The notes beneath the pieces are model-generated. The model did not search any database. It was not told where the DNA came from and saw only the letters and a program-made list of their open reading frames with translations. This document shows, one piece after another, positions 1 to 64,000 of a DNA stretch of 64,000 nt (positions within the stretch are counted from its first letter, which is position 1; each line of letters begins with the position of its first letter). Both the position numbers and the translations under genes were made by a program. Source of the DNA: Crocinitomicaceae bacterium (GTDB lineage Bacteria; Bacteroidota; Bacteroidia; Flavobacteriales_D; Crocinitomicaceae); assembly GCA_029252405.1 (NCBI GenBank), contig JAQXBM010000007.1, positions 1-64,000 on the forward strand. The letters run 5' to 3'.

Positions 1-21
1 TATTAGGCTTGATCGGATCAT
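1..21 (-). CDS. Start of a further gene of the ATP-grasp operon, cut by the left edge
   Basis: The stop of the 61-aa gene overlaps an ATG in the arrangement ATGA, the same coupling used between the ATP-grasp gene and the 61-aa gene. From this ATG the frame stays open to the window edge (M-I-R-S-S-L-I). This is only seven codons, so it is an inference from the coupled overlap. In related operons of other bacteria a retropepsin-like (RimB-type) protease gene accompanies the ligase and the membrane transglutaminase, but nothing here identifies this gene. Confidence 0.35.
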
Positions 22-203
22 AGTTCTTCGTTTGTGTAAACAGAAATTAGTGTATGTGAAGCAGCTGCGTCCGTAGCGATTGTGCGATCGGCGGGTGCGA
101 CAGTTATTTCATTTGTTCCTCTATTCGGTGTTCGAACCGCAGCCAATGTGAAAAGGATGGCCAATAAGACGATGTACGGGTATGATGGCTTTTGAAATTT
201 CAT
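18..203 (-). CDS. Small membrane-anchored or secreted protein, 61 aa, unknown
   Basis: I do not recognise this protein. It has a basic N-terminus followed by a hydrophobic stretch (about residues 8-24, YPYIVLLAILFTLAAV) and a polar, Thr/Ala-rich tail of about 35 residues, so it is either a signal-anchored peptide or a secreted small protein. Its ATG overlaps the TGA of the upstream ATP-grasp gene by 4 nt, and its own stop overlaps a further ATG, which argues for translational coupling inside one operon and against a chance ORF. A small extracytoplasmic peptide made with a ligase could be its substrate or carrier; that is speculation. Confidence 0.55.
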   Translation of the reverse strand: MKFQKPSYPYIVLLAILFTLAAVRTPNRGTNEITVAPADRTIATDAAASHTLISVYTNEEL

Positions 204-1087
204 GATGCTTGTTTTATAGTGTTATCAATTGCTTTTAAGATTGGAGACAGGCCTTTTCGGTTAACCATTTGAATGCCTAATCCCGGTCGAACATTCACTT
301 CCATTATGAGCGGTCCTTTGTTTTGATCGATGACGATGTCTACTCCGAGGTATTTTAGCGGAAAGACCTCTGCCGTTTTCAAAGAGAGTTCAATAATCTC
401 ATCCCAATACGGGAGTTGAATTCCTTTGATCTGTTTAAGGGTGTCAGGATGAACGTCGTAATATGAGTTTCCGTCAAAGGCATCTGTCATTTGCCCTGTT
501 GATAAATCAACGCCAATTCCCAGTCCACCTTGATGCAAATTTGCTTTTCCGTCAGAAGCATCTGTTGGAACACGGAGCATTCCCAATGCGATTTGGTGCT
601 TGTAAACAATCACCCTGAAATCCGGCACACCATCATCGTAGATCGATTGAAAAAATGAGTGAGGAATTATACATTCCTCGATAAGTACTCGATCATTCGA
701 CCCGAGTGAGTAAACACCCATGATGATATTGGCGAGGTACAAGTGAATCTGTTCATTTGTGAAGGATTCTTTGCCTTTCATCCAGGTTCCATCTTCGCTC
801 TTACTCAAAATGAGGATCCCGCCGCCACCGCTGCCGTTTGCTGGTTTGACGGCAAGAGACCTATATTGATTCATGTCATTCCAAACGGCTGGAATTTCAC
901 CGATGTTTTCGATCACGGCGTAGGTCTTCGCACACGCAATGTTGTGTTCCTCCATGATTTGTTTCGCGAGGACTTTATCGTCTGCTAACTTATAGTCCTT
1001 GCGTTTGTTCGATGGGTAAATGTATTTCACATTACGCTCGTTCAATCCGAGAAATTCCTTCTGTATTGATTTGAGTTTTTTAAACAT
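200..1087 (-). CDS. ATP-grasp ligase, alpha-L-glutamate ligase-like (RimK-related)
   Basis: This is a cytoplasmic ATP-grasp enzyme of the RimK-like class that joins an amino acid or peptide to a carboxylate through an acyl phosphate. Visible motifs are the glycine-rich nucleotide loop AVKPANGSGGGGILIL near residue 80-95, DFRVIVYKHQIALGMLR in the central domain, LGVDIVID, and the metal-binding MEVNVRPGLG near the C-terminus. The 295-aa length fits the alpha-L-glutamate ligase-like family, which in many bacteria is encoded next to a membrane transglutaminase-like protein, exactly as here (16 nt downstream of it). The amino acid added and the acceptor cannot be read from the sequence. Confidence 0.85.
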   Translation of the reverse strand: MFKKLKSIQKEFLGLNERNVKYIYPSNKRKDYKLADDKVLAKQIMEEHNIACAKTYAVIENIGEIPAVWNDMNQYRSLAVKPANGSGGGGILILSKSEDGTWMKGKESFTNEQIHLYLANIIMGVYSLGSNDRVLIEECIIPHSFFQSIYDDGVPDFRVIVYKHQIALGMLRVPTDASDGKANLHQGGLGIGVDLSTGQMTDAFDGNSYYDVHPDTLKQIKGIQLPYWDEIIELSLKTAEVFPLKYLGVDIVIDQNKGPLIMEVNVRPGLGIQMVNRKGLSPILKAIDNTIKQAS

Positions 1088-1103
1088 AGTTTTTAAGTTT
1101 TAG

Positions 1104-2639
1104 TTAGCTAATCATCCATCCAAATCGACGGTATTCTGAAATTCGTAATCCAATCCATTTCCCAAGTAGTATGGAGATTGCTGCAAAGAGCAACAACAAT
1201 TCTGGATAGTTCATCAAGTAAATGTGCACCGATGGTGACGCAAGAATGAAATAGGAAAACAAAGTCACAAAGAGCGTTTGAGTCATAACTCGTGAGGCCG
1301 TTTTGAATCCTTCTTCAACAACATATCTGGCGTATTTCTCCGCAGTAATCGTCATGATTACCACTGGAAAGAATGTGAGTGTTCCAACCGTTTCAACATT
1401 CAACTCAACTCCGAGGTAAAGAATCACGATCATTGCAAAAATCATCGCTATCAGCATCACTACTAATTTCGGGACATGCAGTATTCCCCATTTAGCGAGC
1501 GGAATATGTAGAAGACTGATCAATCCAACCATCAGAAGGAAAGAAATGATTCCCAGTGTTACACCTGTTGTCATGAATGAAATGGCAATCAACACAGGCA
1601 GGAATACACCGAAGGTTTTCAAACCGATCACATTTCTAAATATGGCCACAATTAGCGCTCCAATTGGAAGTAAAAGCATGATCAATAGCAAACGTTCTGA
1701 GAGGCCAGTTTGCTTGGAAATATGCCACATGTTGAAGCTCTCCAAAAAACTTTGATTGGTTCCATTCTCCGCGATCGTATAGAAGTAATCAAATGCCATG
1801 TCTGATGAATGAGTTACCAAGTATTCGTCTCCCTTGTAAATCGTGAGATAGTTCGATGGAATAAACGCGAAGTAATTGTTGAGTGCATCAAATGGAATCC
1901 ATACATTATTGATCTGAACTTCTGCCCACAAATGAGAGGTCTTTTTACGATCCGGATTCAAAATCAACCCGCCAACAACACGAGCAGGAATATTTGAACT
2001 TCTGCAGAGTGCAACGAACAATCGGCTTTTTCCATTGCATGATGCTGCATTTCGAACCAAGGCTTCTTTGGCAGTCATCAACTCCTTGATTTCTTCTGCA
2101 GGAATTCCTTGAACATACTCGAAAAAAGAAGTAATTATGGGTAAAACCTGTGCCTGTTCATTTTTGAGTTTTGTCATTAATTCCAAAATCTCAGAATCAT
2201 TCGACTCGATGAATTCTGTTTCTTGGGTGAATTCTGAGTACGAGTTTTCCACTGCCGACAGCTTAATCTCAGGATCGATAGTATAACGCTGTGATCGCCC
2301 AGTAACGTCAAATTCGTAGTTGATGTTCTGTTTACCAGTCGCTGTGTCAACATCCCAAGTTGCTCTTTGATTCGTTTGATTGTGTTGAGAAATTTTCGCT
2401 TTTGAAAACTGGATCGGTTTGATCGTTTGTCGTGAATCTGAAACCGGAATAAATGCTTTTACAGTTTGTTCCTTATCCGAATTTGCCAGTAGTTCAAAAT
2501 CATACTGAACGGAATAATGAACTTCACGTTCCGATTGATCTTGATTGAAAAAACCAAACTTCATTTTTAAAGCAATCGCGGTGATGCTTCCAATGATCAA
2601 TGTGGCTATTAATGAGTGTACTCCAAATTGAATTTTCAT
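1104..2639 (-). CDS. Membrane transglutaminase-like protein with C-terminal 7-TM domain
   Basis: This 511-aa protein has an N-terminal TM helix (about 8-28), an extracytoplasmic region, a transglutaminase-like core (about 165-260) and a C-terminal block of about seven hydrophobic segments (325-505). It matches the family usually annotated as inactive transglutaminase fused to seven TM helices, the standard partner of the adjacent ATP-grasp ligase. Here the usual triad can be aligned: Cys201 in NAASCNGKSRLF, His236 in SHLWAEV and Asp251 in IPFDALNNY, so activity (peptidase or acyl transfer in the periplasm) is plausible. It is the first gene of the minus-strand operon, and its upstream region holds the same two-part promoter element as fecR at 3265. 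Confidence 0.8.
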   Translation of the reverse strand: MKIQFGVHSLIATLIIGSITAIALKMKFGFFNQDQSEREVHYSVQYDFELLANSDKEQTVKAFIPVSDSRQTIKPIQFSKAKISQHNQTNQRATWDVDTATGKQNINYEFDVTGRSQRYTIDPEIKLSAVENSYSEFTQETEFIESNDSEILELMTKLKNEQAQVLPIITSFFEYVQGIPAEEIKELMTAKEALVRNAASCNGKSRLFVALCRSSNIPARVVGGLILNPDRKKTSHLWAEVQINNVWIPFDALNNYFAFIPSNYLTIYKGDEYLVTHSSDMAFDYFYTIAENGTNQSFLESFNMWHISKQTGLSERLLLIMLLLPIGALIVAIFRNVIGLKTFGVFLPVLIAISFMTTGVTLGIISFLLMVGLISLLHIPLAKWGILHVPKLVVMLIAMIFAMIVILYLGVELNVETVGTLTFFPVVIMTITAEKYARYVVEEGFKTASRVMTQTLFVTLFSYFILASPSVHIYLMNYPELLLLFAAISILLGKWIGLRISEYRRFGWMIS

Positions 2640-2666
2640 AGTATTGGGGATTTAGTTCGTTATGTT

Positions 2667-2700
2667 TCTAAAACAGCCCACGATTAAATGACCCTACCCC
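2667..2700 (-). promoter_or_regulatory. Two-part ECF-type promoter of the transglutaminase/ATP-grasp operon
   Basis: On the minus strand GGGGTAGGGT (2700-2691) is followed after 14 nt by CTGTTTTAGA (2676-2667), 27 nt before the ATG. The element before fecR has the identical 10-mer, the same 14-nt gap and a second box differing at one base. The pair looks like the -35 and -10 boxes of one ECF sigma factor; the sigma gene lies immediately beside it. Assignment to this sigma factor is inference. Confidence 0.6.
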
Positions 2701-2704
2701 CTCG

Positions 2705-2733
2705 TTGAAAAAAAATTAAGTTTCCTACATTTA
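2705..2733 (+). promoter_or_regulatory. Housekeeping-type promoter of the ECF sigma gene
   Basis: TTG at 2705 and TACATTTA at 2726-2733 are separated by 18 nt, close to the Bacteroidota TTG-N19-TAnnTTTG pattern with a final A instead of G. It lies 13 nt before the sigma start codon. No plus-strand copy of the GGGGTAGGGT element precedes the sigma gene, so the sigma gene itself may not be directly autoregulated from this side. Confidence 0.4.
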
Positions 2734-2746
2734 CACAAATTCTCTG

Positions 2747-3265
2747 ATGATCGAAAATGAAAAGGATGTATGTGCAGAGCCTGTTTTTCAACGGGTGTTT
2801 ACCCAATACGGGGAGCAATTGCGCAATTTCTTGATTTATCGAGGCAGTGAAGCAGGGCAAGCTGAAGACATTGTTCAAGAATCCTTCATCAAATTGTGGG
2901 AGAACTGCGCCAAAGTAATTCCATCCAAAGCGAAAAGCTATTTGTATACACTTGCATCAAATGCGTTCAAGAACGACATTGCGCATATGAAGGTGAGAAT
3001 GAAGTATGCTGAATCTGGTGTAGCAGAAAAAACCAACATCGAAACTCCCGAATTCAAAATGGAGGAAGATGAATTCAAGGAACGCTTGCAAAATGCGATT
3101 GCTGAATTGGTGCCAACACAGAGAGAAGTATTCTTAATGAATCGAATTGATAAGAAGAAATACGCCGAAATTGCAGAAGAGCTTGGAATCAGTGTGAAGG
3201 CTGTTGAAAAAAGAATGGGTAAGGCATTAAAGATTTTGAGAAGTAAAATAAAAGAATTGAAATAG
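2747..3265 (+). CDS. ECF RNA polymerase sigma factor (FecI-like)
   Basis: This 172-aa sigma-70 family protein has region 2 (AGQAEDIVQESFIKLWENC, about residues 45-65) and region 4 with its helix-turn-helix (YAEIAEELGISVKAVEKRM, about 140-160), as in extracytoplasmic-function sigma factors. It is followed 48 nt later by a FecR anti-sigma factor and then a TonB-dependent receptor, the classic surface-signalling order in Bacteroidota. Its likely targets are the two copies of GGGGTAGGGT-N14-CTGTTTWAGA, one before fecR and one before the divergent transglutaminase operon. Confidence 0.92.
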   Translation: MIENEKDVCAEPVFQRVFTQYGEQLRNFLIYRGSEAGQAEDIVQESFIKLWENCAKVIPSKAKSYLYTLASNAFKNDIAHMKVRMKYAESGVAEKTNIETPEFKMEEDEFKERLQNAIAELVPTQREVFLMNRIDKKKYAEIAEELGISVKAVEKRMGKALKILRSKIKELK

Positions 3266-3298
3266 GGGTAGGGTATTTTGAAACTCACCTGTTTAAGA
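3265..3298 (+). promoter_or_regulatory. Two-part ECF-type promoter of fecR-TonB receptor operon
   Basis: GGGGTAGGGT (3265-3274) begins at the last base of the sigma stop codon and is followed after 14 nt by CTGTTTAAGA (3289-3298), 15 nt before the FecR ATG. It is the plus-strand twin of the element at 2667-2700. The flanking bases are not conserved between the two copies, so the match is not simply a duplicated intergenic region. Confidence 0.6.
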
Positions 3299-3313
3299 GG
3301 TAGAAAACAGTAA

Positions 3314-4255
3314 ATGAAAGAAGAAGGACATATTGACGATGAATTATTGGGCCGCTGGCTTTCGGGTGAGATGACTCCCGAAGAATTGGCTTCATTTGAA
3401 TCTTCGGATTCATTTGAAACGTATCGCCATATTGCCGAATTCAGTTCGAAATTGTCCACCCCTTCATTTGATGATCAAGCGCTATTCGACAAAATTCAAG
3501 TGAACAAACGACGTGCTCAAGCTCCTGTTGTTAAGATGCGGAACTATCGTTGGGTGGGAATCGCTGCGACCTTCATTGTGTTAATAGGAATTGGTTCACT
3601 CTTCTTTGTGGATTGGGGCATTCCTGCACAAGATGCTGTTTTGAGAGTTTCGACGGATGCAGAAACGAAAGAAATCGTCCTTCCGAGCAAATCCAAAGTC
3701 AATTTAAATGTCGCTTCTACCATTGAGTATGATAGGTCTACTAATTGGGAAGATGAGCGAGTCGTAGAATTGAAAGGTGAAGCATATTTCGATGTTACAA
3801 AAGGGAGACCATTCAGCGTAAAAACGAGCTCAGGGACTATTTCAGTGCTTGGAACAGAATTCAATATCCGCGAGCGAAATGGCACGATGGAAATTTCCTG
3901 CTATGAAGGGAAAGTCAAAGTGACGGATACAAAATCACAATCGGTTATCCTCACGGTGGGTGAAAGCGCAAAAATTGTCAACGGTAAACTCGTCACTAGT
4001 TGGACCCCTGAATTGGAAGATGAACCAACTTGGTTTACAGGGGAAAGTAGCTTCTACGAGGCCTCGCTTGAAAACGTATTCATTGAATTGGAAAATCAGT
4101 ACGGAATTGATGTTCAACGTAACCAAGATTATTCAAATCGATTGTATTCTGGTGCTTTTGTGCACGAAAATTTGGAAGATGCGTCAAAAATGGTCTTCTT
4201 GCCAATGCAAATTTCCTATGAAATCATTGGAGATTCATTGATCGTTATCAAGTAA
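3314..4255 (+). CDS. FecR family anti-sigma factor
   Basis: The protein (313 aa) has a cytoplasmic N-terminus (LLGRWLSGEMTPEELASFE) that should bind the sigma factor, one TM helix at about residues 76-97 (VGIAATFIVLIGIGSLFF), a periplasmic FecR domain (about 110-205, with VELKGEAYFDV and VLGTEFNIR) and a C-terminal DUF4974 domain (about 240-313). It is expected to relay the state of the outer-membrane receptor to the sigma factor. Its stop is one base from the receptor start, so the two are translated as a pair. Confidence 0.93.
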   Translation: MKEEGHIDDELLGRWLSGEMTPEELASFESSDSFETYRHIAEFSSKLSTPSFDDQALFDKIQVNKRRAQAPVVKMRNYRWVGIAATFIVLIGIGSLFFVDWGIPAQDAVLRVSTDAETKEIVLPSKSKVNLNVASTIEYDRSTNWEDERVVELKGEAYFDVTKGRPFSVKTSSGTISVLGTEFNIRERNGTMEISCYEGKVKVTDTKSQSVILTVGESAKIVNGKLVTSWTPELEDEPTWFTGESSFYEASLENVFIELENQYGIDVQRNQDYSNRLYSGAFVHENLEDASKMVFLPMQISYEIIGDSLIVIK

Positions 4256-4256
4256 T

Positions 4257-6926
4257 ATGTTGAAGGGAATTACCTTATTAATGCTTCTTGTAGTTGGAAT
4301 GTCTTTTGGATTTTGTCAGACACAAATTTCCGAAGAGATGTCCAATGTACGTCTCGTAAAGGCCTTTCGCATCCTTGAGAAGAAATACGGACTCCGAATT
4401 GGTTATGACGTTAAACTCATTGGAAAGCGCAGAGTGACAGCCAAAATCAAGAATGCTTCGCCAAAAGAAGCCCTCAACCTTTTGTTAGATGGAACAGGTC
4501 TGGACTTCACAATTTCAAGTGATACCTACGTGGCGGTATTCCCAGGGAAAGCTCCTGTAGCAAAGAAACCTGCCAAAAAGAAAGAATATACCTATCAAGG
4601 GTGGATTTACGACGAAGAAAACGAATCAGCAATTCCATTCGCTAAGATCAAAATAGCAGGGACCAATCTTGGGGCGTATTCCGACGAGGATGGAAAGTTT
4701 TTGTTCACGACGACATCAAAAAAAGGACAATTTGAGATTTCCGCTTTGGGTTACTCCAAGGTGATCGTTGATTCAGATGAATTTCGCAGGAACAAGGGAC
4801 TGAAAGTCGCATTGAAAGTAGATGTGAAAGACTTTCCTGAAGTGGTGGTGGAGTACCTAGCAGAGGGAATGACGGTTTCCAAAGATATTTCAAGATTGGA
4901 TATTCGCCCCAGTCGATTAGGAGTAACGTCGGGAACTGTCGATCCAGATGTGTTCATCAACCTTCAAAATGTCCCAGGGATAAACTCGGCAAATGGAACC
5001 GTTTCAGAAATGCAAATTCGCGGTGGAACTTCCGATCAAAATTTGTTGCTTTGGGAGGGAATAACCCTGTATCACTCGGGTCATTTTAACGGAATGCTTT
5101 CATCGATCAATCCATATATTGTGGACGAATCTCGAGTATACCGTGGGGTGTATGATCCGTATTACGGTGGAAGAGCTTCTGGATTGATTGAAATGTTCTC
5201 TCTGCCTAAAATTCCTTCGAGCATCGAAGCAGGAGGCGGAGTCAATTTGATTTCAGCAGACGCCTACATCAAAATGCCCATTGGAAAGAAATTGGGAATC
5301 ATGGTTTCTGGGAGACGTTCATTTGTCGCTACTATTCAAACTCCAACTTACAAAAAGTACGCGAATCGAATTTATCAAGAAACGCAGTTTCGCCAAAGCG
5401 GAGAAGTGTACGATGAGTCGTTTGAGGATTCTCTGGTGCTCGAAGAAGAAACGCAGAATTCGTTTTATTTCACTGATGTCAATGCAAAGGTGAGATTTGA
5501 ACCAACAAAAAAGTCGTCGATTTCAACAAGCCTGATGTACACCAACAATGAGTTGTTCTATGAAACGATGCAGCCTCTAGATTCAAGTTCTTCGAGAAAC
5601 TTCTTTCAAACGAGAAATTTTGGAGCGTCGGTAGACTGGACTCAAAAATGGAATACACGATGGACGTCTAAGCTGAATATCACAATTAGTGATTACACCT
5701 ATGTGTATCAGGATCAGTTCGAAGAGAAAGATGAAGGTGAGACTTTTCAAAGTGGAGTGTCTAAATCGAATCGAATCAATACAATCGGCTGGCGTTGGAG
5801 TAACCGTGTGTTGTTGAACGAGAAAAATTCCTTGCACATCGGTTATCAAGGAGATGTTTACGAGGTGGATTACGGAATTGTTGAATCTGAAGATTCCGTC
5901 GATTTATTTGCAGAATCTGATACGACACAACTTTTGGTGAATGTTCTTCACGGAATGTACGAATGGAAAAACAATAAATGGATGGCTAGAGCTGGGGCTC
6001 GATTGTCACATCTTTCAAGAGTAAACGAGGTCTATGTTGATCCGCGCATCTATTTTCAGTACATCTTAAACAGAAAGGTTACGTTCAAAGCAGGAGGAGC
6101 GATTCAGCATCAGTTCATCAGTCAGGTGGAAGATCTCGAACAAGCGCAACTCGGTTTGTCCAATCGAATTTGGGTACTCTCTGATTTCGATGGTGTCCCG
6201 GTAGTTAGAAGTTCCAGTGTCAATGCAGGTTTCTTACTTCGTCTGAAAGGGTGGCATGTCGAGGTTGACGGATACCTCAAGGATATTCAGGGAATCTCGA
6301 ATTTCGCAGATGATAAATCCATGTCTTCCGGTTTTGATCGAGGTGTGGCGGGCGTAAAAGGAATCGATTTCTTGGTCAAGAAAAGATGGAAAGGATGGAG
6401 AGCATGGGTTTCCTACACGCTGAGTGATGTGCTCTATTCCTTTGAAGAAGATAGCTTAGGTACTTTTGCTGCGCCGTTCAATCAGCCGCATGTAGTGAAG
6501 GCAATTACCTCTCTGAATTGGAGAAATTGGGAGGGAGCCCTGACGTTTAAAATCGCTTCTGGAAAACCATATACTCGCCTTTTAGGACTGAAGGAAAATC
6601 CAGAGGGTGTTATTGGAGGAGACCTCGAGGACGATTTCATTTTTGACTATGGTCCGCGAAACGGAGCGAAACTTCCAATTTATCACCGTTTGGATTTATC
6701 CATCTTTTACACGCTGAAGAAGAGTGAAAGTCGTAACCCTTGGAAATTGAAATTCGGAATTTCCTTGCTGAACGTGTATGATCAGTCGAACTACTTGAGT
6801 CGCACATATCGTTTGGAAGTAACCGAAGACGACTTGGGAAATCAGGATGTGGAAACCCTAACTATTGATCGTTACTACCTCCGGTTCACACCCAACGCCA
6901 CCATTCGCTTCGAGTTCGGAGAGTAA
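4257..6926 (+). CDS. TonB-dependent outer-membrane receptor with STN signalling domain
   Basis: This 889-aa receptor has a signal peptide (ending near GFCQ), a secretin/TonB short N-terminal (STN) domain (about 22-95), a carboxypeptidase-regulatory-like beta-sandwich (about 115-200), a plug (about 220-330, with NVPGINSANGTVSEMQIRGG) and a long beta-barrel that ends with an aromatic-rich strand. The STN domain in such receptors contacts FecR. No SusD homologue follows, so it is probably not a SusCD glycan importer; the ligand is unknown. The linked ATP-grasp operon makes a peptide or modified amino-acid ligand worth considering, as inference only. Confidence 0.92.
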   Translation: MLKGITLLMLLVVGMSFGFCQTQISEEMSNVRLVKAFRILEKKYGLRIGYDVKLIGKRRVTAKIKNASPKEALNLLLDGTGLDFTISSDTYVAVFPGKAPVAKKPAKKKEYTYQGWIYDEENESAIPFAKIKIAGTNLGAYSDEDGKFLFTTTSKKGQFEISALGYSKVIVDSDEFRRNKGLKVALKVDVKDFPEVVVEYLAEGMTVSKDISRLDIRPSRLGVTSGTVDPDVFINLQNVPGINSANGTVSEMQIRGGTSDQNLLLWEGITLYHSGHFNGMLSSINPYIVDESRVYRGVYDPYYGGRASGLIEMFSLPKIPSSIEAGGGVNLISADAYIKMPIGKKLGIMVSGRRSFVATIQTPTYKKYANRIYQETQFRQSGEVYDESFEDSLVLEEETQNSFYFTDVNAKVRFEPTKKSSISTSLMYTNNELFYETMQPLDSSSSRNFFQTRNFGASVDWTQKWNTRWTSKLNITISDYTYVYQDQFEEKDEGETFQSGVSKSNRINTIGWRWSNRVLLNEKNSLHIGYQGDVYEVDYGIVESEDSVDLFAESDTTQLLVNVLHGMYEWKNNKWMARAGARLSHLSRVNEVYVDPRIYFQYILNRKVTFKAGGAIQHQFISQVEDLEQAQLGLSNRIWVLSDFDGVPVVRSSSVNAGFLLRLKGWHVEVDGYLKDIQGISNFADDKSMSSGFDRGVAGVKGIDFLVKKRWKGWRAWVSYTLSDVLYSFEEDSLGTFAAPFNQPHVVKAITSLNWRNWEGALTFKIASGKPYTRLLGLKENPEGVIGGDLEDDFIFDYGPRNGAKLPIYHRLDLSIFYTLKKSESRNPWKLKFGISLLNVYDQSNYLSRTYRLEVTEDDLGNQDVETLTIDRYYLRFTPNATIRFEFGE

Positions 6927-7019
6927 CGAATGATGCGTTTTCCGTTTTGTTCCTGAAAGCATTCAGAAAATCTAAAGCGAAACGATTGGGATAATCGAAT
7001 TTAACTATCTTCACAACTC

Positions 7020-7955
7020 ATGAATACGATTCTCGAAATACGAAACATCAGTAAGTCATTTTTTAAGAAAACGGCGCTGGATAATGTCTCCCTGTCGGTT
7101 CAAAAAGGAGAGATTCTTGGAATAATGGGGCCGAACGGTGCGGGTAAAACTACCTTGATTCGAATTATTAATCGGATTGTAGCGCCTGATTCTGGTTCCG
7201 TTCGCTTTGACGGGGACCTAATGGTCGATCGAGATCTATTTCACATCGGATATTTACCCGAAGAGAGAGGTTTGTACCGCAATATGACGGTCGAGAAACA
7301 CGCAATGTTTCTAGCTCGACTCCGAGGAATGTCTAAACTTGATGCACAGACGAAAATTGCTTATTGGTTCGATCGTTTTGATATTGACCCTTGGAGAAAG
7401 AAACGAATCGAGGAACTATCAAAAGGGATGGCGCAGAAAGTACAGTTCATATGCACGGTGCTTCATGAGCCTAAGTTGCTTATTCTCGATGAACCTTTCA
7501 GCGGATTTGATCCTGTGAACGTTGAATTGATCAAGAAAGAATTGATCATCATGAAATCGAAGGGGAAGACGATCATGCTTTCGACGCACAACATGAAAAG
7601 TGTGGAAGAGATTTGTGATCGCGCCGTTCTCATCAACGATGCTCAAAAAGTGGCCGAAGGTTCTATTTCTGAATTGCGCGAAGAGCGTAAGTCTGGTCAT
7701 TATTCGGTTCGATTCAGAGGAAACATGATCAGCTTTGTGAATGCACTTTGGACTGGTTTTGAATTGGTTGATAAGAAAGAACTTGGCGACGATCGCTATG
7801 AAGTTCTATTGGCCATGCGGGGAGAAAGTACTTTCGATGATTTGTTATCCGTATTGATCGGACAAGTGAAAATTGAAGCGGCTTGGGAAACACTCCCATC
7901 AATGCAAGATGTATTCATTGATTTAGTTCAACCTGAAAAAACGAGCGAAGCATGA
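7020..7955 (+). CDS. ABC transporter ATP-binding protein (NatA-like, DUF4162)
   Basis: The ATPase has Walker A GPNGAGKTT, signature LSKGM, Walker B LLILDEPFSGFDP and the H-loop STHNM, followed by a C-terminal DUF4162-like extension (about 215-305). It is the first gene of a pair: its TGA overlaps the permease ATG by 4 nt. NatA-type proteins drive export of Na+ or, in other families, drugs or lipids. A TATCTTCA box 6 nt before the ATG, with a TTG about 20 nt further upstream, is a plausible promoter giving a very short leader. A second NatAB-like pair lies at 44.4-46.3 kb. Confidence 0.9.
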   Translation: MNTILEIRNISKSFFKKTALDNVSLSVQKGEILGIMGPNGAGKTTLIRIINRIVAPDSGSVRFDGDLMVDRDLFHIGYLPEERGLYRNMTVEKHAMFLARLRGMSKLDAQTKIAYWFDRFDIDPWRKKRIEELSKGMAQKVQFICTVLHEPKLLILDEPFSGFDPVNVELIKKELIIMKSKGKTIMLSTHNMKSVEEICDRAVLINDAQKVAEGSISELREERKSGHYSVRFRGNMISFVNALWTGFELVDKKELGDDRYEVLLAMRGESTFDDLLSVLIGQVKIEAAWETLPSMQDVFIDLVQPEKTSEA

Positions 7956-9289
7956 AAAATACACTGTTGATAGCCATGCGTGAGTTCAAAGAACGAATTG
8001 GGGCGCGCTCATTTATCTTGTTTTCTGTCCTTGGACCTTTGCTAGTACTCGGTTTAGTTTACGCGCTTTTCGCGCTGGGAGGACAAACGAAGCAGCATTG
8101 GAATGTGCTAATTGCTGATCACGGAGGACTTTTCGAAAACAAGATCATGGCTGGTGAGGATAAATCAGTCACTTATTTCTTTGCCGATGGCGTAATCGAA
8201 TTGGATGAATTTAAAGATGCCAAGAAATACCAGAAGTTTGATGCGATGCTCGAAGTTAACGAGAAAGTATTGACGAATAAAACAGGCTTCTTATTCTATC
8301 GAAACAAACCATCAACGAGGATGCAGACGCGTGTGCAGTATCATTACGAGCGCCGTTTGGAAGAAGTCTTGGTTGAACGTTTCACGGATATGACATTGAC
8401 GAAATTCAGGTCGATTAAGCAGCCCATTGGTGTTACCTTCAGCGACATAAATGACCCTGATGGCGAAGCGAACGACATGACTGGCTGGGCTGGATTCTTC
8501 TTTGGAGCACTCATTTTCCTCTTTATTTTCCTGTTTGGAATGACCATTTTGCGAAGCGTTTCGAGAGAAAAGAGCAACCGAATTGTGGAAGTACTGCTGG
8601 CCTCCGTTTCTCCGAATCAATTGATGATGGGGAAGATTTTCGGAATTGGTTTTGCGGCATTCGTTCAGTTTTTCATTTGGATTTTGATTATCGGCACAGG
8701 ATTATACCTCATGCGTGAGCACCTATTCCCTGATGTTTTAGATGCTGCCAATATGAATGTCAAGCAAATGATTCTCGATGCAAACGATACATCCTATCAA
8801 GAGCAGTTCTATGCGGCACGCGAGTACAATGAATTTGTAAATCTCGTCTATGATAGAATTCAATTTACCAATACACTCATCTTCTTTTTCCTCTTTTTCG
8901 TTGCAGGTTATTTCTTCTACGGAGCGATTTTCGCCGCAATTGGTGCTACAATGGGATCAGAAAGTGACGGACAACAGTTTGTAATCCCGATTGTGATTGT
9001 GCTCTGTCTTTCACTTTACGCTGGATACTACACCATGAATTATCCCGATACTGGAATGGCAACGCTGTTGCATTATATTCCGTTCACGTCCCCCGTTGTG
9101 GTGATGGTGAAATTATATCAAGGATACGAACCTGGCCACATGTACGAGATATATTTAGCACTGATTATCCTGATCATTTCAGCCTTTGTTGTCTTGGCAA
9201 TCGCATCTCGACTCTATCGAAATGGAATCCTTCAATTTGGACATCGTGTGCGATTAAAGCATATCTTTAAGTGGATGAAGAGTAGTTAA
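7952..9289 (+). CDS. ABC-2 type permease (NatB-like)
   Basis: The 445-aa membrane protein has one N-terminal TM helix (about 20-43), a large extracytoplasmic domain (about 45-170) and a C-terminal group of five or six TM helices, the ABC-2 layout of NatB/YhaP-type exporters. The motif NRIVEVLLASVSPNQLMMGKI between TM helices is typical for the family. Four-base overlap with the ATPase gene shows they work together; the substrate is probably Na+ or a related cation, by family resemblance only. Confidence 0.88.
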   Translation: MKNTLLIAMREFKERIGARSFILFSVLGPLLVLGLVYALFALGGQTKQHWNVLIADHGGLFENKIMAGEDKSVTYFFADGVIELDEFKDAKKYQKFDAMLEVNEKVLTNKTGFLFYRNKPSTRMQTRVQYHYERRLEEVLVERFTDMTLTKFRSIKQPIGVTFSDINDPDGEANDMTGWAGFFFGALIFLFIFLFGMTILRSVSREKSNRIVEVLLASVSPNQLMMGKIFGIGFAAFVQFFIWILIIGTGLYLMREHLFPDVLDAANMNVKQMILDANDTSYQEQFYAAREYNEFVNLVYDRIQFTNTLIFFFLFFVAGYFFYGAIFAAIGATMGSESDGQQFVIPIVIVLCLSLYAGYYTMNYPDTGMATLLHYIPFTSPVVVMVKLYQGYEPGHMYEIYLALIILIISAFVVLAIASRLYRNGILQFGHRVRLKHIFKWMKSS

Positions 9290-9311
9290 TCAGAGATGAA
9301 AATGCTGTAAA

Positions 9312-10205
9312 ATGAGAAAAGCGATTATCGACATGGGTACGAATACCTTCAATCTGCTAGTGGCAGATGTCGACGAGCGTTCATTCAAGAGCATTTATTC
9401 TACCAAAGAACCCGTTCTTCTCGGAATGGGAGGAATCAATGATAATCGGATTGCAGACGATGCTATGGCTAGGGCAATGCTCGCATTGCAGAAATTCACG
9501 AAAACCTGTGACGCCTTCGAAATAGATCGCGAGAATATTAGAGCGTTTGGAACGTCTGCCCTGCGTGGAGCGGAAAATGCGTGCGCGTTTACAGCCAAGG
9601 TGAAAGATGTATTCGATGTTGATGTGAGCATCATTTCAGGACAAGAAGAGGCGAATTTCATTTATCAAGGCGTGAAATTGAATCACGATTTTGCCTCTCC
9701 TGCTGTTATCATGGATATTGGTGGAGGAAGTTCTGAGTTCATTCATGCAAACGCAAACGGGATTATGCAGATGCACAGTTTGGATATCGGCGTATCTCGT
9801 GTTTATCAGCAATTCGATTTCCCAGAAACCTATTCAACCGAACTTCAGAATGCCATCTTTTCTTATTTCGATCAATGCGAGGACAAAGCAATGGATTGTA
9901 TTGAAGCAGAAACATTAATTGGTGCTTCGGGCAGTTTTGAGACCTTTTACGAAATGATTTTCGAAAAGAAATGGGAAGTGAACCGCGAAGTGACCGAATT
10001 GCCTATGAGCGAGTTAAGGCGGATTTTAAACTGGTCCGTCCAATCGAACCAAACCGAACGAAACAAACATGTTTGGATCACGCAGATTCGAAAAACGATG
10101 CTCCCAATTGCCGCTCTGCAAGTACTTTGGGCGCTAAATAGAATCAAGGCGTCGCGTGTTATTTTGTCTCCATATTCGTTAAAAGAAGGCGTTTTGTACG
10201 AGTGA
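9312..10205 (+). CDS. Ppx/GppA family phosphatase (exopolyphosphatase-like)
   Basis: The protein has the ASKHA-fold motifs of exopolyphosphatase and guanosine pentaphosphate phosphatase: AIIDMGTNTFNLLVADV at the N-terminus, SGQEEANFIYQGV, the second phosphate loop VIMDIGGGSSEF, and GASGSFETF. At 297 aa it holds only the two-domain phosphatase core and lacks the C-terminal HD-like part of the long E. coli enzyme, as is usual for Bacteroidota members. It sits 22 nt behind the ABC permease and may be co-transcribed. The choice between polyphosphate and pppGpp as substrate cannot be made here. Confidence 0.88.
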   Translation: MRKAIIDMGTNTFNLLVADVDERSFKSIYSTKEPVLLGMGGINDNRIADDAMARAMLALQKFTKTCDAFEIDRENIRAFGTSALRGAENACAFTAKVKDVFDVDVSIISGQEEANFIYQGVKLNHDFASPAVIMDIGGGSSEFIHANANGIMQMHSLDIGVSRVYQQFDFPETYSTELQNAIFSYFDQCEDKAMDCIEAETLIGASGSFETFYEMIFEKKWEVNREVTELPMSELRRILNWSVQSNQTERNKHVWITQIRKTMLPIAALQVLWALNRIKASRVILSPYSLKEGVLYE

Positions 10206-10247
10206 TTTCCGATTTCAGCAAAGTCTTTTAACAGTTTCTACTCGCTC

Positions 10248-10308
10248 ATTTAGAGTGTTTTCCGCACGCAAAATGCTGAAAATATACACACTTCTGTATT
10301 TATATTTG
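10248..10308 (+). promoter_or_regulatory. Promoter region A (first copy of a duplicated promoter)
   Basis: ATTTAGAGTG starts a conserved block that ends in a perfect -7 box TATATTTG (10301-10308). A second copy at 10570-10630 has the same start, the same conserved pieces (TTTCCG, AAATGCTGAAAAT) and exactly the same 53-nt distance to TATATTTG. The conserved block covers the -33 region and upstream, so it may also bind a regulator. This copy drives only a short region before a strong terminator. Confidence 0.55.
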
Positions 10309-10482
10309 TATCAAGTCAATTACGAAAAACACGACATCATTTCTACTACGTCGTTAGCTCTCAAACGAGAAGACTGATTCTAGAAATGATCCGAGATATA
10401 AAATATTAAACGCGCTATAAGTAGAGTAGTAGTAAGTAGAAAGACAAACCCCTCGCAATATTTTGCTAGGGGTTTGTCGCGT
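10309..10482 (+). ncRNA. Candidate small RNA or orphan attenuator
   Basis: Between promoter A and terminator T1 lie about 170 nt with no ATG-started ORF. The RNA can form alternative pairings: ATCATTTCTA (10338-10347) is perfectly complementary to TAGAAATGAT (10381-10390), and TTTCTACT can instead pair with AGTAGAAA (10434-10441) just before the terminator. The stretch near 10405-10439 is shared, with one mismatch, with the 3' end of the downstream lipoprotein mRNA. The layout resembles a leader attenuator, but no biosynthetic gene follows. It could also be a decayed duplicate of the lipoprotein gene. Confidence 0.4.
10405..10439 (+). repeat. 35-nt repeat, first copy (before terminator T1)
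   Basis: The segment ATTAAACGCGCTATAAGTAG and the 15 nt after it recur at 12625-12659 with a single mismatch. Both copies are followed within about 15 nt by a terminator whose right arm reads AGGGGTTTGTC. Confidence 0.85.
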
Positions 10483-10492
10483 TTAAAAGTTT
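10443..10492 (+). terminator. Strong intrinsic terminator T1
   Basis: GACAAACCCCT pairs perfectly with AGGGGTTTGTC (11 bp), with an inner GCAA/TTGC stem. A weak T-rich tract follows after GCG, so release could need the GCG bypass or the hairpin may also act as a 3' stabiliser. Confidence 0.7.
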
Positions 10493-10569
10493 GTTTTGTT
10501 CTGATTTCGAACTGAAATGCAGCGCTAATTTCAGTTTATTGTCTGGCATACGATGGTTTTTACTCCTTG

Positions 10570-10630
10570 ATTTAGAGTGATTTCCGAAAGCTAAATGCTG
10601 AAAATGCACAGCGGTCGGTCAGTATATTTG
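10570..10630 (+). promoter_or_regulatory. Promoter region B of the heme-motif lipoprotein gene
   Basis: This second copy of the duplicated block (ATTTAGAGTG ... AAATGCTGAAAAT ... TATATTTG at 10623-10630) ends 34 nt before the lipoprotein ATG. Equal spacing in both copies, with diverged bases between the conserved pieces, suggests that the pieces are kept by selection for binding a common regulator as well as for the -7 box. Confidence 0.55.
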
Positions 10631-10664
10631 TCTCATAATTAATCACTAACCAAAATTATTCACA

Positions 10665-12629
10665 ATGAAAAAAGCACTTATTTTTTCTGTCTCGTGTTGT
10701 CTGCTATTGGCATCATGTGAAAACACAACAGATAATGCAACGAACGAAGAAGACGCGAAGCTATTTGCGACTATCGACGTTCGAAAGGAGTTCCAGCAGA
10801 AATCACCCCTTGCTGAAGAGATTAATATTGAATTATTAGAAAAGCCATTAGCGAATGGAGAGAACATTAAACTGACCGCTTCCTTCAATGATGACGATGT
10901 CAAAAGAATTGAAGAGGAGTTTTTGGCCCTTGAATTTGGAAAGGAAAAAGTTGTCCTGCGAGATGATGGAAAAGGAGCGGATGCCAAAAAAGGAGATGGC
11001 GTGTTCTCGGTTCATTTAAAAGAAGATATTGACGAACTCATAAAGGAGTTAGACATAGCGAAAGAGCAAAAGCTATCCGGACGCGGTCCAAGTTTCAATG
11101 CACGAAGTATAGTTGAAGCAGACCAAAAGGGATTGAAGAATTTTAGTCCTAAAGATTTAAAGACACGAAAAAAGTTGAGAATTCCGGCTTTCATTTTTCC
11201 ATTTCCAAAAGGAGGAGGTTCTTCATCTGCGATAAGCTTCCCGATCTTAGCAGATAAGTCTTTAATGATTACGGATGTCGGAGTTGTTGAAGATCCTACA
11301 AGAACATTCAGACCATGTGATATGAATGCAGCGACGGCTGGAAATCCAAATGGTGTTTGGACTTTCGGAGAGTTGATGCGACAAATGGCTTCACCAAGTC
11401 CAGGTGCAATCGCGAATGATGCCAACACAATTAACTTCATTCTGGATTGGCTCCAAACATGGAGCGTTCTGAATACGGTCAACGGTGACAATGTGCCACC
11501 GAGAGGTGTAAATGGCATTATTGCCGATTGGCAAGCACTAAGTGACCAAGCTAATTCGGCCGCAGGAAACCCAATTGGTCCGCTATTATTGGAGCGCATT
11601 CCATTTAAGTTAACGGCAATTGTAAATCGATTGGATCTTCGCGGAAACTCGGGATATGGATTTAGCGACGCCGGTGAGGGACGTCTAGTTTACTGTCTCT
11701 TGACTACGAATTGCGACCCATTGGAGTTCAATGTTATTTTCGAATACGGAATCAACAAGAAAACATGTCCATCGGTAAAAGCTTTCGGATTAGAATGGGC
11801 GAACTTGAGTGATCCAGCCTTGGCACTCGGAAGTCCAGCATTTAATGGACAGTTGGAAGCGATTACGAATCAATTCACCTTATCAGGAACGAATACATCG
11901 AAGCCAAACCAAAATTCGATCAACCAGGTTCGAACAAATGAGTTTGAAATTGGTACGCCTTGGGAATTGCGTGAGTTCAACTTAACTGGATCTGGAAAAT
12001 TGGAGATAGTTGATGTGAAAATGGAACCAGCTCGAAAATACAATACCAAAAATGCAAACCCTCAAACGCAGTTGTTGGCGAATTATGCCAATGCAAATGA
12101 ACCAGACATCCTTGCGAACAATTACGAAATTCCGTTAACATTCTCTGGTGCGGACTTCAGAGGAGGAACTTCGCATACCCAATTTCCACCAACAGGACCG
12201 GTAAACGTGCCAGGAAACACGCCACATCATTGGGATGGACGAACAGCAGCGCCATTCTTAATCAATAGTGATGATGCCCGACACATTTTGTCATTAAATA
12301 CCTGTAGTGGTTGTCACGGAGGAGAAACACAAACCTTTTTCACCCACATCGACCCAGCGCCATTTGGAACAGCAGCAGGTTTATCTGGATTCTTGACAGG
12401 TACTCCAGGACGAGGAGGCGCAGTTGATGCAGATGGTTTAGCAAACAACATCATGACAGTTATTGATCCAGCGGGACGTCCGGCAGGTGCGCCAACCCAA
12501 AGAGGATTCAACGATTTAGAGCGACGAGTTATCGATTTGGATGTGTTGATCAACCAAAATTGTTTTAGCATCAGTGCACTTGGAATTATGCATAAATTGA
12601 CATTTAAACCTTTAGTAATGACCCATTAA
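10665..12629 (+). CDS. Large lipoprotein with a single CxxCH heme-binding motif
   Basis: I do not recognise a named family. The 654-aa protein begins with a lipoprotein signal (LLLASC, Cys about 18), has a beta-sandwich-like N-terminal part containing VVLRDDGKGADAKKGDGVFS (a pattern seen in exported anchor domains), a middle rich in Asn/Pro/Gly, and one c-type heme motif TCSGCHGG at residues 547-551. A single heme near the C-terminus of a long exported lipoprotein suggests an envelope redox or electron-transfer role, which is inference. It is monocistronic between promoter B and terminator T2. Confidence 0.7.
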   Translation: MKKALIFSVSCCLLLASCENTTDNATNEEDAKLFATIDVRKEFQQKSPLAEEINIELLEKPLANGENIKLTASFNDDDVKRIEEEFLALEFGKEKVVLRDDGKGADAKKGDGVFSVHLKEDIDELIKELDIAKEQKLSGRGPSFNARSIVEADQKGLKNFSPKDLKTRKKLRIPAFIFPFPKGGGSSSAISFPILADKSLMITDVGVVEDPTRTFRPCDMNAATAGNPNGVWTFGELMRQMASPSPGAIANDANTINFILDWLQTWSVLNTVNGDNVPPRGVNGIIADWQALSDQANSAAGNPIGPLLLERIPFKLTAIVNRLDLRGNSGYGFSDAGEGRLVYCLLTTNCDPLEFNVIFEYGINKKTCPSVKAFGLEWANLSDPALALGSPAFNGQLEAITNQFTLSGTNTSKPNQNSINQVRTNEFEIGTPWELREFNLTGSGKLEIVDVKMEPARKYNTKNANPQTQLLANYANANEPDILANNYEIPLTFSGADFRGGTSHTQFPPTGPVNVPGNTPHHWDGRTAAPFLINSDDARHILSLNTCSGCHGGETQTFFTHIDPAPFGTAAGLSGFLTGTPGRGGAVDADGLANNIMTVIDPAGRPAGAPTQRGFNDLERRVIDLDVLINQNCFSISALGIMHKLTFKPLVMTH

Positions 12630-12659
12630 ACGCGCTATAAGTAGAGTAATAGTAAGTAG
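12625..12659 (+). repeat. 35-nt repeat, second copy (3' end of lipoprotein gene)
   Basis: The repeat overlaps the last codon and TAA stop of the lipoprotein gene (CATTAAACG). It is the partner of 10405-10439 with one base difference, so the small transcription unit upstream and the lipoprotein mRNA share both promoter block and tail. Confidence 0.85.
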
Positions 12660-12671
12660 TTAGATAAGTCG

Positions 12672-12706
12672 AACCTCTGGCAGTTATGTCAGGGGTTTGT
12701 CTTTTT
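12672..12706 (+). terminator. Intrinsic terminator T2 of the lipoprotein gene
   Basis: AACCTCTG pairs with CAGGGGTT (one G-U pair), followed by TGTCTTTTT. The right arm matches the right arm of T1, and the left arm has drifted. Confidence 0.75.
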
Positions 12707-12822
12707 CATTGGTCGATGAATCATGTGGAATTAGCGGGTTGTTTGGTATAAATCAAAAGCTTTGCTGTAAGCAATTCGGCTTATTTTAAATTCATTGTTA
12801 TCTTCGTAAAAACACAATTAGC

Positions 12823-14001
12823 ATGAGTAAAATCTTAATTATCGATGACGAGCGCGCAATCCGAAGAGCGTTGAGAGAAATTCTTGAATTTGAAGAGTTT
12901 GAAGTGGACGAAGCGGAAAACGGAAGAGAAGGATTAGACAAAGCGAAAGCCGATAATTACGACATCATTTTTTGTGATATTAAAATGCCAGAGTTAGACG
13001 GAATGGAAGTTCTTGATGGCCTGTTAAAAGCGAAAGTTGACTCTCCGGTAATCATGATCAGTGGTCATGGAAACATTGAAACAGCTGTTCAAGCGATCAA
13101 AAAAGGAGCTTTTGATTTTATTGAGAAACCCTTGGATTTGAACCGTATTTTGGTGACTATCCGAAACGCGAAGGACAAAACTGTTTTAATTGAGGAAAAG
13201 AAAGTCTTGAAAAAGACGGTGAAGCGTTTCAAAGGATCATCCATTATTGGTGAAACACCTGAGATCATCCAAATCAAAGAGATGATTGAGAAAGTGGCAC
13301 CTTCGGATGCTCGTGTACTCGTTACGGGTGAGAATGGAACAGGTAAAGAATTGGTCGCTCGCTCATTGCACGATCAAAGTTCTCGCAGTTCTATGCCATT
13401 TGTCGAAGTGAACTGTGCTGCCATTCCAGCTGAGCTGATTGAAAGTGAATTGTTCGGACACGAGAAAGGTGCATTTACATCAGCCGTTAAGCAGAAGAAG
13501 GGAAAATTCGAATTGGCATCAGGAGGAACACTCTTCTTGGATGAGATTGGAGACATGTCTGCAAGTGCGCAAGCAAAAGTTCTGCGTGCTTTGCAAGAAA
13601 ACGTGATTCAACGTGTTGGTGGAGAAAAAGATATCAAGGTGAACGCGCGAGTGGTTGCTGCGACAAATAAAAACCTTCGTGAAGAAATCGAAGAAGGGAA
13701 TTTCCGTGAGGATTTATACCACCGTTTGGCCGTAATTTTAATGCACGTTCCAGCGTTGAATGATCGTCGTGATGATATTCCAATGTTAGCCGAGCACTTT
13801 ATGACAATGGTTTGTGCCGAACACGGAATCGCTAGAAAAACACTAGACGAAAGCGCATTGATGGCTCTATCCAAAACTGATTGGTCAGGAAATATCCGTG
13901 AATTGCGCAACATCATCGAGCGTCTCGTGATTTTATGTGATGAGGTTGTATCAGGTGATGATGTGAAGTTGTTCGCGAATCCACGAACGGCTAAAAAATA
14001 A
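12823..14001 (+). CDS. NtrC-family response regulator (REC-AAA+), no DNA-binding domain
   Basis: The 392-aa protein has a receiver domain (1-120, phospho-acceptor Asp52 in FCDIKMPELDG) and a sigma-54-activator AAA+ domain (about 145-380) with Walker A TGENGTGKE, Walker B GGTLFLDEIGD and arginine-finger region FREDLYHRL. The sigma-54-contacting loop reads GAFTSA instead of GAFTGA, and the chain stops about ten residues after the AAA+ lid with no Fis-type helix-turn-helix. My recollection is that this form is widespread in Bacteroidota. It may activate sigma-54 promoters from solution; the sigma-54-like promoter of dnaK in this window is a possible but unproven target. A TATCTTCG box lies upstream. 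Confidence 0.88.
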   Translation: MSKILIIDDERAIRRALREILEFEEFEVDEAENGREGLDKAKADNYDIIFCDIKMPELDGMEVLDGLLKAKVDSPVIMISGHGNIETAVQAIKKGAFDFIEKPLDLNRILVTIRNAKDKTVLIEEKKVLKKTVKRFKGSSIIGETPEIIQIKEMIEKVAPSDARVLVTGENGTGKELVARSLHDQSSRSSMPFVEVNCAAIPAELIESELFGHEKGAFTSAVKQKKGKFELASGGTLFLDEIGDMSASAQAKVLRALQENVIQRVGGEKDIKVNARVVAATNKNLREEIEEGNFREDLYHRLAVILMHVPALNDRRDDIPMLAEHFMTMVCAEHGIARKTLDESALMALSKTDWSGNIRELRNIIERLVILCDEVVSGDDVKLFANPRTAKK

Positions 14002-14055
14002 TTCAGTACTAGCTTCAAAAAGTAACTTCTTAAGTTGGTTTCGATATTTTAATTA

Positions 14056-14073
14056 TATTTACCATGGTAAATA
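14056..14073. promoter_or_regulatory. 18-bp perfect palindrome over the DoxX promoter
   Basis: TATTTACCATGGTAAATA is a perfect inverted repeat that overlaps a -7-like TATATTTA box (14054-14061), 13 nt before the start codon. A dimeric repressor bound here would block the promoter. No regulator gene lies next to it in this window. Confidence 0.5.
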
Positions 14074-14085
14074 ATTAAACTAACT

Positions 14086-14448
14086 ATGAAAGCAGCACGC
14101 ATCACACATTGGATTTTTACAGGTTTACTTTCAGCTCTATTGCTCATGTCAGCCAGTATGTATGTTTTTAATCACGACGAGGTATCACTTCAAGTAGCAG
14201 CACTTGGTTTCCCTGTATGGATCATTTATCCGCTGGCAGTGATGAAGGTTCTTGGTGTATTAATGATTTTGACGAAATTCAAAACGTGGTTGACCGAGTG
14301 GGCCTACGCAGGAATGGTTTTCAATATGTTGCTCGCATTTGGAGCGCACATGGCGGCAGGAGACGGTGAGCAATTCGGTGCAGTAATCGCATTTGTTTTG
14401 GTGATCGGTTCTTTCGCAACTTGGAAGTCGGGTTGGAAGGCGAGTTAA
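14086..14448 (+). CDS. DoxX-like four-TM membrane protein
   Basis: This 120-aa protein consists of four hydrophobic helices with the DoxX-like features GLLSALLLMSASMYVF, a central KVLGVLMIL and a short C-terminal basic tail. Family members are linked to redox or thiol stress and quinol metabolism in the membrane, but this one has no assigned function. It stands alone behind a palindromic operator candidate and meets a minus-strand gene tail to tail with overlapping stop codons. Confidence 0.8.
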   Translation: MKAARITHWIFTGLLSALLLMSASMYVFNHDEVSLQVAALGFPVWIIYPLAVMKVLGVLMILTKFKTWLTEWAYAGMVFNMLLAFGAHMAAGDGEQFGAVIAFVLVIGSFATWKSGWKAS

Positions 14449-14942
14449 TCGCTTGTAACAAATCCCAATTCTACAATCTGCTGAACCGTTGAGGTTTTGT
14501 AAATACATCCTGAAAACCAATCTACGGATGTAGTATCCTCATACAGGAAATTTTCGTAGCTCGCATTAACTTCCATTTCGTTAGCGATCAAGGCGCGATA
14601 GGCGTAAACACGAACAACTGGCGAGTAATGTTTCATCAAGTTGTTGAGTTCGTATTCAGAAGCAGTAGATTTCAATTTTTCGAATAAGATATACTCATTC
14701 GGTGTCAATCCAGAAAAGCCAACGTACTGTTCTTTAATGGTATTTGATCGACCCAACTTATTGATGAGACTATCCAAACTGGCAGATTCAGAATAATGGT
14801 ATTCCTCAGCATCTAAAAAAGCCAAAGCAGGGTGGTAAGCTTCCGATCGATTTGCCTGAATTTCCTCACGTGCGGATGTCTCGTATGCCTTCAATGAAAG
14901 CACAAGGACAACAGAAAGGAGAGAAAGCAGGTGTACCTTCAT
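14445..14942 (-). CDS. Secreted protein of unknown function, about 165 aa
   Basis: The ORF track begins at a TTG; the ATG six codons in (MKVHLLSLLSVVLVLSL) gives a good signal peptide and is preferred. The mature part is polar and mostly helical, with LNNLMKHYSPVVRVYAYRAL resembling a HEAT-like helix pair and a single Cys in FSGCIYKT near the C-terminus. I do not recognise a family. Its 3' end overlaps the stop of the convergent DoxX-like gene. Confidence 0.6.
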   Translation of the reverse strand: MKVHLLSLLSVVLVLSLKAYETSAREEIQANRSEAYHPALAFLDAEEYHYSESASLDSLINKLGRSNTIKEQYVGFSGLTPNEYILFEKLKSTASEYELNNLMKHYSPVVRVYAYRALIANEMEVNASYENFLYEDTTSVDWFSGCIYKTSTVQQIVELGFVTSD

Positions 14943-15040
14943 ATAGTTTAACTTTGGCAAGCAGGCTAGCTATGCGCAGAGTAAATTTAATGAAAATTCA
15001 TAAAACTTAGATGCATTCGAAAGACAAGATAATCGAGCGA

Positions 15041-16030
15041 TTATTTCGTTGATTCAACCAAACTGATATTCGAGGAAGGAGAAATTTCCAATCCACCCCA
15101 TTCTACAACAGTAAATCCGTCACGACTAGGCTTGATTATATTAAAATTTGAGGTGGAAGTCGCATTGCTTGAGTCTGTTTTATTCCAAACAATGTAAAAG
15201 CGAAGGAGATTATTCGGTTGAGGGGAAATATCCAACTCGGCGAATTGATTGCATTCCTCATTTAGAATAAATCGAATTTCGGTTGCTTCGTGTTTGATCA
15301 TTTGAGGTGCCCAAAACGTAATGAAATCCATTTTTTCTTTTGAGTTGAATCCGAACTTATCTAAGGCCCCTTCTAAAAATCCGACTAGATCATCTTTCAA
15401 TACAACTATACTAGATGTTTCACGCAATTTCTCTTTGTCCACGAACTGATCAGCTTCCCAAAACAAGTAATTGTAGGTGTCATCTCCGATTGCAATCTCA
15501 CCAGAAGGTGTTGCAGTACATTCCCACTTTCCGTTGTATTCTGGATGCGTAAAACTCAACTCTCCAACTGGATTGATCGAAATTGAAACATCCGTTTTTT
15601 CCTCAGGATAAAGGTAAATGACAGGTTTCTTTACAACAGATGGTTCATTGATGGCATACTTGAAGTTAATGGTGATATACGTTGTTGTCTGCGATTGAAT
15701 ATCGATTGCTTGCGTTGTGATTTCTTTATATCCAACTAGCTCTGAAGGCAAAAATTGAACGGCATATTCATTCGACTTTAAGACGAAACTGAACGTGTTT
15801 TTGCTGTTCAATTTAGTCTCAAAAGATGCGCCTTTGTGTCCATAAAGAATCTTCGTTCCCTCCGAAAAATTGGTGTTTTGAACTCTGACCACCACTTTCG
15901 ATTTCCCTTGAGAAAGGCGCGTGTTTGATTTCACAGAGTTTATGCTATACTCAGCATATATTGCGCGCTCCGATTCTGCACAAGACTGAAATCCAATGAA
16001 AAGAAATAATAATATACTCAGACTACGCAT
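15041..16030 (-). CDS. KPVIYLYP-domain exported protein, paralogue 3 of 3
   Basis: This is the last of three tandem related genes (329 aa). Its leader ends in GFQSC, so it may be a lipoprotein, whereas the other two have ordinary signal peptides. The N-terminal half (about 25-130) looks like a beta-sandwich; the C-terminal half has the shared landmarks KPVIYLYPEEKTDVSI, YNYLFWEADQ, FITFWAPQM, ELDISPQPN and the ending DGFTVVEWGG. I do not know the function. It is the most diverged of the three and is separated from the middle copy by 6 nt. Confidence 0.7.
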   Translation of the reverse strand: MRSLSILLFLFIGFQSCAESERAIYAEYSINSVKSNTRLSQGKSKVVVRVQNTNFSEGTKILYGHKGASFETKLNSKNTFSFVLKSNEYAVQFLPSELVGYKEITTQAIDIQSQTTTYITINFKYAINEPSVVKKPVIYLYPEEKTDVSISINPVGELSFTHPEYNGKWECTATPSGEIAIGDDTYNYLFWEADQFVDKEKLRETSSIVVLKDDLVGFLEGALDKFGFNSKEKMDFITFWAPQMIKHEATEIRFILNEECNQFAELDISPQPNNLLRFYIVWNKTDSSNATSTSNFNIIKPSRDGFTVVEWGGLEISPSSNISLVESTK

Positions 16031-16036
16031 GTTGAT

Positions 16037-17002
16037 TTAGTTTAAGATCAGTGAGTTTTGAGGAATTTGATTGACTTCTGAGCCTCCCCACTCAAGGACG
16101 CAGAACCCTTCGCGATTCATGGTTTCTATAGTTTGAGGAATGACGTTCAATTCAGATTCAATGGGTATCCATGTCATGTAAATTCGGTAAACATGATCTG
16201 GTTTCGGGGTAATGTCAAGTTCCGCGTATCGATTGCACACTTCGTTAAATTCGAACCGAATAAAGTTGAGTTCGTTGGCTGCAAGTCGAGGCCCCCAGTA
16301 GGTGATAAAATCTGCTTGCTCTTTACTGTTCAATCCAGCTAAAGTCAATTTCTCCTCTAAAAAAGCTACGGCGTTTTCCTTTTTGACGTTGAATCCAGTT
16401 TTTAGTTCTTCTTCCGAGAAGGTGCCACTTTGTGTGGCTTCCCAAAACAAATAATTGTAGGTTTTGTCTCCAAAAGTTAAATCTCCAGAAGGAGATGCTG
16501 CGAACTGCCATTGACCATCATATTCAGGATAGAGAAGAAGCGGACTTCCTATAATATTTAAGGACAACTCAACTTCAGTTTCTTTTTCTGGATAAAGGTA
16601 AATCACGGGTTTGTCCACCGTAATTTGCATGTCCAAGGTTCTGAACATGTAGACTTCATACGTAGAATGATGTCTGTTTTCTATCTGCAAGGAATCCGTA
16701 TACACTTCGATGAAATCTCGTGAGTAGTAGAATTGAAAAATGTGCTTGCCAGGTGAGGTTACGATTTCAAAGGAATTGTTCACCAATTTGGCCTTGTCTT
16801 CAATGCCATCGATACTGTAAAGCATTCTGCTTTTTGAACCATCAATACTTGTGAATTTGAAGGTGTATTTCGCTTGATTCTCTTCGAGTTGGGCATCCAC
16901 AGAATCAGAAGCAAGTGCGCAACCGATTACCAGTTCTTCGATCTCACTTGCATGGACATTGCCAAGTAGACTCGCGAAAGCGATAAATAATAATGTTCTC
17001 AT
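16037..17002 (-). CDS. KPVIYLYP-domain exported protein, paralogue 2 of 3
   Basis: The 321-aa protein has a signal peptide ending near NVHASE, a middle beta-rich region with HIFQFYYSRDFIEVYTDSL and the C-terminal domain KPVIYLYPEKETEVELSL ... YNYLFWEAT ... EGFCVLEWGG. Over about 28 residues around LAGLNSKEQADFITYWGP it is identical to the first copy, while the DNA there differs at many third positions. The protein sequence is therefore held by selection and is not a recent duplication. Confidence 0.7.
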   Translation of the reverse strand: MRTLLFIAFASLLGNVHASEIEELVIGCALASDSVDAQLEENQAKYTFKFTSIDGSKSRMLYSIDGIEDKAKLVNNSFEIVTSPGKHIFQFYYSRDFIEVYTDSLQIENRHHSTYEVYMFRTLDMQITVDKPVIYLYPEKETEVELSLNIIGSPLLLYPEYDGQWQFAASPSGDLTFGDKTYNYLFWEATQSGTFSEEELKTGFNVKKENAVAFLEEKLTLAGLNSKEQADFITYWGPRLAANELNFIRFEFNEVCNRYAELDITPKPDHVYRIYMTWIPIESELNVIPQTIETMNREGFCVLEWGGSEVNQIPQNSLILN

Positions 17003-17011
17003 GCGCTTAAA

Positions 17012-17977
17012 TTATTGATTTCGGTTGATAAAACTTTGGCGAATGTGTGACTCTTTACCTCCCCATTCTAAAACGGAAAAACCATCACGATCGAATTGTT
17101 CAATTTCTTGTTCGTTCACCCTGAATTCTTCAGTAACAGCTCCCCAAATCATGTAAATGCGATAAATATTGTCAGGCTTCGGCGTAATGTTGATATCAGC
17201 GTACTCATTGCAACTTTCATTGAACTCAAAATGGATAAAGTTGAGTTGGTTTTGAGCGAGGCGTGGTCCCCAATACGTTATGAAATCTGCTTGTTCTTTG
17301 CTGTTCAACCCTGCTAAGGTCAATTTCTCCTCGAGGAAAGACACAACGTTTTCGCCGTCAATGAAAAATCCAGAAGCGGTTTGTTTCGGGCTGAGAATTG
17401 TGCGATTCGTAGCTTCCCAAAAGAGGTAATTGTACACATCATCGCCAAACGTTAAATCGCCATTTGGTGCAGCAGTTAAGTTCCAAGAATCGGTGTATGC
17501 GGGATAGTAAAACGCATCTTCACCGTGAATATCCATTTCAATATGTACATCGGTCGGCTTCTCTGGATACAAGTAAATCACTGGTTTTTCAGTCACTTCA
17601 ATTTGCATGGAATAATCCAATCGAACTTGATATGTATCATGATGTTTCGGCTTGATTTCCAAGGAATCGCTGTATACTTCGTAATAATTGGCGCTGTAGA
17701 AAAACTGAAAAATGTGCTTTCCAGGCGTTGTTTTTATGATGATTTTTCCGTTTTTCAACTGCTGTTTTCCGTTTTCCCCATCGATGCTGTATTGTACAGA
17801 AACTGGAATTGGATGTTGATTGGAGCCGTTGAATTTGAAAGTATACTTGCTTTCATCTGCCGTCAAGGTTTTATCGATTTTCGTATCGGAACGATAGATT
17901 TGGACGATACGTTTTAACTCTTCCTCAGCATGCGTGAAAAGGGGAGTAAGAAATAGGAGTAGAATGAGTTTTTTCAT
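17012..17977 (-). CDS. KPVIYLYP-domain exported protein, paralogue 1 of 3
   Basis: This is the first gene of the tandem set (321 aa) with signal peptide LLLFLTPLFTHAEE. It shares with the second copy the block HIFQFFYSANYYEVYSDSLE and the conserved C-terminal domain (KPVIYLYPEKPTDVHIEM, YNYLFWEATN, FDRDGFSVLEWGG). Conserved Trp, Tyr, Asp and Glu residues in the C-terminal half suggest a folded catalytic or binding domain. Gaps of 6-9 nt to the following copies indicate one operon. A GAACTTTG box lies upstream. Confidence 0.7.
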   Translation of the reverse strand: MKKLILLLFLTPLFTHAEEELKRIVQIYRSDTKIDKTLTADESKYTFKFNGSNQHPIPVSVQYSIDGENGKQQLKNGKIIIKTTPGKHIFQFFYSANYYEVYSDSLEIKPKHHDTYQVRLDYSMQIEVTEKPVIYLYPEKPTDVHIEMDIHGEDAFYYPAYTDSWNLTAAPNGDLTFGDDVYNYLFWEATNRTILSPKQTASGFFIDGENVVSFLEEKLTLAGLNSKEQADFITYWGPRLAQNQLNFIHFEFNESCNEYADINITPKPDNIYRIYMIWGAVTEEFRVNEQEIEQFDRDGFSVLEWGGKESHIRQSFINRNQ

Positions 17978-18024
17978 GATGTTACTAATTTACAAAGTTC
18001 AGTACACATCAATCTTGGATTGGT

Positions 18025-19296
18025 TCAAAGCAAATCAATAAACTCTTTGGCTAAATTCTTCGAGTCGTATTGCTCGGTATTGATTGGGGTTGAGTAAAGC
18101 TTGTTTTCCAAGAATTTTTGATAGGCATCCATTAAAAAAGCCTTAGTTCCTGTAACATCTTCAAAATCGGCGAAGAATCCACATTCCGTTTTATGAACAG
18201 CTCTAGCGAGGTCACTATCTGCTGATCCAATGGCTAGAATTGGCCGTTTGGCTCCTAGGTATTCGAAGAATTTTCCTGTCAGGATTCCCTTCACATTTCC
18301 TGAGTTGTTCGCTGCGAGTAAAAGCAATTGCGTTTTTCGCTGCAGTTCAATACTCTTCGCATGCGGGACCAGGGGAGAGACATGAACAAATGCTTCCAAT
18401 CCATGTTCTTTGAAAGAATTCATGACATTGTAATCAACGACTCCAATTAGATTAACAGATAAATGGTCTGCGAACCCGGGATTTTCATCCAGCATTGAAC
18501 GAAGCGCCTTCCACATCACCAATGGATTTCTAGCCAAAGGCATCGTTCCGAAATGGGAAATACTGAATTTGTCGCCGAGCTCAACTTTCGTTGGATCGAA
18601 GTCAGGGAAAATGTATCCGTTGGTAATCACGTTTACGTTTCGAGAAGCAATTTCTTCCAATCCAGAGGCGCAATGCGTGCTCACTGTCACAACTTCATCA
18701 GCAGTTTGCAGACACTCTCTTTCGAGCGATTTCTGTTTTTTATCCGCACGTTTTCCAACGTTGAGGTTGTGGTAAAAATCGATTTGCGTCCATGGATCAC
18801 GGAAGTCGGCCACCCAATGATGATTAGGGAACTTCTTCTTGAGTCTCAATCCAATAACATGCGCACTGTGGGGTGGACCAGAAGAAACAATCGTTTTAAT
18901 TTCAGGATGATTCTTCAAGTATTTCGACAAGTATCGCACACTCGGACGGATCCAAAATACGCGTGAATCAGGGATGAATAAATTGCCGCGCACCCACGTC
19001 ACAAAGCGTTTGAACAAAGAAGGTTTACTTTTTTCGGTAAATCCTGTTCCGGCCGTATTTCCAAGATACTTGTGTGGTTCAAAGACTTTTCTGCGAATGA
19101 TCTTCACATCGTCAGGAACTTTCTCCAACAAAGCCGAATCAGTTTCGAGCCATGCGGCATCTTCAGGACAAAAAACGGTTAGTTTACATCCATTTTCTTT
19201 GAAATAGTTCGAAAAACGCAACCATCTGTGCACTCCAGCTCCTCCCGAAGGCGGCCAGTAGTAGGCGATGAGTAAAACGTGTTTTTCTTCTTTCAA
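18025..19296 (-). CDS. Family 4-type glycosyltransferase
   Basis: The 423-aa GT-B protein begins with the donor/acceptor-domain motif IAYYWPPSGGAGVHRWLRF and has a C-terminal domain with GKFFEYLGAKRPILAIG, as in group 1 glycosyltransferases acting on surface polysaccharides. The acceptor and sugar are unknown. It starts 12 nt after the alaS stop, in the same reading frame, and the only available start is a TTG (19296), since no ATG occurs before the conserved N-terminus. It is therefore probably co-transcribed with alaS and weakly translated. Confidence 0.85.
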   Translation of the reverse strand: MKEEKHVLLIAYYWPPSGGAGVHRWLRFSNYFKENGCKLTVFCPEDAAWLETDSALLEKVPDDVKIIRRKVFEPHKYLGNTAGTGFTEKSKPSLFKRFVTWVRGNLFIPDSRVFWIRPSVRYLSKYLKNHPEIKTIVSSGPPHSAHVIGLRLKKKFPNHHWVADFRDPWTQIDFYHNLNVGKRADKKQKSLERECLQTADEVVTVSTHCASGLEEIASRNVNVITNGYIFPDFDPTKVELGDKFSISHFGTMPLARNPLVMWKALRSMLDENPGFADHLSVNLIGVVDYNVMNSFKEHGLEAFVHVSPLVPHAKSIELQRKTQLLLLAANNSGNVKGILTGKFFEYLGAKRPILAIGSADSDLARAVHKTECGFFADFEDVTGTKAFLMDAYQKFLENKLYSTPINTEQYDSKNLAKEFIDLL

Positions 19297-19308
19297 ATTG
19301 AATTCAAC

Positions 19309-21921
19309 TTATAACTTCGACTTCACGATTGAGATCGCTTCTTGCAATCCGTCAGCGTTTCGTCCACCCGCAGTTGCATAGTTCGGCTGACCTCCACCTC
19401 CACCTTGGATGAGTTTACTTACTTCACGGATGGTATTTCCAGCATGGAAGTCCTTTTCCTTTACTATGTTATCCGCAGCGATGATACTCAAGCTGCATTT
19501 ACCGCTATCTTTTCCGCCAATTACGCCAACAAAATTCTCGACTTCGCCTTTTAAATTGAACAAGATATCTTTAACGCATCCAGCGTCCATCTCCACAATC
19601 GCTTCGAGGAAATTCACTCCATTGAAATCGACTATTTTGTTCTTCAGCTCAGCTTTCAATTGCATTGAACGCGCTTTCTTCAACAAGTCAATTTCTTTCT
19701 GAAGGGCACTATTTTTCGTTCGTAAATCCGTTACGGCTTTTACGATGTCTTTTGGGTTTTTGAACGCCATTGCTACTTCATCCAAAGTTGCTGCTTTCTT
19801 TTCAAAGTACTCTTCTGCCTTTTCATTCGTGATTGCCTCAATTCTTCGGACTCCCGCAGCGACTGCAGATTCTGAAGTAATTTTGAACAATCCGATTTCT
19901 CCTGTAGATCGAACGTGTGTTCCTCCACAGAGCTCCACAGAGTCACCAAATTTGATGACGCGAACCGTATCACCGTATTTCTCTCCGAATAGAGCCATTG
20001 CGCCCATTTCTTGAGCGATTTCCATGGGTGTGTTACGCTTTTCTTCAAGCATTATGTTCTTTCGGATTTGATTCGAAACCATCGCTTGTATCTGTGCCAA
20101 TTCTTCGTCCGTCACTTTCGAGAAGTGAGAGAAGTCAAAACGCAAGTAATCAGAATTAACCAACGACCCTTTTTGCTCTACGTGATCTCCAAGCACTGTT
20201 CTTAATGCATGGTGGAGGAGGTGAGTAGCAGAGTGATTGTTTGCCGAAGCATGGCGTTTTTTCTCGTTTACCACTGCCAAGAAGTTCGCTTTCAAACTTT
20301 CAGGCAATTCCTTCATCAGGTGAATGATGAGGTTGTTCTCTTTTTTCGTGTCGATGACGTAAGCTTTCTCGTCGCCGTATTCAATGTGTCCAGTATCTCC
20401 AACTTGACCTCCGCCTTCAGGGTAGAAAGGAGTAAGGTTGAAAACTACTTGGTAGAATGTCTTTTTCTTTTGAGTCACCTTTCGGTACTTCACGATTTTA
20501 ACGTGTGTCGAAAGAAGATCGTATCCAACGAATTCCTCAACATTATCATCACACAATTGGATCCAATCGTCGGCTTCCATTGCTGTTGCTGCGCGAGCTC
20601 GTTCTTTTTGAAGATTGAGTTCTTTTTGGAATTCTTTTTCATCAACCGTCAAACCATTTTCACGAGCAATTAGCATTGTCAAATCAAATGGGAATCCGTA
20701 CGTATCGTACAGCTCAAAAGCAATAAATCCTTCAATTTCAGATTGATTTGCCTTTTTCGTTTTGTCAATGACGAGGTCCATTCGTCGCAGGCCTTGCGCC
20801 AATGTTCTGAAGAAGCTTGTTTCCTCTTCGTGGATCACTTTGCGAATTAGTTCTTTCTGATTCACCAATTCTTCGAAAGCTTCACCCATCAATTCTGTCA
20901 GTTTTCCTGACAAGTCTGCCATAAACGGCTCTTGCATGCCAAGTGTTTGGTAACCGTATCTCACCGCTCGACGCAAAATTCTTCTGATTACGTATCCAGC
21001 TCCAGTGTTTGAAGGAAGTTGACCATCAGCAATAGAGAAAGCAATCGCACGAACGTGATCGGCGATCACACGCAAAGCAATATCAGTCGCTTCGTCTTTA
21101 CCATAGGTAACTCCTGAAACTTGTTCCATATGCTTGATCAAGCCTTGGAATAAATCAGTATCGTAATTCGATTGTTTTCCTTGAAGCGCCATTGCAAGGC
21201 GTTCCAATCCCATTCCTGTATCAACATGCTTTGCTGGAAGTGGTTCCAAAGATCCATTCGCTTTGCGGTTGAACTCCATGAACACGTTGTTCCAGATTTC
21301 CACTACTTGTGGGTCGTCTTCGTTCACTAATGATTTTCCATCCACTTTCTGGCGCTCGTCCTCTGATCGGAGATCAACATGAATTTCTGAACACGGACCA
21401 CATGGACCAGTATCGCCCATTTCCCAGAAGTTATCTTTTTTGTTGGCTAAAATGATGCGATCCTCAGAAATATATTTTTTCCAAATGTCGATGCTTTCTT
21501 GATCCACTGGAACACCATCTTTTTCATCACCTTCAAAAACAGTAACGTACAATCGGTCTTTATCAATTTCGTAAACATCTGTCAACAATTCCCACGACCA
21601 CTTGATTGTGTCTTCCTTGAAGTAATCGCCGAATGACCAATTTCCAAGCATTTCGAACATCGTGTGGTGGTAGGTATCAACACCTACTTCTTCCAAATCG
21701 TTGTGCTTTCCAGAAACACGCAAGCATTTTTGCGTATTCGCCAAACGAGGATTTGTAGGAACAGAATTCCCCAAAAAGTAGTCTTTGAATTGATTCATTC
21801 CGGCATTGATAAACATCAACGTTGGGTCGTTTTTCACGACCATTGGGGCACTAGGAACAATTTCATGTCCCTTTGATTCAAAATATTCGAAAAATTGTTT
21901 TCTAATTTCTGCAAGTGTCAT
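19309..21921 (-). CDS. alaS: Alanyl-tRNA synthetase
   Basis: The enzyme charges tRNA-Ala with alanine. The 870-aa chain is full length (E. coli 876 aa): catalytic core with [15 protein letters not shown] and [19 protein letters not shown], tRNA-binding middle, editing domain with zinc ligands in [14 protein letters not shown] and [13 protein letters not shown], and a C-terminal DHHA1 domain ending in [24 protein letters not shown] box about 35 nt upstream on the minus strand is the likely promoter. A glycosyltransferase gene follows 12 nt downstream. Confidence 0.98.
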
Positions 21922-22039
21922 AACGAATGTATCTCTTCAATTAATGAACGCAAATTTAGTGGATTTGTAGAGTTGATTGTGATTTGAAGGTAGCAATTAA
22001 CGTTTTTACACAAAATCTATGGCAGAATCGCCTCTTTTT

Positions 22040-23002
22040 CTACTGAACAACGATTTTTGATGTCTCTTTGAAATCCTCCGTCTGAATTTGAAGGAAGTAG
22101 GTTCCAGGTGAAACATTGTCCAAATCAATCGTGCTTGAATTGCTTCGAGAAATCATTTGCCCGTTCAGTGAAACAAGGGTTAATTGCTCAATTTTCTGAG
22201 TAGATGAGATATGAATAGTTCCGTATCGATTAACAGGATTAGGATAAATACCAAATCCTCCACTCTGCTCACTGACTCCCAGTGGCCCTTGGTGAATCAC
22301 TCCAATAGCATCCAAATCAAATCCACCTTGAGGAAAAGCGGTAGCATAAGGATCATTAATTGCGTTTCCGTTCGAATCATATTGAATGTGGTTTCCGCTG
22401 ATCATTCCCACAACATCAATAATTTTGACATGCGTAATTGCCATTGTGTTCAATCCGAAAATTCCGTCTAGTTCTTGCAAATCGAAAGGAGTACCAAAGT
22501 TAACGCGGTATTTTCCTGCTAGATTGTTCAACAAAGTAGCATCTCCCAAAGCATCGAAAGGACCAATTTGATTGTCAGTTGGCGTATTTGAAACAGCAGG
22601 GAACCTGTGAAAATTGATTCCGTCACTACTTACTTCAACAAAGGCCAATTCTAAAAACGCATCTGAAAAACCATTTTCGAATACTGCGAAGTCAGGTCCG
22701 GGTTCGTTAGTGATAGGCTGGGGAAAGGTAAGAATAGCAACTCCGCTATCTCCCAAACTTACGCATGATCCATCGGGAATACCGGTCGGTGAATTTGCAT
22801 CACCAGTTGAGGCTGTTCCGCCAAATGGATTCGCAATATCAATCAGACCTAGCTGTAGTTGCGCATTATTTGCCCAGTTGACAAAAACCGAACTATCCTT
22901 GTGCATGGCAGTTGAACCTGATGTTCCTGCTGGTCCAGCAAATTGAGCAAGACTCAAGGTGCTCGTACTCAGAAAAAAGATAGACAGAATCGCGTTTTTC
23001 AT
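22040..23002 (-). CDS. Secreted T9SS cargo protein, 320 aa
   Basis: The protein has a signal peptide (MKNAILSIFFLSTSTLSLAQ), a body with FAVFENGFSDAFLELAFVEV typical of bacterial secreted beta-sandwich proteins of unknown function, and a type IX sorting domain at the C-terminus (GIYPNPVNRYG ... VSPGTYFLQIQ). It should be exported across the outer membrane and attached to the surface or released. The -7-like box TAACTTCG lies exactly 4 nt before the ATG, so the mRNA is probably leaderless. Confidence 0.8.
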   Translation of the reverse strand: MKNAILSIFFLSTSTLSLAQFAGPAGTSGSTAMHKDSSVFVNWANNAQLQLGLIDIANPFGGTASTGDANSPTGIPDGSCVSLGDSGVAILTFPQPITNEPGPDFAVFENGFSDAFLELAFVEVSSDGINFHRFPAVSNTPTDNQIGPFDALGDATLLNNLAGKYRVNFGTPFDLQELDGIFGLNTMAITHVKIIDVVGMISGNHIQYDSNGNAINDPYATAFPQGGFDLDAIGVIHQGPLGVSEQSGGFGIYPNPVNRYGTIHISSTQKIEQLTLVSLNGQMISRSNSSTIDLDNVSPGTYFLQIQTEDFKETSKIVVQ

Positions 23003-23129
23003 GCTGCGAAGTTACAGAATTATCTAACTAGCGCAATTTACATTTGAATCGCAGTGATAGACAATCGGGCAACTTCGCCTTGACTTTTTTTAACAACACG
23101 TTCCACGATTTCTTTTGTATTTTTGCTCG

Positions 23130-24098
23130 GTGAAACAGCAATACAAGTATAATCCAGAGACGCTGACTTATGAAAAAGTTCAGGTTTCCACAGGAAGAAG
23201 AGTCTTCCGCGTGATACTGGTGAGTGCTCCAAGTATTTTGCTTGGCTTGTTGTTGGCATTGTTCTTCACTCAAAGAATCGATTCTCCGCGAGAAAAGGAA
23301 TTGAATCGCGACTTTAAATTGCAAGAGGCGGAATTGCAGCGCCTTCAGAAAGGAATGTTATTGGTAAATGATGTTCTAGACGATATTGAAGAGCGCGACG
23401 AGAACCTTTATCGACAGGTGTTGTACGCGAAGGAATTTCCTCAGGAAATGCGAAGAATGGGAACGGGAGGTAGCGACAAGTATTCTTATTTAAGAGGATT
23501 AAGAAACGATAGTCTATTGATGCTAACATCTTCTGGACTTGATCAGCTGGAGCGTCGATTGAATGCGCAAAGCCTTTCTTTTCGTGAGTTGCTGAAACTT
23601 GTAAAAGACAAGGAGAACATGATTACCTGTATTCCTTCAATTCAGCCTGTTCGAAACACCGATTTGAAAAAAGCGATTTCTGGTTTTGGTTGGCGAGTTG
23701 ACCCGATCTACAAAACACGTCAGATGCACACGGGAATGGATTTTACAGCGGCGAGAGGGACTGAAGTCTATGCAACTGGCGATGGTGTGGTTCAAATTGT
23801 AGAGAACAAGGCATGGGGATATGGAAAATCAATTGTGATTAACCATGGTTACGGATACCAAACACGCTATGCTCACTTGAGTGCAATTGGTGTAAGCGAA
23901 GGACAAAAAGTAAAACGTGGACACCTCATTGGTTTAGTCGGATCTACAGGAAGATCAACAGGCCCTCACTTGCATTATGAGGTTGTTAAGAACGGAGTAA
24001 AGGTGAATCCAATTGCCTATTATCACAACGATTTATCACCAGATCAGTACGAAGAATTGCTCAAAACGAGCACTAAATCGAGTAAGACACTTGATTAA
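23130..24098 (+). CDS. M23 (LytM-type) peptidoglycan endopeptidase, membrane anchored
   Basis: The protein has a short cytoplasmic N-terminus, one TM helix (VILVSAPSILLGLLLALFF), a coiled-coil stretch (LQEAELQRLQKGMLLVNDVL) and a C-terminal LytM domain with intact zinc ligands HTGMDF and HLHYEV, so it should cleave peptidoglycan cross-links or activate amidases. The ORF-track start is a TTG upstream of a TATTTTTG box (23118-23125); the GTG at 23130, 4 nt after the box, is the only start that such a transcript could use. Length from GTG is 322 aa. Confidence 0.9.
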   Translation: MKQQYKYNPETLTYEKVQVSTGRRVFRVILVSAPSILLGLLLALFFTQRIDSPREKELNRDFKLQEAELQRLQKGMLLVNDVLDDIEERDENLYRQVLYAKEFPQEMRRMGTGGSDKYSYLRGLRNDSLLMLTSSGLDQLERRLNAQSLSFRELLKLVKDKENMITCIPSIQPVRNTDLKKAISGFGWRVDPIYKTRQMHTGMDFTAARGTEVYATGDGVVQIVENKAWGYGKSIVINHGYGYQTRYAHLSAIGVSEGQKVKRGHLIGLVGSTGRSTGPHLHYEVVKNGVKVNPIAYYHNDLSPDQYEELLKTSTKSSKTLD

Positions 24099-24248
24099 TC
24101 CCGATTTTTTAATTTTCCGATTTTCCCTTAAACATTGAGCTGTAGGGCGAAATAGCGCTTGCATTTTACTCGAAATCAAGAATAAACGTGATAAAAGTGC
24201 AATTCTAATTAATTTGGAATTACCTTTGGAGCATTAAATAAATATATT

Positions 24249-24440
24249 ATGAGTAAAGGAACAGTAAAATTTTTCAATGACGCTAAAGGATTTGGATTCA
24301 TCATTGAAGAAGGTTCAAACCAAGAGCATTTCGTACACATTTCAGGTTGCATCGATGAAGTTCGTGAGAACGATGTAGTTGAGTTCGACTTGGAAGAAGG
24401 ACGTAAAGGATTAAACGCAGTAAATGTAAAGAAAGCTTAA
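24249..24440 (+). CDS. Cold-shock-domain protein
   Basis: A 63-aa single OB-fold RNA chaperone of the CspA family, with RNP1 KGFGFI and RNP2-like HFVHIS. The family's extra basic residues are partly replaced by acidic ones (EEGSNQEH, DLEEGRK), which is common in Bacteroidota. TACCTTTG at 24221-24228 is the probable -7 box, leaving a leader of about 15-20 nt. A strong terminator follows. Confidence 0.92.
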   Translation: MSKGTVKFFNDAKGFGFIIEEGSNQEHFVHISGCIDEVRENDVVEFDLEEGRKGLNAVNVKKA

Positions 24441-24461
24441 TATATACTTGCACCTAATTTG

Positions 24462-24497
24462 AATCCCGACATCAGCAATGATTGTCGGGATTTTTTT
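24462..24497 (+). terminator. Intrinsic terminator of the cold-shock gene
   Basis: AATCCCGACA pairs with TGTCGGGATT (10 bp), followed by a run of seven T. The 210 nt after it, up to the next gene, hold only a degenerate copy of the GACTGAG...GTCGAA repeat (24575-24590). Confidence 0.85.
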
Positions 24498-24707
24498 GTG
24501 CTTTAAATTTGGGCTTCGGTACTTTGATTTCGCTAAGTGACGCTATCAGCGTACAACATTCATTCTAAAAAATCGTGGACTGAGTCGAACATCTAGTAAG
24601 CCGATGCCATAGCATCAAGAAATGGAAGAGTTAGAAGCCACGGTCTTACTTCCTAATAAGATCATTGTTGAATGAGATTAGGGCTACTCGACGATAGGCA
24701 AAACATC

Positions 24708-26196
24708 TTATTGTTTCACGATTCGTTCTAGCTGAATGCCTTGTGAATTCTCGATTTTAAGAATGTACACTCCCGCAGGAAGTTCTGAGATATCAATTTG
24801 AGTATCATCGATTACTTCTTTTTGAATGATGCTTGCACCTTTCAAATCTGTAAGCTTGATTTCAAGTCTTTCGTTGACTTGTTGAAGATAGAATACACCA
24901 TTGCTTGGATTTGGAAAGACATCAACTAACGCGGCATTTCCTTCTTCAGCGATTCCAACATCCGATTGAAATTCATATACTTTCGCTTGTCCTTTATCAT
25001 CATGACCGTAAGCGCCACCTGCGACGCGATCACCTGTTCCATTCATGTCCATACCAGCTCCAAAGATATCTTGTGGATTGTCACCTGTGAGGTTTGCTCC
25101 TAGCTGCGTCCAGGAGTTGTTTGCCCATTCAAATACTTGCGCATCACCATTGGTGAAATAAGTTGAAGCGGAGGAGGCAAGTTTATCTCCAGCAGCATTT
25201 AAACGCACTCTAAATCCGAAAATTATTAAAGTCCATTTCACCTACGATGTTACTTCCCATTTGGATCCAATCGGTTCCATTCCATTCGTATACATAGGTC
25301 TTGCAATCCGTTGAAGGCCCTGCTGAATTATCTCTTGGAGCACCAACAGCAACTCTTGTTCCGGCGCTGTTCAGGCTAACGGATCTTCCGTAATCGTCTC
25401 CGTCAAAGTCTCCGTAGATCGTTGATCCCAGTTGAACCCAATCCGTTCCATTGAACTCCAACACTTTCATGTATCCTTCCTCGTTGTTGCCATATCCCAA
25501 GTTTCCTGGAGCACCAATTGCGGCTCTTGTTCCATCTGAACTTAAGCTCAAAGACATGCCGAAAGTGTCGTATTCTTCGTCTCCCAATATGGTAGTTCCT
25601 ACTTGAACCCATTGCGTTCCATCCCAATTGAATACTTTGGCGAAACCAGCTCGGAATCCATTGACTATATTATTAGGACCACCAATTCCGACAGTGTTTC
25701 CATCTGCACTCAGGCTTAAACCTGCTCCAAACCACTCGAGAAGAACAGGATCCCCATCTCCCTCAATGCTATTGCCGCGTTGTGCCCAGCTCGTTCCATT
25801 CCAGTCGTAGATTCGAACCAGTCCCGGAAGATACCCTGAGCTGTTATCTCCATAAATTGAGGTTACAGCAATCGTGTTCCCCAGAGAATCGATTTCAACT
25901 TCGAATCCTGACCAATCATCCGTTGTTCCATCAATGTCGTCTCCTCTTTGTACCCAATCGGTTCCGTTCCAGTCGAAAACTCTAGCCATTCCGGGAAACA
26001 ATGAATTCCCCGCAAAATTTGGATTGTCATAGGCTCCAACAATCATTACGTCACCTGCATAGTGTAGGCTCAAGGATCTGCCAAATGCGTCTCCATCGAA
26101 TTCTCCTTCGAGTGAGCTTCCCATTTGGTTCCATTGTCCAAAAAGCAAGAGAGGGCTAATTGCAAAAAGTAAATTGAGTACTGCGTTTTTCATCAT
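24708..26196 (-). pseudogene. T9SS cargo protein with FG-GAP-like repeats, one frameshift
   Basis: Two ORFs are one gene. The N-terminal ORF (26196-25210) carries a signal peptide and repeats of about 60 residues with FDWNGTDWVQRGDDIDG-like units; it runs out at MDFNNFRI. The second ORF resumes in another frame with FGFRVRLNAAGDKLASSAS and ends with a T9SS sorting domain (PNPSNGVFYL ... LPAGVYILKI). Removing one base from the A4 run at 25219-25222 (T4 on the coding strand) restores MDFNNFGFRVRLNAAG, matching the repeat pattern. It may be a phase-variable switch, a true lesion or a sequencing error. The start ATG lies 4 nt after TAAATTTA. Confidence 0.75.
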
Positions 26197-26208
26197 TCTG
26201 TAAATTTA

Positions 26209-26454
26209 ATCATCTCCGTCATCATATCGAGAGCTAAGTAGTTGGGAACAAATTTCAGCAAAGGATGGTAAAAATGCCTCACGCGTATGCGTGAAAGTGT
26301 TTAGTTGAGGTGATTTCGTGGCCTCTACTTTTTATTACTGGATTCTGCTTGGTTGCCCTCTCGCGTTATCACGTATTAAATTATGCGGACTGAGCGCGAT
26401 GCTCTAAACTTCAATATCTACCTAGGAAACTAATCAAACCTTCAAATTAAAACC
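26209..26454. other. Gene-free stretch upstream of dnaK regulatory region
   Basis: I find no credible ORF here. It holds a short hairpin TCACGCGTATGCGTGA at about 26279-26294 and a degenerate GCGGACTGAGCGCG repeat near 26385. Together with the regulatory block it makes a 411-nt gap before dnaK. Confidence 0.5.
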
Positions 26455-26559
26455 TGTCATTTTGACTGTCATATCGGCATGAGTTGACAGAGAAAAACCT
26501 TCCAAAATGACAAAAATGTCAGGAAATGAGGGTGAAATTGCCATGGCACAAAGATTGAC
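26455..26559 (+). promoter_or_regulatory. Sigma-54-like promoter and TGTCA/TGACA inverted repeats of dnaK
   Basis: TGGCAC (26544-26549), five bases, then TTGAC (26555-26559) matches the sigma-54 -24/-12 pattern TGGCAC-N5-TTGC except at one base. Upstream are CTGTCA-N13-TGACAG (26466-26490) and TGACA-AAAA-TGTCA (26508-26521), plus another TGTCA at 26455: binding-site-like repeats suited to an activator or repressor. No CIRCE element (TTAGCACTC) or TAnnTTTG box is seen before the ATG. Confidence 0.5.
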
Positions 26560-26607
26560 TAAAGAGAGTCGGTTACAAACTGAAAATAAAAGAAAAACAA
26601 ATAAGAG

Positions 26608-28518
26608 ATGGGAAAAATAATTGGAATAGACCTTGGAACTACCAATTCATGTGTTTCCGTAATGGAAGGAAGTGAGCCGGTAGTTATCGCGAACTCAGAA
26701 GGAAAGAGAACAACACCTTCAATCGTTGCGTTTATCGATGGTGGAGAGCGTAAAGTAGGAGATCCTGCAAAGCGCCAAGCTATCACAAACCCAACAAAAA
26801 CGATTTCATCTATCAAACGTTTCATGGGAACGTCTTTCGACGACATGAAAGCTGAAGGTGATCGTGTACCTTACGAAGTAGTAAAAGGAGACAACAACAC
26901 TCCACGTGTGAAAATTGACGATCGTCTTTACACACCACAAGAAATATCTGCAATGGTTCTTCAGAAAATGAAGAAAACAGCGGAAGATTATTTGGGTCAA
27001 GAAGTTTCTGAGGCTGTAGTAACAGTTCCAGCATACTTCAACGATTCACAACGTCAAGCAACAAAAGAAGCGGGTGAAATCGCTGGTTTGACTATCAAAC
27101 GTATCATCAACGAGCCAACAGCAGCAGCCTTGGCTTACGGATTGGACAAAAAAGGAGTTGATCAAAAAATCGTAGTATTCGATTTCGGTGGAGGAACGCA
27201 TGACGTTTCGATTTTGGAATTGGGTGACGGTGTATTTGAAGTATTGTCAACAGACGGAGATACTCACCTTGGTGGAGATGACGTTGATGAGGCAATCATT
27301 TCATGGTTGGCTAGCGAGTTCCAAAACGACGAAGGATTGGACTTGAGAAAAGATCCAATGGCACTTCAACGTTTGAAGGAAGCAGCTGAGAAAGCAAAAA
27401 TCGAGTTGTCGTCAACGACTTCAACAGAGATCAACTTGCCTTACATCATGCCAGTAGATGGTGTGCCAAAGCACTTGGTTCGCACATTACAACGTTCGAA
27501 ATTCGAGCAATTGATTTCGTCTATCGTTGAGCGTACAATCGCTCCATGTCGTACAGCATTGAAAAACGCTGGATTGTCAACTTCAGACATCGATGAAATT
27601 ATCTTGGTAGGTGGATCAACACGTATCCCAGTTATTCAAGATGCAGTGAAAAACTTCTTCAATAAAGAAGCATCGAAAGGTGTGAATCCGGATGAGGTTG
27701 TTGCCGTAGGTGCAGCGATTCAAGGTGGAGTTTTGACGGGAGAGGTGAAAGACGTACTTCTTTTGGATGTTATTCCATTGTCATTGGGAATTGAAACAAT
27801 GGGTGGAGTAATGACGAAATTGATCGACGCAAACACGACAATTCCAACGAAGAAGTCAGAGACTTTCTCTACAGCATCGGATAACCAACCATCGGTTGAT
27901 ATTCACGTATTGCAAGGAGAGCGCTCAATGGCAACGGATAACAAGACATTGGGACGTTTCCAATTGTCTGACATTCCACCAGCACAGCGTGGAGTTCCTC
28001 AAATTGAAGTAACATTCGATATTGATGCGAACGGAATCATGCACATTTCAGCAAAAGACAAAGGAACAGGAAAAGAGCAGTCGATTAAGATTGAATCTTC
28101 TTCAGGATTGTCTGATGAGGAAATCGAAAAAATGAAAGCAGAAGCGGAAGCAAATGCAGAAGCGGATCAAAAATTACGCGACAACGCGGATACTATCAAC
28201 AAAGCTGATTCATTGATTTTCCAAACGGAGCGTCAAATGAAAGAGTACGGAGATAAACTTCCAGAAGACAAAAAACAACCAATTGAGGATGCTTTGGCAG
28301 AATTGAAGAAGGAGTTTGAAGCGAAGAACATCGAAAACTTGACACCAGCAATGGACAAGTTGAACGAATTGTTCCAAGCAGCGTCTCAGGACATGTACAA
28401 CGCAGCTAACGAAGGTGGAGCTCCAGAAGGAGGTGCCCCTGAAGGTGAAGCTGGAGCGAATCCTGAAGATGAAGTTACGGATGTTGACTTTGAAGAAGTA
28501 GACGAAGAGACAAAGTAA
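26608..28518 (+). CDS. dnaK: Hsp70 chaperone DnaK
   Basis: ATP-driven folding chaperone of the cytoplasm. The 636-aa chain has the ATPase signatures [32 protein letters not shown] and [14 protein letters not shown], the substrate-binding domain (about 385-500), a helical lid and the conserved C-terminal tail [11 protein letters not shown]. The second signature has His where most DnaK have Phe (GGGTFDVS), a minor variant. It stands alone; no dnaJ or grpE is in the window. Expression is probably heat- or stress-controlled from the sigma-54-like promoter. Confidence 0.98.
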
Positions 28519-28552
28519 TTTCTAGTTGAAAGATTCGGATATCTTATAAATT

Positions 28553-28590
28553 AAAAGCACTGTTCCATTGGAGCGGTGCTTTTTTTTTCA
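28553..28590 (+). terminator. Intrinsic terminator of dnaK
   Basis: GCACTGTTCC pairs with GGAGCGGTGC through Watson-Crick and G-U pairs around an ATT loop, followed by nine T. Confidence 0.85.
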
Positions 28591-28687
28591 ATATAACTCA
28601 GTTTTGGATTCCATAAATTAAAGGATGACCTCGCTTCAAACCATGTTCATGAGAATGAATATATTTACACTTCTAAAAAAAACTACA

Positions 28688-29221
28688 ATGCTAAAAACAC
28701 ACCTCTACATCCTCGCGCTAGTATTAGGCGCTGGTTTATTCTCATGCGCAGAAGCAACCGAAGACTCAGACTCAACTGACACAGTCGAAGAAAATCAATC
28801 CGAAGCGACAGCAGACAGTGAAACGGAGACAGAAACAACGGAGTCCGAAGATACCTCAGAACCGGAAGAAGGAGATGAAATCTCAAGTCGCTATAACTAT
28901 GATCAAGATTTTGAAATCTTCAAAACTGCCGTTATCAACAAAGACATCAAAGGTGTTTCAGCCTTCGCAAGTTCAGATATGATTGATGCTGAAATGTTAG
29001 TGGATGCTTTTCAAGATCCAGATTTCCTTGCAATGTTGAAAAAAGCGACCTACGATGATTTAACGGAGGATACAACGAGTGGTGATGAAGTATTACTTGT
29101 TTTATCGTGCATGGTTGAAGGAAGCGATGACGAAGGGAATACCTTTGAAAGTGGACTTTACTTGTATTTCTCTCAAGGAGATCCAAGCTTGTTGTTAGAA
29201 AACTTTATTGCGGCTGGTTAA
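28688..29221 (+). CDS. Lipoprotein of unknown function, 177 aa
   Basis: The ATG at 28688 is preferred over the upstream one at 28625, because it begins a clean lipoprotein leader (LVLGAGLFSC, Cys about 19) and lies just behind a TATATTTA promoter-like box that falls inside the longer ORF. A Thr/Glu/Asp/Ser-rich linker (about 20-65) precedes a small acidic folded domain (about 70-177) with no motif I recognise. The short acidic linker suggests a tethered surface or periplasmic domain. Confidence 0.7.
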   Translation: MLKTHLYILALVLGAGLFSCAEATEDSDSTDTVEENQSEATADSETETETTESEDTSEPEEGDEISSRYNYDQDFEIFKTAVINKDIKGVSAFASSDMIDAEMLVDAFQDPDFLAMLKKATYDDLTEDTTSGDEVLLVLSCMVEGSDDEGNTFESGLYLYFSQGDPSLLLENFIAAG

Positions 29222-29243
29222 ACAGTTCCGATTGAAAAAATTA

Positions 29244-29291
29244 GAAGCACTGCTCGATCCCGACAATTATCGGGAGAGTGGTGCTTTTTTT
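29244..29291 (+). terminator. Nested-hairpin terminator
   Basis: The outer stem GCACTGCTC/GAGTGGTGC encloses a second palindrome, CCCGACAATTATCGGG, and is followed by seven T. The inner palindrome resembles the one inside the terminator at 34304-34347. Confidence 0.8.
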
Positions 29292-29441
29292 GTGGGGTAT
29301 ATTTCCAAAATCGGTCTAGTTTGGATGGTACTCTATGTTCTTGCAGTAGGTGTTATACTAGATGAACTTATAGGAAGAAAATGATTCTAAGTTTATAACG
29401 AAAAAATAGATTCCTTTGAACCATACTTATGAGTGAATTAG

Positions 29442-29630
29442 AAATCAAAATACAATCTTAGTGTGCAAGAGAAGAATGGAACTACAATTTCGTTCACGAA
29501 TAATGGGGGAGGCAGTTATGAAATAACAATGACTTTTGTCAGGAATATAAACATCAGTTATTCCTATCTTGATGTCAAATTAAATGAATGGGACACCATC
29601 ACGACCATAACCAATCTGGGCAAAACTTAA
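29442..29630 (+). pseudogene. Possible gene remnant before the CDF transporter
   Basis: The 366-nt gap holds an open but ATG-less frame reading NLSVQEKNGTTISFTNNGGG then YEITMTFVRNINISYSYLDV, which looks like an exported beta-strand-rich protein fragment. It overlaps the start of the CDF gene in another frame and ends at a TAA at 29628. A nearby ATG frame (MSELEIKIQS) stops just before it in a different phase, as in a frameshifted relic. The similarity is only to a general type of sequence; I name no family. Confidence 0.3.
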
Positions 29631-30466
29631 AAATTGCCTTCTTCCTGAACGTCGGGTTCACGATTTTTGAGATCATTGGTGGATTGTACGTGAACAGCGT
29701 TTCTATTATTTCTGATGCTGTTCATGACCTCGGCGATAGTTTATCCTTAGGGACAGCGTGGTACCTTCAAAAGAAATCAACAAAAAAAGCAGATAAGGAC
29801 TTTTCCTTTGGGTATGCGCGCTTTTCATTGCTTGGAGCGTTGATCAACAGCCTGGTTCTAATTCTTGGATCAGTCTACGTTATTTATGAGGCCGTTGGAA
29901 GATTTGTTGAGCCAGAGCATTCCGATGGTCAAGGTATGATGTTTATCGCCATTATCGGAATAGCAGTAAATGGCTATGCTGCTTGGAAGTTGAGTGGAGG
30001 GAAATCACTCAATGAAAAGGTTATTTCGTGGCACTTGCTCGAAGATGTTTTGGGCTGGGTTGCCGTATTCATTGTGGCTGTTGTATTGCAATTCAAGGAC
30101 ATTCAATATTTGGATCCCGCCTTATCACTCTTGATTACTGCCTATATCTTATGGGGCGTTATGAAACGTTTAAAGGAGACTTTGTATCTATTCCTTCAGG
30201 GTGTTCCGGCTGATGTTGATGTGGTTCAAATCAAAATGAAACTCTTGGCGATTGATCATGTGAAATCCTTGCACCATACCCACGTTTGGTCCTTGGAGGG
30301 CGAGCATCATGTGTTTACGACCCATTTGAAATTGGAGAACATTGCGGAATTCAATCAAATAGTGGAAGCGAAAAAAGCCGCCAAGGAAATTTTAAAGGAG
30401 TATCATTTCACGCACTATACCATCGAAACGGAATTGGATGGGGAGAGTTGTGATTTGTGCGATTGA
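29588..30466 (+). CDS. Cation diffusion facilitator (Zn2+/Co2+/Cd2+ exporter)
   Basis: A 292-aa inner-membrane antiporter that expels zinc or similar divalent cations. It has a His-rich N-terminus (MGHHHDHN), six TM helices and the paired metal sites HDLGD in TM2 and HLLED in TM5. The cytoplasmic C-terminal domain contains HTHVWSLEGEHHVFTTHL, typical of the CzcD/ZitB group. The stretch between the previous terminator and this gene shows no clear TAnnTTTG box, and the gene begins inside a possible remnant of another gene. Confidence 0.93.
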   Translation: MGHHHDHNQSGQNLKIAFFLNVGFTIFEIIGGLYVNSVSIISDAVHDLGDSLSLGTAWYLQKKSTKKADKDFSFGYARFSLLGALINSLVLILGSVYVIYEAVGRFVEPEHSDGQGMMFIAIIGIAVNGYAAWKLSGGKSLNEKVISWHLLEDVLGWVAVFIVAVVLQFKDIQYLDPALSLLITAYILWGVMKRLKETLYLFLQGVPADVDVVQIKMKLLAIDHVKSLHHTHVWSLEGEHHVFTTHLKLENIAEFNQIVEAKKAAKEILKEYHFTHYTIETELDGESCDLCD

Positions 30467-30485
30467 ACCTTAAATTTGAATGCAT

Positions 30486-30788
30486 ATGCCAAAAGATCTA
30501 TGCCTCCAAATAGGAAATAAGCTTCCCAATGCAGTCGAAAGTCAACTTTTCGGAAAACCATGCTTTAAAATCAACGGAAAGGCATTCGTCTGTTTTTTTG
30601 AGAATGAAATGGTTTTCAAACTCACGGGAGAGATGCACAATGAAGCGATGGCGTTTGATGGTTCACAGTTATTCGATCCTTCCAAAAAAGGACGCGCAAT
30701 GAAAGAATGGGTGCAAGTTCCATTCGATTACAAAGATTCTTGGGAGAGATTTGCTTTAGCGGCATTGGAATATGTAGGTGCGAAGTAA
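30486..30788 (+). CDS. YjbR/TfoX-N-like small protein, about 100 aa
   Basis: The sequence GKPCFKINGKAFVCFFENEMVFKL and the C-terminal DSWERFALAALEYV fit the MmcQ/YjbR or TfoX N-terminal-like fold, a small cytoplasmic domain of unclear function. TAAATTTG ends at 30478, so the first ATG (30480) is too close to it; the ATG at 30486, 7 nt after the box, is the better start (MPKDLCLQ). It lies 19 nt behind the CDF gene. Confidence 0.7.
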   Translation: MPKDLCLQIGNKLPNAVESQLFGKPCFKINGKAFVCFFENEMVFKLTGEMHNEAMAFDGSQLFDPSKKGRAMKEWVQVPFDYKDSWERFALAALEYVGAK

Positions 30789-30793
30789 CTATA

Positions 30794-31618
30794 CTACTTC
30801 AAAGGCATCAAAGAATCCACAGGAACTGAATTAGGCATAAAATCTGAAATGCTCATCGTATGCAATAAATCCTTTGTCAGGTTCGATTCAACAGGCATTT
30901 TTGAAGGCAGCAGAATACCATTGTACTCTTTGTATTCCTGAAAACTCGCAGCGCCCGAGACAAAGCGATACATATCACGCACCGTGTATTCGACTTTCAC
31001 TATTCGCTTCGTCTCCGAATTGATCCAAATAATGTATTGATCCACATCTTTTTGAGGTTCCGTCGTACCCCAAGAGGCAATAACACCTTCAACTTGTACA
31101 CTGTCCATGAGCTTCTGTCCGATGTAATCAATCGAAGTCGCTTCCTGAATGCGATTAGGGAGTTCAATGAAGTATTGATACGTAGGAATCCAGAAGGTCA
31201 TGTCTTTGTTCTTTTTTGAAGTCATGACGCCTGACTCATTTTTGTAGTAAGTCGTCCAGTCTTGAATTCCCCAAACTGTTCCTTTTTGCTTTCCACTGGC
31301 AATTTCCAGTTGACCGTTAGATGTTTTCGGAATGTAGTGCAGCGAAAAGGTCATTTCTTGCTCTTTGAAAGGGTGAGCCTGTTTCCCAATGAAACCGTAG
31401 AATTCATCATGGAAGGTTACCTTGTACGTTTGGATGCTGTCCCAATTGGAAATGCCATGAGCAGTTCCCATTTCCTCTAACAACTGCTTTGCTTTTTCTT
31501 GATTTGATAAAGGATTCTCTTCGTTCGGTCTTAAGTCAACCACTTTAAATACGTTCACACATCCTGTAATCAATAGGATAGCAGATAAAGCCAGCGTAAG
31601 TCTCATTTTTCCCTTCAT
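30794..31618 (-). CDS. Lipoprotein of unknown function, about 275 aa
   Basis: The ATG at 31618 is chosen (MKGKMRLTLALSAILLITGC): it gives an immediate lipobox, while the longer ORF start is overlapped by the promoter box TATCTTCG. The mature protein is beta-rich (VTFHDEFYGFIGKQAHPFKE, YIIWINSETKRIVKVEYTVR, PSKMPVESNL) and resembles outer-membrane lipoprotein-sorting or LolA/DUF6503-type folds of Bacteroidota, with moderate certainty. Convergent with the YjbR-like gene, stops 5 nt apart. Confidence 0.65.
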   Translation of the reverse strand: MKGKMRLTLALSAILLITGCVNVFKVVDLRPNEENPLSNQEKAKQLLEEMGTAHGISNWDSIQTYKVTFHDEFYGFIGKQAHPFKEQEMTFSLHYIPKTSNGQLEIASGKQKGTVWGIQDWTTYYKNESGVMTSKKNKDMTFWIPTYQYFIELPNRIQEATSIDYIGQKLMDSVQVEGVIASWGTTEPQKDVDQYIIWINSETKRIVKVEYTVRDMYRFVSGAASFQEYKEYNGILLPSKMPVESNLTKDLLHTMSISDFMPNSVPVDSLMPLK

Positions 31619-31744
31619 GTTGATCAATTTCCTAGTTTGACGAAGATACTTCAATTAGCATTCATATTCTTTGACTTTTTTTGGAAGGAGCACTCTTGAT
31701 TTTCTTATTTCATCTCCTACCTTAGAACAAAATACCATCTAACC

Positions 31745-32929
31745 ATGAAGCTTTTCCTTGTTGCAATTTTGCTATTCGTTTCCATCAATACTGCGTATTC
31801 CCAAAGTCCGATTGAAGTAGGGCAGAAGTATATAGTCGATTCAGAAGTGTTGGGTGAAGAGCGCGAGGTTTGGGTCGGACTTCCACCTTATTACGATTCT
31901 ACCGTGAGTTATCTTGTGGTATATGTCATGGATGCTGAATGGCAATTTGACATCACCTTGGCAACGGTGAAAGAGCTCGCGAGTAATGATAAAATTCCTG
32001 TGCATATTGTCGTTGGGATTCCTCATGTAGATCGAGAACGGCGATTTATGGATTTGACGTTTACGAGCAATATGATCCAAACAAACGGTGATGTAGATTC
32101 ATCATTGATCGCCTATTTCGGAGAGGATTTAACTGGAGGAGGTCACACGTTTTATAAGCACTTGGTTGATGAAGTAATGCCGTTTGTTGCTGCCAAGCAC
32201 AAGACAAATGGATTTGATGTGTACATCGGACACTCCCTGAGTGGGTACTTTGGCGCCTATTTGATTTCCATGGATAGTCCATTCAATGCCTTTCAGTTGT
32301 ATGATGCGAGCATTTGGTATGATAGAGGAGAGGCGATAAAATACACGAAGGAGCACTTGAATAGTGCTTACAGAACGAACGTTTATCTTTCTTCTGCCAA
32401 TGGAGGCCGCGAAAGAGAGCAGAACAATATTGATACGCACGCTGAATTCAATGAGCTCTTGAAGAGTCAGGGGATTAACTCAGAAAATGTCGTGTACAAT
32501 GATGAGGGACACGGATCTGTGCGATTACCAAGTTTAATTGATGGGTTATCGAAATTATATGAAGGTTTTTCCATTGGATTCATCTTTCCAACAGATAAAA
32601 TAACGGTGGCAACTGCTAAAAAGCATTATGCCGATTTTTCGAAGAAAGTGAATTATGAGTTTACTTGTCCAGTGGATGCTTTTCGATGGGTTGGGCATGC
32701 CAATCATGCGCAGGAGAATTGGACTGAAGCTATAAAAGCTTATGAGCTGTGTAAGGCTTTATTCGTTGATGACCCTCGCTTTCAACTTGAGGCAGCCGAG
32801 AGTTATTTTGAAGTGAAAGACTTCGTTAAAAGTATGGACCACTATGAGCGTTTGTTATATCTGGACGCGAACAATGAGCCTGCAAAATTGAGATTGCAAG
32901 AACTAGCTGATCTAATTGAAGGTCATTAA
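31745..32929 (+). CDS. Secreted alpha/beta-hydrolase (esterase D-like) with TPR tail
   Basis: After a signal peptide (ending INTAYSQ) there is an esterase domain of the Fes/IroE/feruloyl-esterase type (about 25-275) with nucleophile elbow GHSLSG and a C-terminal histidine in DEGHGSV. The last 110 residues (AFRWVGHANHAQENWTEAIK ... YERLLYLDANNEPAKLRLQ) form tetratricopeptide-like helices. Such proteins occur in siderophore or carbohydrate-ester hydrolysis; the substrate cannot be deduced. TACCTTAG upstream is a weak promoter candidate. Confidence 0.85.
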   Translation: MKLFLVAILLFVSINTAYSQSPIEVGQKYIVDSEVLGEEREVWVGLPPYYDSTVSYLVVYVMDAEWQFDITLATVKELASNDKIPVHIVVGIPHVDRERRFMDLTFTSNMIQTNGDVDSSLIAYFGEDLTGGGHTFYKHLVDEVMPFVAAKHKTNGFDVYIGHSLSGYFGAYLISMDSPFNAFQLYDASIWYDRGEAIKYTKEHLNSAYRTNVYLSSANGGREREQNNIDTHAEFNELLKSQGINSENVVYNDEGHGSVRLPSLIDGLSKLYEGFSIGFIFPTDKITVATAKKHYADFSKKVNYEFTCPVDAFRWVGHANHAQENWTEAIKAYELCKALFVDDPRFQLEAAESYFEVKDFVKSMDHYERLLYLDANNEPAKLRLQELADLIEGH

Positions 32930-32965
32930 TTTGCATCAACATGAATAAATCGAAGGTTAGAAAAC

Positions 32966-32991
32966 GAAAAAAGCCCACGTTTCCGCAGGCT
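32966..32991 (-). terminator. Terminator of tpx (convergent region)
   Basis: Read on the minus strand, AGCCTGCG-GAAA-CGTGGGCT forms an 8-bp stem with two G-U pairs, followed by TTTTTT. Confidence 0.7.
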
Positions 32992-33011
32992 ATTCTCAAT
33001 ATCGTTTCGGA

Positions 33012-33512
33012 TTACTTCAAACTTGCTAAAGCTGCTTCGTAATTCGGTTCATCTCCAGTTTCTTGTACCTGCTCAGTATGAATTACTTTTCCCTCAGTAT
33101 CAACGACAACAATGCATCTAGAATGCAATCCATCAAAGATTCCACCTTCAATTTCTAATCCGTAGTCCTTTCCAAATTGTCCTGTTTTGAAATCAGAAAG
33201 CATTACTACGTTCTCAATTCCTTCTGCTCCACAAAATCTGTTCTGCGCGAAAGGTAAATCTCGGGAAATGCAAAGTACTTTTGTGTTGTCTAAATCTGCT
33301 GCTGTCTTATTGAAAGTGCGCACAGATGTCGCACAAGTTCCAGTGTCAACACTCGGAAAAATGTTGAGAATGAGGTTCGACCCTTGAAAGTCACCAAGTG
33401 ATTTTTCAGATAAATCAACTGCCGTAAGCGTGAAGTTAGGTGTTTGCGCCCCAACCGATGGAAGTTCGCCTGATGTCTTTGTTGGATTACCTCCTAAAGT
33501 TATGTTTGCCAT
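33012..33512 (-). CDS. tpx: Thiol peroxidase (Tpx, atypical 2-Cys peroxiredoxin)
   Basis: The 166-aa enzyme reduces hydroperoxides using thioredoxin. Peroxidatic Cys lies in DTGTCATSVRTFNK and the resolving Cys in FAQNRFCGAEGI, the Tpx spacing. It has the N-terminal GGNPTKTSGELPSVG segment typical of Tpx. A TACATTTG box sits about 20 nt upstream of the ATG on the minus strand. It is monocistronic. Confidence 0.96.
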   Translation of the reverse strand: MANITLGGNPTKTSGELPSVGAQTPNFTLTAVDLSEKSLGDFQGSNLILNIFPSVDTGTCATSVRTFNKTAADLDNTKVLCISRDLPFAQNRFCGAEGIENVVMLSDFKTGQFGKDYGLEIEGGIFDGLHSRCIVVVDTEGKVIHTEQVQETGDEPNYEAALASLK

Positions 33513-33601
33513 TTTTTTTCGTTTTGAACAAATGTAGTGGAATCTGATCTTGCAGTTGATATCAATTCCAACAATAAAGTTGATACAGCTATCGAAAAAA
33601 T

Positions 33602-34213
33602 CTATCGAGCATTAAATGGAATGGACCACTTGAATCGCAACGAAAGGAGGCGAATGGTAATCACCACGGAAATGGCGAGAATTTCGTTGAGTTCGTTATT
33701 CACGTTCAGGTAGTTCAATCCGAGGTATGTCAAGGCTCCGGCAAAACAGGCGAAAGCGTACACTTCTTTTCGAAAGACCATTGGAATATCGTTCGAGAGG
33801 ACATCTCTCAAAACTCCTCCAAAGACGGCAGAAACGATTCCCATCATCACGGCAACCAGTGGAGAAAGTCCAACTTCCAAGGTTTTCTCGATTCCAAGAA
33901 CAGTGAACAGACCGATTCCTAACGTGTCGAATAGAAGGAAGGTCTTTCTTACTCTTTGAAGCTGCTCGCTGAGAAAATAGCAGATAGGAACAGCGCTGAG
34001 AATTGCAATTACATGGACTTCACTCGTCATCCATCCAACGGGAGTAGAACCAATCATTAGATCGCGAATGGTTCCTCCGCCAATGGCAGTCACGAAAGCA
34101 AGAATGATCACGCCAAAAAAGTCAAATTTCTTTTGAATAGCGACCATAATTCCGGATACGGCAAAAACGAAGGTTCCTGCGATATCAATACTATTTATCA
34201 AGCTCCAATCCAT
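33602..34213 (-). CDS. TRIC/YicG-family membrane channel (UPF0126)
   Basis: A membrane protein of seven helices with the internal duplication of the family: AIGGGTIRDLMIG in the first half and VFGGVLRDVLSND in the second. Bacterial members are trimeric cation channels or glycine transporters. The ORF-track start is a TTG; the ATG three codons later (MDWSLINSID) is the natural start. Single gene between tpx and a stranded OmpA fragment. Confidence 0.88.
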   Translation of the reverse strand: MDWSLINSIDIAGTFVFAVSGIMVAIQKKFDFFGVIILAFVTAIGGGTIRDLMIGSTPVGWMTSEVHVIAILSAVPICYFLSEQLQRVRKTFLLFDTLGIGLFTVLGIEKTLEVGLSPLVAVMMGIVSAVFGGVLRDVLSNDIPMVFRKEVYAFACFAGALTYLGLNYLNVNNELNEILAISVVITIRLLSLRFKWSIPFNAR

Positions 34214-34303
34214 GAGTTCCAAATAAAGCGCGACAATAATACGAAAGAATTCGTAGTGGATAAATACGCTTGAAGAAAATTAACGAACTTGAATTTTTAC
34301 GAA

Positions 34304-34347
34304 CAAAAAAAGCGTCCAGATCCCGATAACTATCAGGACGGACGCTT
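34304..34347 (-). terminator. Nested-hairpin terminator after the OmpA remnant
   Basis: On the minus strand AAGCGTCC/GGACGCTT encloses an inner palindrome around CCTGATAGTTATCGGGA and is followed by seven T. The 3' end of the former OmpA gene is thus intact although its 5' part is gone. Confidence 0.8.
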
Positions 34348-34366
34348 CTTAATACTGTGCTAAATT

Positions 34367-34615
34367 TTAGTCGTTATCGAACGAGTTCGTGCTGTTGTTT
34401 TGAACCCCAACATTCGGATCGCCAACAGAAATTACTTTAAACTCTGTACGTCTGTTCTTCTCATGCTCTTCCTCAGAACAATCTGATTTTACACGCCCTT
34501 CACACTCACATCCATTCAACAAAAGTGCCTCACCGTATCCTTTTCCGTAAATACGGTCAGGGTTGGTGATTTTTGTTTTGATGTACGCTGCTGATGCTTT
34601 TGCACGAAGATTGTG
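34367..34615 (-). pseudogene. C-terminal fragment of an OmpA-family outer-membrane protein
   Basis: In a frame absent from the ORF track the minus strand reads RAKASAAYIKTKITNPDRIY, then GKGYGEALLLNGC, and CSEEEHEKNRRTEFKVIS, the classic end of a peptidoglycan-binding OmpA domain, and stops at a TAA (34367). Only about 80 residues remain; the usual upstream part (the ...SHTD.RG... strand) is replaced by unrelated A/T-rich sequence from about 34615. No start codon or signal sequence is present, so it is a truncated relic. Confidence 0.7.
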
Positions 34616-34935
34616 ACAGACGAAATAATTGTAGAAATGATCAATTGATTGTTAAAGCTAATCTCCGAAATGAATGATGGTTTAAATGCCATAACGCAAA
34701 CGAAAACCAAAATAGATGATACTAGTAGATCTAGTATGTTATAACTATAGTGCTGGGAAGAAGGAATTTTCTTTTCGAGTAATGAACGCACAGTTTTGGC
34801 AATTTAGCTTTAACGGCCTTAGTAATAGGCGTTAACTGCACAAACATAGCATTTTGCATTAAAGAAAAAAATTATAACAATATTTAGGAATGGGACGAGA
34901 GAATCTTGCTAAATCCAGTTCTATGCAGGGCTTCG
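34616..34935. other. A/T-rich gene-poor stretch joined to the OmpA relic
   Basis: About 320 nt without a credible gene. It contains a minus-strand ORF start with two hydrophobic segments (LLVSSILVFVCVMAF) that runs out of frame into the OmpA relic, and a hairpin TTAACG-g-CCT...AGGCGTTAA with one bulged base near 34810. It looks like foreign or deletion-joined sequence. Confidence 0.4.
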
Positions 34936-36225
34936 CTATCTGAGTCGGAATAGCAATCCAATATCTGCGTTGAAATAATTCAATCGTCCAATCGGAGCTA
35001 CCTTTTTATCAGCTTGATTCACATACATTCTGTAGCCGAAGTTTGCAAAACTGGAAATCCTTGGAGTAAAGTTCAAGGAGAACTGAACGAAAGGCTCGAA
35101 AGCAAACTGGCGAATATTAAGCGTATTCTTTGTCGTTGCTTCTGATTGATTCACCTCGAACATAGACGCGCCAGAGGTCGATGAAGATCCTGATTGGGCT
35201 AATTCATTGTGAGTAATCGACCCAAAATCAGATTGGAACGTCAAACCTGTACTCAGTCCAAATCGATTTTTCTGAATGAGTTTGAATTTGGTTTGTAGTG
35301 GAATAGTGAAGAATTTAAGCATTGATTCCATCGGTGGATTAGCAGTGGTCACAAATGTTGTCGTGTCATCATAAAAACTGAATTTTGTACGAGAATAACC
35401 GAATCCTATGGAAGCCGAAAAACGCATTGTGAAATCAAATTGTGAGAAGAGGCTAAACTCAAAATGACGATTGTAAGCTAATCGATCGTTAGAACTTGCA
35501 TAGCTGCTATCACCTGGCGTTGCGATGGCGTCGGCGGCAACTCTATTTCTTTGGAGGTAAGTGAACTCAGCGCCAACATGAATTGGGAGTCTACTTCGAA
35601 GGCGATTTACTCCGTCAAATTTGAGTGTAGGGTTCAGCTTTTGCGTGATGATTGATCCTTTTGGAGAGCTTAAAAACTTCAATGGAAGTTCGTCAACGTC
35701 CGAATCTCGATACGACGGGGCCTCATTAGTTGGAATAACCATACTTTCTTCAAGATTCCCTTGTGGTACAACAAGGTTTGCTGGTTCGACTGTTGGTTCG
35801 ATGATTTTTTCCTGAGAAGTTTGAGTCGACGGAAGAATGGAGTTTTGAAAAGTACCATCATTGATTTCTGTTGAGCTCGCTGAATTGAAATTGTCGGCAT
35901 CTGATTCAGTGTTCTCCAAGTTCGAATTCGCTTGGATTTCATTCGTCTCATTCATTTCTCCAGAAGTGGTTTCTTTTTGAATGATTTCAGACAATTGAAC
36001 TCCGCTTGATTCTGTCGAGACCGTGGAACGGTTCCCAGACTGAAACATCAAGCCAAATAATACCGTCGCAGCGAGTCCATTGAATATCCAAAACCAGATT
36101 CCTGCTCTGTCCGATTGACCAGCGTCCAATTCTGCTTCAATTGCACTCCAAACCGCCTCATCCGTCGAATGAGTGTGCCCTTCAAATCGAGCGCTCAGTA
36201 GTTCTTGTAGTTCGTTATTTAGCAT
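34936..36225 (-). CDS. Anti-sigma-like membrane protein fused to a beta-barrel-like domain
   Basis: The 429-aa protein has a short N-terminal cytoplasmic part (LQELLSARFEGHTHSTDEAVW), one TM helix (about 43-62), a long low-complexity Ser/Thr/Asn/Glu linker (about 70-190) and a C-terminal porin-like domain of amphipathic strands (VGAEFTYLQRNRV ... YFNADIGLLFRLR). It overlaps the upstream ECF sigma gene by 11 nt and so probably is its anti-sigma factor. A single polypeptide with an inner-membrane helix and an outer-membrane-type barrel would span the periplasm. I do not know a ligand. Confidence 0.75.
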   Translation of the reverse strand: MLNNELQELLSARFEGHTHSTDEAVWSAIEAELDAGQSDRAGIWFWIFNGLAATVLFGLMFQSGNRSTVSTESSGVQLSEIIQKETTSGEMNETNEIQANSNLENTESDADNFNSASSTEINDGTFQNSILPSTQTSQEKIIEPTVEPANLVVPQGNLEESMVIPTNEAPSYRDSDVDELPLKFLSSPKGSIITQKLNPTLKFDGVNRLRSRLPIHVGAEFTYLQRNRVAADAIATPGDSSYASSNDRLAYNRHFEFSLFSQFDFTMRFSASIGFGYSRTKFSFYDDTTTFVTTANPPMESMLKFFTIPLQTKFKLIQKNRFGLSTGLTFQSDFGSITHNELAQSGSSSTSGASMFEVNQSEATTKNTLNIRQFAFEPFVQFSLNFTPRISSFANFGYRMYVNQADKKVAPIGRLNYFNADIGLLFRLR

Positions 36226-36799
36226 GGCGTTCTTTTATTGGTTCAACGGCATATATTTCATTCACTTTTTTCTGAAGAAGCTTTTTTGCTCTAGAGAATT
36301 GAGATTTACTTGTTCCTGCGGCAATCCCTAATTGCTGGCCGATTTCCCGGTGCGTGAACCCTTCAATCGCATAGAGGTTGAAAACAACTCTAAATCCGTC
36401 GGGTAATTTTTGAATTTCTTGTTGAAGAATTTCTAAATCAACAGTTTCAAATAGCTCAGTTGACCCTCCTGTTTCTGCCTCTAGTGCAAGGTCATTCATA
36501 TGTTGAGAATGAATCGCTCGCTTGCGGTAAAACTCAATGGCTGTATTCACCGTTATTTTTCGAATCCAAGCGCCCAATTTACCTTTGTCATTGTAGCTTT
36601 TGAGATTCCTGAAGATCTTGATAAAACTCTCTTGAAGAATATCGTCGGCCTCAATTTCCGAACTCGCGTAGCGCATACATATCCCTTTCATCATCGGTGA
36701 AAATCGGTCATACAATTCTCGCTGTGCTTTGCGATGATTCTTCATGCAAGCAACAAGCAATTCTTGATCCGATAATTGACGATATGTGGGTTTAATCAC
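36215..36799 (-). CDS. ECF-type RNA polymerase sigma factor
   Basis: The 194-aa sigma factor has region 2 (EADDILQESFIKIFRNLKSY) and region 4 (HREIGQQLGIAAGTSKSQFSRAKKLL, within two quoted parts of one helix-turn-helix). The start is a GTG at 36799; the first internal ATG would remove the conserved SDQELLVAC segment. It is translationally coupled (11-nt overlap) to the membrane anti-sigma/beta-barrel fusion. It lacks a nearby FecR or TonB receptor, so it belongs to a different signalling type from the sigma factor at 2747. Confidence 0.9.
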   Translation of the reverse strand: MIKPTYRQLSDQELLVACMKNHRKAQRELYDRFSPMMKGICMRYASSEIEADDILQESFIKIFRNLKSYNDKGKLGAWIRKITVNTAIEFYRKRAIHSQHMNDLALEAETGGSTELFETVDLEILQQEIQKLPDGFRVVFNLYAIEGFTHREIGQQLGIAAGTSKSQFSRAKKLLQKKVNEIYAVEPIKERHAK

Positions 36800-36887
36800 G
36801 CGAATGCGGTGTGGATTTACGATCTATGTTCTAAATTACGTCCATTCTTTCAACTTTACACTATTTGCTTCTACTCATTTCAATTAT

Positions 36888-37175
36888 CTATTTGATTTCG
36901 GTAATCTCTATCGATCCATAATTTTTGTGATACAATTCGCAAAAGAATGTATCCGAGCTAGCGCGACATTCGGGAACTGTGTTATATTTCACTTTTAGAC
37001 TTGTTCCATCAGGATATGAGTTGATCATGGATGGATTACAGACCAAATAGTCTTTGTTGTTTATTTCTAAATACGTTCCGGTGCAATCGCGATCGATTGT
37101 TGCCTTTCTTCCATACTTTCCACATGAAGCTAACATGAGTATGGCGAAGACTGCCATTAGTAAGTTCTTTGTCAT
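36888..37175 (-). CDS. Small lipoprotein, 95 aa
   Basis: A clear lipobox (FAILMLASC) is followed by about 75 residues with three further Cys pairs-forming candidates (RDCTGTYLEI, LVCNPSMINS, PECRASSDTFFCELYHKN), so the periplasmic fold may be disulfide-bonded. No known family. It follows the next upstream gene by one nucleotide and is the last gene of a three-gene lipoprotein operon. Confidence 0.65.
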   Translation of the reverse strand: MTKNLLMAVFAILMLASCGKYGRKATIDRDCTGTYLEINNKDYLVCNPSMINSYPDGTSLKVKYNTVPECRASSDTFFCELYHKNYGSIEITEIK

Positions 37176-37176
37176 T

Positions 37177-38133
37177 TTAGAATCGTTTTACAAGGTTAAA
37201 TCCAACTGAGATGTCATTGTTTGGAGATTGATATCCAAATACATTCCAACTCAAATCACTCCGAGTTTTCTTCCCTCTGATTTGTTGAATCAGCGCATAG
37301 GTATTAAAAGCCGTTGAAAAAGTACCAAAGGCAATATTGAACATTGAAAGGTTTTGATTTCGCTTGTTTACAGAGCCGCTCCACGTCCATGGGTCAATAT
37401 ACTGGCGATTGTAATTGATCGCTCCCAGTGTTATTTGACTTACACCAGATGCCATTCCAATTGTAGGGGCAATCCATCCGCCCTTGCTAGGTTTTTTTAA
37501 GTTGCTCATACTAATCAACGAAGTTGAAAGTCCAATACCACTAATCGCTGAAGATGAAATCGCGTATCCTGGTGGAACGTAGTTTTCATCATAGTAAATC
37601 GGCGAGCCGTAAGTTGGTTGAATCATGGCGCACTCTTTCAGTGTCAATCCACTTTGTTCAACCCACTTGATCAATTCAGGGTTTGTCATTTCGTAAATGG
37701 TCGCGTAATTTTCGCTTGCTTCAATCGATGCTACTAGATCTTCATTTCCTGTTTGCTGAACAAGGTATCCAACTGCACAAATTTGATTGTTTTTGTCACG
37801 GAAGCACGGCTTTCTTTGGTTTGGATAATCATAGTTCGATGGAAATTCTCCATTTCTCCAATAGTTACTCAGTAAGTTGATCGCAATTTTCCGGTTTTCT
37901 TGAAGCTCTTTTGAAAGATGGCTCACATCCTGTTCAAGAAGGAGATTTTCAACGTAGGCAAGATGAATTTGGATGCGTTCTTTTTCATTCAAGTCTGAAG
38001 GGATTGCTGCGCCGAATGTGACTTCATAACTTTCATTTCCAAGAATTGGGTTGATTCCATCTTCTGACGGCTGAGTAAAATACAATCCAGCTACTCCTGC
38101 TGCGATCACGATTAAAAAAGGGATGATTTTCAT
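37177..38133 (-). CDS. Exported protein of unknown function, 318 aa
   Basis: The ATG at 38133 (MKIIPFLIVIAAGVAGLYF) is preferred to the ORF-track start, which overlaps the upstream gene. After a signal or anchor helix comes a conserved segment YPNQRKPCFRDKNNQICAVG with two Cys, then PELIKWVEQSGLTLKECAMI, and a C-terminal half rich in Gly/Ser with two or three hydrophobic stretches. I have a general memory of the Cys-containing segment in Bacteroidota hypothetical proteins but no function. Confidence 0.6.
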   Translation of the reverse strand: MKIIPFLIVIAAGVAGLYFTQPSEDGINPILGNESYEVTFGAAIPSDLNEKERIQIHLAYVENLLLEQDVSHLSKELQENRKIAINLLSNYWRNGEFPSNYDYPNQRKPCFRDKNNQICAVGYLVQQTGNEDLVASIEASENYATIYEMTNPELIKWVEQSGLTLKECAMIQPTYGSPIYYDENYVPPGYAISSSAISGIGLSTSLISMSNLKKPSKGGWIAPTIGMASGVSQITLGAINYNRQYIDPWTWSGSVNKRNQNLSMFNIAFGTFSTAFNTYALIQQIRGKKTRSDLSWNVFGYQSPNNDISVGFNLVKRF

Positions 38134-38144
38134 ATTGATTTGAA

Positions 38145-38549
38145 TTAAATGCGTTCGTATTTTTGTTGACACCCACAGATACAAGGGAAGCTTATGATTA
38201 GCGTATTCCCGTTCAATGTGTAGTTGTATGACATTGGCATCATGCTTACGCAGTTGTCTGGCGCCAAAGTTTCATTCGAAATATCATAGGTTCCTGTATG
38301 GATTAAGCCTGCTTGACTAGTCATTTGACACATATCACCGTTCGCCTCAAATGTGCCATTTGCGTAAAATCGTATTTCTTTACTGCTAGTAATTGGATTA
38401 AACGTTCCACTTCCATCTCCAGGGTCAGCCAGCTGTTCAGTCAGTTGCCACTTTCCGACAATTTCATTACCGAATCCGCATTCTGTTTTTTGACAGCTTG
38501 CCAATAGTAGGATTAGACTGCTTAGGATAAAAAGCGTTACGTTTTTCAT
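38145..38549 (-). CDS. Lipocalin-like lipoprotein, 134 aa
   Basis: The lipobox LILLLASC is followed by VGKWQLTEQLADPG, FYANGTFEANGD and YNYTLNGNTLIISF, the pattern of small lipocalin-like domains of Bacteroidota (about 100 residues forming a beta-barrel). The C-terminus contains a CICGC cluster, unusual for the group. First gene of a three-gene operon (gap 11 nt). Confidence 0.75.
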   Translation of the reverse strand: MKNVTLFILSSLILLLASCQKTECGFGNEIVGKWQLTEQLADPGDGSGTFNPITSSKEIRFYANGTFEANGDMCQMTSQAGLIHTGTYDISNETLAPDNCVSMMPMSYNYTLNGNTLIISFPCICGCQQKYERI

Positions 38550-38633
38550 ACTGGGTGTTTACTATCATAATGATCCAAATTCAAAAAGGGTTGCATGCGA
38601 AAGCAAATAATTATTCCTGCGTGATTTTTCGAC

Positions 38634-38645
38634 TATATTTGCGCC
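38634..38645 (+). promoter_or_regulatory. -7 box of a leaderless transcript
   Basis: TATATTTG is followed by CGCC and then directly by the ATG of the MFS gene. With transcription starting about five bases after the box, the mRNA would begin at the start codon. Confidence 0.55.
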
Positions 38646-39854
38646 ATGAATTCCAAGAATGCGATGCTCTTTATTTTCATCACAATTGTGATTGATGCAA
38701 CTGGACTTGGAATTATTATTCCGACGCTTCCTGATTTGATTGCTGAAACCAGTAATGTGAAGTTGGGTGAGTCAAAAATGTATGCAGGCTACATCGCCAT
38801 GGTCTACGCGGCCATGCAATTCATTTTTGCGCCAATTGTTGGGGGATTAAGCGATCGATATGGACGTCGTCCAGTGCTGCTTTTGTCATTATTCGGTCTA
38901 GCTATCGACTACGTGATTATGTTCTACGCACCCTCTTTGATGTGGTTAGTCATAGGACGCTGCATTTCGGGTATGTTTGGTGCGAGCTATTCCACGGCTA
39001 CCGCCTACATTGCGGATATTTCAACCAATGAAACCCGGACGAAGAATTTCGGAATGGTTGGAGCGGCATTTGGAGTTGGATTCATTATTGGTCCAGCCAT
39101 TGGGGGAGTGCTCGGAGATGTCGGAATTCGCATGCCATTTCTTTTCGCAGCAGGACTTTCATTTTTAAATTTCGTGTACGGATTCTTCGTCCTAAAGGAA
39201 ACGTTGGCAGTAGAAAATCGTCGTCCTTTCTCGTTGAAACGATCGAATCCAATTGGGTCATTTATTCAAATTGTGAAGTACAAGGAATTGGCCAACATGT
39301 TCATCGTGATTTTCATGTATTACCTCGCTGGAACGGCAATTCAAAATACATGGGTTTACTTGACCAAAGAACGCTTCTTGTGGACAGAGTTGGATGTGGG
39401 AATTTCCCTTGCAACGGTGGGAGTGTGCGTCGCGATTGTCCAAGGTGGATTAACAGGAATTTTCGCGAAGAAATGGGGGGATGTGAAAACAGCCTATGTC
39501 GGTTTGGTGATGTTTGTTTTAGCAACAACAGGGATCGGTTTTGCGAATAGCGGATGGATGCTCTACGCATTGATGTTACCCTACGCATTCACTGGACTTG
39601 CAGGTCCAACGATTCAAGCAATTATGTCCAAAAACACCTCGGCTTCGGAGCAGGGGGAATTGCAAGGCTCCATTACCAGTATTGTCAGTCTAGCTGAGAT
39701 TGTCGGGCCTGTTTTTATGATGGCATTGATGTCATGGACAACCGTTGGGATCCCAGAAGAAGAACGGGTTTATGGTTCTCCATATTTCGCTGCAGCCGTA
39801 TTCGTAATTGTCGGTTTTTTCTTCTTTTATCGAGCTGTTAAAAGACAAGCGTAA
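38646..39854 (+). CDS. MFS exporter, TetA/TCR type
   Basis: The 402-aa protein has 12 TM helices and the drug:H+ antiporter motifs GGLSDRYGRRPVLLLS (motif A) and VGAAFGVGFIIGPAIGGVLG (motif C), like tetracycline-resistance exporters of the TetA group. Related Bacteroidota proteins are annotated TCR/Tet family; the real substrate may be another small molecule. It ends one nucleotide from the stop of the convergent acs gene. Confidence 0.88.
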   Translation: MNSKNAMLFIFITIVIDATGLGIIIPTLPDLIAETSNVKLGESKMYAGYIAMVYAAMQFIFAPIVGGLSDRYGRRPVLLLSLFGLAIDYVIMFYAPSLMWLVIGRCISGMFGASYSTATAYIADISTNETRTKNFGMVGAAFGVGFIIGPAIGGVLGDVGIRMPFLFAAGLSFLNFVYGFFVLKETLAVENRRPFSLKRSNPIGSFIQIVKYKELANMFIVIFMYYLAGTAIQNTWVYLTKERFLWTELDVGISLATVGVCVAIVQGGLTGIFAKKWGDVKTAYVGLVMFVLATTGIGFANSGWMLYALMLPYAFTGLAGPTIQAIMSKNTSASEQGELQGSITSIVSLAEIVGPVFMMALMSWTTVGIPEEERVYGSPYFAAAVFVIVGFFFFYRAVKRQA

Positions 39855-39855
39855 A

Positions 39856-41754
39856 TCACATCGATTTCTCCACAATTTCATCTACTAAACTAGGGTCGAG
39901 AAGGGTAGAAGTATCACCAAAATTGGATTTTTCGCCTTCGGCAATCTTTCTCAGAATTCGTCGCATGATTTTCCCTGATCGCGTCTTTGGAAGACCAGTT
40001 ACCAGTTGAATTTTATCAGGCTTCGCAATTTTTCCAATTCCTTCAGAAACCGAGTTAGTCAATGCAGCAACGATCGTGTCTCGATCTTCAATTTTACTTG
40101 GGTCCACGACAACGTAGGCATAAATTCCTTGGCCCTTGATGTCATGTGGGTACCCCACAACTGCTGATTCAATCGCATACTCATTTGTGTTGATTGCGTC
40201 TTCAATTTCCGCTGTTCCAAAACGGTGTCCGGATACATTAATTACGTCATCAACACGGCCAATAATACGGTACATTCCATCTGCATCTCGCTTCGCTCCA
40301 TCTCCCGTGAAATAGTAATTTTCATAGTTTGAGAAATAGACGTTTTTGCAGCGCTCATGATCTCCATAAGTCGTTCTTAAAATCGACGGCCACGGATGTT
40401 TGATGCAGAGGTAGCCTTCTTGGTCATTCTCTTCAATTTCGTTTCCTTCTCCATCCAAAAGAACAGGTTGAATTCCGGGAAGCGGATATCCTGCATGAGT
40501 AGGATGCATAGGAGATAAATTTCCTAACCCTGAAAGCATAATTCCTCCAGTTTCCGTCTGCCACCACGTATCAACAACAGGACAATTTTTCTTTCCAATA
40601 TTGTCGAAATACCATTGCCAAGCTTCTTCATTGATGGGCTCTCCAACAGATCCAATCACTTTCAAAGAAGAAAGGTCACTGCGATTCACGACATCCAATC
40701 CACAACCCATTAAAGAGCGAATTGCCGTTGGGGCGGTATAAAACTGATTCACCTTGTATTTTTCGCACACTTGCCAGAATCGGCCCGGATCAGGGTAGGT
40801 TGGAACTCCTTCAAAAATAACGGAAGTTGCCCCTGCCAAAAGTGGTCCATAAACGATGTAAGAATGTCCAGTAATCCAGCCGATATCCGCTGTACACCAA
40901 AACACATCACCTTCCTCATATTGAAAAACATTCTGGAAGGAATACGAAGTATACACCATGTATCCGCCGCAGGTATGCACAACACCTTTTGGTTTTCCTG
41001 TTGATCCTGATGTGTACAAAATGAACAACATGTCTTCCGCGTCCATTACTTCAGCTTCGCAAGTAGTTGACTGATCTTCCATGAGTTCGTGGTACCACAA
41101 ATCACGATCAGCTTTCATTTCTGGGTTCGAATGCACGCAGTCAACTACGATCGAATGTTCGACACTCGGACATGTGAGCAATGATTCGTCCACCATGGAT
41201 TTCAAATCAACTTTCTTCATTCCACGATTCAGTCCGTCTGCTGTAATGACCAATTTCGCTTGAGCATCATTGATTCGATCGGCCAAGGCATTTGATGAGA
41301 ATCCAGCGAAAACAATCGAGTGGATGGCGCCAATTCGCGCGCAAGCTAAAATCGCTACCACAGATTCTAAAATCATCGGCATGTAAATACACACGCGATC
41401 ACCTTTTCCAACGCCCAGTCCGCGCATTGCATTCGACAATTTGCACACTTCAGCGTGCAATTCTCGGTATGTGATTTGTTTCCCTTCTGCATTGATATCA
41501 TTCGCTTCCCAAAAGAAAGCAACTTGATCTCCTCGCGTTGCTAAATGACGATCCAACAGGTTTTCAGTAATGTTCAATTGTCCTCCTTCAAACCACTTCA
41601 CTTTGGGCTCGCTAAAATTCCAATTGAGTGTATTCGACCAGGGTTTTTTCCACTCGAAAGTATTGGCGATTTCCGACCAGAAGTCCGCTGGGTTTTCGAC
41701 ACTTTGTGCGTATTTATGCTGATATTCCTCGAAGGAAGTAATGCGTAGGCTCAT
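39856..41754 (-). CDS. acs: Acetyl-CoA synthetase (AMP-forming)
   Basis: The enzyme converts acetate, ATP and CoA to acetyl-CoA. At 632 aa it is full length, with the AMP-binding motif YTSGSTGKPKGV, WWQTETGG, GYLCIKHPWP and the acetylation-sensitive lysine in KTRSGKIMRRILRKIA at the C-terminus. Standing alone, with TTG...TATTTTAG upstream on the minus strand, it appears independently transcribed. Confidence 0.97.
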   Translation of the reverse strand: MSLRITSFEEYQHKYAQSVENPADFWSEIANTFEWKKPWSNTLNWNFSEPKVKWFEGGQLNITENLLDRHLATRGDQVAFFWEANDINAEGKQITYRELHAEVCKLSNAMRGLGVGKGDRVCIYMPMILESVVAILACARIGAIHSIVFAGFSSNALADRINDAQAKLVITADGLNRGMKKVDLKSMVDESLLTCPSVEHSIVVDCVHSNPEMKADRDLWYHELMEDQSTTCEAEVMDAEDMLFILYTSGSTGKPKGVVHTCGGYMVYTSYSFQNVFQYEEGDVFWCTADIGWITGHSYIVYGPLLAGATSVIFEGVPTYPDPGRFWQVCEKYKVNQFYTAPTAIRSLMGCGLDVVNRSDLSSLKVIGSVGEPINEEAWQWYFDNIGKKNCPVVDTWWQTETGGIMLSGLGNLSPMHPTHAGYPLPGIQPVLLDGEGNEIEENDQEGYLCIKHPWPSILRTTYGDHERCKNVYFSNYENYYFTGDGAKRDADGMYRIIGRVDDVINVSGHRFGTAEIEDAINTNEYAIESAVVGYPHDIKGQGIYAYVVVDPSKIEDRDTIVAALTNSVSEGIGKIAKPDKIQLVTGLPKTRSGKIMRRILRKIAEGEKSNFGDTSTLLDPSLVDEIVEKSM

Positions 41755-41791
41755 GATTTTTGATTTGAAGACCTAAAATAACAAAAAGAAG

Positions 41792-43438
41792 CTATTCAAG
41801 TCGAAGCAGATACTCATATTCTAGTTCCGATTCTCTTGACCATTCCAGTAAGAAAGACAAAGTCAGCAGGGTAGCACGTTGCGAAGGGTATTTCTTTACA
41901 ACGCTCGCACCTCTGCGCTCTTCAATTTCGAGGTATCCTGCTTCATTGGTGAAGACGAGTGATCCTTTCTCAGCATCCAACAATTCTCGCGTATCCCAAG
42001 TCGGAACAAAGCGCTGAGCGGAGAAATGAATCGAGTGACTTTCATAGGCGTAGAGGTTCACGTCGAGTTTCTTTTTACGAATTTCAGTACCAGCCACAGA
42101 ACTCGATTGATAGCTGAGAAGGTTCGGGTAGAAGTGTGTTGACATGACCAAATTGAAACCAATTGCGACGAGAATAGCAGGAAATAAAATCCTCTCAGGT
42201 CGATTTTTGAGTCCGCGAAAGGCAATCCATGAAAGAATGAATAATCCGCTCAAAATGATGGGCAAAAGCACCGATTCAATTGGGAACACGACGGACATCA
42301 ATACAATCGAGGCGATCCAAAATAACTGCATAAATCCGAAGTGATATTTCGCCAACTTTTCGCGCAGCTGATCAGAAAATCCAAAGATGAAATTAGCGGT
42401 TAGAATTGCTGCAAACGGGAAGATCACAAAGATATAATGGGGAAGCTTATAATGAGATAATGAGAGCGCGATGAAGATCAAAATGAATCCTCCAAGGGTA
42501 ATAAATTCTCCTTGCAACGTGACCTTCTGGAGGAGCTTTCTGATCAAGTTTCTCACTTTAACAAAAAGCGCTGGAACAAAGAAGAAAATCCAAGGTTGAA
42601 AGTCCCATAAAATCGAATGGGTGAAGAAGAAATAACCCGAGTCGTTTGACCAGTAATTCTCTCCCGTAATTCGACCAAAACTTTGCGTCCAAAAGAAGAA
42701 CTTAAGTCCAGATGGGCCTTCCAATCCATACACCGTTTTTTCAGGATGGAGATCGAATTGAGTGTACAATCCGTAGCACATAGGAAAAAGCAAAATACCG
42801 ACCAAAATCAGGAGTAAAATCCACCTTGGATTGAAGATGTTTTTCCATTGTTTTTTGAGGAGGAATTCGGTCCCAAATGCTGCGGCGAGAATGACCAAAA
42901 TCAGCGGTCCTTTTGACATCATTGCACCTGCAATTCCGACCGCTAAAAGAATGAAATGAATGCTCTTTTTGGTTTGAAGGTACGCCGCCATTTGCCAAAC
43001 TGAAAACATAGTTAAACCGAGTAGCATCGAATCAGTTCGGACATCATTCGTAATCAAGAATAAAGCTTGAGTTGACGCTAAAATCAAGGCTGATGCGAGC
43101 GCAATTTGTTTCGAATAATACAATCGTGCAAATCGGAAAGTGCTGTAAATTCCTAGCAATGTGATTAACACCGAAGGCAGTTTGTACGAGAAGTTGGAGA
43201 TCCCAAATGCCATGTAAGAAACGGCGGTTGTCCAAAAAAGGAGGGGAGGTTTGTCCAGGTAATCTTTGCCGTGCTCGTATACATGCAGAAAGGACTTTGT
43301 CCAGCTCATTTCCATAGAAATCACGGAGTATTGAGCGGCATCGACCTCCATCACGTCGATGAACAGGTTGAAAAAGTACACAATGAATATCCCTCCAAAG
43401 ATTAGATGGTATCGGTATTTCCAGAGGAATTCATTCAT
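41792..43438 (-). CDS. GT39/ArnT-like membrane glycosyltransferase
   Basis: The 548-aa polytopic membrane protein has about 12 TM helices. The first periplasmic loop has acidic residues (DVMEVDAAQYSVISMEM) and HGKDYLDKPPLLFWTTA, the signature of dolichyl/undecaprenyl-phosphate sugar transferases of the PMT/ArnT fold (PF13231-like). It should transfer a lipid-linked sugar to lipid A, protein or another envelope acceptor. TACTTTTG upstream may be its -7 box. Confidence 0.85.
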   Translation of the reverse strand: MNEFLWKYRYHLIFGGIFIVYFFNLFIDVMEVDAAQYSVISMEMSWTKSFLHVYEHGKDYLDKPPLLFWTTAVSYMAFGISNFSYKLPSVLITLLGIYSTFRFARLYYSKQIALASALILASTQALFLITNDVRTDSMLLGLTMFSVWQMAAYLQTKKSIHFILLAVGIAGAMMSKGPLILVILAAAFGTEFLLKKQWKNIFNPRWILLLILVGILLFPMCYGLYTQFDLHPEKTVYGLEGPSGLKFFFWTQSFGRITGENYWSNDSGYFFFTHSILWDFQPWIFFFVPALFVKVRNLIRKLLQKVTLQGEFITLGGFILIFIALSLSHYKLPHYIFVIFPFAAILTANFIFGFSDQLREKLAKYHFGFMQLFWIASIVLMSVVFPIESVLLPIILSGLFILSWIAFRGLKNRPERILFPAILVAIGFNLVMSTHFYPNLLSYQSSSVAGTEIRKKKLDVNLYAYESHSIHFSAQRFVPTWDTRELLDAEKGSLVFTNEAGYLEIEERRGASVVKKYPSQRATLLTLSFLLEWSRESELEYEYLLRLE

Positions 43439-43587
43439 TCAAGAGTACGTTTTGAACTTCTAAAATTAGTGATTCAAAAGTAAGGGCAGCAGATTTTGCT
43501 TCTTTTTGAGTTGATTGTTCGTTTGAATAACAAGAATTGCACGATGCATTTTTTTAAGAATTCTCGATTGATGAAGATTAAATCCAT

Positions 43588-43595
43588 TATATTTG
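43588..43595 (+). promoter_or_regulatory. -7 box of tRNA-Leu
   Basis: A perfect TATATTTG lies 16 nt before the mature 5' end of the tRNA. Confidence 0.6.
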
Positions 43596-43611
43596 CAATC
43601 CCAATTTACAT

Positions 43612-43693
43612 ACCCATGTGGCGGAATTGGTAGACGTGCACGCTTGAGGGGCGTGTGTCCTAGGACGTGTGGGTTCGACTCCCATCGTGGGTA
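43612..43693 (+). tRNA. tRNA-Leu, anticodon GAG
   Basis: The 82-nt gene folds with acceptor stem ACCCATG/CGTGGGT, type II variable arm (GTGTCCTAGGACG), T arm GTGGG-TTCGACT-CCCAT and anticodon stem CACGC/GCGTG around loop TTGAGGG, giving anticodon GAG (43646-43648), which reads CUC and CUU. The discriminator is A and CCA is not encoded. The minus-strand ORF over it (MYPRWESNPH...) is a familiar artefact of tRNA-Leu. Confidence 0.95.
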
Positions 43694-43703
43694 CAAAAAA
43701 TAC

Positions 43704-43752
43704 AGGGTGAGTGTAAAGAGCGAGAGCGATTGACATTCACCCTTATTTTTTT
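43704..43752 (+). terminator. Terminator of tRNA-Leu
   Basis: AGGGTGAGTGT pairs with ACATTCACCCT (one G-U) and is followed by ATTTTTTT. Confidence 0.85.
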
Positions 43753-43763
43753 CTGAGCACCCG

Positions 43764-43837
43764 CACTCAAACTCACACTAAATCTTGTCATTGAAAATCT
43801 GAAGTTTTACCTCAACTTTCTCACTCAAACTCACACT
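43764..43837. repeat. 16-bp direct repeat pair
   Basis: CACTCAAACTCACACT occurs at 43764-43779 and 43822-43837. Only two copies, so it is not an array. The right arm of the tRNA terminator is a partial relative. Confidence 0.7.
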
Positions 43838-43845
43838 TTTTCTAT

Positions 43846-43871
43846 GTAGGCTGAGCGGAGCCGAAGTCTAC
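43846..43871. repeat. GCTGAGCGGAG(C/T)CGAAG palindromic repeat
   Basis: GTAGGCT/AGTCTAC forms a 7-bp stem around GAGCGGAGCCGA. A relative is at 57070-57091, and weaker ones at 24575 and 26385. Similar sequences (CTTCGACTCCGCTCAG) are, from memory, scattered through many Bacteroidota genomes. It reaches the stop codon of the adjacent repeat-protein gene. Confidence 0.55.
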
Positions 43872-44344
43872 TTCAAATGAAACGCAGTAAATACCGCAAC
43901 AAACACAATGGCAGCCTCTGCTTCTTCAGAAATGTCACCATCAATGTCAATGTCCCAACGCTCGAAGTTATTCGAAAAAATCGTTCTAACAGAACCATCT
44001 GCATCACCAGAGATATCCCAGCGTTCTAGATCATCGTTAAAAACAGTTTTTACACGAATTGTCTGATCTCCATCGCGAATTTCCCATTGATCAAAGTCGT
44101 TAGAGAAAATCGTTTTTAAAGTCACACCAGAACCAACAGTCCACGAGTCCCAATCATTTGAAAATTGAGTGCGGATAGCAATCGAGCCAAATTTCCAGCT
44201 GTCCCAATCGTCGGTGAAGGTTGTTCTGATGGTAATTCCGTCCCAACGCCATTGCGATTGATCCTTGGTGAAAGTTGTTGAAAGCGATTGCGCGCTGGTC
44301 GTAAAACTCAGTGCCGCGATGAATATTACAAGAAGCTGTTTCAT
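43868..44344 (-). CDS. Secreted six-repeat protein, 158 aa
   Basis: After a signal peptide (ending FTTSAQS) the protein is built of six consecutive units of 18-22 residues with the core (I/L)RTxFSNDWDxW, for example IRTTFTDDWDSWKFG, IRTQFSNDWDSWTVG and VRTIFSNNFERWDI. The repeats are regular beta-hairpin candidates with conserved Phe, Asp and Trp. The C-terminus is a short hydrophobic segment (AIVFVAVFTAFHLK). I do not know this family by name. It follows the NatB-like permease by 9 nt and may be its co-transcribed partner. Confidence 0.7.
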   Translation of the reverse strand: MKQLLVIFIAALSFTTSAQSLSTTFTKDQSQWRWDGITIRTTFTDDWDSWKFGSIAIRTQFSNDWDSWTVGSGVTLKTIFSNDFDQWEIRDGDQTIRVKTVFNDDLERWDISGDADGSVRTIFSNNFERWDIDIDGDISEEAEAAIVFVAVFTAFHLK

Positions 44345-44353
44345 ATCTATTCG

Positions 44354-45544
44354 TTAAAGTACAACATTTGTTTCTTTGTCGAAGCGCTTGTACGAAACTA
44401 TTACCGCTAAGACCGCAAGTGTGATCATTACAGCAAAACTCAAGCCAACTAATCCACCATCGAGTGTGCCTGCAATGAGTTCTTTTGTAGCGAGAACGAT
44501 ATTCACAATCGGAATGCACGCTGTCAAGATGTTTAGCTCGATTCCTGGGAAGAAACCGACCATCGCAGGAAGTACCACAATGATGTTCAGAGGAGTAATA
44601 ATACTTTGTGCTTCCTTGAAGCTTTTCGCATACACTGCTATCGGAATCATCAGCCCAGCGAAGAATACGGTTAAAGGGAAGAGTAATCCAAATAGCATTA
44701 AAATAAATTTCGGACTGAGTACACTATGAATGACATTCAAGATTTCGGGATTGTCAACAATGTCAAACACTTCAATTGATAAGAAGAGTCCGAGCAAGGC
44801 GAAAGTCGATGCTAGGAGTCCAGAAAGTACTACTACGCCCATTTTCCCAAATAAGATTTGCCATCGAGCCACAGGAGTCGTCAGAAGTGTTTCTATCGTC
44901 CCGCGTTCCTTTTCTCCAGTAAATAAATCAATTGCAGGATACATACATCCGATAAATCCAAATGCGATGAAAATGTAGGGAAGGAATCCACCTGCTAATT
45001 TTCCAATCATTTCTTTCGAGGAAGCAACATTCGAGTAGTTAATTTCTAACGGTCGAATCTCTTCTTCGTTGATTTCTAAATCGAGGTAGCGTTCTTGCTT
45101 CGCAATGGATTCAACCGTCTCCAAATAAGCTTCCGCTCGATCCTGCATTCCTAAATCAGTCGCATTGAAGAAAACGGTCACTCCAGCTGGCTTTTTCATC
45201 TCCATCGACATGTCGAAATCTGGACTTGGGTAAATTCCAATTTGCGCTGAATCCAGTTTGATTGCAGCTTTCAATTCTGCCGTGTCTTTGTAGGTCGTAA
45301 TGTTCTTTTTTCCGAGTGACTCAGGCAATAATTCCAGTTGAGAAATAACGTAGTTATCGGTTTCGCCGACCACACCAATTTCAATGGTTTTTTCAGCTGC
45401 TTCCTTAGAAAATGATTCCGAAACAGTCACAAATAAGCTGAGAATAATCGGGAAGATGAGCACTGGAATAACCAGCATCATGATGAGCGTTCTACGATCA
45501 CGCAGCGTATCCTTGAGTTCTTTTTTGAATATTGTAAAAATCAT
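44354..45544 (-). CDS. ABC-2 type permease (NatB)
   Basis: A 396-aa permease with one N-terminal TM helix, an extracytoplasmic domain (about 45-175) and six C-terminal TM helices, with FTGEKERGTIETLLTTPVAR between helices, the NatB/ABC-2 signature. Probably exports Na+ together with the ATPase whose stop codon overlaps its start by 4 nt. It is closer to canonical NatB than the pair at 7-9.3 kb. Confidence 0.9.
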   Translation of the reverse strand: MIFTIFKKELKDTLRDRRTLIMMLVIPVLIFPIILSLFVTVSESFSKEAAEKTIEIGVVGETDNYVISQLELLPESLGKKNITTYKDTAELKAAIKLDSAQIGIYPSPDFDMSMEMKKPAGVTVFFNATDLGMQDRAEAYLETVESIAKQERYLDLEINEEEIRPLEINYSNVASSKEMIGKLAGGFLPYIFIAFGFIGCMYPAIDLFTGEKERGTIETLLTTPVARWQILFGKMGVVVLSGLLASTFALLGLFLSIEVFDIVDNPEILNVIHSVLSPKFILMLFGLLFPLTVFFAGLMIPIAVYAKSFKEAQSIITPLNIIVVLPAMVGFFPGIELNILTACIPIVNIVLATKELIAGTLDGGLVGLSFAVMITLAVLAVIVSYKRFDKETNVVL

Positions 45545-46317
45545 GCATTCTCAAGTTTTGAAGCGTTGACAATTCGGATGAATTCCGCTGTAAGATTTGG
45601 AGCTTCCATATTCTCTCTGAAGTCTCCCATCGTTCCGTTGTAGAGTAAATTTCCTTTATGAATAATCGCAATATCATCGCAGAGCAAATCAACCTCGCTC
45701 ATGATATGACTTGAGAAGATGACTGTTTTCCCTTCCGCCTTGCAATCGCGAATCAGTTTGATAATGTTCTCGGCTGTAATGACGTCCAATCCACTTGTTG
45801 GCTCATCAAAAACCACAACTTCAGGATCGTGAATCATTGTGCGGCAAATCGACACTTTTTGCTTCATTCCAGTTGAAAGTTTACCAATGCGTTTCCCTTG
45901 AAACTCATGCATGTCTAGCAAAGTGTAAAGTTTCTCTTTTCGTTGAGCACACACGTTCTTAGGAATGTCGTACAAATCAGCGAAGTACTGAATTAATTCA
46001 TTCGGAGTCAATCGAGCGTACAAGCCAGTTGAACCAGTCAAAAAACCAATTTTCTTTCTTGCTTCGCGCGGATTTTTACTCACATCGATCCCACTAATCT
46101 TGATACTTCCATCAGAAGGTTTAAAAATGGTCGAAAGCATCCGCATCGTTGTTGTCTTTCCAGCTCCATTAGGGCCAAGAAGTGAAAAAATGCGACCTGG
46201 CTGACAGGTGAAGCTAATTCCGTTAACGGCGACAGCCTTTGAATCAGTGGTGTTTAGTTCTTTTCGCTGTTGTCTGGAAAGCGAAAATTCCTTTCTTAAG
46301 TTGGTAACCTCAATCAT
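45541..46317 (-). CDS. ABC transporter ATPase (NatA)
   Basis: The 258-aa ATPase has Walker A GPNGAGKTTTMR, signature LSTGMKQKVSIC, Walker B VVVFDEPTSGLD and H-loop SSHIM. It is paired with the downstream NatB permease (4-nt overlap) and so belongs to the Na+-efflux ABC group. A TTG/TAGCTTGA-like region precedes it, without a convincing -7 box. Confidence 0.92.
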   Translation of the reverse strand: MIEVTNLRKEFSLSRQQRKELNTTDSKAVAVNGISFTCQPGRIFSLLGPNGAGKTTTMRMLSTIFKPSDGSIKISGIDVSKNPREARKKIGFLTGSTGLYARLTPNELIQYFADLYDIPKNVCAQRKEKLYTLLDMHEFQGKRIGKLSTGMKQKVSICRTMIHDPEVVVFDEPTSGLDVITAENIIKLIRDCKAEGKTVIFSSHIMSEVDLLCDDIAIIHKGNLLYNGTMGDFRENMEAPNLTAEFIRIVNASKLENA

Positions 46318-46428
46318 ATAGTTTGATTTTCAAGCTAAAAATCGTCAATTGAGAGGAACTAGCCAACCTTTTTACAGGAACGGGTTGAATTCAATATAAA
46401 AGAAATATGGGGCACGTGCAGCGGAAAG

Positions 46429-47439
46429 CTACTCACAAATACGTCCTTTGTGAACGCCACTGTGAAACATTTCATCAATGCTCTTCATATCCTCCAATAA
46501 CTCTTCTGAAGGCGGAGTATTTTGCAATTTACTAAGGTCAGGCTGACCAGCATCTACCCAAGCCGTGTACCAAATTGAACCAACAGCAAAGATCGCAGCG
46601 CGTAAACGACGTTCGACCATTCCGTTCATTCGTTTGTGGTATTCTTGAGAGAACTCGTAAGAGTAAACTTTCACTGTTGTGTTTCCTCTGCGTTCGAAAC
46701 TGTATTTTTTATCGGAGTCCATTTCTACGGTTAATTCGCGTTCGATTTTCAAGACTGAATCTACTGCCAAGTGAGATGCTTTGACGCGATCCCAAATGTA
46801 AGAACGAACATCTTCCACGTATTCCGATTTCCCAATGAAGTAATCGTAGTTTTCATCATTGATCTCAACCAGACGGCTTTCCCATAATCCGTGAATGCCC
46901 TTTTGATTGGTCAATTGCCCGTTGTAATTTTCAGTTGTGTGCAAGGGAACGTGAGCATCACCAATGTAATGTCCAATATCCGCTGAGTACTTGAGAATTA
47001 AATCGACGTTTTTGCTTTCGAAGGCGCGTTGCAATCGGAACTTCATCACTTCGATGTGCCATGGAACAATTCCGTAGGCTTGAAGCGTATCTTCAGAAAA
47101 TTTCTCGACTGCGTCGTTCCACCGTTGAGGCATGATTTCGAATGGATCTTGCCCGTCATGAACGTAATGATCAATGTCGATATAATGACGCTGAGCTTCA
47201 CCATCCATAGCGTATCTGCGCTTATCTGGATCGACTGAGTGTTCCGTTAAAAATTCAATGTGTTCCTTGTAGAAACCGAACATTTCTTGAGGAAGTGTGA
47301 ACGTCGCGATTCTGTTAATGCGCTGGTGTCCAAAAAATCCCCATTTCTTCTTTCGTTGATCGCTTTTGTATGTAAATGCTATCAGAAAGACTGGCAGAAT
47401 CACCAGAAAAGTCCATTTATAGTTTGACCAATTTACCAT
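46429..47439 (-). CDS. Zinc-dependent phospholipase C / S1-P1 nuclease-like protein
   Basis: A 336-aa exported protein with an N-terminal signal anchor (WTFLVILPVFLIAFTY) and the all-helical zinc-hydrolase pattern: WGFFGHQRIN, AQRHYIDIDHYVHD, HYIGDAHVPLHTTENYNG and HGLWESRLVE supply the His/Asp ligands of the zinc cluster. It may cleave phospholipids or nucleic acids in the periplasm or on the surface. Its start overlaps the end of comB by 23 nt. Confidence 0.85.
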   Translation of the reverse strand: MVNWSNYKWTFLVILPVFLIAFTYKSDQRKKKWGFFGHQRINRIATFTLPQEMFGFYKEHIEFLTEHSVDPDKRRYAMDGEAQRHYIDIDHYVHDGQDPFEIMPQRWNDAVEKFSEDTLQAYGIVPWHIEVMKFRLQRAFESKNVDLILKYSADIGHYIGDAHVPLHTTENYNGQLTNQKGIHGLWESRLVEINDENYDYFIGKSEYVEDVRSYIWDRVKASHLAVDSVLKIERELTVEMDSDKKYSFERRGNTTVKVYSYEFSQEYHKRMNGMVERRLRAAIFAVGSIWYTAWVDAGQPDLSKLQNTPPSEELLEDMKSIDEMFHSGVHKGRICE

Positions 47440-48136
47440 CTTTCAATATTGGAATCACGTTTGTTTGGTTTGGAGTAAGACAATATTTGATGTCTTCGTT
47501 TAAGTTCAAATTCTTCAACCTACGTCGGTGAGAGCTAGCTTTTAAGAACCCCATGTATCGATCCCACGCTGAAAGGTACAAATATTTTGCCGCAATTGAA
47601 GAATCCTCGTCAGAGGTGAAATTCCCAGTGCCGAGCAGGTACTCAGAAATGGCTCCAGCGCAGATCGTATCTTCCAAATTGAACTTGTCTTGCCAACCTG
47701 AACAAAGACAAAGCGTATTCTTGTTTTGTTCAACTAGCCACTCACACAAAGCATCAAGATTGTTCAAGGAACCAACAACTACAGTTTCGGCATCTTTTGC
47801 AATATCGAGTGCTTTCGTTCCATTGGTTGTTGTTAAAACGACATCTTTTCCTTTTAACTCATCATTCATGTATGAGTAAGGTGAGTTTCCAAAATCGAAT
47901 CCTTCAACGATTTGACCTTTTCTCTCGGCTCCAACCAAATACCCTTTATCTTTATATTCTTGAGCTTTTTCGATGGACGAAACGGGAATGATCGAGTTTA
48001 TTCCATTGTGAAATGCTGCGCAAATAGCTGATGTAGCGCGCAATACATCGATCACTACAACTATTTCATATTCATCTTTAAAGTATTCGTATTCTCCAGG
48101 AGTGAAGCAAACTTCAATGTGTTTTCGGTTGTCCAT
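47417..48136 (-). CDS. ComB-type 2-phosphosulfolactate phosphatase
   Basis: The 239-aa protein shows the ComB motif VVVIDVLRATSAICAAFHNG near its start, GFDFGNSPY, VVLTTTNGTKALD and CSGWQDKFNLEDTICAGAI, all typical of the 2-phosphosulfolactate phosphatase family of coenzyme M biosynthesis. In bacteria without coenzyme M it is probably a general phosphatase for a sulfonate or other small molecule. TATTTTTG lies exactly 4 nt before the ATG, so the mRNA is likely leaderless. Confidence 0.88.
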   Translation of the reverse strand: MDNRKHIEVCFTPGEYEYFKDEYEIVVVIDVLRATSAICAAFHNGINSIIPVSSIEKAQEYKDKGYLVGAERKGQIVEGFDFGNSPYSYMNDELKGKDVVLTTTNGTKALDIAKDAETVVVGSLNNLDALCEWLVEQNKNTLCLCSGWQDKFNLEDTICAGAISEYLLGTGNFTSDEDSSIAAKYLYLSAWDRYMGFLKASSHRRRLKNLNLNEDIKYCLTPNQTNVIPILKDGKLVKL

Positions 48137-48189
48137 GCGGCAAAAATAATTAAAACTGAGTTCGATTTAGAAAAGCATTCAGGTTTAAA

Positions 48190-49191
48190 TCAATTTGTTT
48201 GGTTATATCGGATTCGTCTAACAAGTTTCAGACTTGGTTTTTCGACCAGAATGTAGAATAAATATGAACCGAAATAGGCAACTGCAAATGCTCCTAGAAT
48301 TAGGGCGAATTTGAAGAGTGCCGAGTCGGCGTAGCGCAGGGTAAAGTAAAGAAACCAGCCCCCAAGTATGCCGTGCATCAGGTAAAAGCTATAGGATGTG
48401 ACCCCAGCGAATTCAAGTAGTTTGCTCTTTGTTTCTACAAATAGGATTACTGGAATTGAGATTAACGGTATCACGCAGTAAAACAGTGCTTGATTCAGGA
48501 AGAAATCAGCAGATCCAATACCAATAATAGCTAACAATTGGACAGCGGAATAAGTCTTCTTGCTGAATAAAATCAAGGCGATCCCAACCGCGAAATATGA
48601 AGTGAATTCAATAAAGGTTCCTCGCAAGTCCCAGAAATAGTTGGCGCTCAGTGACGCCACCACCAAAAACATTAATGAGGCAAATGGATACTTTCTGATC
48701 AGCATAAAGGCGAACCCAAGGAATAAATAGAATTGAAACTCAACACTCAATGTCCAAAAAATAGGATTGTACCATTCTTCGCCTACAAAGTTTGCCGTAA
48801 GCGTAAGGTTGGCAATGAGCTGTTTAGCGGAGAACAGCACTGGTTCGCCCAAATACACTTGGAATAGTGCGTTTATTGCAAGAATGCATAAAACACAAAT
48901 GATCATCGGAACCATGATTCTCACGATTCGCTTCAAAATGAAGGGAATGAAAAGCGAAAGCGAATAGTTGTAACGCTCAAGATGCATGTACATCACATAT
49001 CCAGAGATGATAAAAAACACGCAAATTGATCCGTGAATAAATGGATCAACAAATTCCAAAATAGCATTATCAGGACTAACAAAAGAGCCGTATTGATTTT
49101 CGAAATGCAAAAAATGGTACAAAGCAACTATGAACGCGCAAACACCACGAGCACTATCAAGAATAGCTATTTTGGGAGTTGATGTCGACAT
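48190..49191 (-). CDS. Acyltransferase-3 family membrane protein
   Basis: The 333-aa protein has about 10 TM helices, the N-terminal motif RGVCAFIVALYHFLHF with the catalytic-type His, and FFIISGYVMYMH, typical of O-acyltransferases that acetylate cell-surface sugars or peptidoglycan. It is the third gene of the uvrB operon (3-nt gap), an unusual neighbour. Confidence 0.88.
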   Translation of the reverse strand: MSTSTPKIAILDSARGVCAFIVALYHFLHFENQYGSFVSPDNAILEFVDPFIHGSICVFFIISGYVMYMHLERYNYSLSLFIPFILKRIVRIMVPMIICVLCILAINALFQVYLGEPVLFSAKQLIANLTLTANFVGEEWYNPIFWTLSVEFQFYLFLGFAFMLIRKYPFASLMFLVVASLSANYFWDLRGTFIEFTSYFAVGIALILFSKKTYSAVQLLAIIGIGSADFFLNQALFYCVIPLISIPVILFVETKSKLLEFAGVTSYSFYLMHGILGGWFLYFTLRYADSALFKFALILGAFAVAYFGSYLFYILVEKPSLKLVRRIRYNQTN

Positions 49192-49194
49192 TGA

Positions 49195-49494
49195 CTAGCC
49201 TTCAGAAATTGGTTTCAAGTATTTTGCATCAACCCAAAAAGTGGCAAAGGGAAGGAGGGATGCCAGCCATGAGATTCCCATTTTCTTCCAATTCCATTTT
49301 TGATCCTTCCCCACAACGTACACCCAAAGGATATACGCGATAAATAGAATTCCGTGTGCCATGCCCACAATTTTGTTGGGCATTCCAATCTCGTACATGT
49401 ATTTCAATGGCATCGTTAACGCGAAAAGGAGGTAGGAAATTCCTTCCATGATTGCGAGAATGCGAAGTTGACCTAGCGCGGTTTTTAAATTCAT
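49195..49494 (-). CDS. DUF3817 small membrane protein
   Basis: A 99-aa protein of three hydrophobic segments with the family pattern RILAIMEGISYLLFALTMPLKY and VGMAHGILFIAYILW. DUF3817 proteins have no established function. Its start overlaps the uvrB stop by 4 nt, so it is translated with uvrB and followed by an acyltransferase. Confidence 0.85.
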   Translation of the reverse strand: MNLKTALGQLRILAIMEGISYLLFALTMPLKYMYEIGMPNKIVGMAHGILFIAYILWVYVVGKDQKWNWKKMGISWLASLLPFATFWVDAKYLKPISEG

Positions 49495-51512
49495 TTCTGA
49501 GATTGCTTTTGTTGTTTTTCCAAAGCGAATAATTCGTCGCGAAGTCTTGCAGCTTCTATGAAGTCCAAATCTTTTGCAGCGGTTTCCATTCTCTTTCGGG
49601 TATACTTGATCGTTTCTTCCATTTGCTGATCAGACATGTATCGAATCACAGGATCTGCCGCAATTGCTTCTTCGGTGTATTGGTTGTAATCAGTCGGACC
49701 ATCGCCGTCCGCCACTTTGGTCGAGTTCAAAATGGTATGCGTTGATTTGTTTAGCGGAGTTGGCGTGAGTCCATGTTCTTCGTTGTACGCTTCTTGAATT
49801 TTTCTTCTTCGAGCAGTTTCGTCAATGGTGCGCTGCATCGATTTGGTCATTTTATCGGCATACATGATGACCATTCCATTCACGTTTCGTGCGGCACGTC
49901 CAGCAGTCTGAACCAGCGAGCGCTCATTTCTCAAAAATCCTTCTTTGTCAGCGTCAATAATTGCAACGAGCGACACTTCAGGTAAATCAAGTCCTTCACG
50001 AAGTAAGTTCACGCCAATCAACACGTGGAATTCACCAAGACGTAATTGACGCAAGATCTCCACACGCTCAATAGTATCTACTTCTGAGTGAATATAGCGA
50101 CACAGAATCCCTAGTCTATCCAGGTATTTCTGCAGTTCTTCTGCCATTCGTTTCGTAAGTGTAGTCACTAGCGTACGTTCATCCTTTCCTATTCGAATTT
50201 GAATTTCTTCAATCAGATTATCGATTTGGTTTTTGCTTGGTCGAACTTCAATCAGAGGGTCGAGCAGTCCTGTTGGGCGGATTACTTGCTCAACAATAAT
50301 TCCTTCGGATTTTTCAATTTCATAATCTGCTGGAGTGGCCGAAACATAAATCGTTTGATGCAACATTGATTCGAATTCTTCAAACTTGAGCGGACGATTG
50401 TCCATTGCAGCCTGCAGTCGGAATCCGTAATCGACCAAATTCGTTTTTCGAGCACGGTCACCTCCATACATTCCACGAACTTGAGGCAGTGTCGCGTGAC
50501 TCTCGTCCACAATCATCAGGAAATCTTCGGGGAAGTAATCAATTAAGCAGAATGGTCGCTGCCCAGGATTTCGGTTGTCAAAATATCTTGAGTAATTCTC
50601 GATTCCCGAACAGTAGCCGAGTTCGCGAATCATTTCTAAATCAAATGTTGTTCGCTCCTTTAGGCGATTTGCTTCATCAATTAGTCCTTGCTTTCTGAAA
50701 TTTTCAACTTGAAGCACCATGTCTTCTCCAATTTCATCAACAGCACGTTTCGTTGTTTCAGGGCTCGTTACGAAGATGTTCGCTGGATAGATTGAGATGT
50801 CTTCGTACGTCTCAATGCGGTCCGCTGTCTTCGGATCAATGGCAGAAATTCCTTCGATTTCATCTCCCCAAAATTCAATTCGCAGGGCATGATCAGCATA
50901 TGCCAAATGAATATCAACCGTATCTCCTTTAACGCGGAACATTCCACGTTCGAATTCTGCATTTGCTCGAGAGTATAAGTTTTCGACCAGTTGGAAAAGA
51001 AACTTATTTCTCGAAATGACATCGCCCTTTTTGATGTGAATGATGCTATCAGCAAATTCATCAGGATTTCCAATACCGTAAATACAGGATACCGAGGCAA
51101 CAACAATGACATCCGTTCGGCCGGAAAGCAGAGCAGAGGTCGTTGAAAGTCTCAGTTTTTCAATTTCATCATTGATTTGCAAGTCCTTTTCAATAAACGT
51201 CCCAGTTACGGGCAAGTAAGCTTCAGGCTGATAATAATCGTAGTAAGAGACGAAATACTCAACGGCGTTATCAGGGAAAAACTGCTTGAATTCACCGTAC
51301 AATTGTGCGGCGAGTGTCTTGTTGTGCGCCAAAATCAAGGTCGGTCGTGCGATTTCTTGGATCACGTTGGCAACAGTGAAAGTTTTTCCACTTCCTGTTA
51401 CTCCAAGCAAGGTTTGATCCTTCACTTCTTCCTTGATTCCATCCGCCAATTGACGAATTGCTTCGGGTTGATCACCCGTAGGCTTGAAATCTGAAACCAA
51501 TTGAAAATCCAT
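49491..51512 (-). CDS. uvrB: Excinuclease ABC subunit B
   Basis: UvrB is the DNA-damage verification helicase of nucleotide excision repair. It has Walker A LLGVTGSGKTFTVAN, the helicase motifs (VDESHATLPQVRGMY, TAGRAARN) and the C-terminal UVR motif (FIEAARLRDELFALEK). Start: the ATG at 51512 (MDFQLVSDFKPTGDQPEA) replaces the longer ORF; TATTTTTG lies 4 nt before it, inside the longer ORF. Length 673 aa. The downstream DUF3817 gene overlaps by 4 nt. Confidence 0.97.
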   Translation of the reverse strand: MDFQLVSDFKPTGDQPEAIRQLADGIKEEVKDQTLLGVTGSGKTFTVANVIQEIARPTLILAHNKTLAAQLYGEFKQFFPDNAVEYFVSYYDYYQPEAYLPVTGTFIEKDLQINDEIEKLRLSTTSALLSGRTDVIVVASVSCIYGIGNPDEFADSIIHIKKGDVISRNKFLFQLVENLYSRANAEFERGMFRVKGDTVDIHLAYADHALRIEFWGDEIEGISAIDPKTADRIETYEDISIYPANIFVTSPETTKRAVDEIGEDMVLQVENFRKQGLIDEANRLKERTTFDLEMIRELGYCSGIENYSRYFDNRNPGQRPFCLIDYFPEDFLMIVDESHATLPQVRGMYGGDRARKTNLVDYGFRLQAAMDNRPLKFEEFESMLHQTIYVSATPADYEIEKSEGIIVEQVIRPTGLLDPLIEVRPSKNQIDNLIEEIQIRIGKDERTLVTTLTKRMAEELQKYLDRLGILCRYIHSEVDTIERVEILRQLRLGEFHVLIGVNLLREGLDLPEVSLVAIIDADKEGFLRNERSLVQTAGRAARNVNGMVIMYADKMTKSMQRTIDETARRRKIQEAYNEEHGLTPTPLNKSTHTILNSTKVADGDGPTDYNQYTEEAIAADPVIRYMSDQQMEETIKYTRKRMETAAKDLDFIEAARLRDELFALEKQQKQSQK

Positions 51513-51584
51513 GAGACAAAAATACGAATTTAACCACCCGAAGAGAATCAAAGTGCTATCTTTGATCACCTCAGAAAATTATCG

Positions 51585-52559
51585 ATGGATTATTTGTTGT
51601 TGATACTTGGACTGCTTGTCCTAATTGTTGGTGGAGAATTCCTTGTGAAGGGAGCTGTCGGTTGCTCTGCAGCCTTCAAAATTTCCCCTTTGGTGATTGG
51701 TATGACAGTAGTTTCCTTCGGAACTTCAGCCCCCGAATTATTGGTCAGTTTGCAAAGTGCTATGGATGGAAATCCAGGCATCGCGATCGGTAACGTCGTA
51801 GGTTCAAATATTGCCAATATTGCTCTGGTGCTGGGGATAACCGTGTTGATTTTTCCGATAATTGCGGAAAGGCAAACCAAATTCATCGATTATCCGATGA
51901 TGTTGTTAGCCTGTATCTTGTTCTACGTGTTCGCACTGGACAACATTATTGAGCTCTACGAAGGAATCATACTCTTTGGAATACTGGTCACGTTTACTAC
52001 TTATTTGGTTATTAATTCAAGGAAGAAAACGAAGAAGGCCCAAGCAGAATCGGATGAGGATGAATACAAGGACGCGTTAAAATACCCTATTTGGAAATCG
52101 GTTGTTTTTCTGTTGATTGGGTTAGTAGCACTTTACTTTGGTTCAGATTGGTTCGTGAAAGGAGCAGTTGGTATTGCTGAGGTGGTGTTGGAAGGAAATC
52201 CTGACAAAGACAGCATTATTGGTGTTACGGTTGTAGCACTTGGAACTTCAGCTCCAGAATTAGTTGCCTCAATTGTTGCCGCGGTTCGGAAGCAAAGTGA
52301 TATTTCCGTCGGAAACTTGATTGGATCGAACATCTTCAACGTATTCGCTGTAATTGGAATTACGTCGATAGTTAAGCCTATTGAAGTTACGGATCAAGTG
52401 CTGGATTTCGACATGTATTGGATGCTCGGCATTATGTTCTTGATGATTCCGATCTTACTTTTCGGTAAGCGAATCGGTCGATTGAAAGGTGCCTTGTTAT
52501 TCGGAAGCTATATCGCTTATGTCGCTGTTATTTTGATGCAGATCAAAGGAGTGATTTAG
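51585..52559 (+). CDS. Ca2+/Na+ antiporter (CaCA family, YrbG-like)
   Basis: The 324-aa membrane protein has the two alpha-repeats GTSAPELLVSLQSAMDGN with NVVGSNIANI and GTSAPELVASIVAAVRKQ with NLIGSNIFNV, ten TM helices and an acidic loop between halves. It exchanges Na+ (and possibly K+) for Ca2+. TATCTTTG at 51558-51565 is the -7 box, with a leader of about 12-15 nt. Confidence 0.92.
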   Translation: MDYLLLILGLLVLIVGGEFLVKGAVGCSAAFKISPLVIGMTVVSFGTSAPELLVSLQSAMDGNPGIAIGNVVGSNIANIALVLGITVLIFPIIAERQTKFIDYPMMLLACILFYVFALDNIIELYEGIILFGILVTFTTYLVINSRKKTKKAQAESDEDEYKDALKYPIWKSVVFLLIGLVALYFGSDWFVKGAVGIAEVVLEGNPDKDSIIGVTVVALGTSAPELVASIVAAVRKQSDISVGNLIGSNIFNVFAVIGITSIVKPIEVTDQVLDFDMYWMLGIMFLMIPILLFGKRIGRLKGALLFGSYIAYVAVILMQIKGVI

Positions 52560-52623
52560 TTCTATAAATCAACCAATTTCAAATTGTTTTCGTTCCTTTA
52601 ATTAGTCACTAACCTGATGCCCA

Positions 52624-53031
52624 ATGAAGCTTTCTCTTTGTTTTTCAATCCTAGTATCACTTGTAGTAATTGTCTCTTGCAAGAAAGACGAAGCTGTTGT
52701 TGATTACAGGGAAAAGTACGTTGGAACTTATGATATTGAACAGAGAACCATTGTAACGTATTTCGCTACGCAAACTACTGACTCTATATTCACGAGCTAC
52801 CCATCATCGGCGGTGACAAAATCGACTTATGATAGCACGTTGGCCATTCAACTCGGATCTGATCAGCTGAATGTTCAGATTGCTGAGGACGGAACCGTTT
52901 CATATTGTCAACGCGAGGACGCATGAGACTTTACCAATACTGGTATGATTTTCACGATTACAAACCAAGATTGTAATATAGGGCCAAATGGGTATGTTAG
53001 TGTTTACCGATTGATCGGGACTAAACAGTAG
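52624..53031 (+). pseudogene. Lipoprotein gene with an in-frame TGA
   Basis: The lipobox LVVIVSC begins a protein containing YVGTYDIEQRTIV and GTVSYCQREDA, then a TGA at 52924-52926. The same frame continues for 34 more codons (DFTNTGMIFTITNQDCNIGP, YVSVYRLIGTKQ) to a TAG. The continuation keeps the beta-strand character and a second Cys, so the full protein was probably 135 aa and the TGA is a nonsense mutation (or a sequencing error). Truncated product 100 aa. Confidence 0.6.
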
Positions 53032-53033
53032 AA

Positions 53034-53669
53034 TTATTCAATCAATAATTGGTGATGTCCAACGGTCAATCCGTTCTCTAAAAGCTCCAAAAAATAACTT
53101 CCTGTTTCTAACGCTAAGTTCATTTCCTTTTTGAAAATTCCAAAATGAACCACTTTCCCTGAAATGGAGTGAATTCGAACATGCGAGGCATTCATTTGAT
53201 CCGATAGCTCAATAGTGAATTTCCCAGAAGAAGGGTTGGGATAAATCAGGCTAATCTTCTCGATTATAGTAGTTAGCGCATTGGTCTGTTCAGTTACGGT
53301 AAAGCTCGATACGGAAGTCATGGTGTCGGTGTAATTGCAAATCGTGTCTGAAGCTTGATATGCGGCGAAATCTACCGTGTAGTTTCCTGCGCTGAGAATA
53401 CCAATATCCAAGGTATCGAAGAAAGTTTGAGTTGCGGTTAAAAGTCCGTTGTAGTAACAAGCTTCCGCATTAATGTTGCTTCCGTTTACAGCATGTGAGC
53501 TTTGAAGAAACATTCCTTGGTTTGGAGTTGTTACAGTCGTAACAATCTTCACATTATCTGTCGTTGTAGGCGAAGACGGGATTACTTCAACAGAATTGAT
53601 ATCAGGGCAACATTGACCAAACGATAGAAACGGTGAAAGTGCAAGGGCAAGCATGAAGAATAATTTCAT
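53034..53669 (-). CDS. Secreted T9SS cargo protein, 211 aa
   Basis: Signal peptide (ending FLSFGQC), a Cys-containing beta-sandwich (about 20-135, SVEVIPSSPTTTDNVKIVT) and a T9SS sorting domain (LIYPNPSSGKFTIEL ... LETGSYFLELLENG). The body is unlike any enzyme I recognise. Convergent with the interrupted lipoprotein gene, 2 nt apart. Confidence 0.78.
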   Translation of the reverse strand: MKLFFMLALALSPFLSFGQCCPDINSVEVIPSSPTTTDNVKIVTTVTTPNQGMFLQSSHAVNGSNINAEACYYNGLLTATQTFFDTLDIGILSAGNYTVDFAAYQASDTICNYTDTMTSVSSFTVTEQTNALTTIIEKISLIYPNPSSGKFTIELSDQMNASHVRIHSISGKVVHFGIFKKEMNLALETGSYFLELLENGLTVGHHQLLIE

Positions 53670-53763
53670 AGCGCGTTGTTTTAATAGGTTGTACTCAATT
53701 GAATAATGGTTCTGAATTCAAAATGGTTGCATCGAGTTCAAAAAACAATTTGACATTTTGAGT

Positions 53764-54729
53764 TTACACTAAAATCAGCACAGTATAAATGACCAACTGA
53801 ACAGCAAATAGAATAGCGCCGTAGACAAAAGCAGATTTACCCACACGAAACAGCTTCTTCAAACTCAAACGCAAACCGATAGCGAACATCGCAGCAGTCA
53901 AAAAGATCTTACCGACAATCTTTAAGTAGTATACCAGTTCTGGAGGGAAGGTCACGAAGAATGACAAAACGGTAATCCCTAAGAATAACCACAAATAAAC
54001 AGGAAGTTTAAAGGATGTTGATTTGCTCGTCCCGTTTTGTCGGCTGATGAAATAGCCATAAAGAATAACCATTGGAGATAACAACGCAACTCTCAGCATT
54101 TTGATAGAAATCGAAGCGTCGCCAATTAGATCATTCATGGCGTATCCCGCACCGGCGACATTTCCAACGGCGTGCAGCGTTCCTCCAATTAGAAACCCTT
54201 TTTGTGTTTCGTCAATCTCAATGTATGACAAGGCAGCAGGCAGTAAAAACGTTCCAATTGCACCGAGTAAGTTTACAACCGCAATCGCTATTCCTGCATC
54301 TTCCTCGTTTTCTGAAATAATAGGCGAGGCTGCTGCAATTGCTGAAGATCCGCATATCGCTGTTCCAAACCCTGTGAGTAAACCCGTCGAGCCCTGAAAT
54401 TTCATTATTCGATTCAAGGCGATTGCTGCAATCAATACCAAAAGAACCCCAACAACAGTTTTTACTAAAAACGGAATTCCCATTGCTCCCAAAGACGCAG
54501 CGGAGATGCCAAAGGCCAAAATAACGATCGATACCTCAAGCAACTTCGAACCAGCATATTTGAATCCGGGGTTAAGCTTTTCAGGCATTACGAAAATGTT
54601 CCCAATGATAATACCAATCAGTAGTCCCAACATTACGCTGTTGAGCAGCGGTATGTATTCCGCGACGAAATATACTCCGATCGAGGGAAGGATAACGCTT
54701 AAGACACCAATTGACTTTATGTTTTTCAT
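53764..54729 (-). CDS. YeiH-family membrane protein (putative sulfate exporter)
   Basis: The 321-aa protein has about nine TM helices and the family motifs GFGTAICGSSAIAAASPII and GGTLHAVGNVAGAGYAMND. Members are annotated as putative sulfate exporters (UPF0324). It is divergent from the cystathionine beta-synthase gene, which fits a role in sulfur balance. TACCTTCA ends 7 nt before the ATG, so the leader is very short. Confidence 0.85.
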   Translation of the reverse strand: MKNIKSIGVLSVILPSIGVYFVAEYIPLLNSVMLGLLIGIIIGNIFVMPEKLNPGFKYAGSKLLEVSIVILAFGISAASLGAMGIPFLVKTVVGVLLVLIAAIALNRIMKFQGSTGLLTGFGTAICGSSAIAAASPIISENEEDAGIAIAVVNLLGAIGTFLLPAALSYIEIDETQKGFLIGGTLHAVGNVAGAGYAMNDLIGDASISIKMLRVALLSPMVILYGYFISRQNGTSKSTSFKLPVYLWLFLGITVLSFFVTFPPELVYYLKIVGKIFLTAAMFAIGLRLSLKKLFRVGKSAFVYGAILFAVQLVIYTVLILV

Positions 54730-54869
54730 TTGCGCTTGAAGGTACGAACTCTAAAAAAATGAAGCGTTACTCGAGTTACTTTACCTTGATCTTTTTAAGA
54801 AAGTTTGTGCCAGATTACCGTGTTCAAAGTCCAACAATTCCACTACCTTTGCGGAAATATTTCAACACG

Positions 54870-56231
54870 ATGAAAATCTACAACAACATACTCGAGACAA
54901 TTGGAGACACTCCATTGGTCAAGTTAAATGCTTTAACCAAAGACGTTAAGGCGACAGTTCTAGCGAAGATTGAGACAACAAATCCAGGGAATTCTGTAAA
55001 GGATAGAATGGCTCTTCAAATGATTGATGACGCGGAGGCAGATGGTAGATTGAAGCCAGGTGGGACAATCATTGAAGGAACTTCTGGGAACACTGGAATG
55101 GGATTAGCACTAGTGGCTGTGATCCGAGGATACAAATTGATTTGTGTGCTTAGCGACAAGCAGAGTAAGGAGAAAATGGATATTCTTCGAGCTGTTGGCG
55201 CAGATGTTCACGTTTGTCCAACTAACGTTGCTCCAGATGATCCTCGTTCGTACTACTCGGTATCGAAAAGATTAGCAGATGAAACGCCGAACTCTTGGTA
55301 TGTAAATCAATACGATAATCCATCAAACGCGAAAGCACATTATTTGACAACTGGTCCTGAAATTTGGGAACAAACAGAAGGGAAAGTCACGCATTTCGTG
55401 GTTGGAGTTGGAACTGGTGGAACAATTTCGGGAGTTGGAAAATACTTGAAAGAGCAAAATCCAAACATTCAGACATGGGGAATCGATACGTACGGTTCTG
55501 TGTTTAAGAAATACCATGAAACTGGAGTTTTTGACGAGAACGAAATCTACCCGTACATCACTGAGGGAATTGGAGAAGACATTCTTCCTAAAAATGTTGA
55601 TTTCGACGTGATTGATAAATTCGAAAAAGTAACGGACAAAGATGCAGCGGTTTGGCAGCGCAGATTGGCTAAAGAAGAAGGGATTTTTGTCGGGAACTCG
55701 GCTGGTTCGGCGATCAAGGGTGTTTTGCAATTGAAAGATGAGTTGACTGAAGATGACGTTGTTGTGGTATTGTTCCATGATCACGGAAGTCGCTACGTTG
55801 GAAAAATGTTCAACGACGATTGGATGCGCGACAGAGGGTTTTTGGATGAGAAAATTACAACTGCAGGAGATTTAGCTGCTAAGCACAAAGATACTCCGCT
55901 GGTAACGTTGTACACAGAGGAATTGGTGTCACACGCAATTGATCGCATGCGTAAATTTGGAATCTCGCAGATTCCTGTAATGCGCGACGGAAAATTCGTT
56001 GGAGCAGTTAACGACAACCGAGTGTATCAATTGTTGGTTGAACAACCAGAATTACGCGATACGCCAATTTCAACAATTATGGATGAAGCATTCCCGATTG
56101 TAAAAGAAGGAGCATCAATTGAAGAGCTATCCAAATTGATCAACAAAGACATGCACGCTGTGCTAGTTGAGTTGAACGATGGGAATTATCATATTGTAAC
56201 ACGTCACGATCTCATCGCAGCGATTGGATAG
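54870..56231 (+). CDS. Cystathionine beta-synthase (PLP domain plus CBS pair)
   Basis: The 453-aa enzyme joins serine and homocysteine (or acts as a cysteine synthase). PLP-binding Lys44 is in NPGNSVKDRMALQM; EGTSGNTGMGLAL and the phosphate loop VGTGGTISGVGKYL follow. The last 110 residues form two CBS domains (VSHAIDRMRKFGISQIPVM ... STIMDEAFPI). The start is the ATG at 54870, not the ORF-track start: TACCTTTG (54844-54851) lies inside the longer ORF and leaves a leader of about 12-18 nt. Confidence 0.93.
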   Translation: MKIYNNILETIGDTPLVKLNALTKDVKATVLAKIETTNPGNSVKDRMALQMIDDAEADGRLKPGGTIIEGTSGNTGMGLALVAVIRGYKLICVLSDKQSKEKMDILRAVGADVHVCPTNVAPDDPRSYYSVSKRLADETPNSWYVNQYDNPSNAKAHYLTTGPEIWEQTEGKVTHFVVGVGTGGTISGVGKYLKEQNPNIQTWGIDTYGSVFKKYHETGVFDENEIYPYITEGIGEDILPKNVDFDVIDKFEKVTDKDAAVWQRRLAKEEGIFVGNSAGSAIKGVLQLKDELTEDDVVVVLFHDHGSRYVGKMFNDDWMRDRGFLDEKITTAGDLAAKHKDTPLVTLYTEELVSHAIDRMRKFGISQIPVMRDGKFVGAVNDNRVYQLLVEQPELRDTPISTIMDEAFPIVKEGASIEELSKLINKDMHAVLVELNDGNYHIVTRHDLIAAIG

Positions 56232-57032
56232 ATGAACGAGTTCACAGATCAAATGAATCAAACAATCCGACTGGAATCACCGCCACGTCGGATTGTTTCG
56301 TTAGTACCTTCTCAAACGGAGCTTTTGCATTATTTGGGCTTGGAAGATGAGGTGGTTGGAATCACGAAATTCTGTATTCATCCTAAAGAATGGCACGAAA
56401 ACAAAGCGCGAATCGGAGGGACGAAAGCGGTTAATCTGGAAAAAGTATTGCTGCTGAATCCTGATTTAATCATCGGAAACAAAGAGGAAAATACTAAGGA
56501 AGACATCGAAATGCTGAAAAGCGTTGCACCCGTTTGGATGAGCGATATTTATGATCTTTCCGATGCGATTTTGATGCTACGCGAGATTGGAAACATGCTC
56601 GGTAAATCGGAGTTAACCAACGCGCTAATCACAGAAATCCTAAGTGAATTTTCAAAACTGGATGAATTCGTTGAGACTAGTTCCTTGAAAGGAAAATCGG
56701 CACTTTATTTCATTTGGAATGATCCAGGATTCGTAGCAGGGAAAAGCACTTTCATCGATGGGATGTTGTCGCAATGTGGATTAAAAAATGCTACACGAGA
56801 AACGCGCTATCCAGAGGTGCCATTGTCTTCCGATGGTTATCGAGTACAGCCAGATTTCGTCTTCCTGAGTTCAGAACCATTCCCTTTCGAAGAAAAGCAC
56901 ATTGAGTCGTTTCAGAAGCGCTACCCGAACTCTAAAATTGTCTTGGTAGATGGTGAGATGTTTTCGTGGTATGGATCTCGTTTGAAAGATGCTCCAAAAT
57001 ATTTCCAGCAATTGCTTGAAAGCCTTGTCTGA
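56232..57032 (+). CDS. BtuF-like helical-backbone metal/cobalamin receptor, no signal peptide
   Basis: The 266-aa protein has the BtuF/FhuD-type fold motifs RIVSLVPSQTELLHYLGLED, ARIGGTKAVNLEKVLLLNPD and WNDPGFVAGKSTFIDGML. Unlike transport receptors it has neither signal peptide nor lipobox; the start ATG is directly after the stop of cystathionine beta-synthase. It is therefore probably cytoplasmic. Co-transcription with a sulfur amino-acid enzyme hints at a role in cobalamin or metal handling, which is inference. Confidence 0.8.
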   Translation: MNEFTDQMNQTIRLESPPRRIVSLVPSQTELLHYLGLEDEVVGITKFCIHPKEWHENKARIGGTKAVNLEKVLLLNPDLIIGNKEENTKEDIEMLKSVAPVWMSDIYDLSDAILMLREIGNMLGKSELTNALITEILSEFSKLDEFVETSSLKGKSALYFIWNDPGFVAGKSTFIDGMLSQCGLKNATRETRYPEVPLSSDGYRVQPDFVFLSSEPFPFEEKHIESFQKRYPNSKIVLVDGEMFSWYGSRLKDAPKYFQQLLESLV

Positions 57033-57069
57033 TTCTAATCTAAAGCTAATCTATCAATCTTAGATGTGG

Positions 57070-57091
57070 GCACTGAACAGAGTCGAAGTGC
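57070..57091. repeat. GCACTGAACAGAGTCGAAGTGC palindromic repeat
   Basis: GCACT/AGTGC forms a 5-bp stem. It is a relative of the GAGCGGAGCCGAAG element at 43846-43871. Confidence 0.5.
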
Positions 57092-57115
57092 AATCCAACA
57101 ATCGAAAACAATCAA

Positions 57116-58444
57116 TCAAACACCCCCCAACCCCATCAGCAAAACCGTTGTCTCGTTCAGCGCGCTTTTTCCATCTTCAAAGGTAATCTCACCCAACAAA
57201 TCAACCTTGTCGCCTTCTTTCTCTTTGATGTAAAAGTTTGACGATTGAATATTCGATAAGAAGCGTTTCGCGGCATTGTATTCTGGAGAATACTGTAAAA
57301 ATCGCTCAACAATTCCTCCATTTCTGATTTCCAAAAGCTGTTTCAGATCACCGTCAACCTGGAGAAGAGCATTTTGCTCCTTCGTCGATGCTTTGTAAGG
57401 TGACTGTCCTAAGTAAATTGTTTTCTGATCAATCTGCTTGTAGTAAATTTTCTTGTCGCCGATCTTGAAGGATTGCAAATTAAGCGAGTTGATTTTTTTG
57501 GATGCCGCAAGCGCAATCAAAGGAATGCGAATTTGAAAATTCTTCTCAAAGGCGTAAATCCCATCAAAATTCGGGAGTACCTTCATATCGGATATTGGCG
57601 CAGGTTCCGAGTAATGATAGTTCCCACTTACATAGGTCAACTTTGGGAATGGTAGTCCAAGGTTTTCCATGTTACGCATCCAGAGTTCGTTCAAACGATT
57701 CGGAATAAATTGCGTTTGAATGCTCAAATCTTTTTGCTCTAGAACAGGGTAGGACCGAGTAACTGATGATACAAAACTAGCGTCACCTTTCAGGTTTAAT
57801 TCATTTCCTTCGACGGTCATCGAAAGATGAACATTTCTAAACGTTTTTCGCTCGTTGAAAATGTATTGCTTCGTCCAATAATTGACTTTGGAATCTTCCA
57901 GTGTTGGTTTGAGTAAAGCAAGATCAAATTTCGTTTGCTTTTTGATCATTTTTTGAGCGTCAAAGCTTAGCTCTTTTGAACTTTTCAGGTTGCTGCCAGA
58001 TTGAAAAAGCATCAAACCAACTCCATCTTGAACAGCGCATCCAAATCCAGATTCTATGCCTTGGTCCATCGCTATTTTGAATTGATTTTCATTCAAAACA
58101 TTGATCAAAACACCTGTTATCACGTCATTTTCCGCCGGCAAAGTGAAAATGTAACAGTTCGATAGGAAGTCTATTCCCAAAGGCTCTACTCCTTCTTCAG
58201 ATGGTTTCACATAGTTGTTGAAACTCTCGTCGAGTGCTCCTTCAGCTAGAATATCTTCAACAAAGGTACGAACGAGTGCTTCACTTTTAATCTCCAAAAC
58301 ACTTTCAGCATTTTCAGGGATAAATAATTCATGATGAGAAATCTTGCGTTCGAAAAGTCCTTGAATTACTAGAAAAACGACCCACAGCAAGGCGATTAAC
58401 ACCAAAGCTGAGAGAATGCGAACAATTTTTTTTCGTTTTAACAT
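57116..58444 (-). CDS. Single-TM envelope protein of unknown function, 442 aa
   Basis: A short basic N-terminus (LKRKKIVRIL), one TM helix (about 9-30) and a large extracytoplasmic domain of alternating strands (for example VLEIKSEALVRTFVEDIL, GNYHYSEPAPISDMKVLPNF, EGDKVDLLGEITFEDG). No family recognised. TACTTTTG lies 5 nt before the ATG. It is divergent from the acyltransferase with only 44 nt between the two starts. Confidence 0.65.
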   Translation of the reverse strand: MLKRKKIVRILSALVLIALLWVVFLVIQGLFERKISHHELFIPENAESVLEIKSEALVRTFVEDILAEGALDESFNNYVKPSEEGVEPLGIDFLSNCYIFTLPAENDVITGVLINVLNENQFKIAMDQGIESGFGCAVQDGVGLMLFQSGSNLKSSKELSFDAQKMIKKQTKFDLALLKPTLEDSKVNYWTKQYIFNERKTFRNVHLSMTVEGNELNLKGDASFVSSVTRSYPVLEQKDLSIQTQFIPNRLNELWMRNMENLGLPFPKLTYVSGNYHYSEPAPISDMKVLPNFDGIYAFEKNFQIRIPLIALAASKKINSLNLQSFKIGDKKIYYKQIDQKTIYLGQSPYKASTKEQNALLQVDGDLKQLLEIRNGGIVERFLQYSPEYNAAKRFLSNIQSSNFYIKEKEGDKVDLLGEITFEDGKSALNETTVLLMGLGGV

Positions 58445-58488
58445 CGAATCAAAAGTACTCCATATAGTTTAATGAGTAACTTTGAGCG

Positions 58489-59049
58489 ATGAGAAAATTC
58501 GCACAGTTTCTATTCAGAATGTTTGGTTGGAAGATAGATCAAACTGCGCCAACTGGTGTCAAAAAGGCGGTTATTGTGGTCGCTCCTCATACATCTAACT
58601 GGGATTTTATCATCGGTAGATTGGCATTCGCTTCTTACGGAATCAAAGTACGATTGCTAATTAAAAAGGATTTGTTCTTTCCACCATTGGGTTGGATTCT
58701 CAAAGGGATTGGAGGGATTCCAGTTGATCGAAAAAAGAACAATAACATCACTCAATTCGCTGTCGATCTGTTCGAAGAAAACGAGAAAATGTTGATGGTT
58801 TTCACACCTGAAGGAACGCGCAGCTACAACCCAAATTGGAAGAAGGGTTTCTATTACATTGCACTAAAAGCGAAAGTCCCGATCTACATGGCGTATATCG
58901 ATTACGAAAAGAAAACAGGAGGTTTCCATGGTTTGTTCGAACCAACAGGAGATATTAAAAAGGACATCCATTTTATCAAAAGTGAACTCGTTCAATACAA
59001 AGGAAAAACGCCTGAAAATGGAATTCGAGAAGAGGAAATTGATCGCTAA
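58489..59049 (+). CDS. PlsC-like 1-acylglycerol-3-phosphate acyltransferase
   Basis: The 186-aa protein has the acyltransferase motif I HTSNWD (HX4D), motif III FTPEGTRS and GWILKGIGGIPVDRKKN, typical of lysophosphatidic acid acyltransferases that add a second acyl chain in phospholipid synthesis. It is a short version without extra TM helices. TAACTTTG lies exactly 4 nt before the ATG, so the mRNA is probably leaderless. Confidence 0.88.
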   Translation: MRKFAQFLFRMFGWKIDQTAPTGVKKAVIVVAPHTSNWDFIIGRLAFASYGIKVRLLIKKDLFFPPLGWILKGIGGIPVDRKKNNNITQFAVDLFEENEKMLMVFTPEGTRSYNPNWKKGFYYIALKAKVPIYMAYIDYEKKTGGFHGLFEPTGDIKKDIHFIKSELVQYKGKTPENGIREEEIDR

Positions 59050-59072
59050 ACTTCGTATAGTCGAATGACTCA

Positions 59073-59267
59073 CTAGCCCTGACTGTCTCTTACTTTCCCA
59101 GTCTTCGGATTGTATCCGTAAGGACAATGTTTACAGCCACTTTTGCAACAGTAACCACGCTTTAAATGATACGCTTCCGTAAACACGATAAATCCCTCAG
59201 GACTGGTGTAGTAATCCTCATCTGCGAGTTTACTTCGTTTGGAAAAACCTGACATATCATCTGACAT
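59073..59267 (-). CDS. DUF5522 small Cys-rich protein, 64 aa
   Basis: A 64-aa protein with the pattern GYCCKSGCKHCPYGY, four Cys positioned for a metal site, and the family's YTSPEGFIVFTEAYHLKRG. Function unknown. TAAATTTG lies exactly 4 nt before the ATG. The gene is embedded between convergent and divergent neighbours as an independent unit. Confidence 0.85.
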   Translation of the reverse strand: MSDDMSGFSKRSKLADEDYYTSPEGFIVFTEAYHLKRGYCCKSGCKHCPYGYNPKTGKVRDSQG

Positions 59268-59307
59268 GCGGCAAATTTAATGGATATTTGTGGAGAATTT
59301 CATTCAA

Positions 59308-60237
59308 ATGGATCTAAAACGATCAATTCTTCAAGAAATAAACAGTGAATCTTTCGAGAAAAGAGGAATCTCATTGTACATCAAACGCGACGATTTAATT
59401 GACCCCGAAATCTCAGGGAACAAATGGCGTAAACTCAAGTACAACATTGCACTTTGTGAATCAAAAATGAAGGACGGAATTCTCACCTTCGGTGGTGCGT
59501 ATTCCAATCACCTTGTGGCAACAGCGGCAGCATGCAAAAATGCCAATTTGGGGTCTGTAGGTTTTGTAAGAGGAGATGAACTGAATGCCGAAAGCAATGC
59601 TACTTTGAAACGTTGCGCTGAGTTGGGAATGGAGTTGAACTTCATTCCTCGAGAGGAGTACGCGATGCGAAATGACAAGGAGTACCATGAAACTTTAGGA
59701 GCAGATTACCCGAGTTTGCAATTGGTTCCTGAGGGCGGAGCGAACTACTACGGAATGATCGGTTGCCAGGAAATGTTATCTGAGATTGATATCGAATTTG
59801 ATCACATTTTCCTTGCTCAAGGAACAACAACGACAAGTTGCGGTATCGTGTTTGGGGTCGGTGCAAATCAAAAGGTACATGCTGTCCCCGTGCTCAAAGG
59901 GTTTAGCTCAATGGAAGAAATGAAAGCGCTTTTTTCAAAAACGGGAATTGATCAGGAAACGATATCAGATCTGTTGGAGCGCATCGTCATTCATCCAGAT
60001 TCACATTTCGGCGGTTATGCAAAATATACGCCCGAATTAATCGAATTTATTCGAGATTTCTATCAACAACATGAAGTCAAACTTGATCCAATTTATACAG
60101 GAAAAGCCATGTTTGAATTGATGAAACAACTGGAATCATCAGAGTTTGACAACTCGAAGATATTGTTCATTCACACGGGAGGTTTACAAGGAATTCCTGG
60201 GGTAGAGAAGAAAATGGGGGAGAAACTGTTTCAATAA
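59308..60237 (+). CDS. PLP enzyme, ACC deaminase / D-cysteine desulfhydrase family
   Basis: The 309-aa enzyme has the PLP Lys in ISGNKWRKLKYN, LTFGGAYSNHLVATAAA and the phosphate-binding AQGTTTTSCGIVFG. Members deaminate 1-aminocyclopropane-1-carboxylate or desulfhydrate D-cysteine; the latter would fit the sulfur genes upstream, as inference. The ORF-track start is a GTG at 59290 that overlaps a GATATTTG box; the ATG at 59308 (MDLKRSILQEI) is the preferred start. Confidence 0.88.
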   Translation: MDLKRSILQEINSESFEKRGISLYIKRDDLIDPEISGNKWRKLKYNIALCESKMKDGILTFGGAYSNHLVATAAACKNANLGSVGFVRGDELNAESNATLKRCAELGMELNFIPREEYAMRNDKEYHETLGADYPSLQLVPEGGANYYGMIGCQEMLSEIDIEFDHIFLAQGTTTTSCGIVFGVGANQKVHAVPVLKGFSSMEEMKALFSKTGIDQETISDLLERIVIHPDSHFGGYAKYTPELIEFIRDFYQQHEVKLDPIYTGKAMFELMKQLESSEFDNSKILFIHTGGLQGIPGVEKKMGEKLFQ

Positions 60238-60265
60238 AAAAGCGCATCCCTAAGAATGCGCTTTC
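60236..60265 (-). terminator. Terminator of the large T9SS gene
   Basis: AAAGCGCAT/ATGCGCTTT forms a 9-bp stem. On the minus strand it is followed by six T; on the plus strand the T tract is weak. Confidence 0.75.
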
Positions 60266-60279
60266 ATGAGTTTAAAAAA

Positions 60280-63039
60280 TCACTTCTTGATCATTCGGAT
60301 CGTTTGTGTTCCGCTTTCATTAGAAATTTGAATCAAATAAACGGCTGTATCCAAGAATGAAATGTCAATTGATCTATTGTCATCGATATCTTGATCAGAC
60401 AGTACAAGTCTGCCATTCAGGTCAAGGATGTTCAAATTCGCTTGTCCAACGATTCCTCTGAATTGAATGTGTTGAGTGGCTGGGTTTGGATAGATGAAAA
60501 TTTGCTCTATTTTTTCCTCTTCAACAGCAAGAGTGCTCGGCGAAACATAGTTGTCAAAGGTGTTTCCACAGAACGTTGCATTTTGCGTATACAAGTCACG
60601 AAGTTCTTGTCCATTCTCAAATAATCGAACCAAACTACTATCAGGAGATAAGTTAACTGTATCGACTCCGACGACATAGGCTTTTAATAAAACCATAGTA
60701 TCAGTCGTTAGGAAAGTACTTGGACCCGATGCGCTCGTCATTCTGCGGTCACCAGCAGTATTCGCAAGACCACCTTCTGAGTGGTTGTTACCATGATCAA
60801 TTCCATATGAAGAGTAGAAATTGGCATCCGAAGTTCCAAAGTAATCGTGTCGTACATCAACTCCATTCACGGTTTTTGGAAAGGAATTTTGATCCAGGCC
60901 TTGAGCGATAGCATACCATTGCGTTAAGCTGTTTGGCGCACCACTTTGTGCATAAACGAACGAAGTTTCCAGTGTGTAATATTCGTTGTCTGGGGTTCCA
61001 TCTGCGAATCCAATTCCATTAGAAGATGGCGCTCCTGGGACAGTTGTCGTATTGTCAATTCCATCATTATCCAATTTTAATCCTTGAAGTGTGATTAGTC
61101 CAATTGCTGGTATAGTATCTTGAAAACCTAAGGATCCGTTGCTTGTTTCATCATTTTGATCGCCATTATACCCATAGATCATCCCCAATTCGATATTAGT
61201 ACCGACGTAATCGTCACTTGAACCTCCGATGTCGAAGTCTACATAGTCAACTTCGTAGGTGTCGAAAAGTGCTTGGCTTCTTGCAAAATTATCTGTTCGA
61301 ACGAATACGGTATTTTCAATTGCTTCTGATGAGTCGCAGTCAAATGTAAAATAGTATTGATGTGTTTCTATTGATGCACTATTGGGTGTACCAGGATTTT
61401 GATGGTACACATTCAATAAACACTGATCACCATAGATCGATGGATAATCACCGAGTTCGGGCTCGTATGTTCCATTTCCGTTTTGATCAAAGAAACTAGC
61501 TAGATTCGCAGCTTGTCCCAATGCAACGTCTCCATGCGCTGGCCATTCTTGAATGCCGAAGGGTATTACATAAGAAGGGTTTCCAGTTGTGATTTCGAAT
61601 AAATGCATCTCAATCATTTCACGTGTAACATAGTAGCCACGGTTGTATTTGTCCAGTATCTTAAGGTCGTAAGACCCTGGTTCTGTGTAAGGTCCAGTCG
61701 TTGGTGTTGGCCAATACGTACTCGTCGTTCCCAGTTGTGATCCGTTTATATCAGTTCCCAGAATATTTGAAGACGAAGTGTAAATTAGCGTTCGGAATAA
61801 TTCATTTTGTTCAAATGCGAATCCTGCGGAAGTTGATGTGTTGTTGGCAAAGCTTCTGCTCACATGGTTGGTGTGAAATTGAATCTTATCCGTCATTAAA
61901 AGCTGATCGAATTCAATGAAGTCGGATACGTCCGATAAGTCATCAAAAACAACAGTGATGTTGGTAGCGTCGTTCTGAAACAAAAGTCCATCTGTGTTAA
62001 CAAGTGATGCATGGCTTTGCTCGTAACCAATAACATATTGTTTACCAGCAAGAATGAACTGGTCGTGTGGGAGGTTCCGTGTAAGCTTTTTGTTGATTAC
62101 TGAGTAGCTTGAAGTAAGATCCATTACGCTCTGTGTATTTGAGCGATCCGTCCAAATTCGAATTTCGCCGTTTGGCAAGGCGTATAATTCAGTCAAATTG
62201 GATGGGCTTCCTTGAAGATCAGGAATACTGCCAGAGTTAAAAGTGATGAGGCTCGCGTCCAGAACAGAGTACTCTCCATTGTAATTGTTCAGTGCGAATA
62301 ATTCACCAAATGAATTAATTGCCATACATGGGGAATTCAGAATTCCAGCGTAACTAGAATCAATATAATTTCCAGCGGAGCTGCGTTTCAAAATTCGATC
62401 GCTTGTTCCAATGTACTCGTTGGAACCATCAACGATCAGCTCGCATGCCACTCGATTCTGAAAAAGTGACCCGGAAAATGATCCATTCGCTATCACGAGT
62501 TCAGTAGATGTTCCAGAATTTGAGAGTGAGCGAGCAACTCGAGAAATCCCTGAGGAACTGAAGTTGGCGAAATAGGTGATTAGACTGTCACCGTTCACTC
62601 GAGAGCGACTAAATGCTCTTCGATATACTCCACTTGTTGAAGACGGATTACTGAACGCGCCAGAAGCAGGGTCAATGGTAATGTGCTTTACGTCCATGGA
62701 ATTATTGACAGTGCTGTGATTCAAAATACATAATGTAAGTTCCCCAGAAGAGCTAGTGCCAACTCCACTCAGAGCAAAGACTGGTGATACGTCAAATGGG
62801 CTGTATTCATACATTCGATAATTGTCAGTTTCGCCACTCTCATCTATATCGATGAGCATCACGCGCAAGGTGTCGTTGGAACTTTCGCGCAGGCTTACGA
62901 TGGTCGTTTCGCCATTAATCGAAAAAAGTGAGTTGTGACGTTTAGGTTGAGTGTCGTCTGAATAAATAGATCGTGCATATTGCCCGAACACCTGAAATGT
63001 TGAGCATACGATCGCTAGAAGTGTAAAAGTCTTTTTCAT
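60280..63039 (-). CDS. Large secreted T9SS cargo protein, 919 aa
   Basis: The ATG at 63039 (MKKTFTLLAIVCSTFQVFGQ) gives a clear signal peptide; the longer ORF start adds 27 residues without one. The long body includes several WD/Kelch-like segments (TYWPTPTTGPYTEPGSYDLK, GDVALGQAANLASFFDQNGN) and ends with a T9SS sorting domain (IYPNPATQHIQF ... LDTAVYLIQIS). Calcium-binding-like DQNGNGTYEPELGDYPS is visible near the middle. Probably a surface adhesin or enzyme; no catalytic motif recognised. Confidence 0.75.
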   Translation of the reverse strand: MKKTFTLLAIVCSTFQVFGQYARSIYSDDTQPKRHNSLFSINGETTIVSLRESSNDTLRVMLIDIDESGETDNYRMYEYSPFDVSPVFALSGVGTSSSGELTLCILNHSTVNNSMDVKHITIDPASGAFSNPSSTSGVYRRAFSRSRVNGDSLITYFANFSSSGISRVARSLSNSGTSTELVIANGSFSGSLFQNRVACELIVDGSNEYIGTSDRILKRSSAGNYIDSSYAGILNSPCMAINSFGELFALNNYNGEYSVLDASLITFNSGSIPDLQGSPSNLTELYALPNGEIRIWTDRSNTQSVMDLTSSYSVINKKLTRNLPHDQFILAGKQYVIGYEQSHASLVNTDGLLFQNDATNITVVFDDLSDVSDFIEFDQLLMTDKIQFHTNHVSRSFANNTSTSAGFAFEQNELFRTLIYTSSSNILGTDINGSQLGTTSTYWPTPTTGPYTEPGSYDLKILDKYNRGYYVTREMIEMHLFEITTGNPSYVIPFGIQEWPAHGDVALGQAANLASFFDQNGNGTYEPELGDYPSIYGDQCLLNVYHQNPGTPNSASIETHQYYFTFDCDSSEAIENTVFVRTDNFARSQALFDTYEVDYVDFDIGGSSDDYVGTNIELGMIYGYNGDQNDETSNGSLGFQDTIPAIGLITLQGLKLDNDGIDNTTTVPGAPSSNGIGFADGTPDNEYYTLETSFVYAQSGAPNSLTQWYAIAQGLDQNSFPKTVNGVDVRHDYFGTSDANFYSSYGIDHGNNHSEGGLANTAGDRRMTSASGPSTFLTTDTMVLLKAYVVGVDTVNLSPDSSLVRLFENGQELRDLYTQNATFCGNTFDNYVSPSTLAVEEEKIEQIFIYPNPATQHIQFRGIVGQANLNILDLNGRLVLSDQDIDDNRSIDISFLDTAVYLIQISNESGTQTIRMIKK

Positions 63040-63165
63040 AAGTATGAGTTTAATGTTCTTATTCAATCTAATCGAATTAAGCATTCTAACTTTGAGAAAA
63101 ATGAGAACTGTGCCATCCATATCGTGTACAGTATTTTTATTGAAGTGAACGGTTTTGTCGAAATC

Positions 63166-64000
63166 TTACTTCAGAAGCGATATCAACTGGGCAGCTTCTT
63201 TCACGTCGTGAACACGTAAAATCTTAGCGCCTTTTTGCAAGGCGATCGCGTTCAAGGCAATTGTTCCATTCAGCGATTCTTCGGGAGTAATGCCCAATTT
63301 CTTGTAGATCATAGATTTGCGCGAAAGTCCTGCTAGGATCGGTTTTTCAAACAAATGAAACGCTTCAAGATGACGTAGTAAATCATGATTCTGCTCAATC
63401 GTTTTCGCGAATCCAAATCCTGGGTCAAGAATAATATCGTTTACTCCAGCAGCTTTTAACTTTTCAATTTTTGAGGAGAAGTAGAACGAAATATCTTTGA
63501 AAAGATTGGCGTATTCAGTCAAGGATTGCATGGTCTTGGGGTTGCCTCTCATGTGCATCAAGACATACGGTACTTTGTATTTAGCGGCAATATGAATAAT
63601 GTCAGGGTCAATTTCAAATCCACTCACATCGTTGATGATATTTGCTCCCGCCAAAATGGCTTCTTCCGCAACCTTCGATCTGAACGTGTCAATCGAAATC
63701 GCGATACCAGGAAACTCTCCTCGAATGGATTGAATGATCGGAACGACACGGCTCACTTCTTCGTCAATGGAAATTTCATCAGCGCCAGGTCGAGTTGAGT
63801 AGCCACCCACATCAATGACCATAGCACCTGCATTGATCATTTCTTTGGCTTTGTCAAAAGCACTGTTGGTAGATTTTTCGCGACTTTCTGCGTAAAACGA
63901 ATCAGGAGTGACGTTTAGAATTCCCATCACAACAGGGATGCTCAAATCGAGCAATTTATCGCCTATGCGAATGCTGCTAATCGAACCAAAATATGTATCT
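63166..64000 (-). CDS. folP: Dihydropteroate synthase, cut by the right edge
   Basis: The enzyme makes dihydropteroate from p-aminobenzoate and pterin diphosphate in folate synthesis. Motifs VMGILNVTPDSFY, GGYSTRPGADEIS, INDVSGFEID and DPGFGFAKT are intact. The ORF-track start is a TTG; the frame is open upstream to the window edge (SIRIGDKLLDLSIPVVMG), so the true start lies outside. About 278 codons are inside the window. Confidence 0.94.
   Translation of the reverse strand, partial: DTYFGSISSIRIGDKLLDLSIPVVMGILNVTPDSFYAESREKSTNSAFDKAKEMINAGAMVIDVGGYSTRPGADEISIDEEVSRVVPIIQSIRGEFPGIAISIDTFRSKVAEEAILAGANIINDVSGFEIDPDIIHIAAKYKVPYVLMHMRGNPKTMQSLTEYANLFKDISFYFSSKIEKLKAAGVNDIILDPGFGFAKTIEQNHDLLRHLEAFHLFEKPILAGLSRKSMIYKKLGITPEESLNGTIALNAIALQKGAKILRVHDVKEAAQLISLLK

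Follow-up and report, generated by a model that had tools for sequence, protein, structure and literature searches.

Does a single ECF sigma factor serve, through one two-part promoter, both the fecR–TonB receptor genes that follow it and the transglutaminase/ATP-grasp operon that runs away from it? The question was raised by a 64,000-nt stretch of DNA of a marine Crocinitomicaceae bacterium, analysed as a whole and hereafter called the window, in which an original prediction had pointed out the same pair of boxes in front of both operons. The paired elements, their link to the ECF sigma factor, the content of the operon and the regulon were computed directly. On this basis both elements are probably (with a probability of about 0.85) twin promoters of one ECF sigma factor within a cell-surface signalling island, in which box 1 would act as the −35 and box 2 as the −10 element. 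The gene assignments proposed earlier (ATP-grasp, transglutaminase, ECF, FecR and TonB receptor) were confirmed by domain families, and the features are detailed in Table 1.

Table 1. Location of the putative promoters and the predicted genes of the island in the 64,000-nt window.
Feature	Position	Strand	Sequence, family or remark
61-aa protein with N-terminal membrane anchor (MKFQKPSYPYIVLLAILF...)	18..203	-	Overlaps ATP-grasp stop by 4 nt
Cytoplasmic ATP-grasp ligase	200..1087	-	PF14397; TIGR02291-like, RimK/RloC-like
Inner-membrane transglutaminase/protease-like protein	1104..2639	-	PF01841 and PF14402
Putative ECF-type promoter element before transglutaminase operon	2667..2700	-	GGGGTAGGGT-CATTTAATCGTGGG-CTGTTTTAGA (box 1, N14 spacer, box 2)
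Possible housekeeping promoter of ECF gene	2705..2732	+	TTG-N18-TACATTT; weak consensus match
ECF sigma factor, Bacteroidota FecR-partner type	2747..3265	+	TIGR02985
Putative ECF-type promoter element before fecR–TonB receptor	3265..3298	+	GGGGTAGGGT-ATTTTGAAACTCAC-CTGTTTAAGA (box 1, N14 spacer, box 2)
FecR-type transmembrane anti-sigma regulator	3314..4255	+	PF04773
TonB-dependent receptor with STN signalling domain, CarbopepD_reg_2 and plug	4257..6926	+	Domain matches

The two-part element is real, and the evidence for it is stronger than had been claimed. Both copies lie where they had been reported, each with a gap of 14 nt and with different spacers, and the ECF sigma gene is located between them. 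The pattern GGGGTAGGGT-N14-CTGTTTWA has exactly two matches in the window (none in 100 shuffles), and no further match appears even when 3 mismatches are allowed. The minus-strand copy faces the transglutaminase gene, with 27–29 nt from the end of the site to the start codon, and the first G of the plus-strand copy is the last base of the stop codon of the ECF sigma gene. The copies are about 600 nt apart, a distance at which the second could be a functionless product of chance or of a recent local duplication; the probability of this is negligible, as it is contradicted by conservation in eight families and by the unrelated spacers and flanks. A chance match was ruled out by the shuffles (0 expected) and by this conservation, and an origin by local duplication was likewise rejected, both copies being kept in all eight families.

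Within the complete genome (4.28 Mb) and in relatives, where a search had been proposed, the element was found to be present and conserved. Two more good copies of the consensus occur in the genome outside the window, one 25 nt before the gene of a secreted CotH-domain protein and the other 25 nt before the gene of a GDSL-hydrolase lipoprotein. The first of these sites is L050:8844 (G000:C40:36812, minus), ahead of the CotH-kinase-domain protein, and the second is L051:11522 (G000:C66:115490, minus), ahead of the GDSL-hydrolase lipoprotein.

The family sample comprised 150 Crocinitomicaceae genomes, including that of the window, and was searched twice. When 2 mismatches were allowed in an initial search of 60 relatives, the reversed control gave similar counts in most genomes, and the search was then tightened. 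The refined element, without mismatch, yielded 19 copies, all confined to the six genomes that carry the orthologous ECF gene, that is, the genome of the window and five others with a close ortholog (E below 1e-70, 67–71% identity); a more distant ECF (41% identity) was found in G114. The exact full element has no copy in the other 144 of the 150 genomes searched. All but one of the 19 copies end 7–44 nt ahead of a start codon on the same strand. The targets in the six genomes are fecR, the transglutaminase gene and the small anchored protein, together with the CotH-domain protein genes (six of six genomes) and the GDSL lipoprotein genes (four genomes), and a one-mismatch element also precedes an alpha/beta-hydrolase lipoprotein gene. 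The CotH-domain copy of G010 ends in a type IX secretion tail.

Two genomes of the same genus, G018 and G021, keep the ECF–FecR–receptor genes and the CotH gene without the transglutaminase, the hydrolase being also kept in G018; thus, the transglutaminase operon is one output of the sensor and not its whole purpose. In G018, an exact element (L046:4018, G018:C20, minus) occupies the site at which the transglutaminase operon lies in relatives and is followed by no recognisable gene; it is possibly the scar of a lost operon.

To cover the phylum, GTDB species genomes were scanned with a transglutaminase alignment and the best 80 related loci were taken. Forty of these 80 best loci contain the divergent island, with TonB receptor–FecR–ECF on one side and transglutaminase–ATP-grasp on the other, some of the contigs ending before the receptor. 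The islands belong to eight families, Crocinitomicaceae, Saprospiraceae, Cyclobacteriaceae, Roseivirgaceae, Flammeovirgaceae, Splendidivirgaceae, Prolixibacteraceae and Flavobacteriaceae, and many of the 40 are from Aquimarina. Up to about 200 nt ahead of fecR, the core GGTRGGG is present in 35 of 38 islands, and within the same distance upstream of the transglutaminase gene in 37 of 40, against a background of 12 out of 458 among the remaining genes of these loci. Where no ECF is linked, 3 of 38 transglutaminase genes have the core; for two of those three, both from Saprospiraceae, related ECFs are encoded elsewhere in the genome, with a matching or near-matching element before their fecR. 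The two islands without the exact core (Tenacibaculum and Flavobacterium laiguense) have related boxes, with the same spacing, on both sides. The best sites showed the 14-nt spacing in 38/39 and 37/39 islands on the two sides, respectively. A pattern-versus-shuffle test on the intergenic DNA of the islands, whose shuffles keep the G-rich composition, was passed on both sides by 22 of 39 islands and, being uninformative for that reason, gave way to the comparison with the remaining genes of these loci. Far from being absent in relatives, the element is conserved together with the ECF, and this conservation across the phylum supports the predicted ECF-dependent two-part promoter common to both operons.

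A two-part site with fixed spacing could also be an operator, bound by a transcription factor in front of the two operons, with the intervening ECF gene incidental. This is highly improbable, since boxes of 9 + 14 + 8 nt, on the coding strand and 7–44 nt before start codons, have the layout of a −35/−10 pair with short leaders; moreover, the presence of the element follows the ECF ortholog genome by genome, even when unlinked, and no other regulator is consistently linked.

The twin promoters of the preferred reading also seem to change together. In 12 Aquimarina genomes (5–6.5 Mb), of the 22 exact matches to the local version of the element, 21 fall at the island, and the reversed-pattern control gave no sites. 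The agreement of box 2 was 6.74 of 8 within an island and 5.70 between islands, a difference that 0 of 10000 permutations reached (phylogeny being ignored in the permutations), whereas that of the spacer was hardly higher within than between islands (5.69 and 5.28 of 14). A subclade of Aquimarina has CGGTTATA as box 2 on both sides, and most others have CTGTTAT on both. Judged from these sequences, such an in-step change of box 2 is what would be expected if a sigma factor had changed in concert with both of its promoters.

Other FecR-linked ECFs, 40–60% identical, also have GGTAGG-type boxes before fecR, so that box 1 marks an ECF subfamily and is not unique to one sigma factor. As several related ECFs share it, the whole element could be taken as a generic promoter signature of all FecR-linked ECFs of Bacteroidota, with nothing specific to the island. 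This is very unlikely, because the second boxes of many such ECFs, some of them again in divergent pairs, are different (TTGTCGTA, GTTGTTCTA) or absent, the full element is limited to few sites in the genome of the window and in Aquimarina, and exact copies are lacking in the 144 family genomes without a close ECF ortholog. More of the specificity is so probably carried by box 2 than by box 1. Two sister ECF–FecR loci of Flavobacteriaceae (L208:2060 and L213:2059) have their own divergent GGTAGGGT pair with the other second box, TTGTCGTA; one of these GGTAGGGT elements would drive a putative lipoprotein of >440 aa, apparently another sensor with twin promoters.

With respect to the sensor genes, the fecR product is the only PF04773 match found in the genome, and no relative of the receptor was found in the PDB search. 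In a check of the window and 22 further islands, no core box was found ahead of the ECF gene; thus, the sigma gene appears to lie outside its own regulon, with FecR and the receptor inside, in what looks like a feedback design. The Aquimarina islands checked have a TTG-N20-TATTTTTG match upstream of the ECF gene.

The transglutaminase protein consists of an N-terminal TM helix, a domain with Cys201, His236 and Asp251, and a 7-TM C-terminal domain (PF14402). Its structural model comprises the TM helix, a beta domain, the core and a helical membrane domain; in the core, Cys201 starts a helix, and His236 and Asp251 are on adjacent strands. The best PDB match was 3ISR, a putative cysteine protease of Cytophaga hutchinsonii, and no PDB relative of the membrane part was found. 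The model supports a periplasmic domain with a transglutaminase fold and a C-H-D triad, and this triad is present in 75 of 79 transglutaminase sequences, which had been collected with scan patterns that themselves contained C and H.

Downstream of the ATP-grasp gene, at the place of the 61-aa protein, relatives encode N-anchored proteins of 60–80 aa, often with MK..KPS.PY; no such small protein was found in the Aquimarina islands. In other phyla, and in those Bacteroidota that lack the ECF, the small protein is replaced by an N-anchored protein of 520–1000 aa, with TPR repeats in the one scanned. The 61-aa protein may represent a leftover anchor or serve as a substrate. A barrel gene also follows the ATP-grasp gene in the operons of relatives; in the genome of the window it is found on contig C43, whose start overlaps the end of the contig of the window (C55), the operon spanning this assembly break (C55 end and L204:1-100). 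In all, 64 ORFs were assigned to the barrel family. The model is a confident 16-stranded barrel (pLDDT 89.5), a fold search of the PDB returned generic barrels with query-normalised TM-scores below 0.5, and three examples scanned gave no significant Pfam match. Barrels of about 390 aa and 16 strands (L049:3097-4377 and homologs) occur in the transglutaminase/ATP-grasp operon of several phyla. In two genera, an extra element lies within the 3' end of the ATP-grasp gene, ahead of the small-protein and barrel genes (L092:5304 and L097:8369, minus).

The sensor of the island has the same three proteins, in the same order, as cell-surface signalling of the FecIR/FecA type (ECF sigma, FecR and TonB receptor with STN), and a putative sigma-dependent promoter before the downstream genes is likewise present here. 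Unlike that type, the element precedes fecR and not the sigma gene, the sigma factor would also control a divergent, non-transport operon encoding an enzyme pair, and in Crocinitomicaceae its targets would include, in addition, the secreted CotH-domain and hydrolase genes.

The enzyme pair resembles rloABC of Pseudomonas aeruginosa, in which rloB encodes a transglutaminase described as inactive and fused to 7 TM, and rloC an ATP-grasp protein; both form one pathway with secreted retropepsins, affecting osmotic tolerance, biofilm, antibiotic resistance and shape, and 96% of RloB hits are reported to come from Proteobacteria (PMC12239564). A Shewanella homolog influences vesicle production (PMC12096838). 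As in rloABC (PMC12239564), a 7-TM protein of transglutaminase fold adjoins a cytoplasmic ATP-grasp protein. In contrast to rloABC, the island has no secreted retropepsin (PF05618), its predicted triad Cys201, His236 and Asp251 is intact while RloB is described as inactive, and it adds the small anchored protein (or TPR protein) and the outer-membrane barrel, under probable ECF control. PF05618 matched a single gene of the genome, RimB-like and next to a RimK-like one on contig C81. The transglutaminase of the island scores 115 against the RloB HMM, whose cut-off is 900. Because the retropepsin is absent, the operon is best regarded as a Bacteroidota relative of rloBC, not as a member, and it may work like rlo.

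The island ligase belongs to the same ATP-grasp superfamily as the enzyme of the RimK/RimB pair for S6 modification, but to another subfamily (PF14397), the RimB-like/RimK-like pair on C81 being separate. The barrel resembles the 16- to 18-stranded barrels of polymer export, BcsC (query-normalised TM-scores 0.47–0.49) and AlgE (0.42–0.46) being among its best matches, with FadL scoring similarly. A further likeness to these systems is that the barrel of other lineages is preceded by a long N-anchored protein, which had TPR repeats in the one case scanned; unlike them, the operon has no synthase of a known polysaccharide.

The original prediction had called the system one not seen described. 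This holds for the coupling and not for the pair itself, since a transglutaminase/ATP-grasp pair is known from rloBC (PMC12239564). Cell-surface signalling and RloBC are already known; the fixed coupling of both, the version of Bacteroidota with an intact active site, and the small-protein and barrel genes of the operon were not found described, and the literature search found no description of the element or of a comparable Bacteroidota regulon.

Following what is known of these protein families, the outer-membrane TonB/STN receptor would sense an extracellular or envelope cue, which the inner-membrane FecR would relay, releasing the ECF sigma factor. The free sigma factor would transcribe fecR and the receptor gene, in a feedback loop that excludes the sigma gene, and the divergent operon for transglutaminase-7TM, ATP-grasp enzyme, small anchored protein and 16-stranded outer-membrane barrel. 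In Crocinitomicaceae it would also drive the secreted CotH-kinase-domain protein and the GDSL-hydrolase lipoprotein, targets from which the regulon appears to concern the cell surface. The enzyme and export steps, modelled by analogy on families of known activity and surface function, are tentative: working like rloBC, the cytoplasmic ATP-grasp enzyme would ligate an amino acid or peptide, and the product of this ligation would be handled or cross-linked at the periplasmic face by the membrane transglutaminase and connected to the outer membrane, or let out, by the barrel.

Alternatively, the operon could be an accessory of TonB-dependent uptake (receptor maturation or ligand import) and not an rlo-like modification of the envelope, an explanation that concerns its function and not the promoters. 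Cell-surface signalling systems mostly control uptake genes (PMC9249621), and the receptor regularly belongs to the island. An uptake role is nevertheless unlikely, as Spirochaetota, Myxococcota, Nitrospirota, Pseudomonadota and others have the same operon, with the long N-anchored protein and the barrel, and no ECF or receptor with it, and as none of the extra regulon members, a CotH-domain protein and hydrolases, is a transporter.

Returning to the rlo-like reading, a bolder and rather doubtful extension is a sensor-controlled trans-envelope machine widespread in Bacteroidota. The ATP-grasp enzyme would make a peptide or poly-amino-acid product, an active transglutaminase would attach or cross-link it in the periplasm, the dedicated 16-stranded barrel would carry or anchor it at the surface, and the ECF/FecR/TonB receptor switch would possibly sense the product itself. 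In such a machine the barrel is accompanied by a long N-anchored protein in other phyla and by a tiny one here.

The RloBC-type pair has effects on osmotic tolerance, biofilm and shape in Pseudomonas, and its Shewanella homolog on vesicle output; here such a pair is tied to a surface sensor. Its dedicated sensor at the surface, its defined promoter, the compactness of the regulon and the presence of two more conserved genes, one of them for an outer-membrane barrel, all offer handles for finding the inducing signal and the substrate. Aquimarina offers culturable hosts for this purpose, with almost only two promoters to consider.
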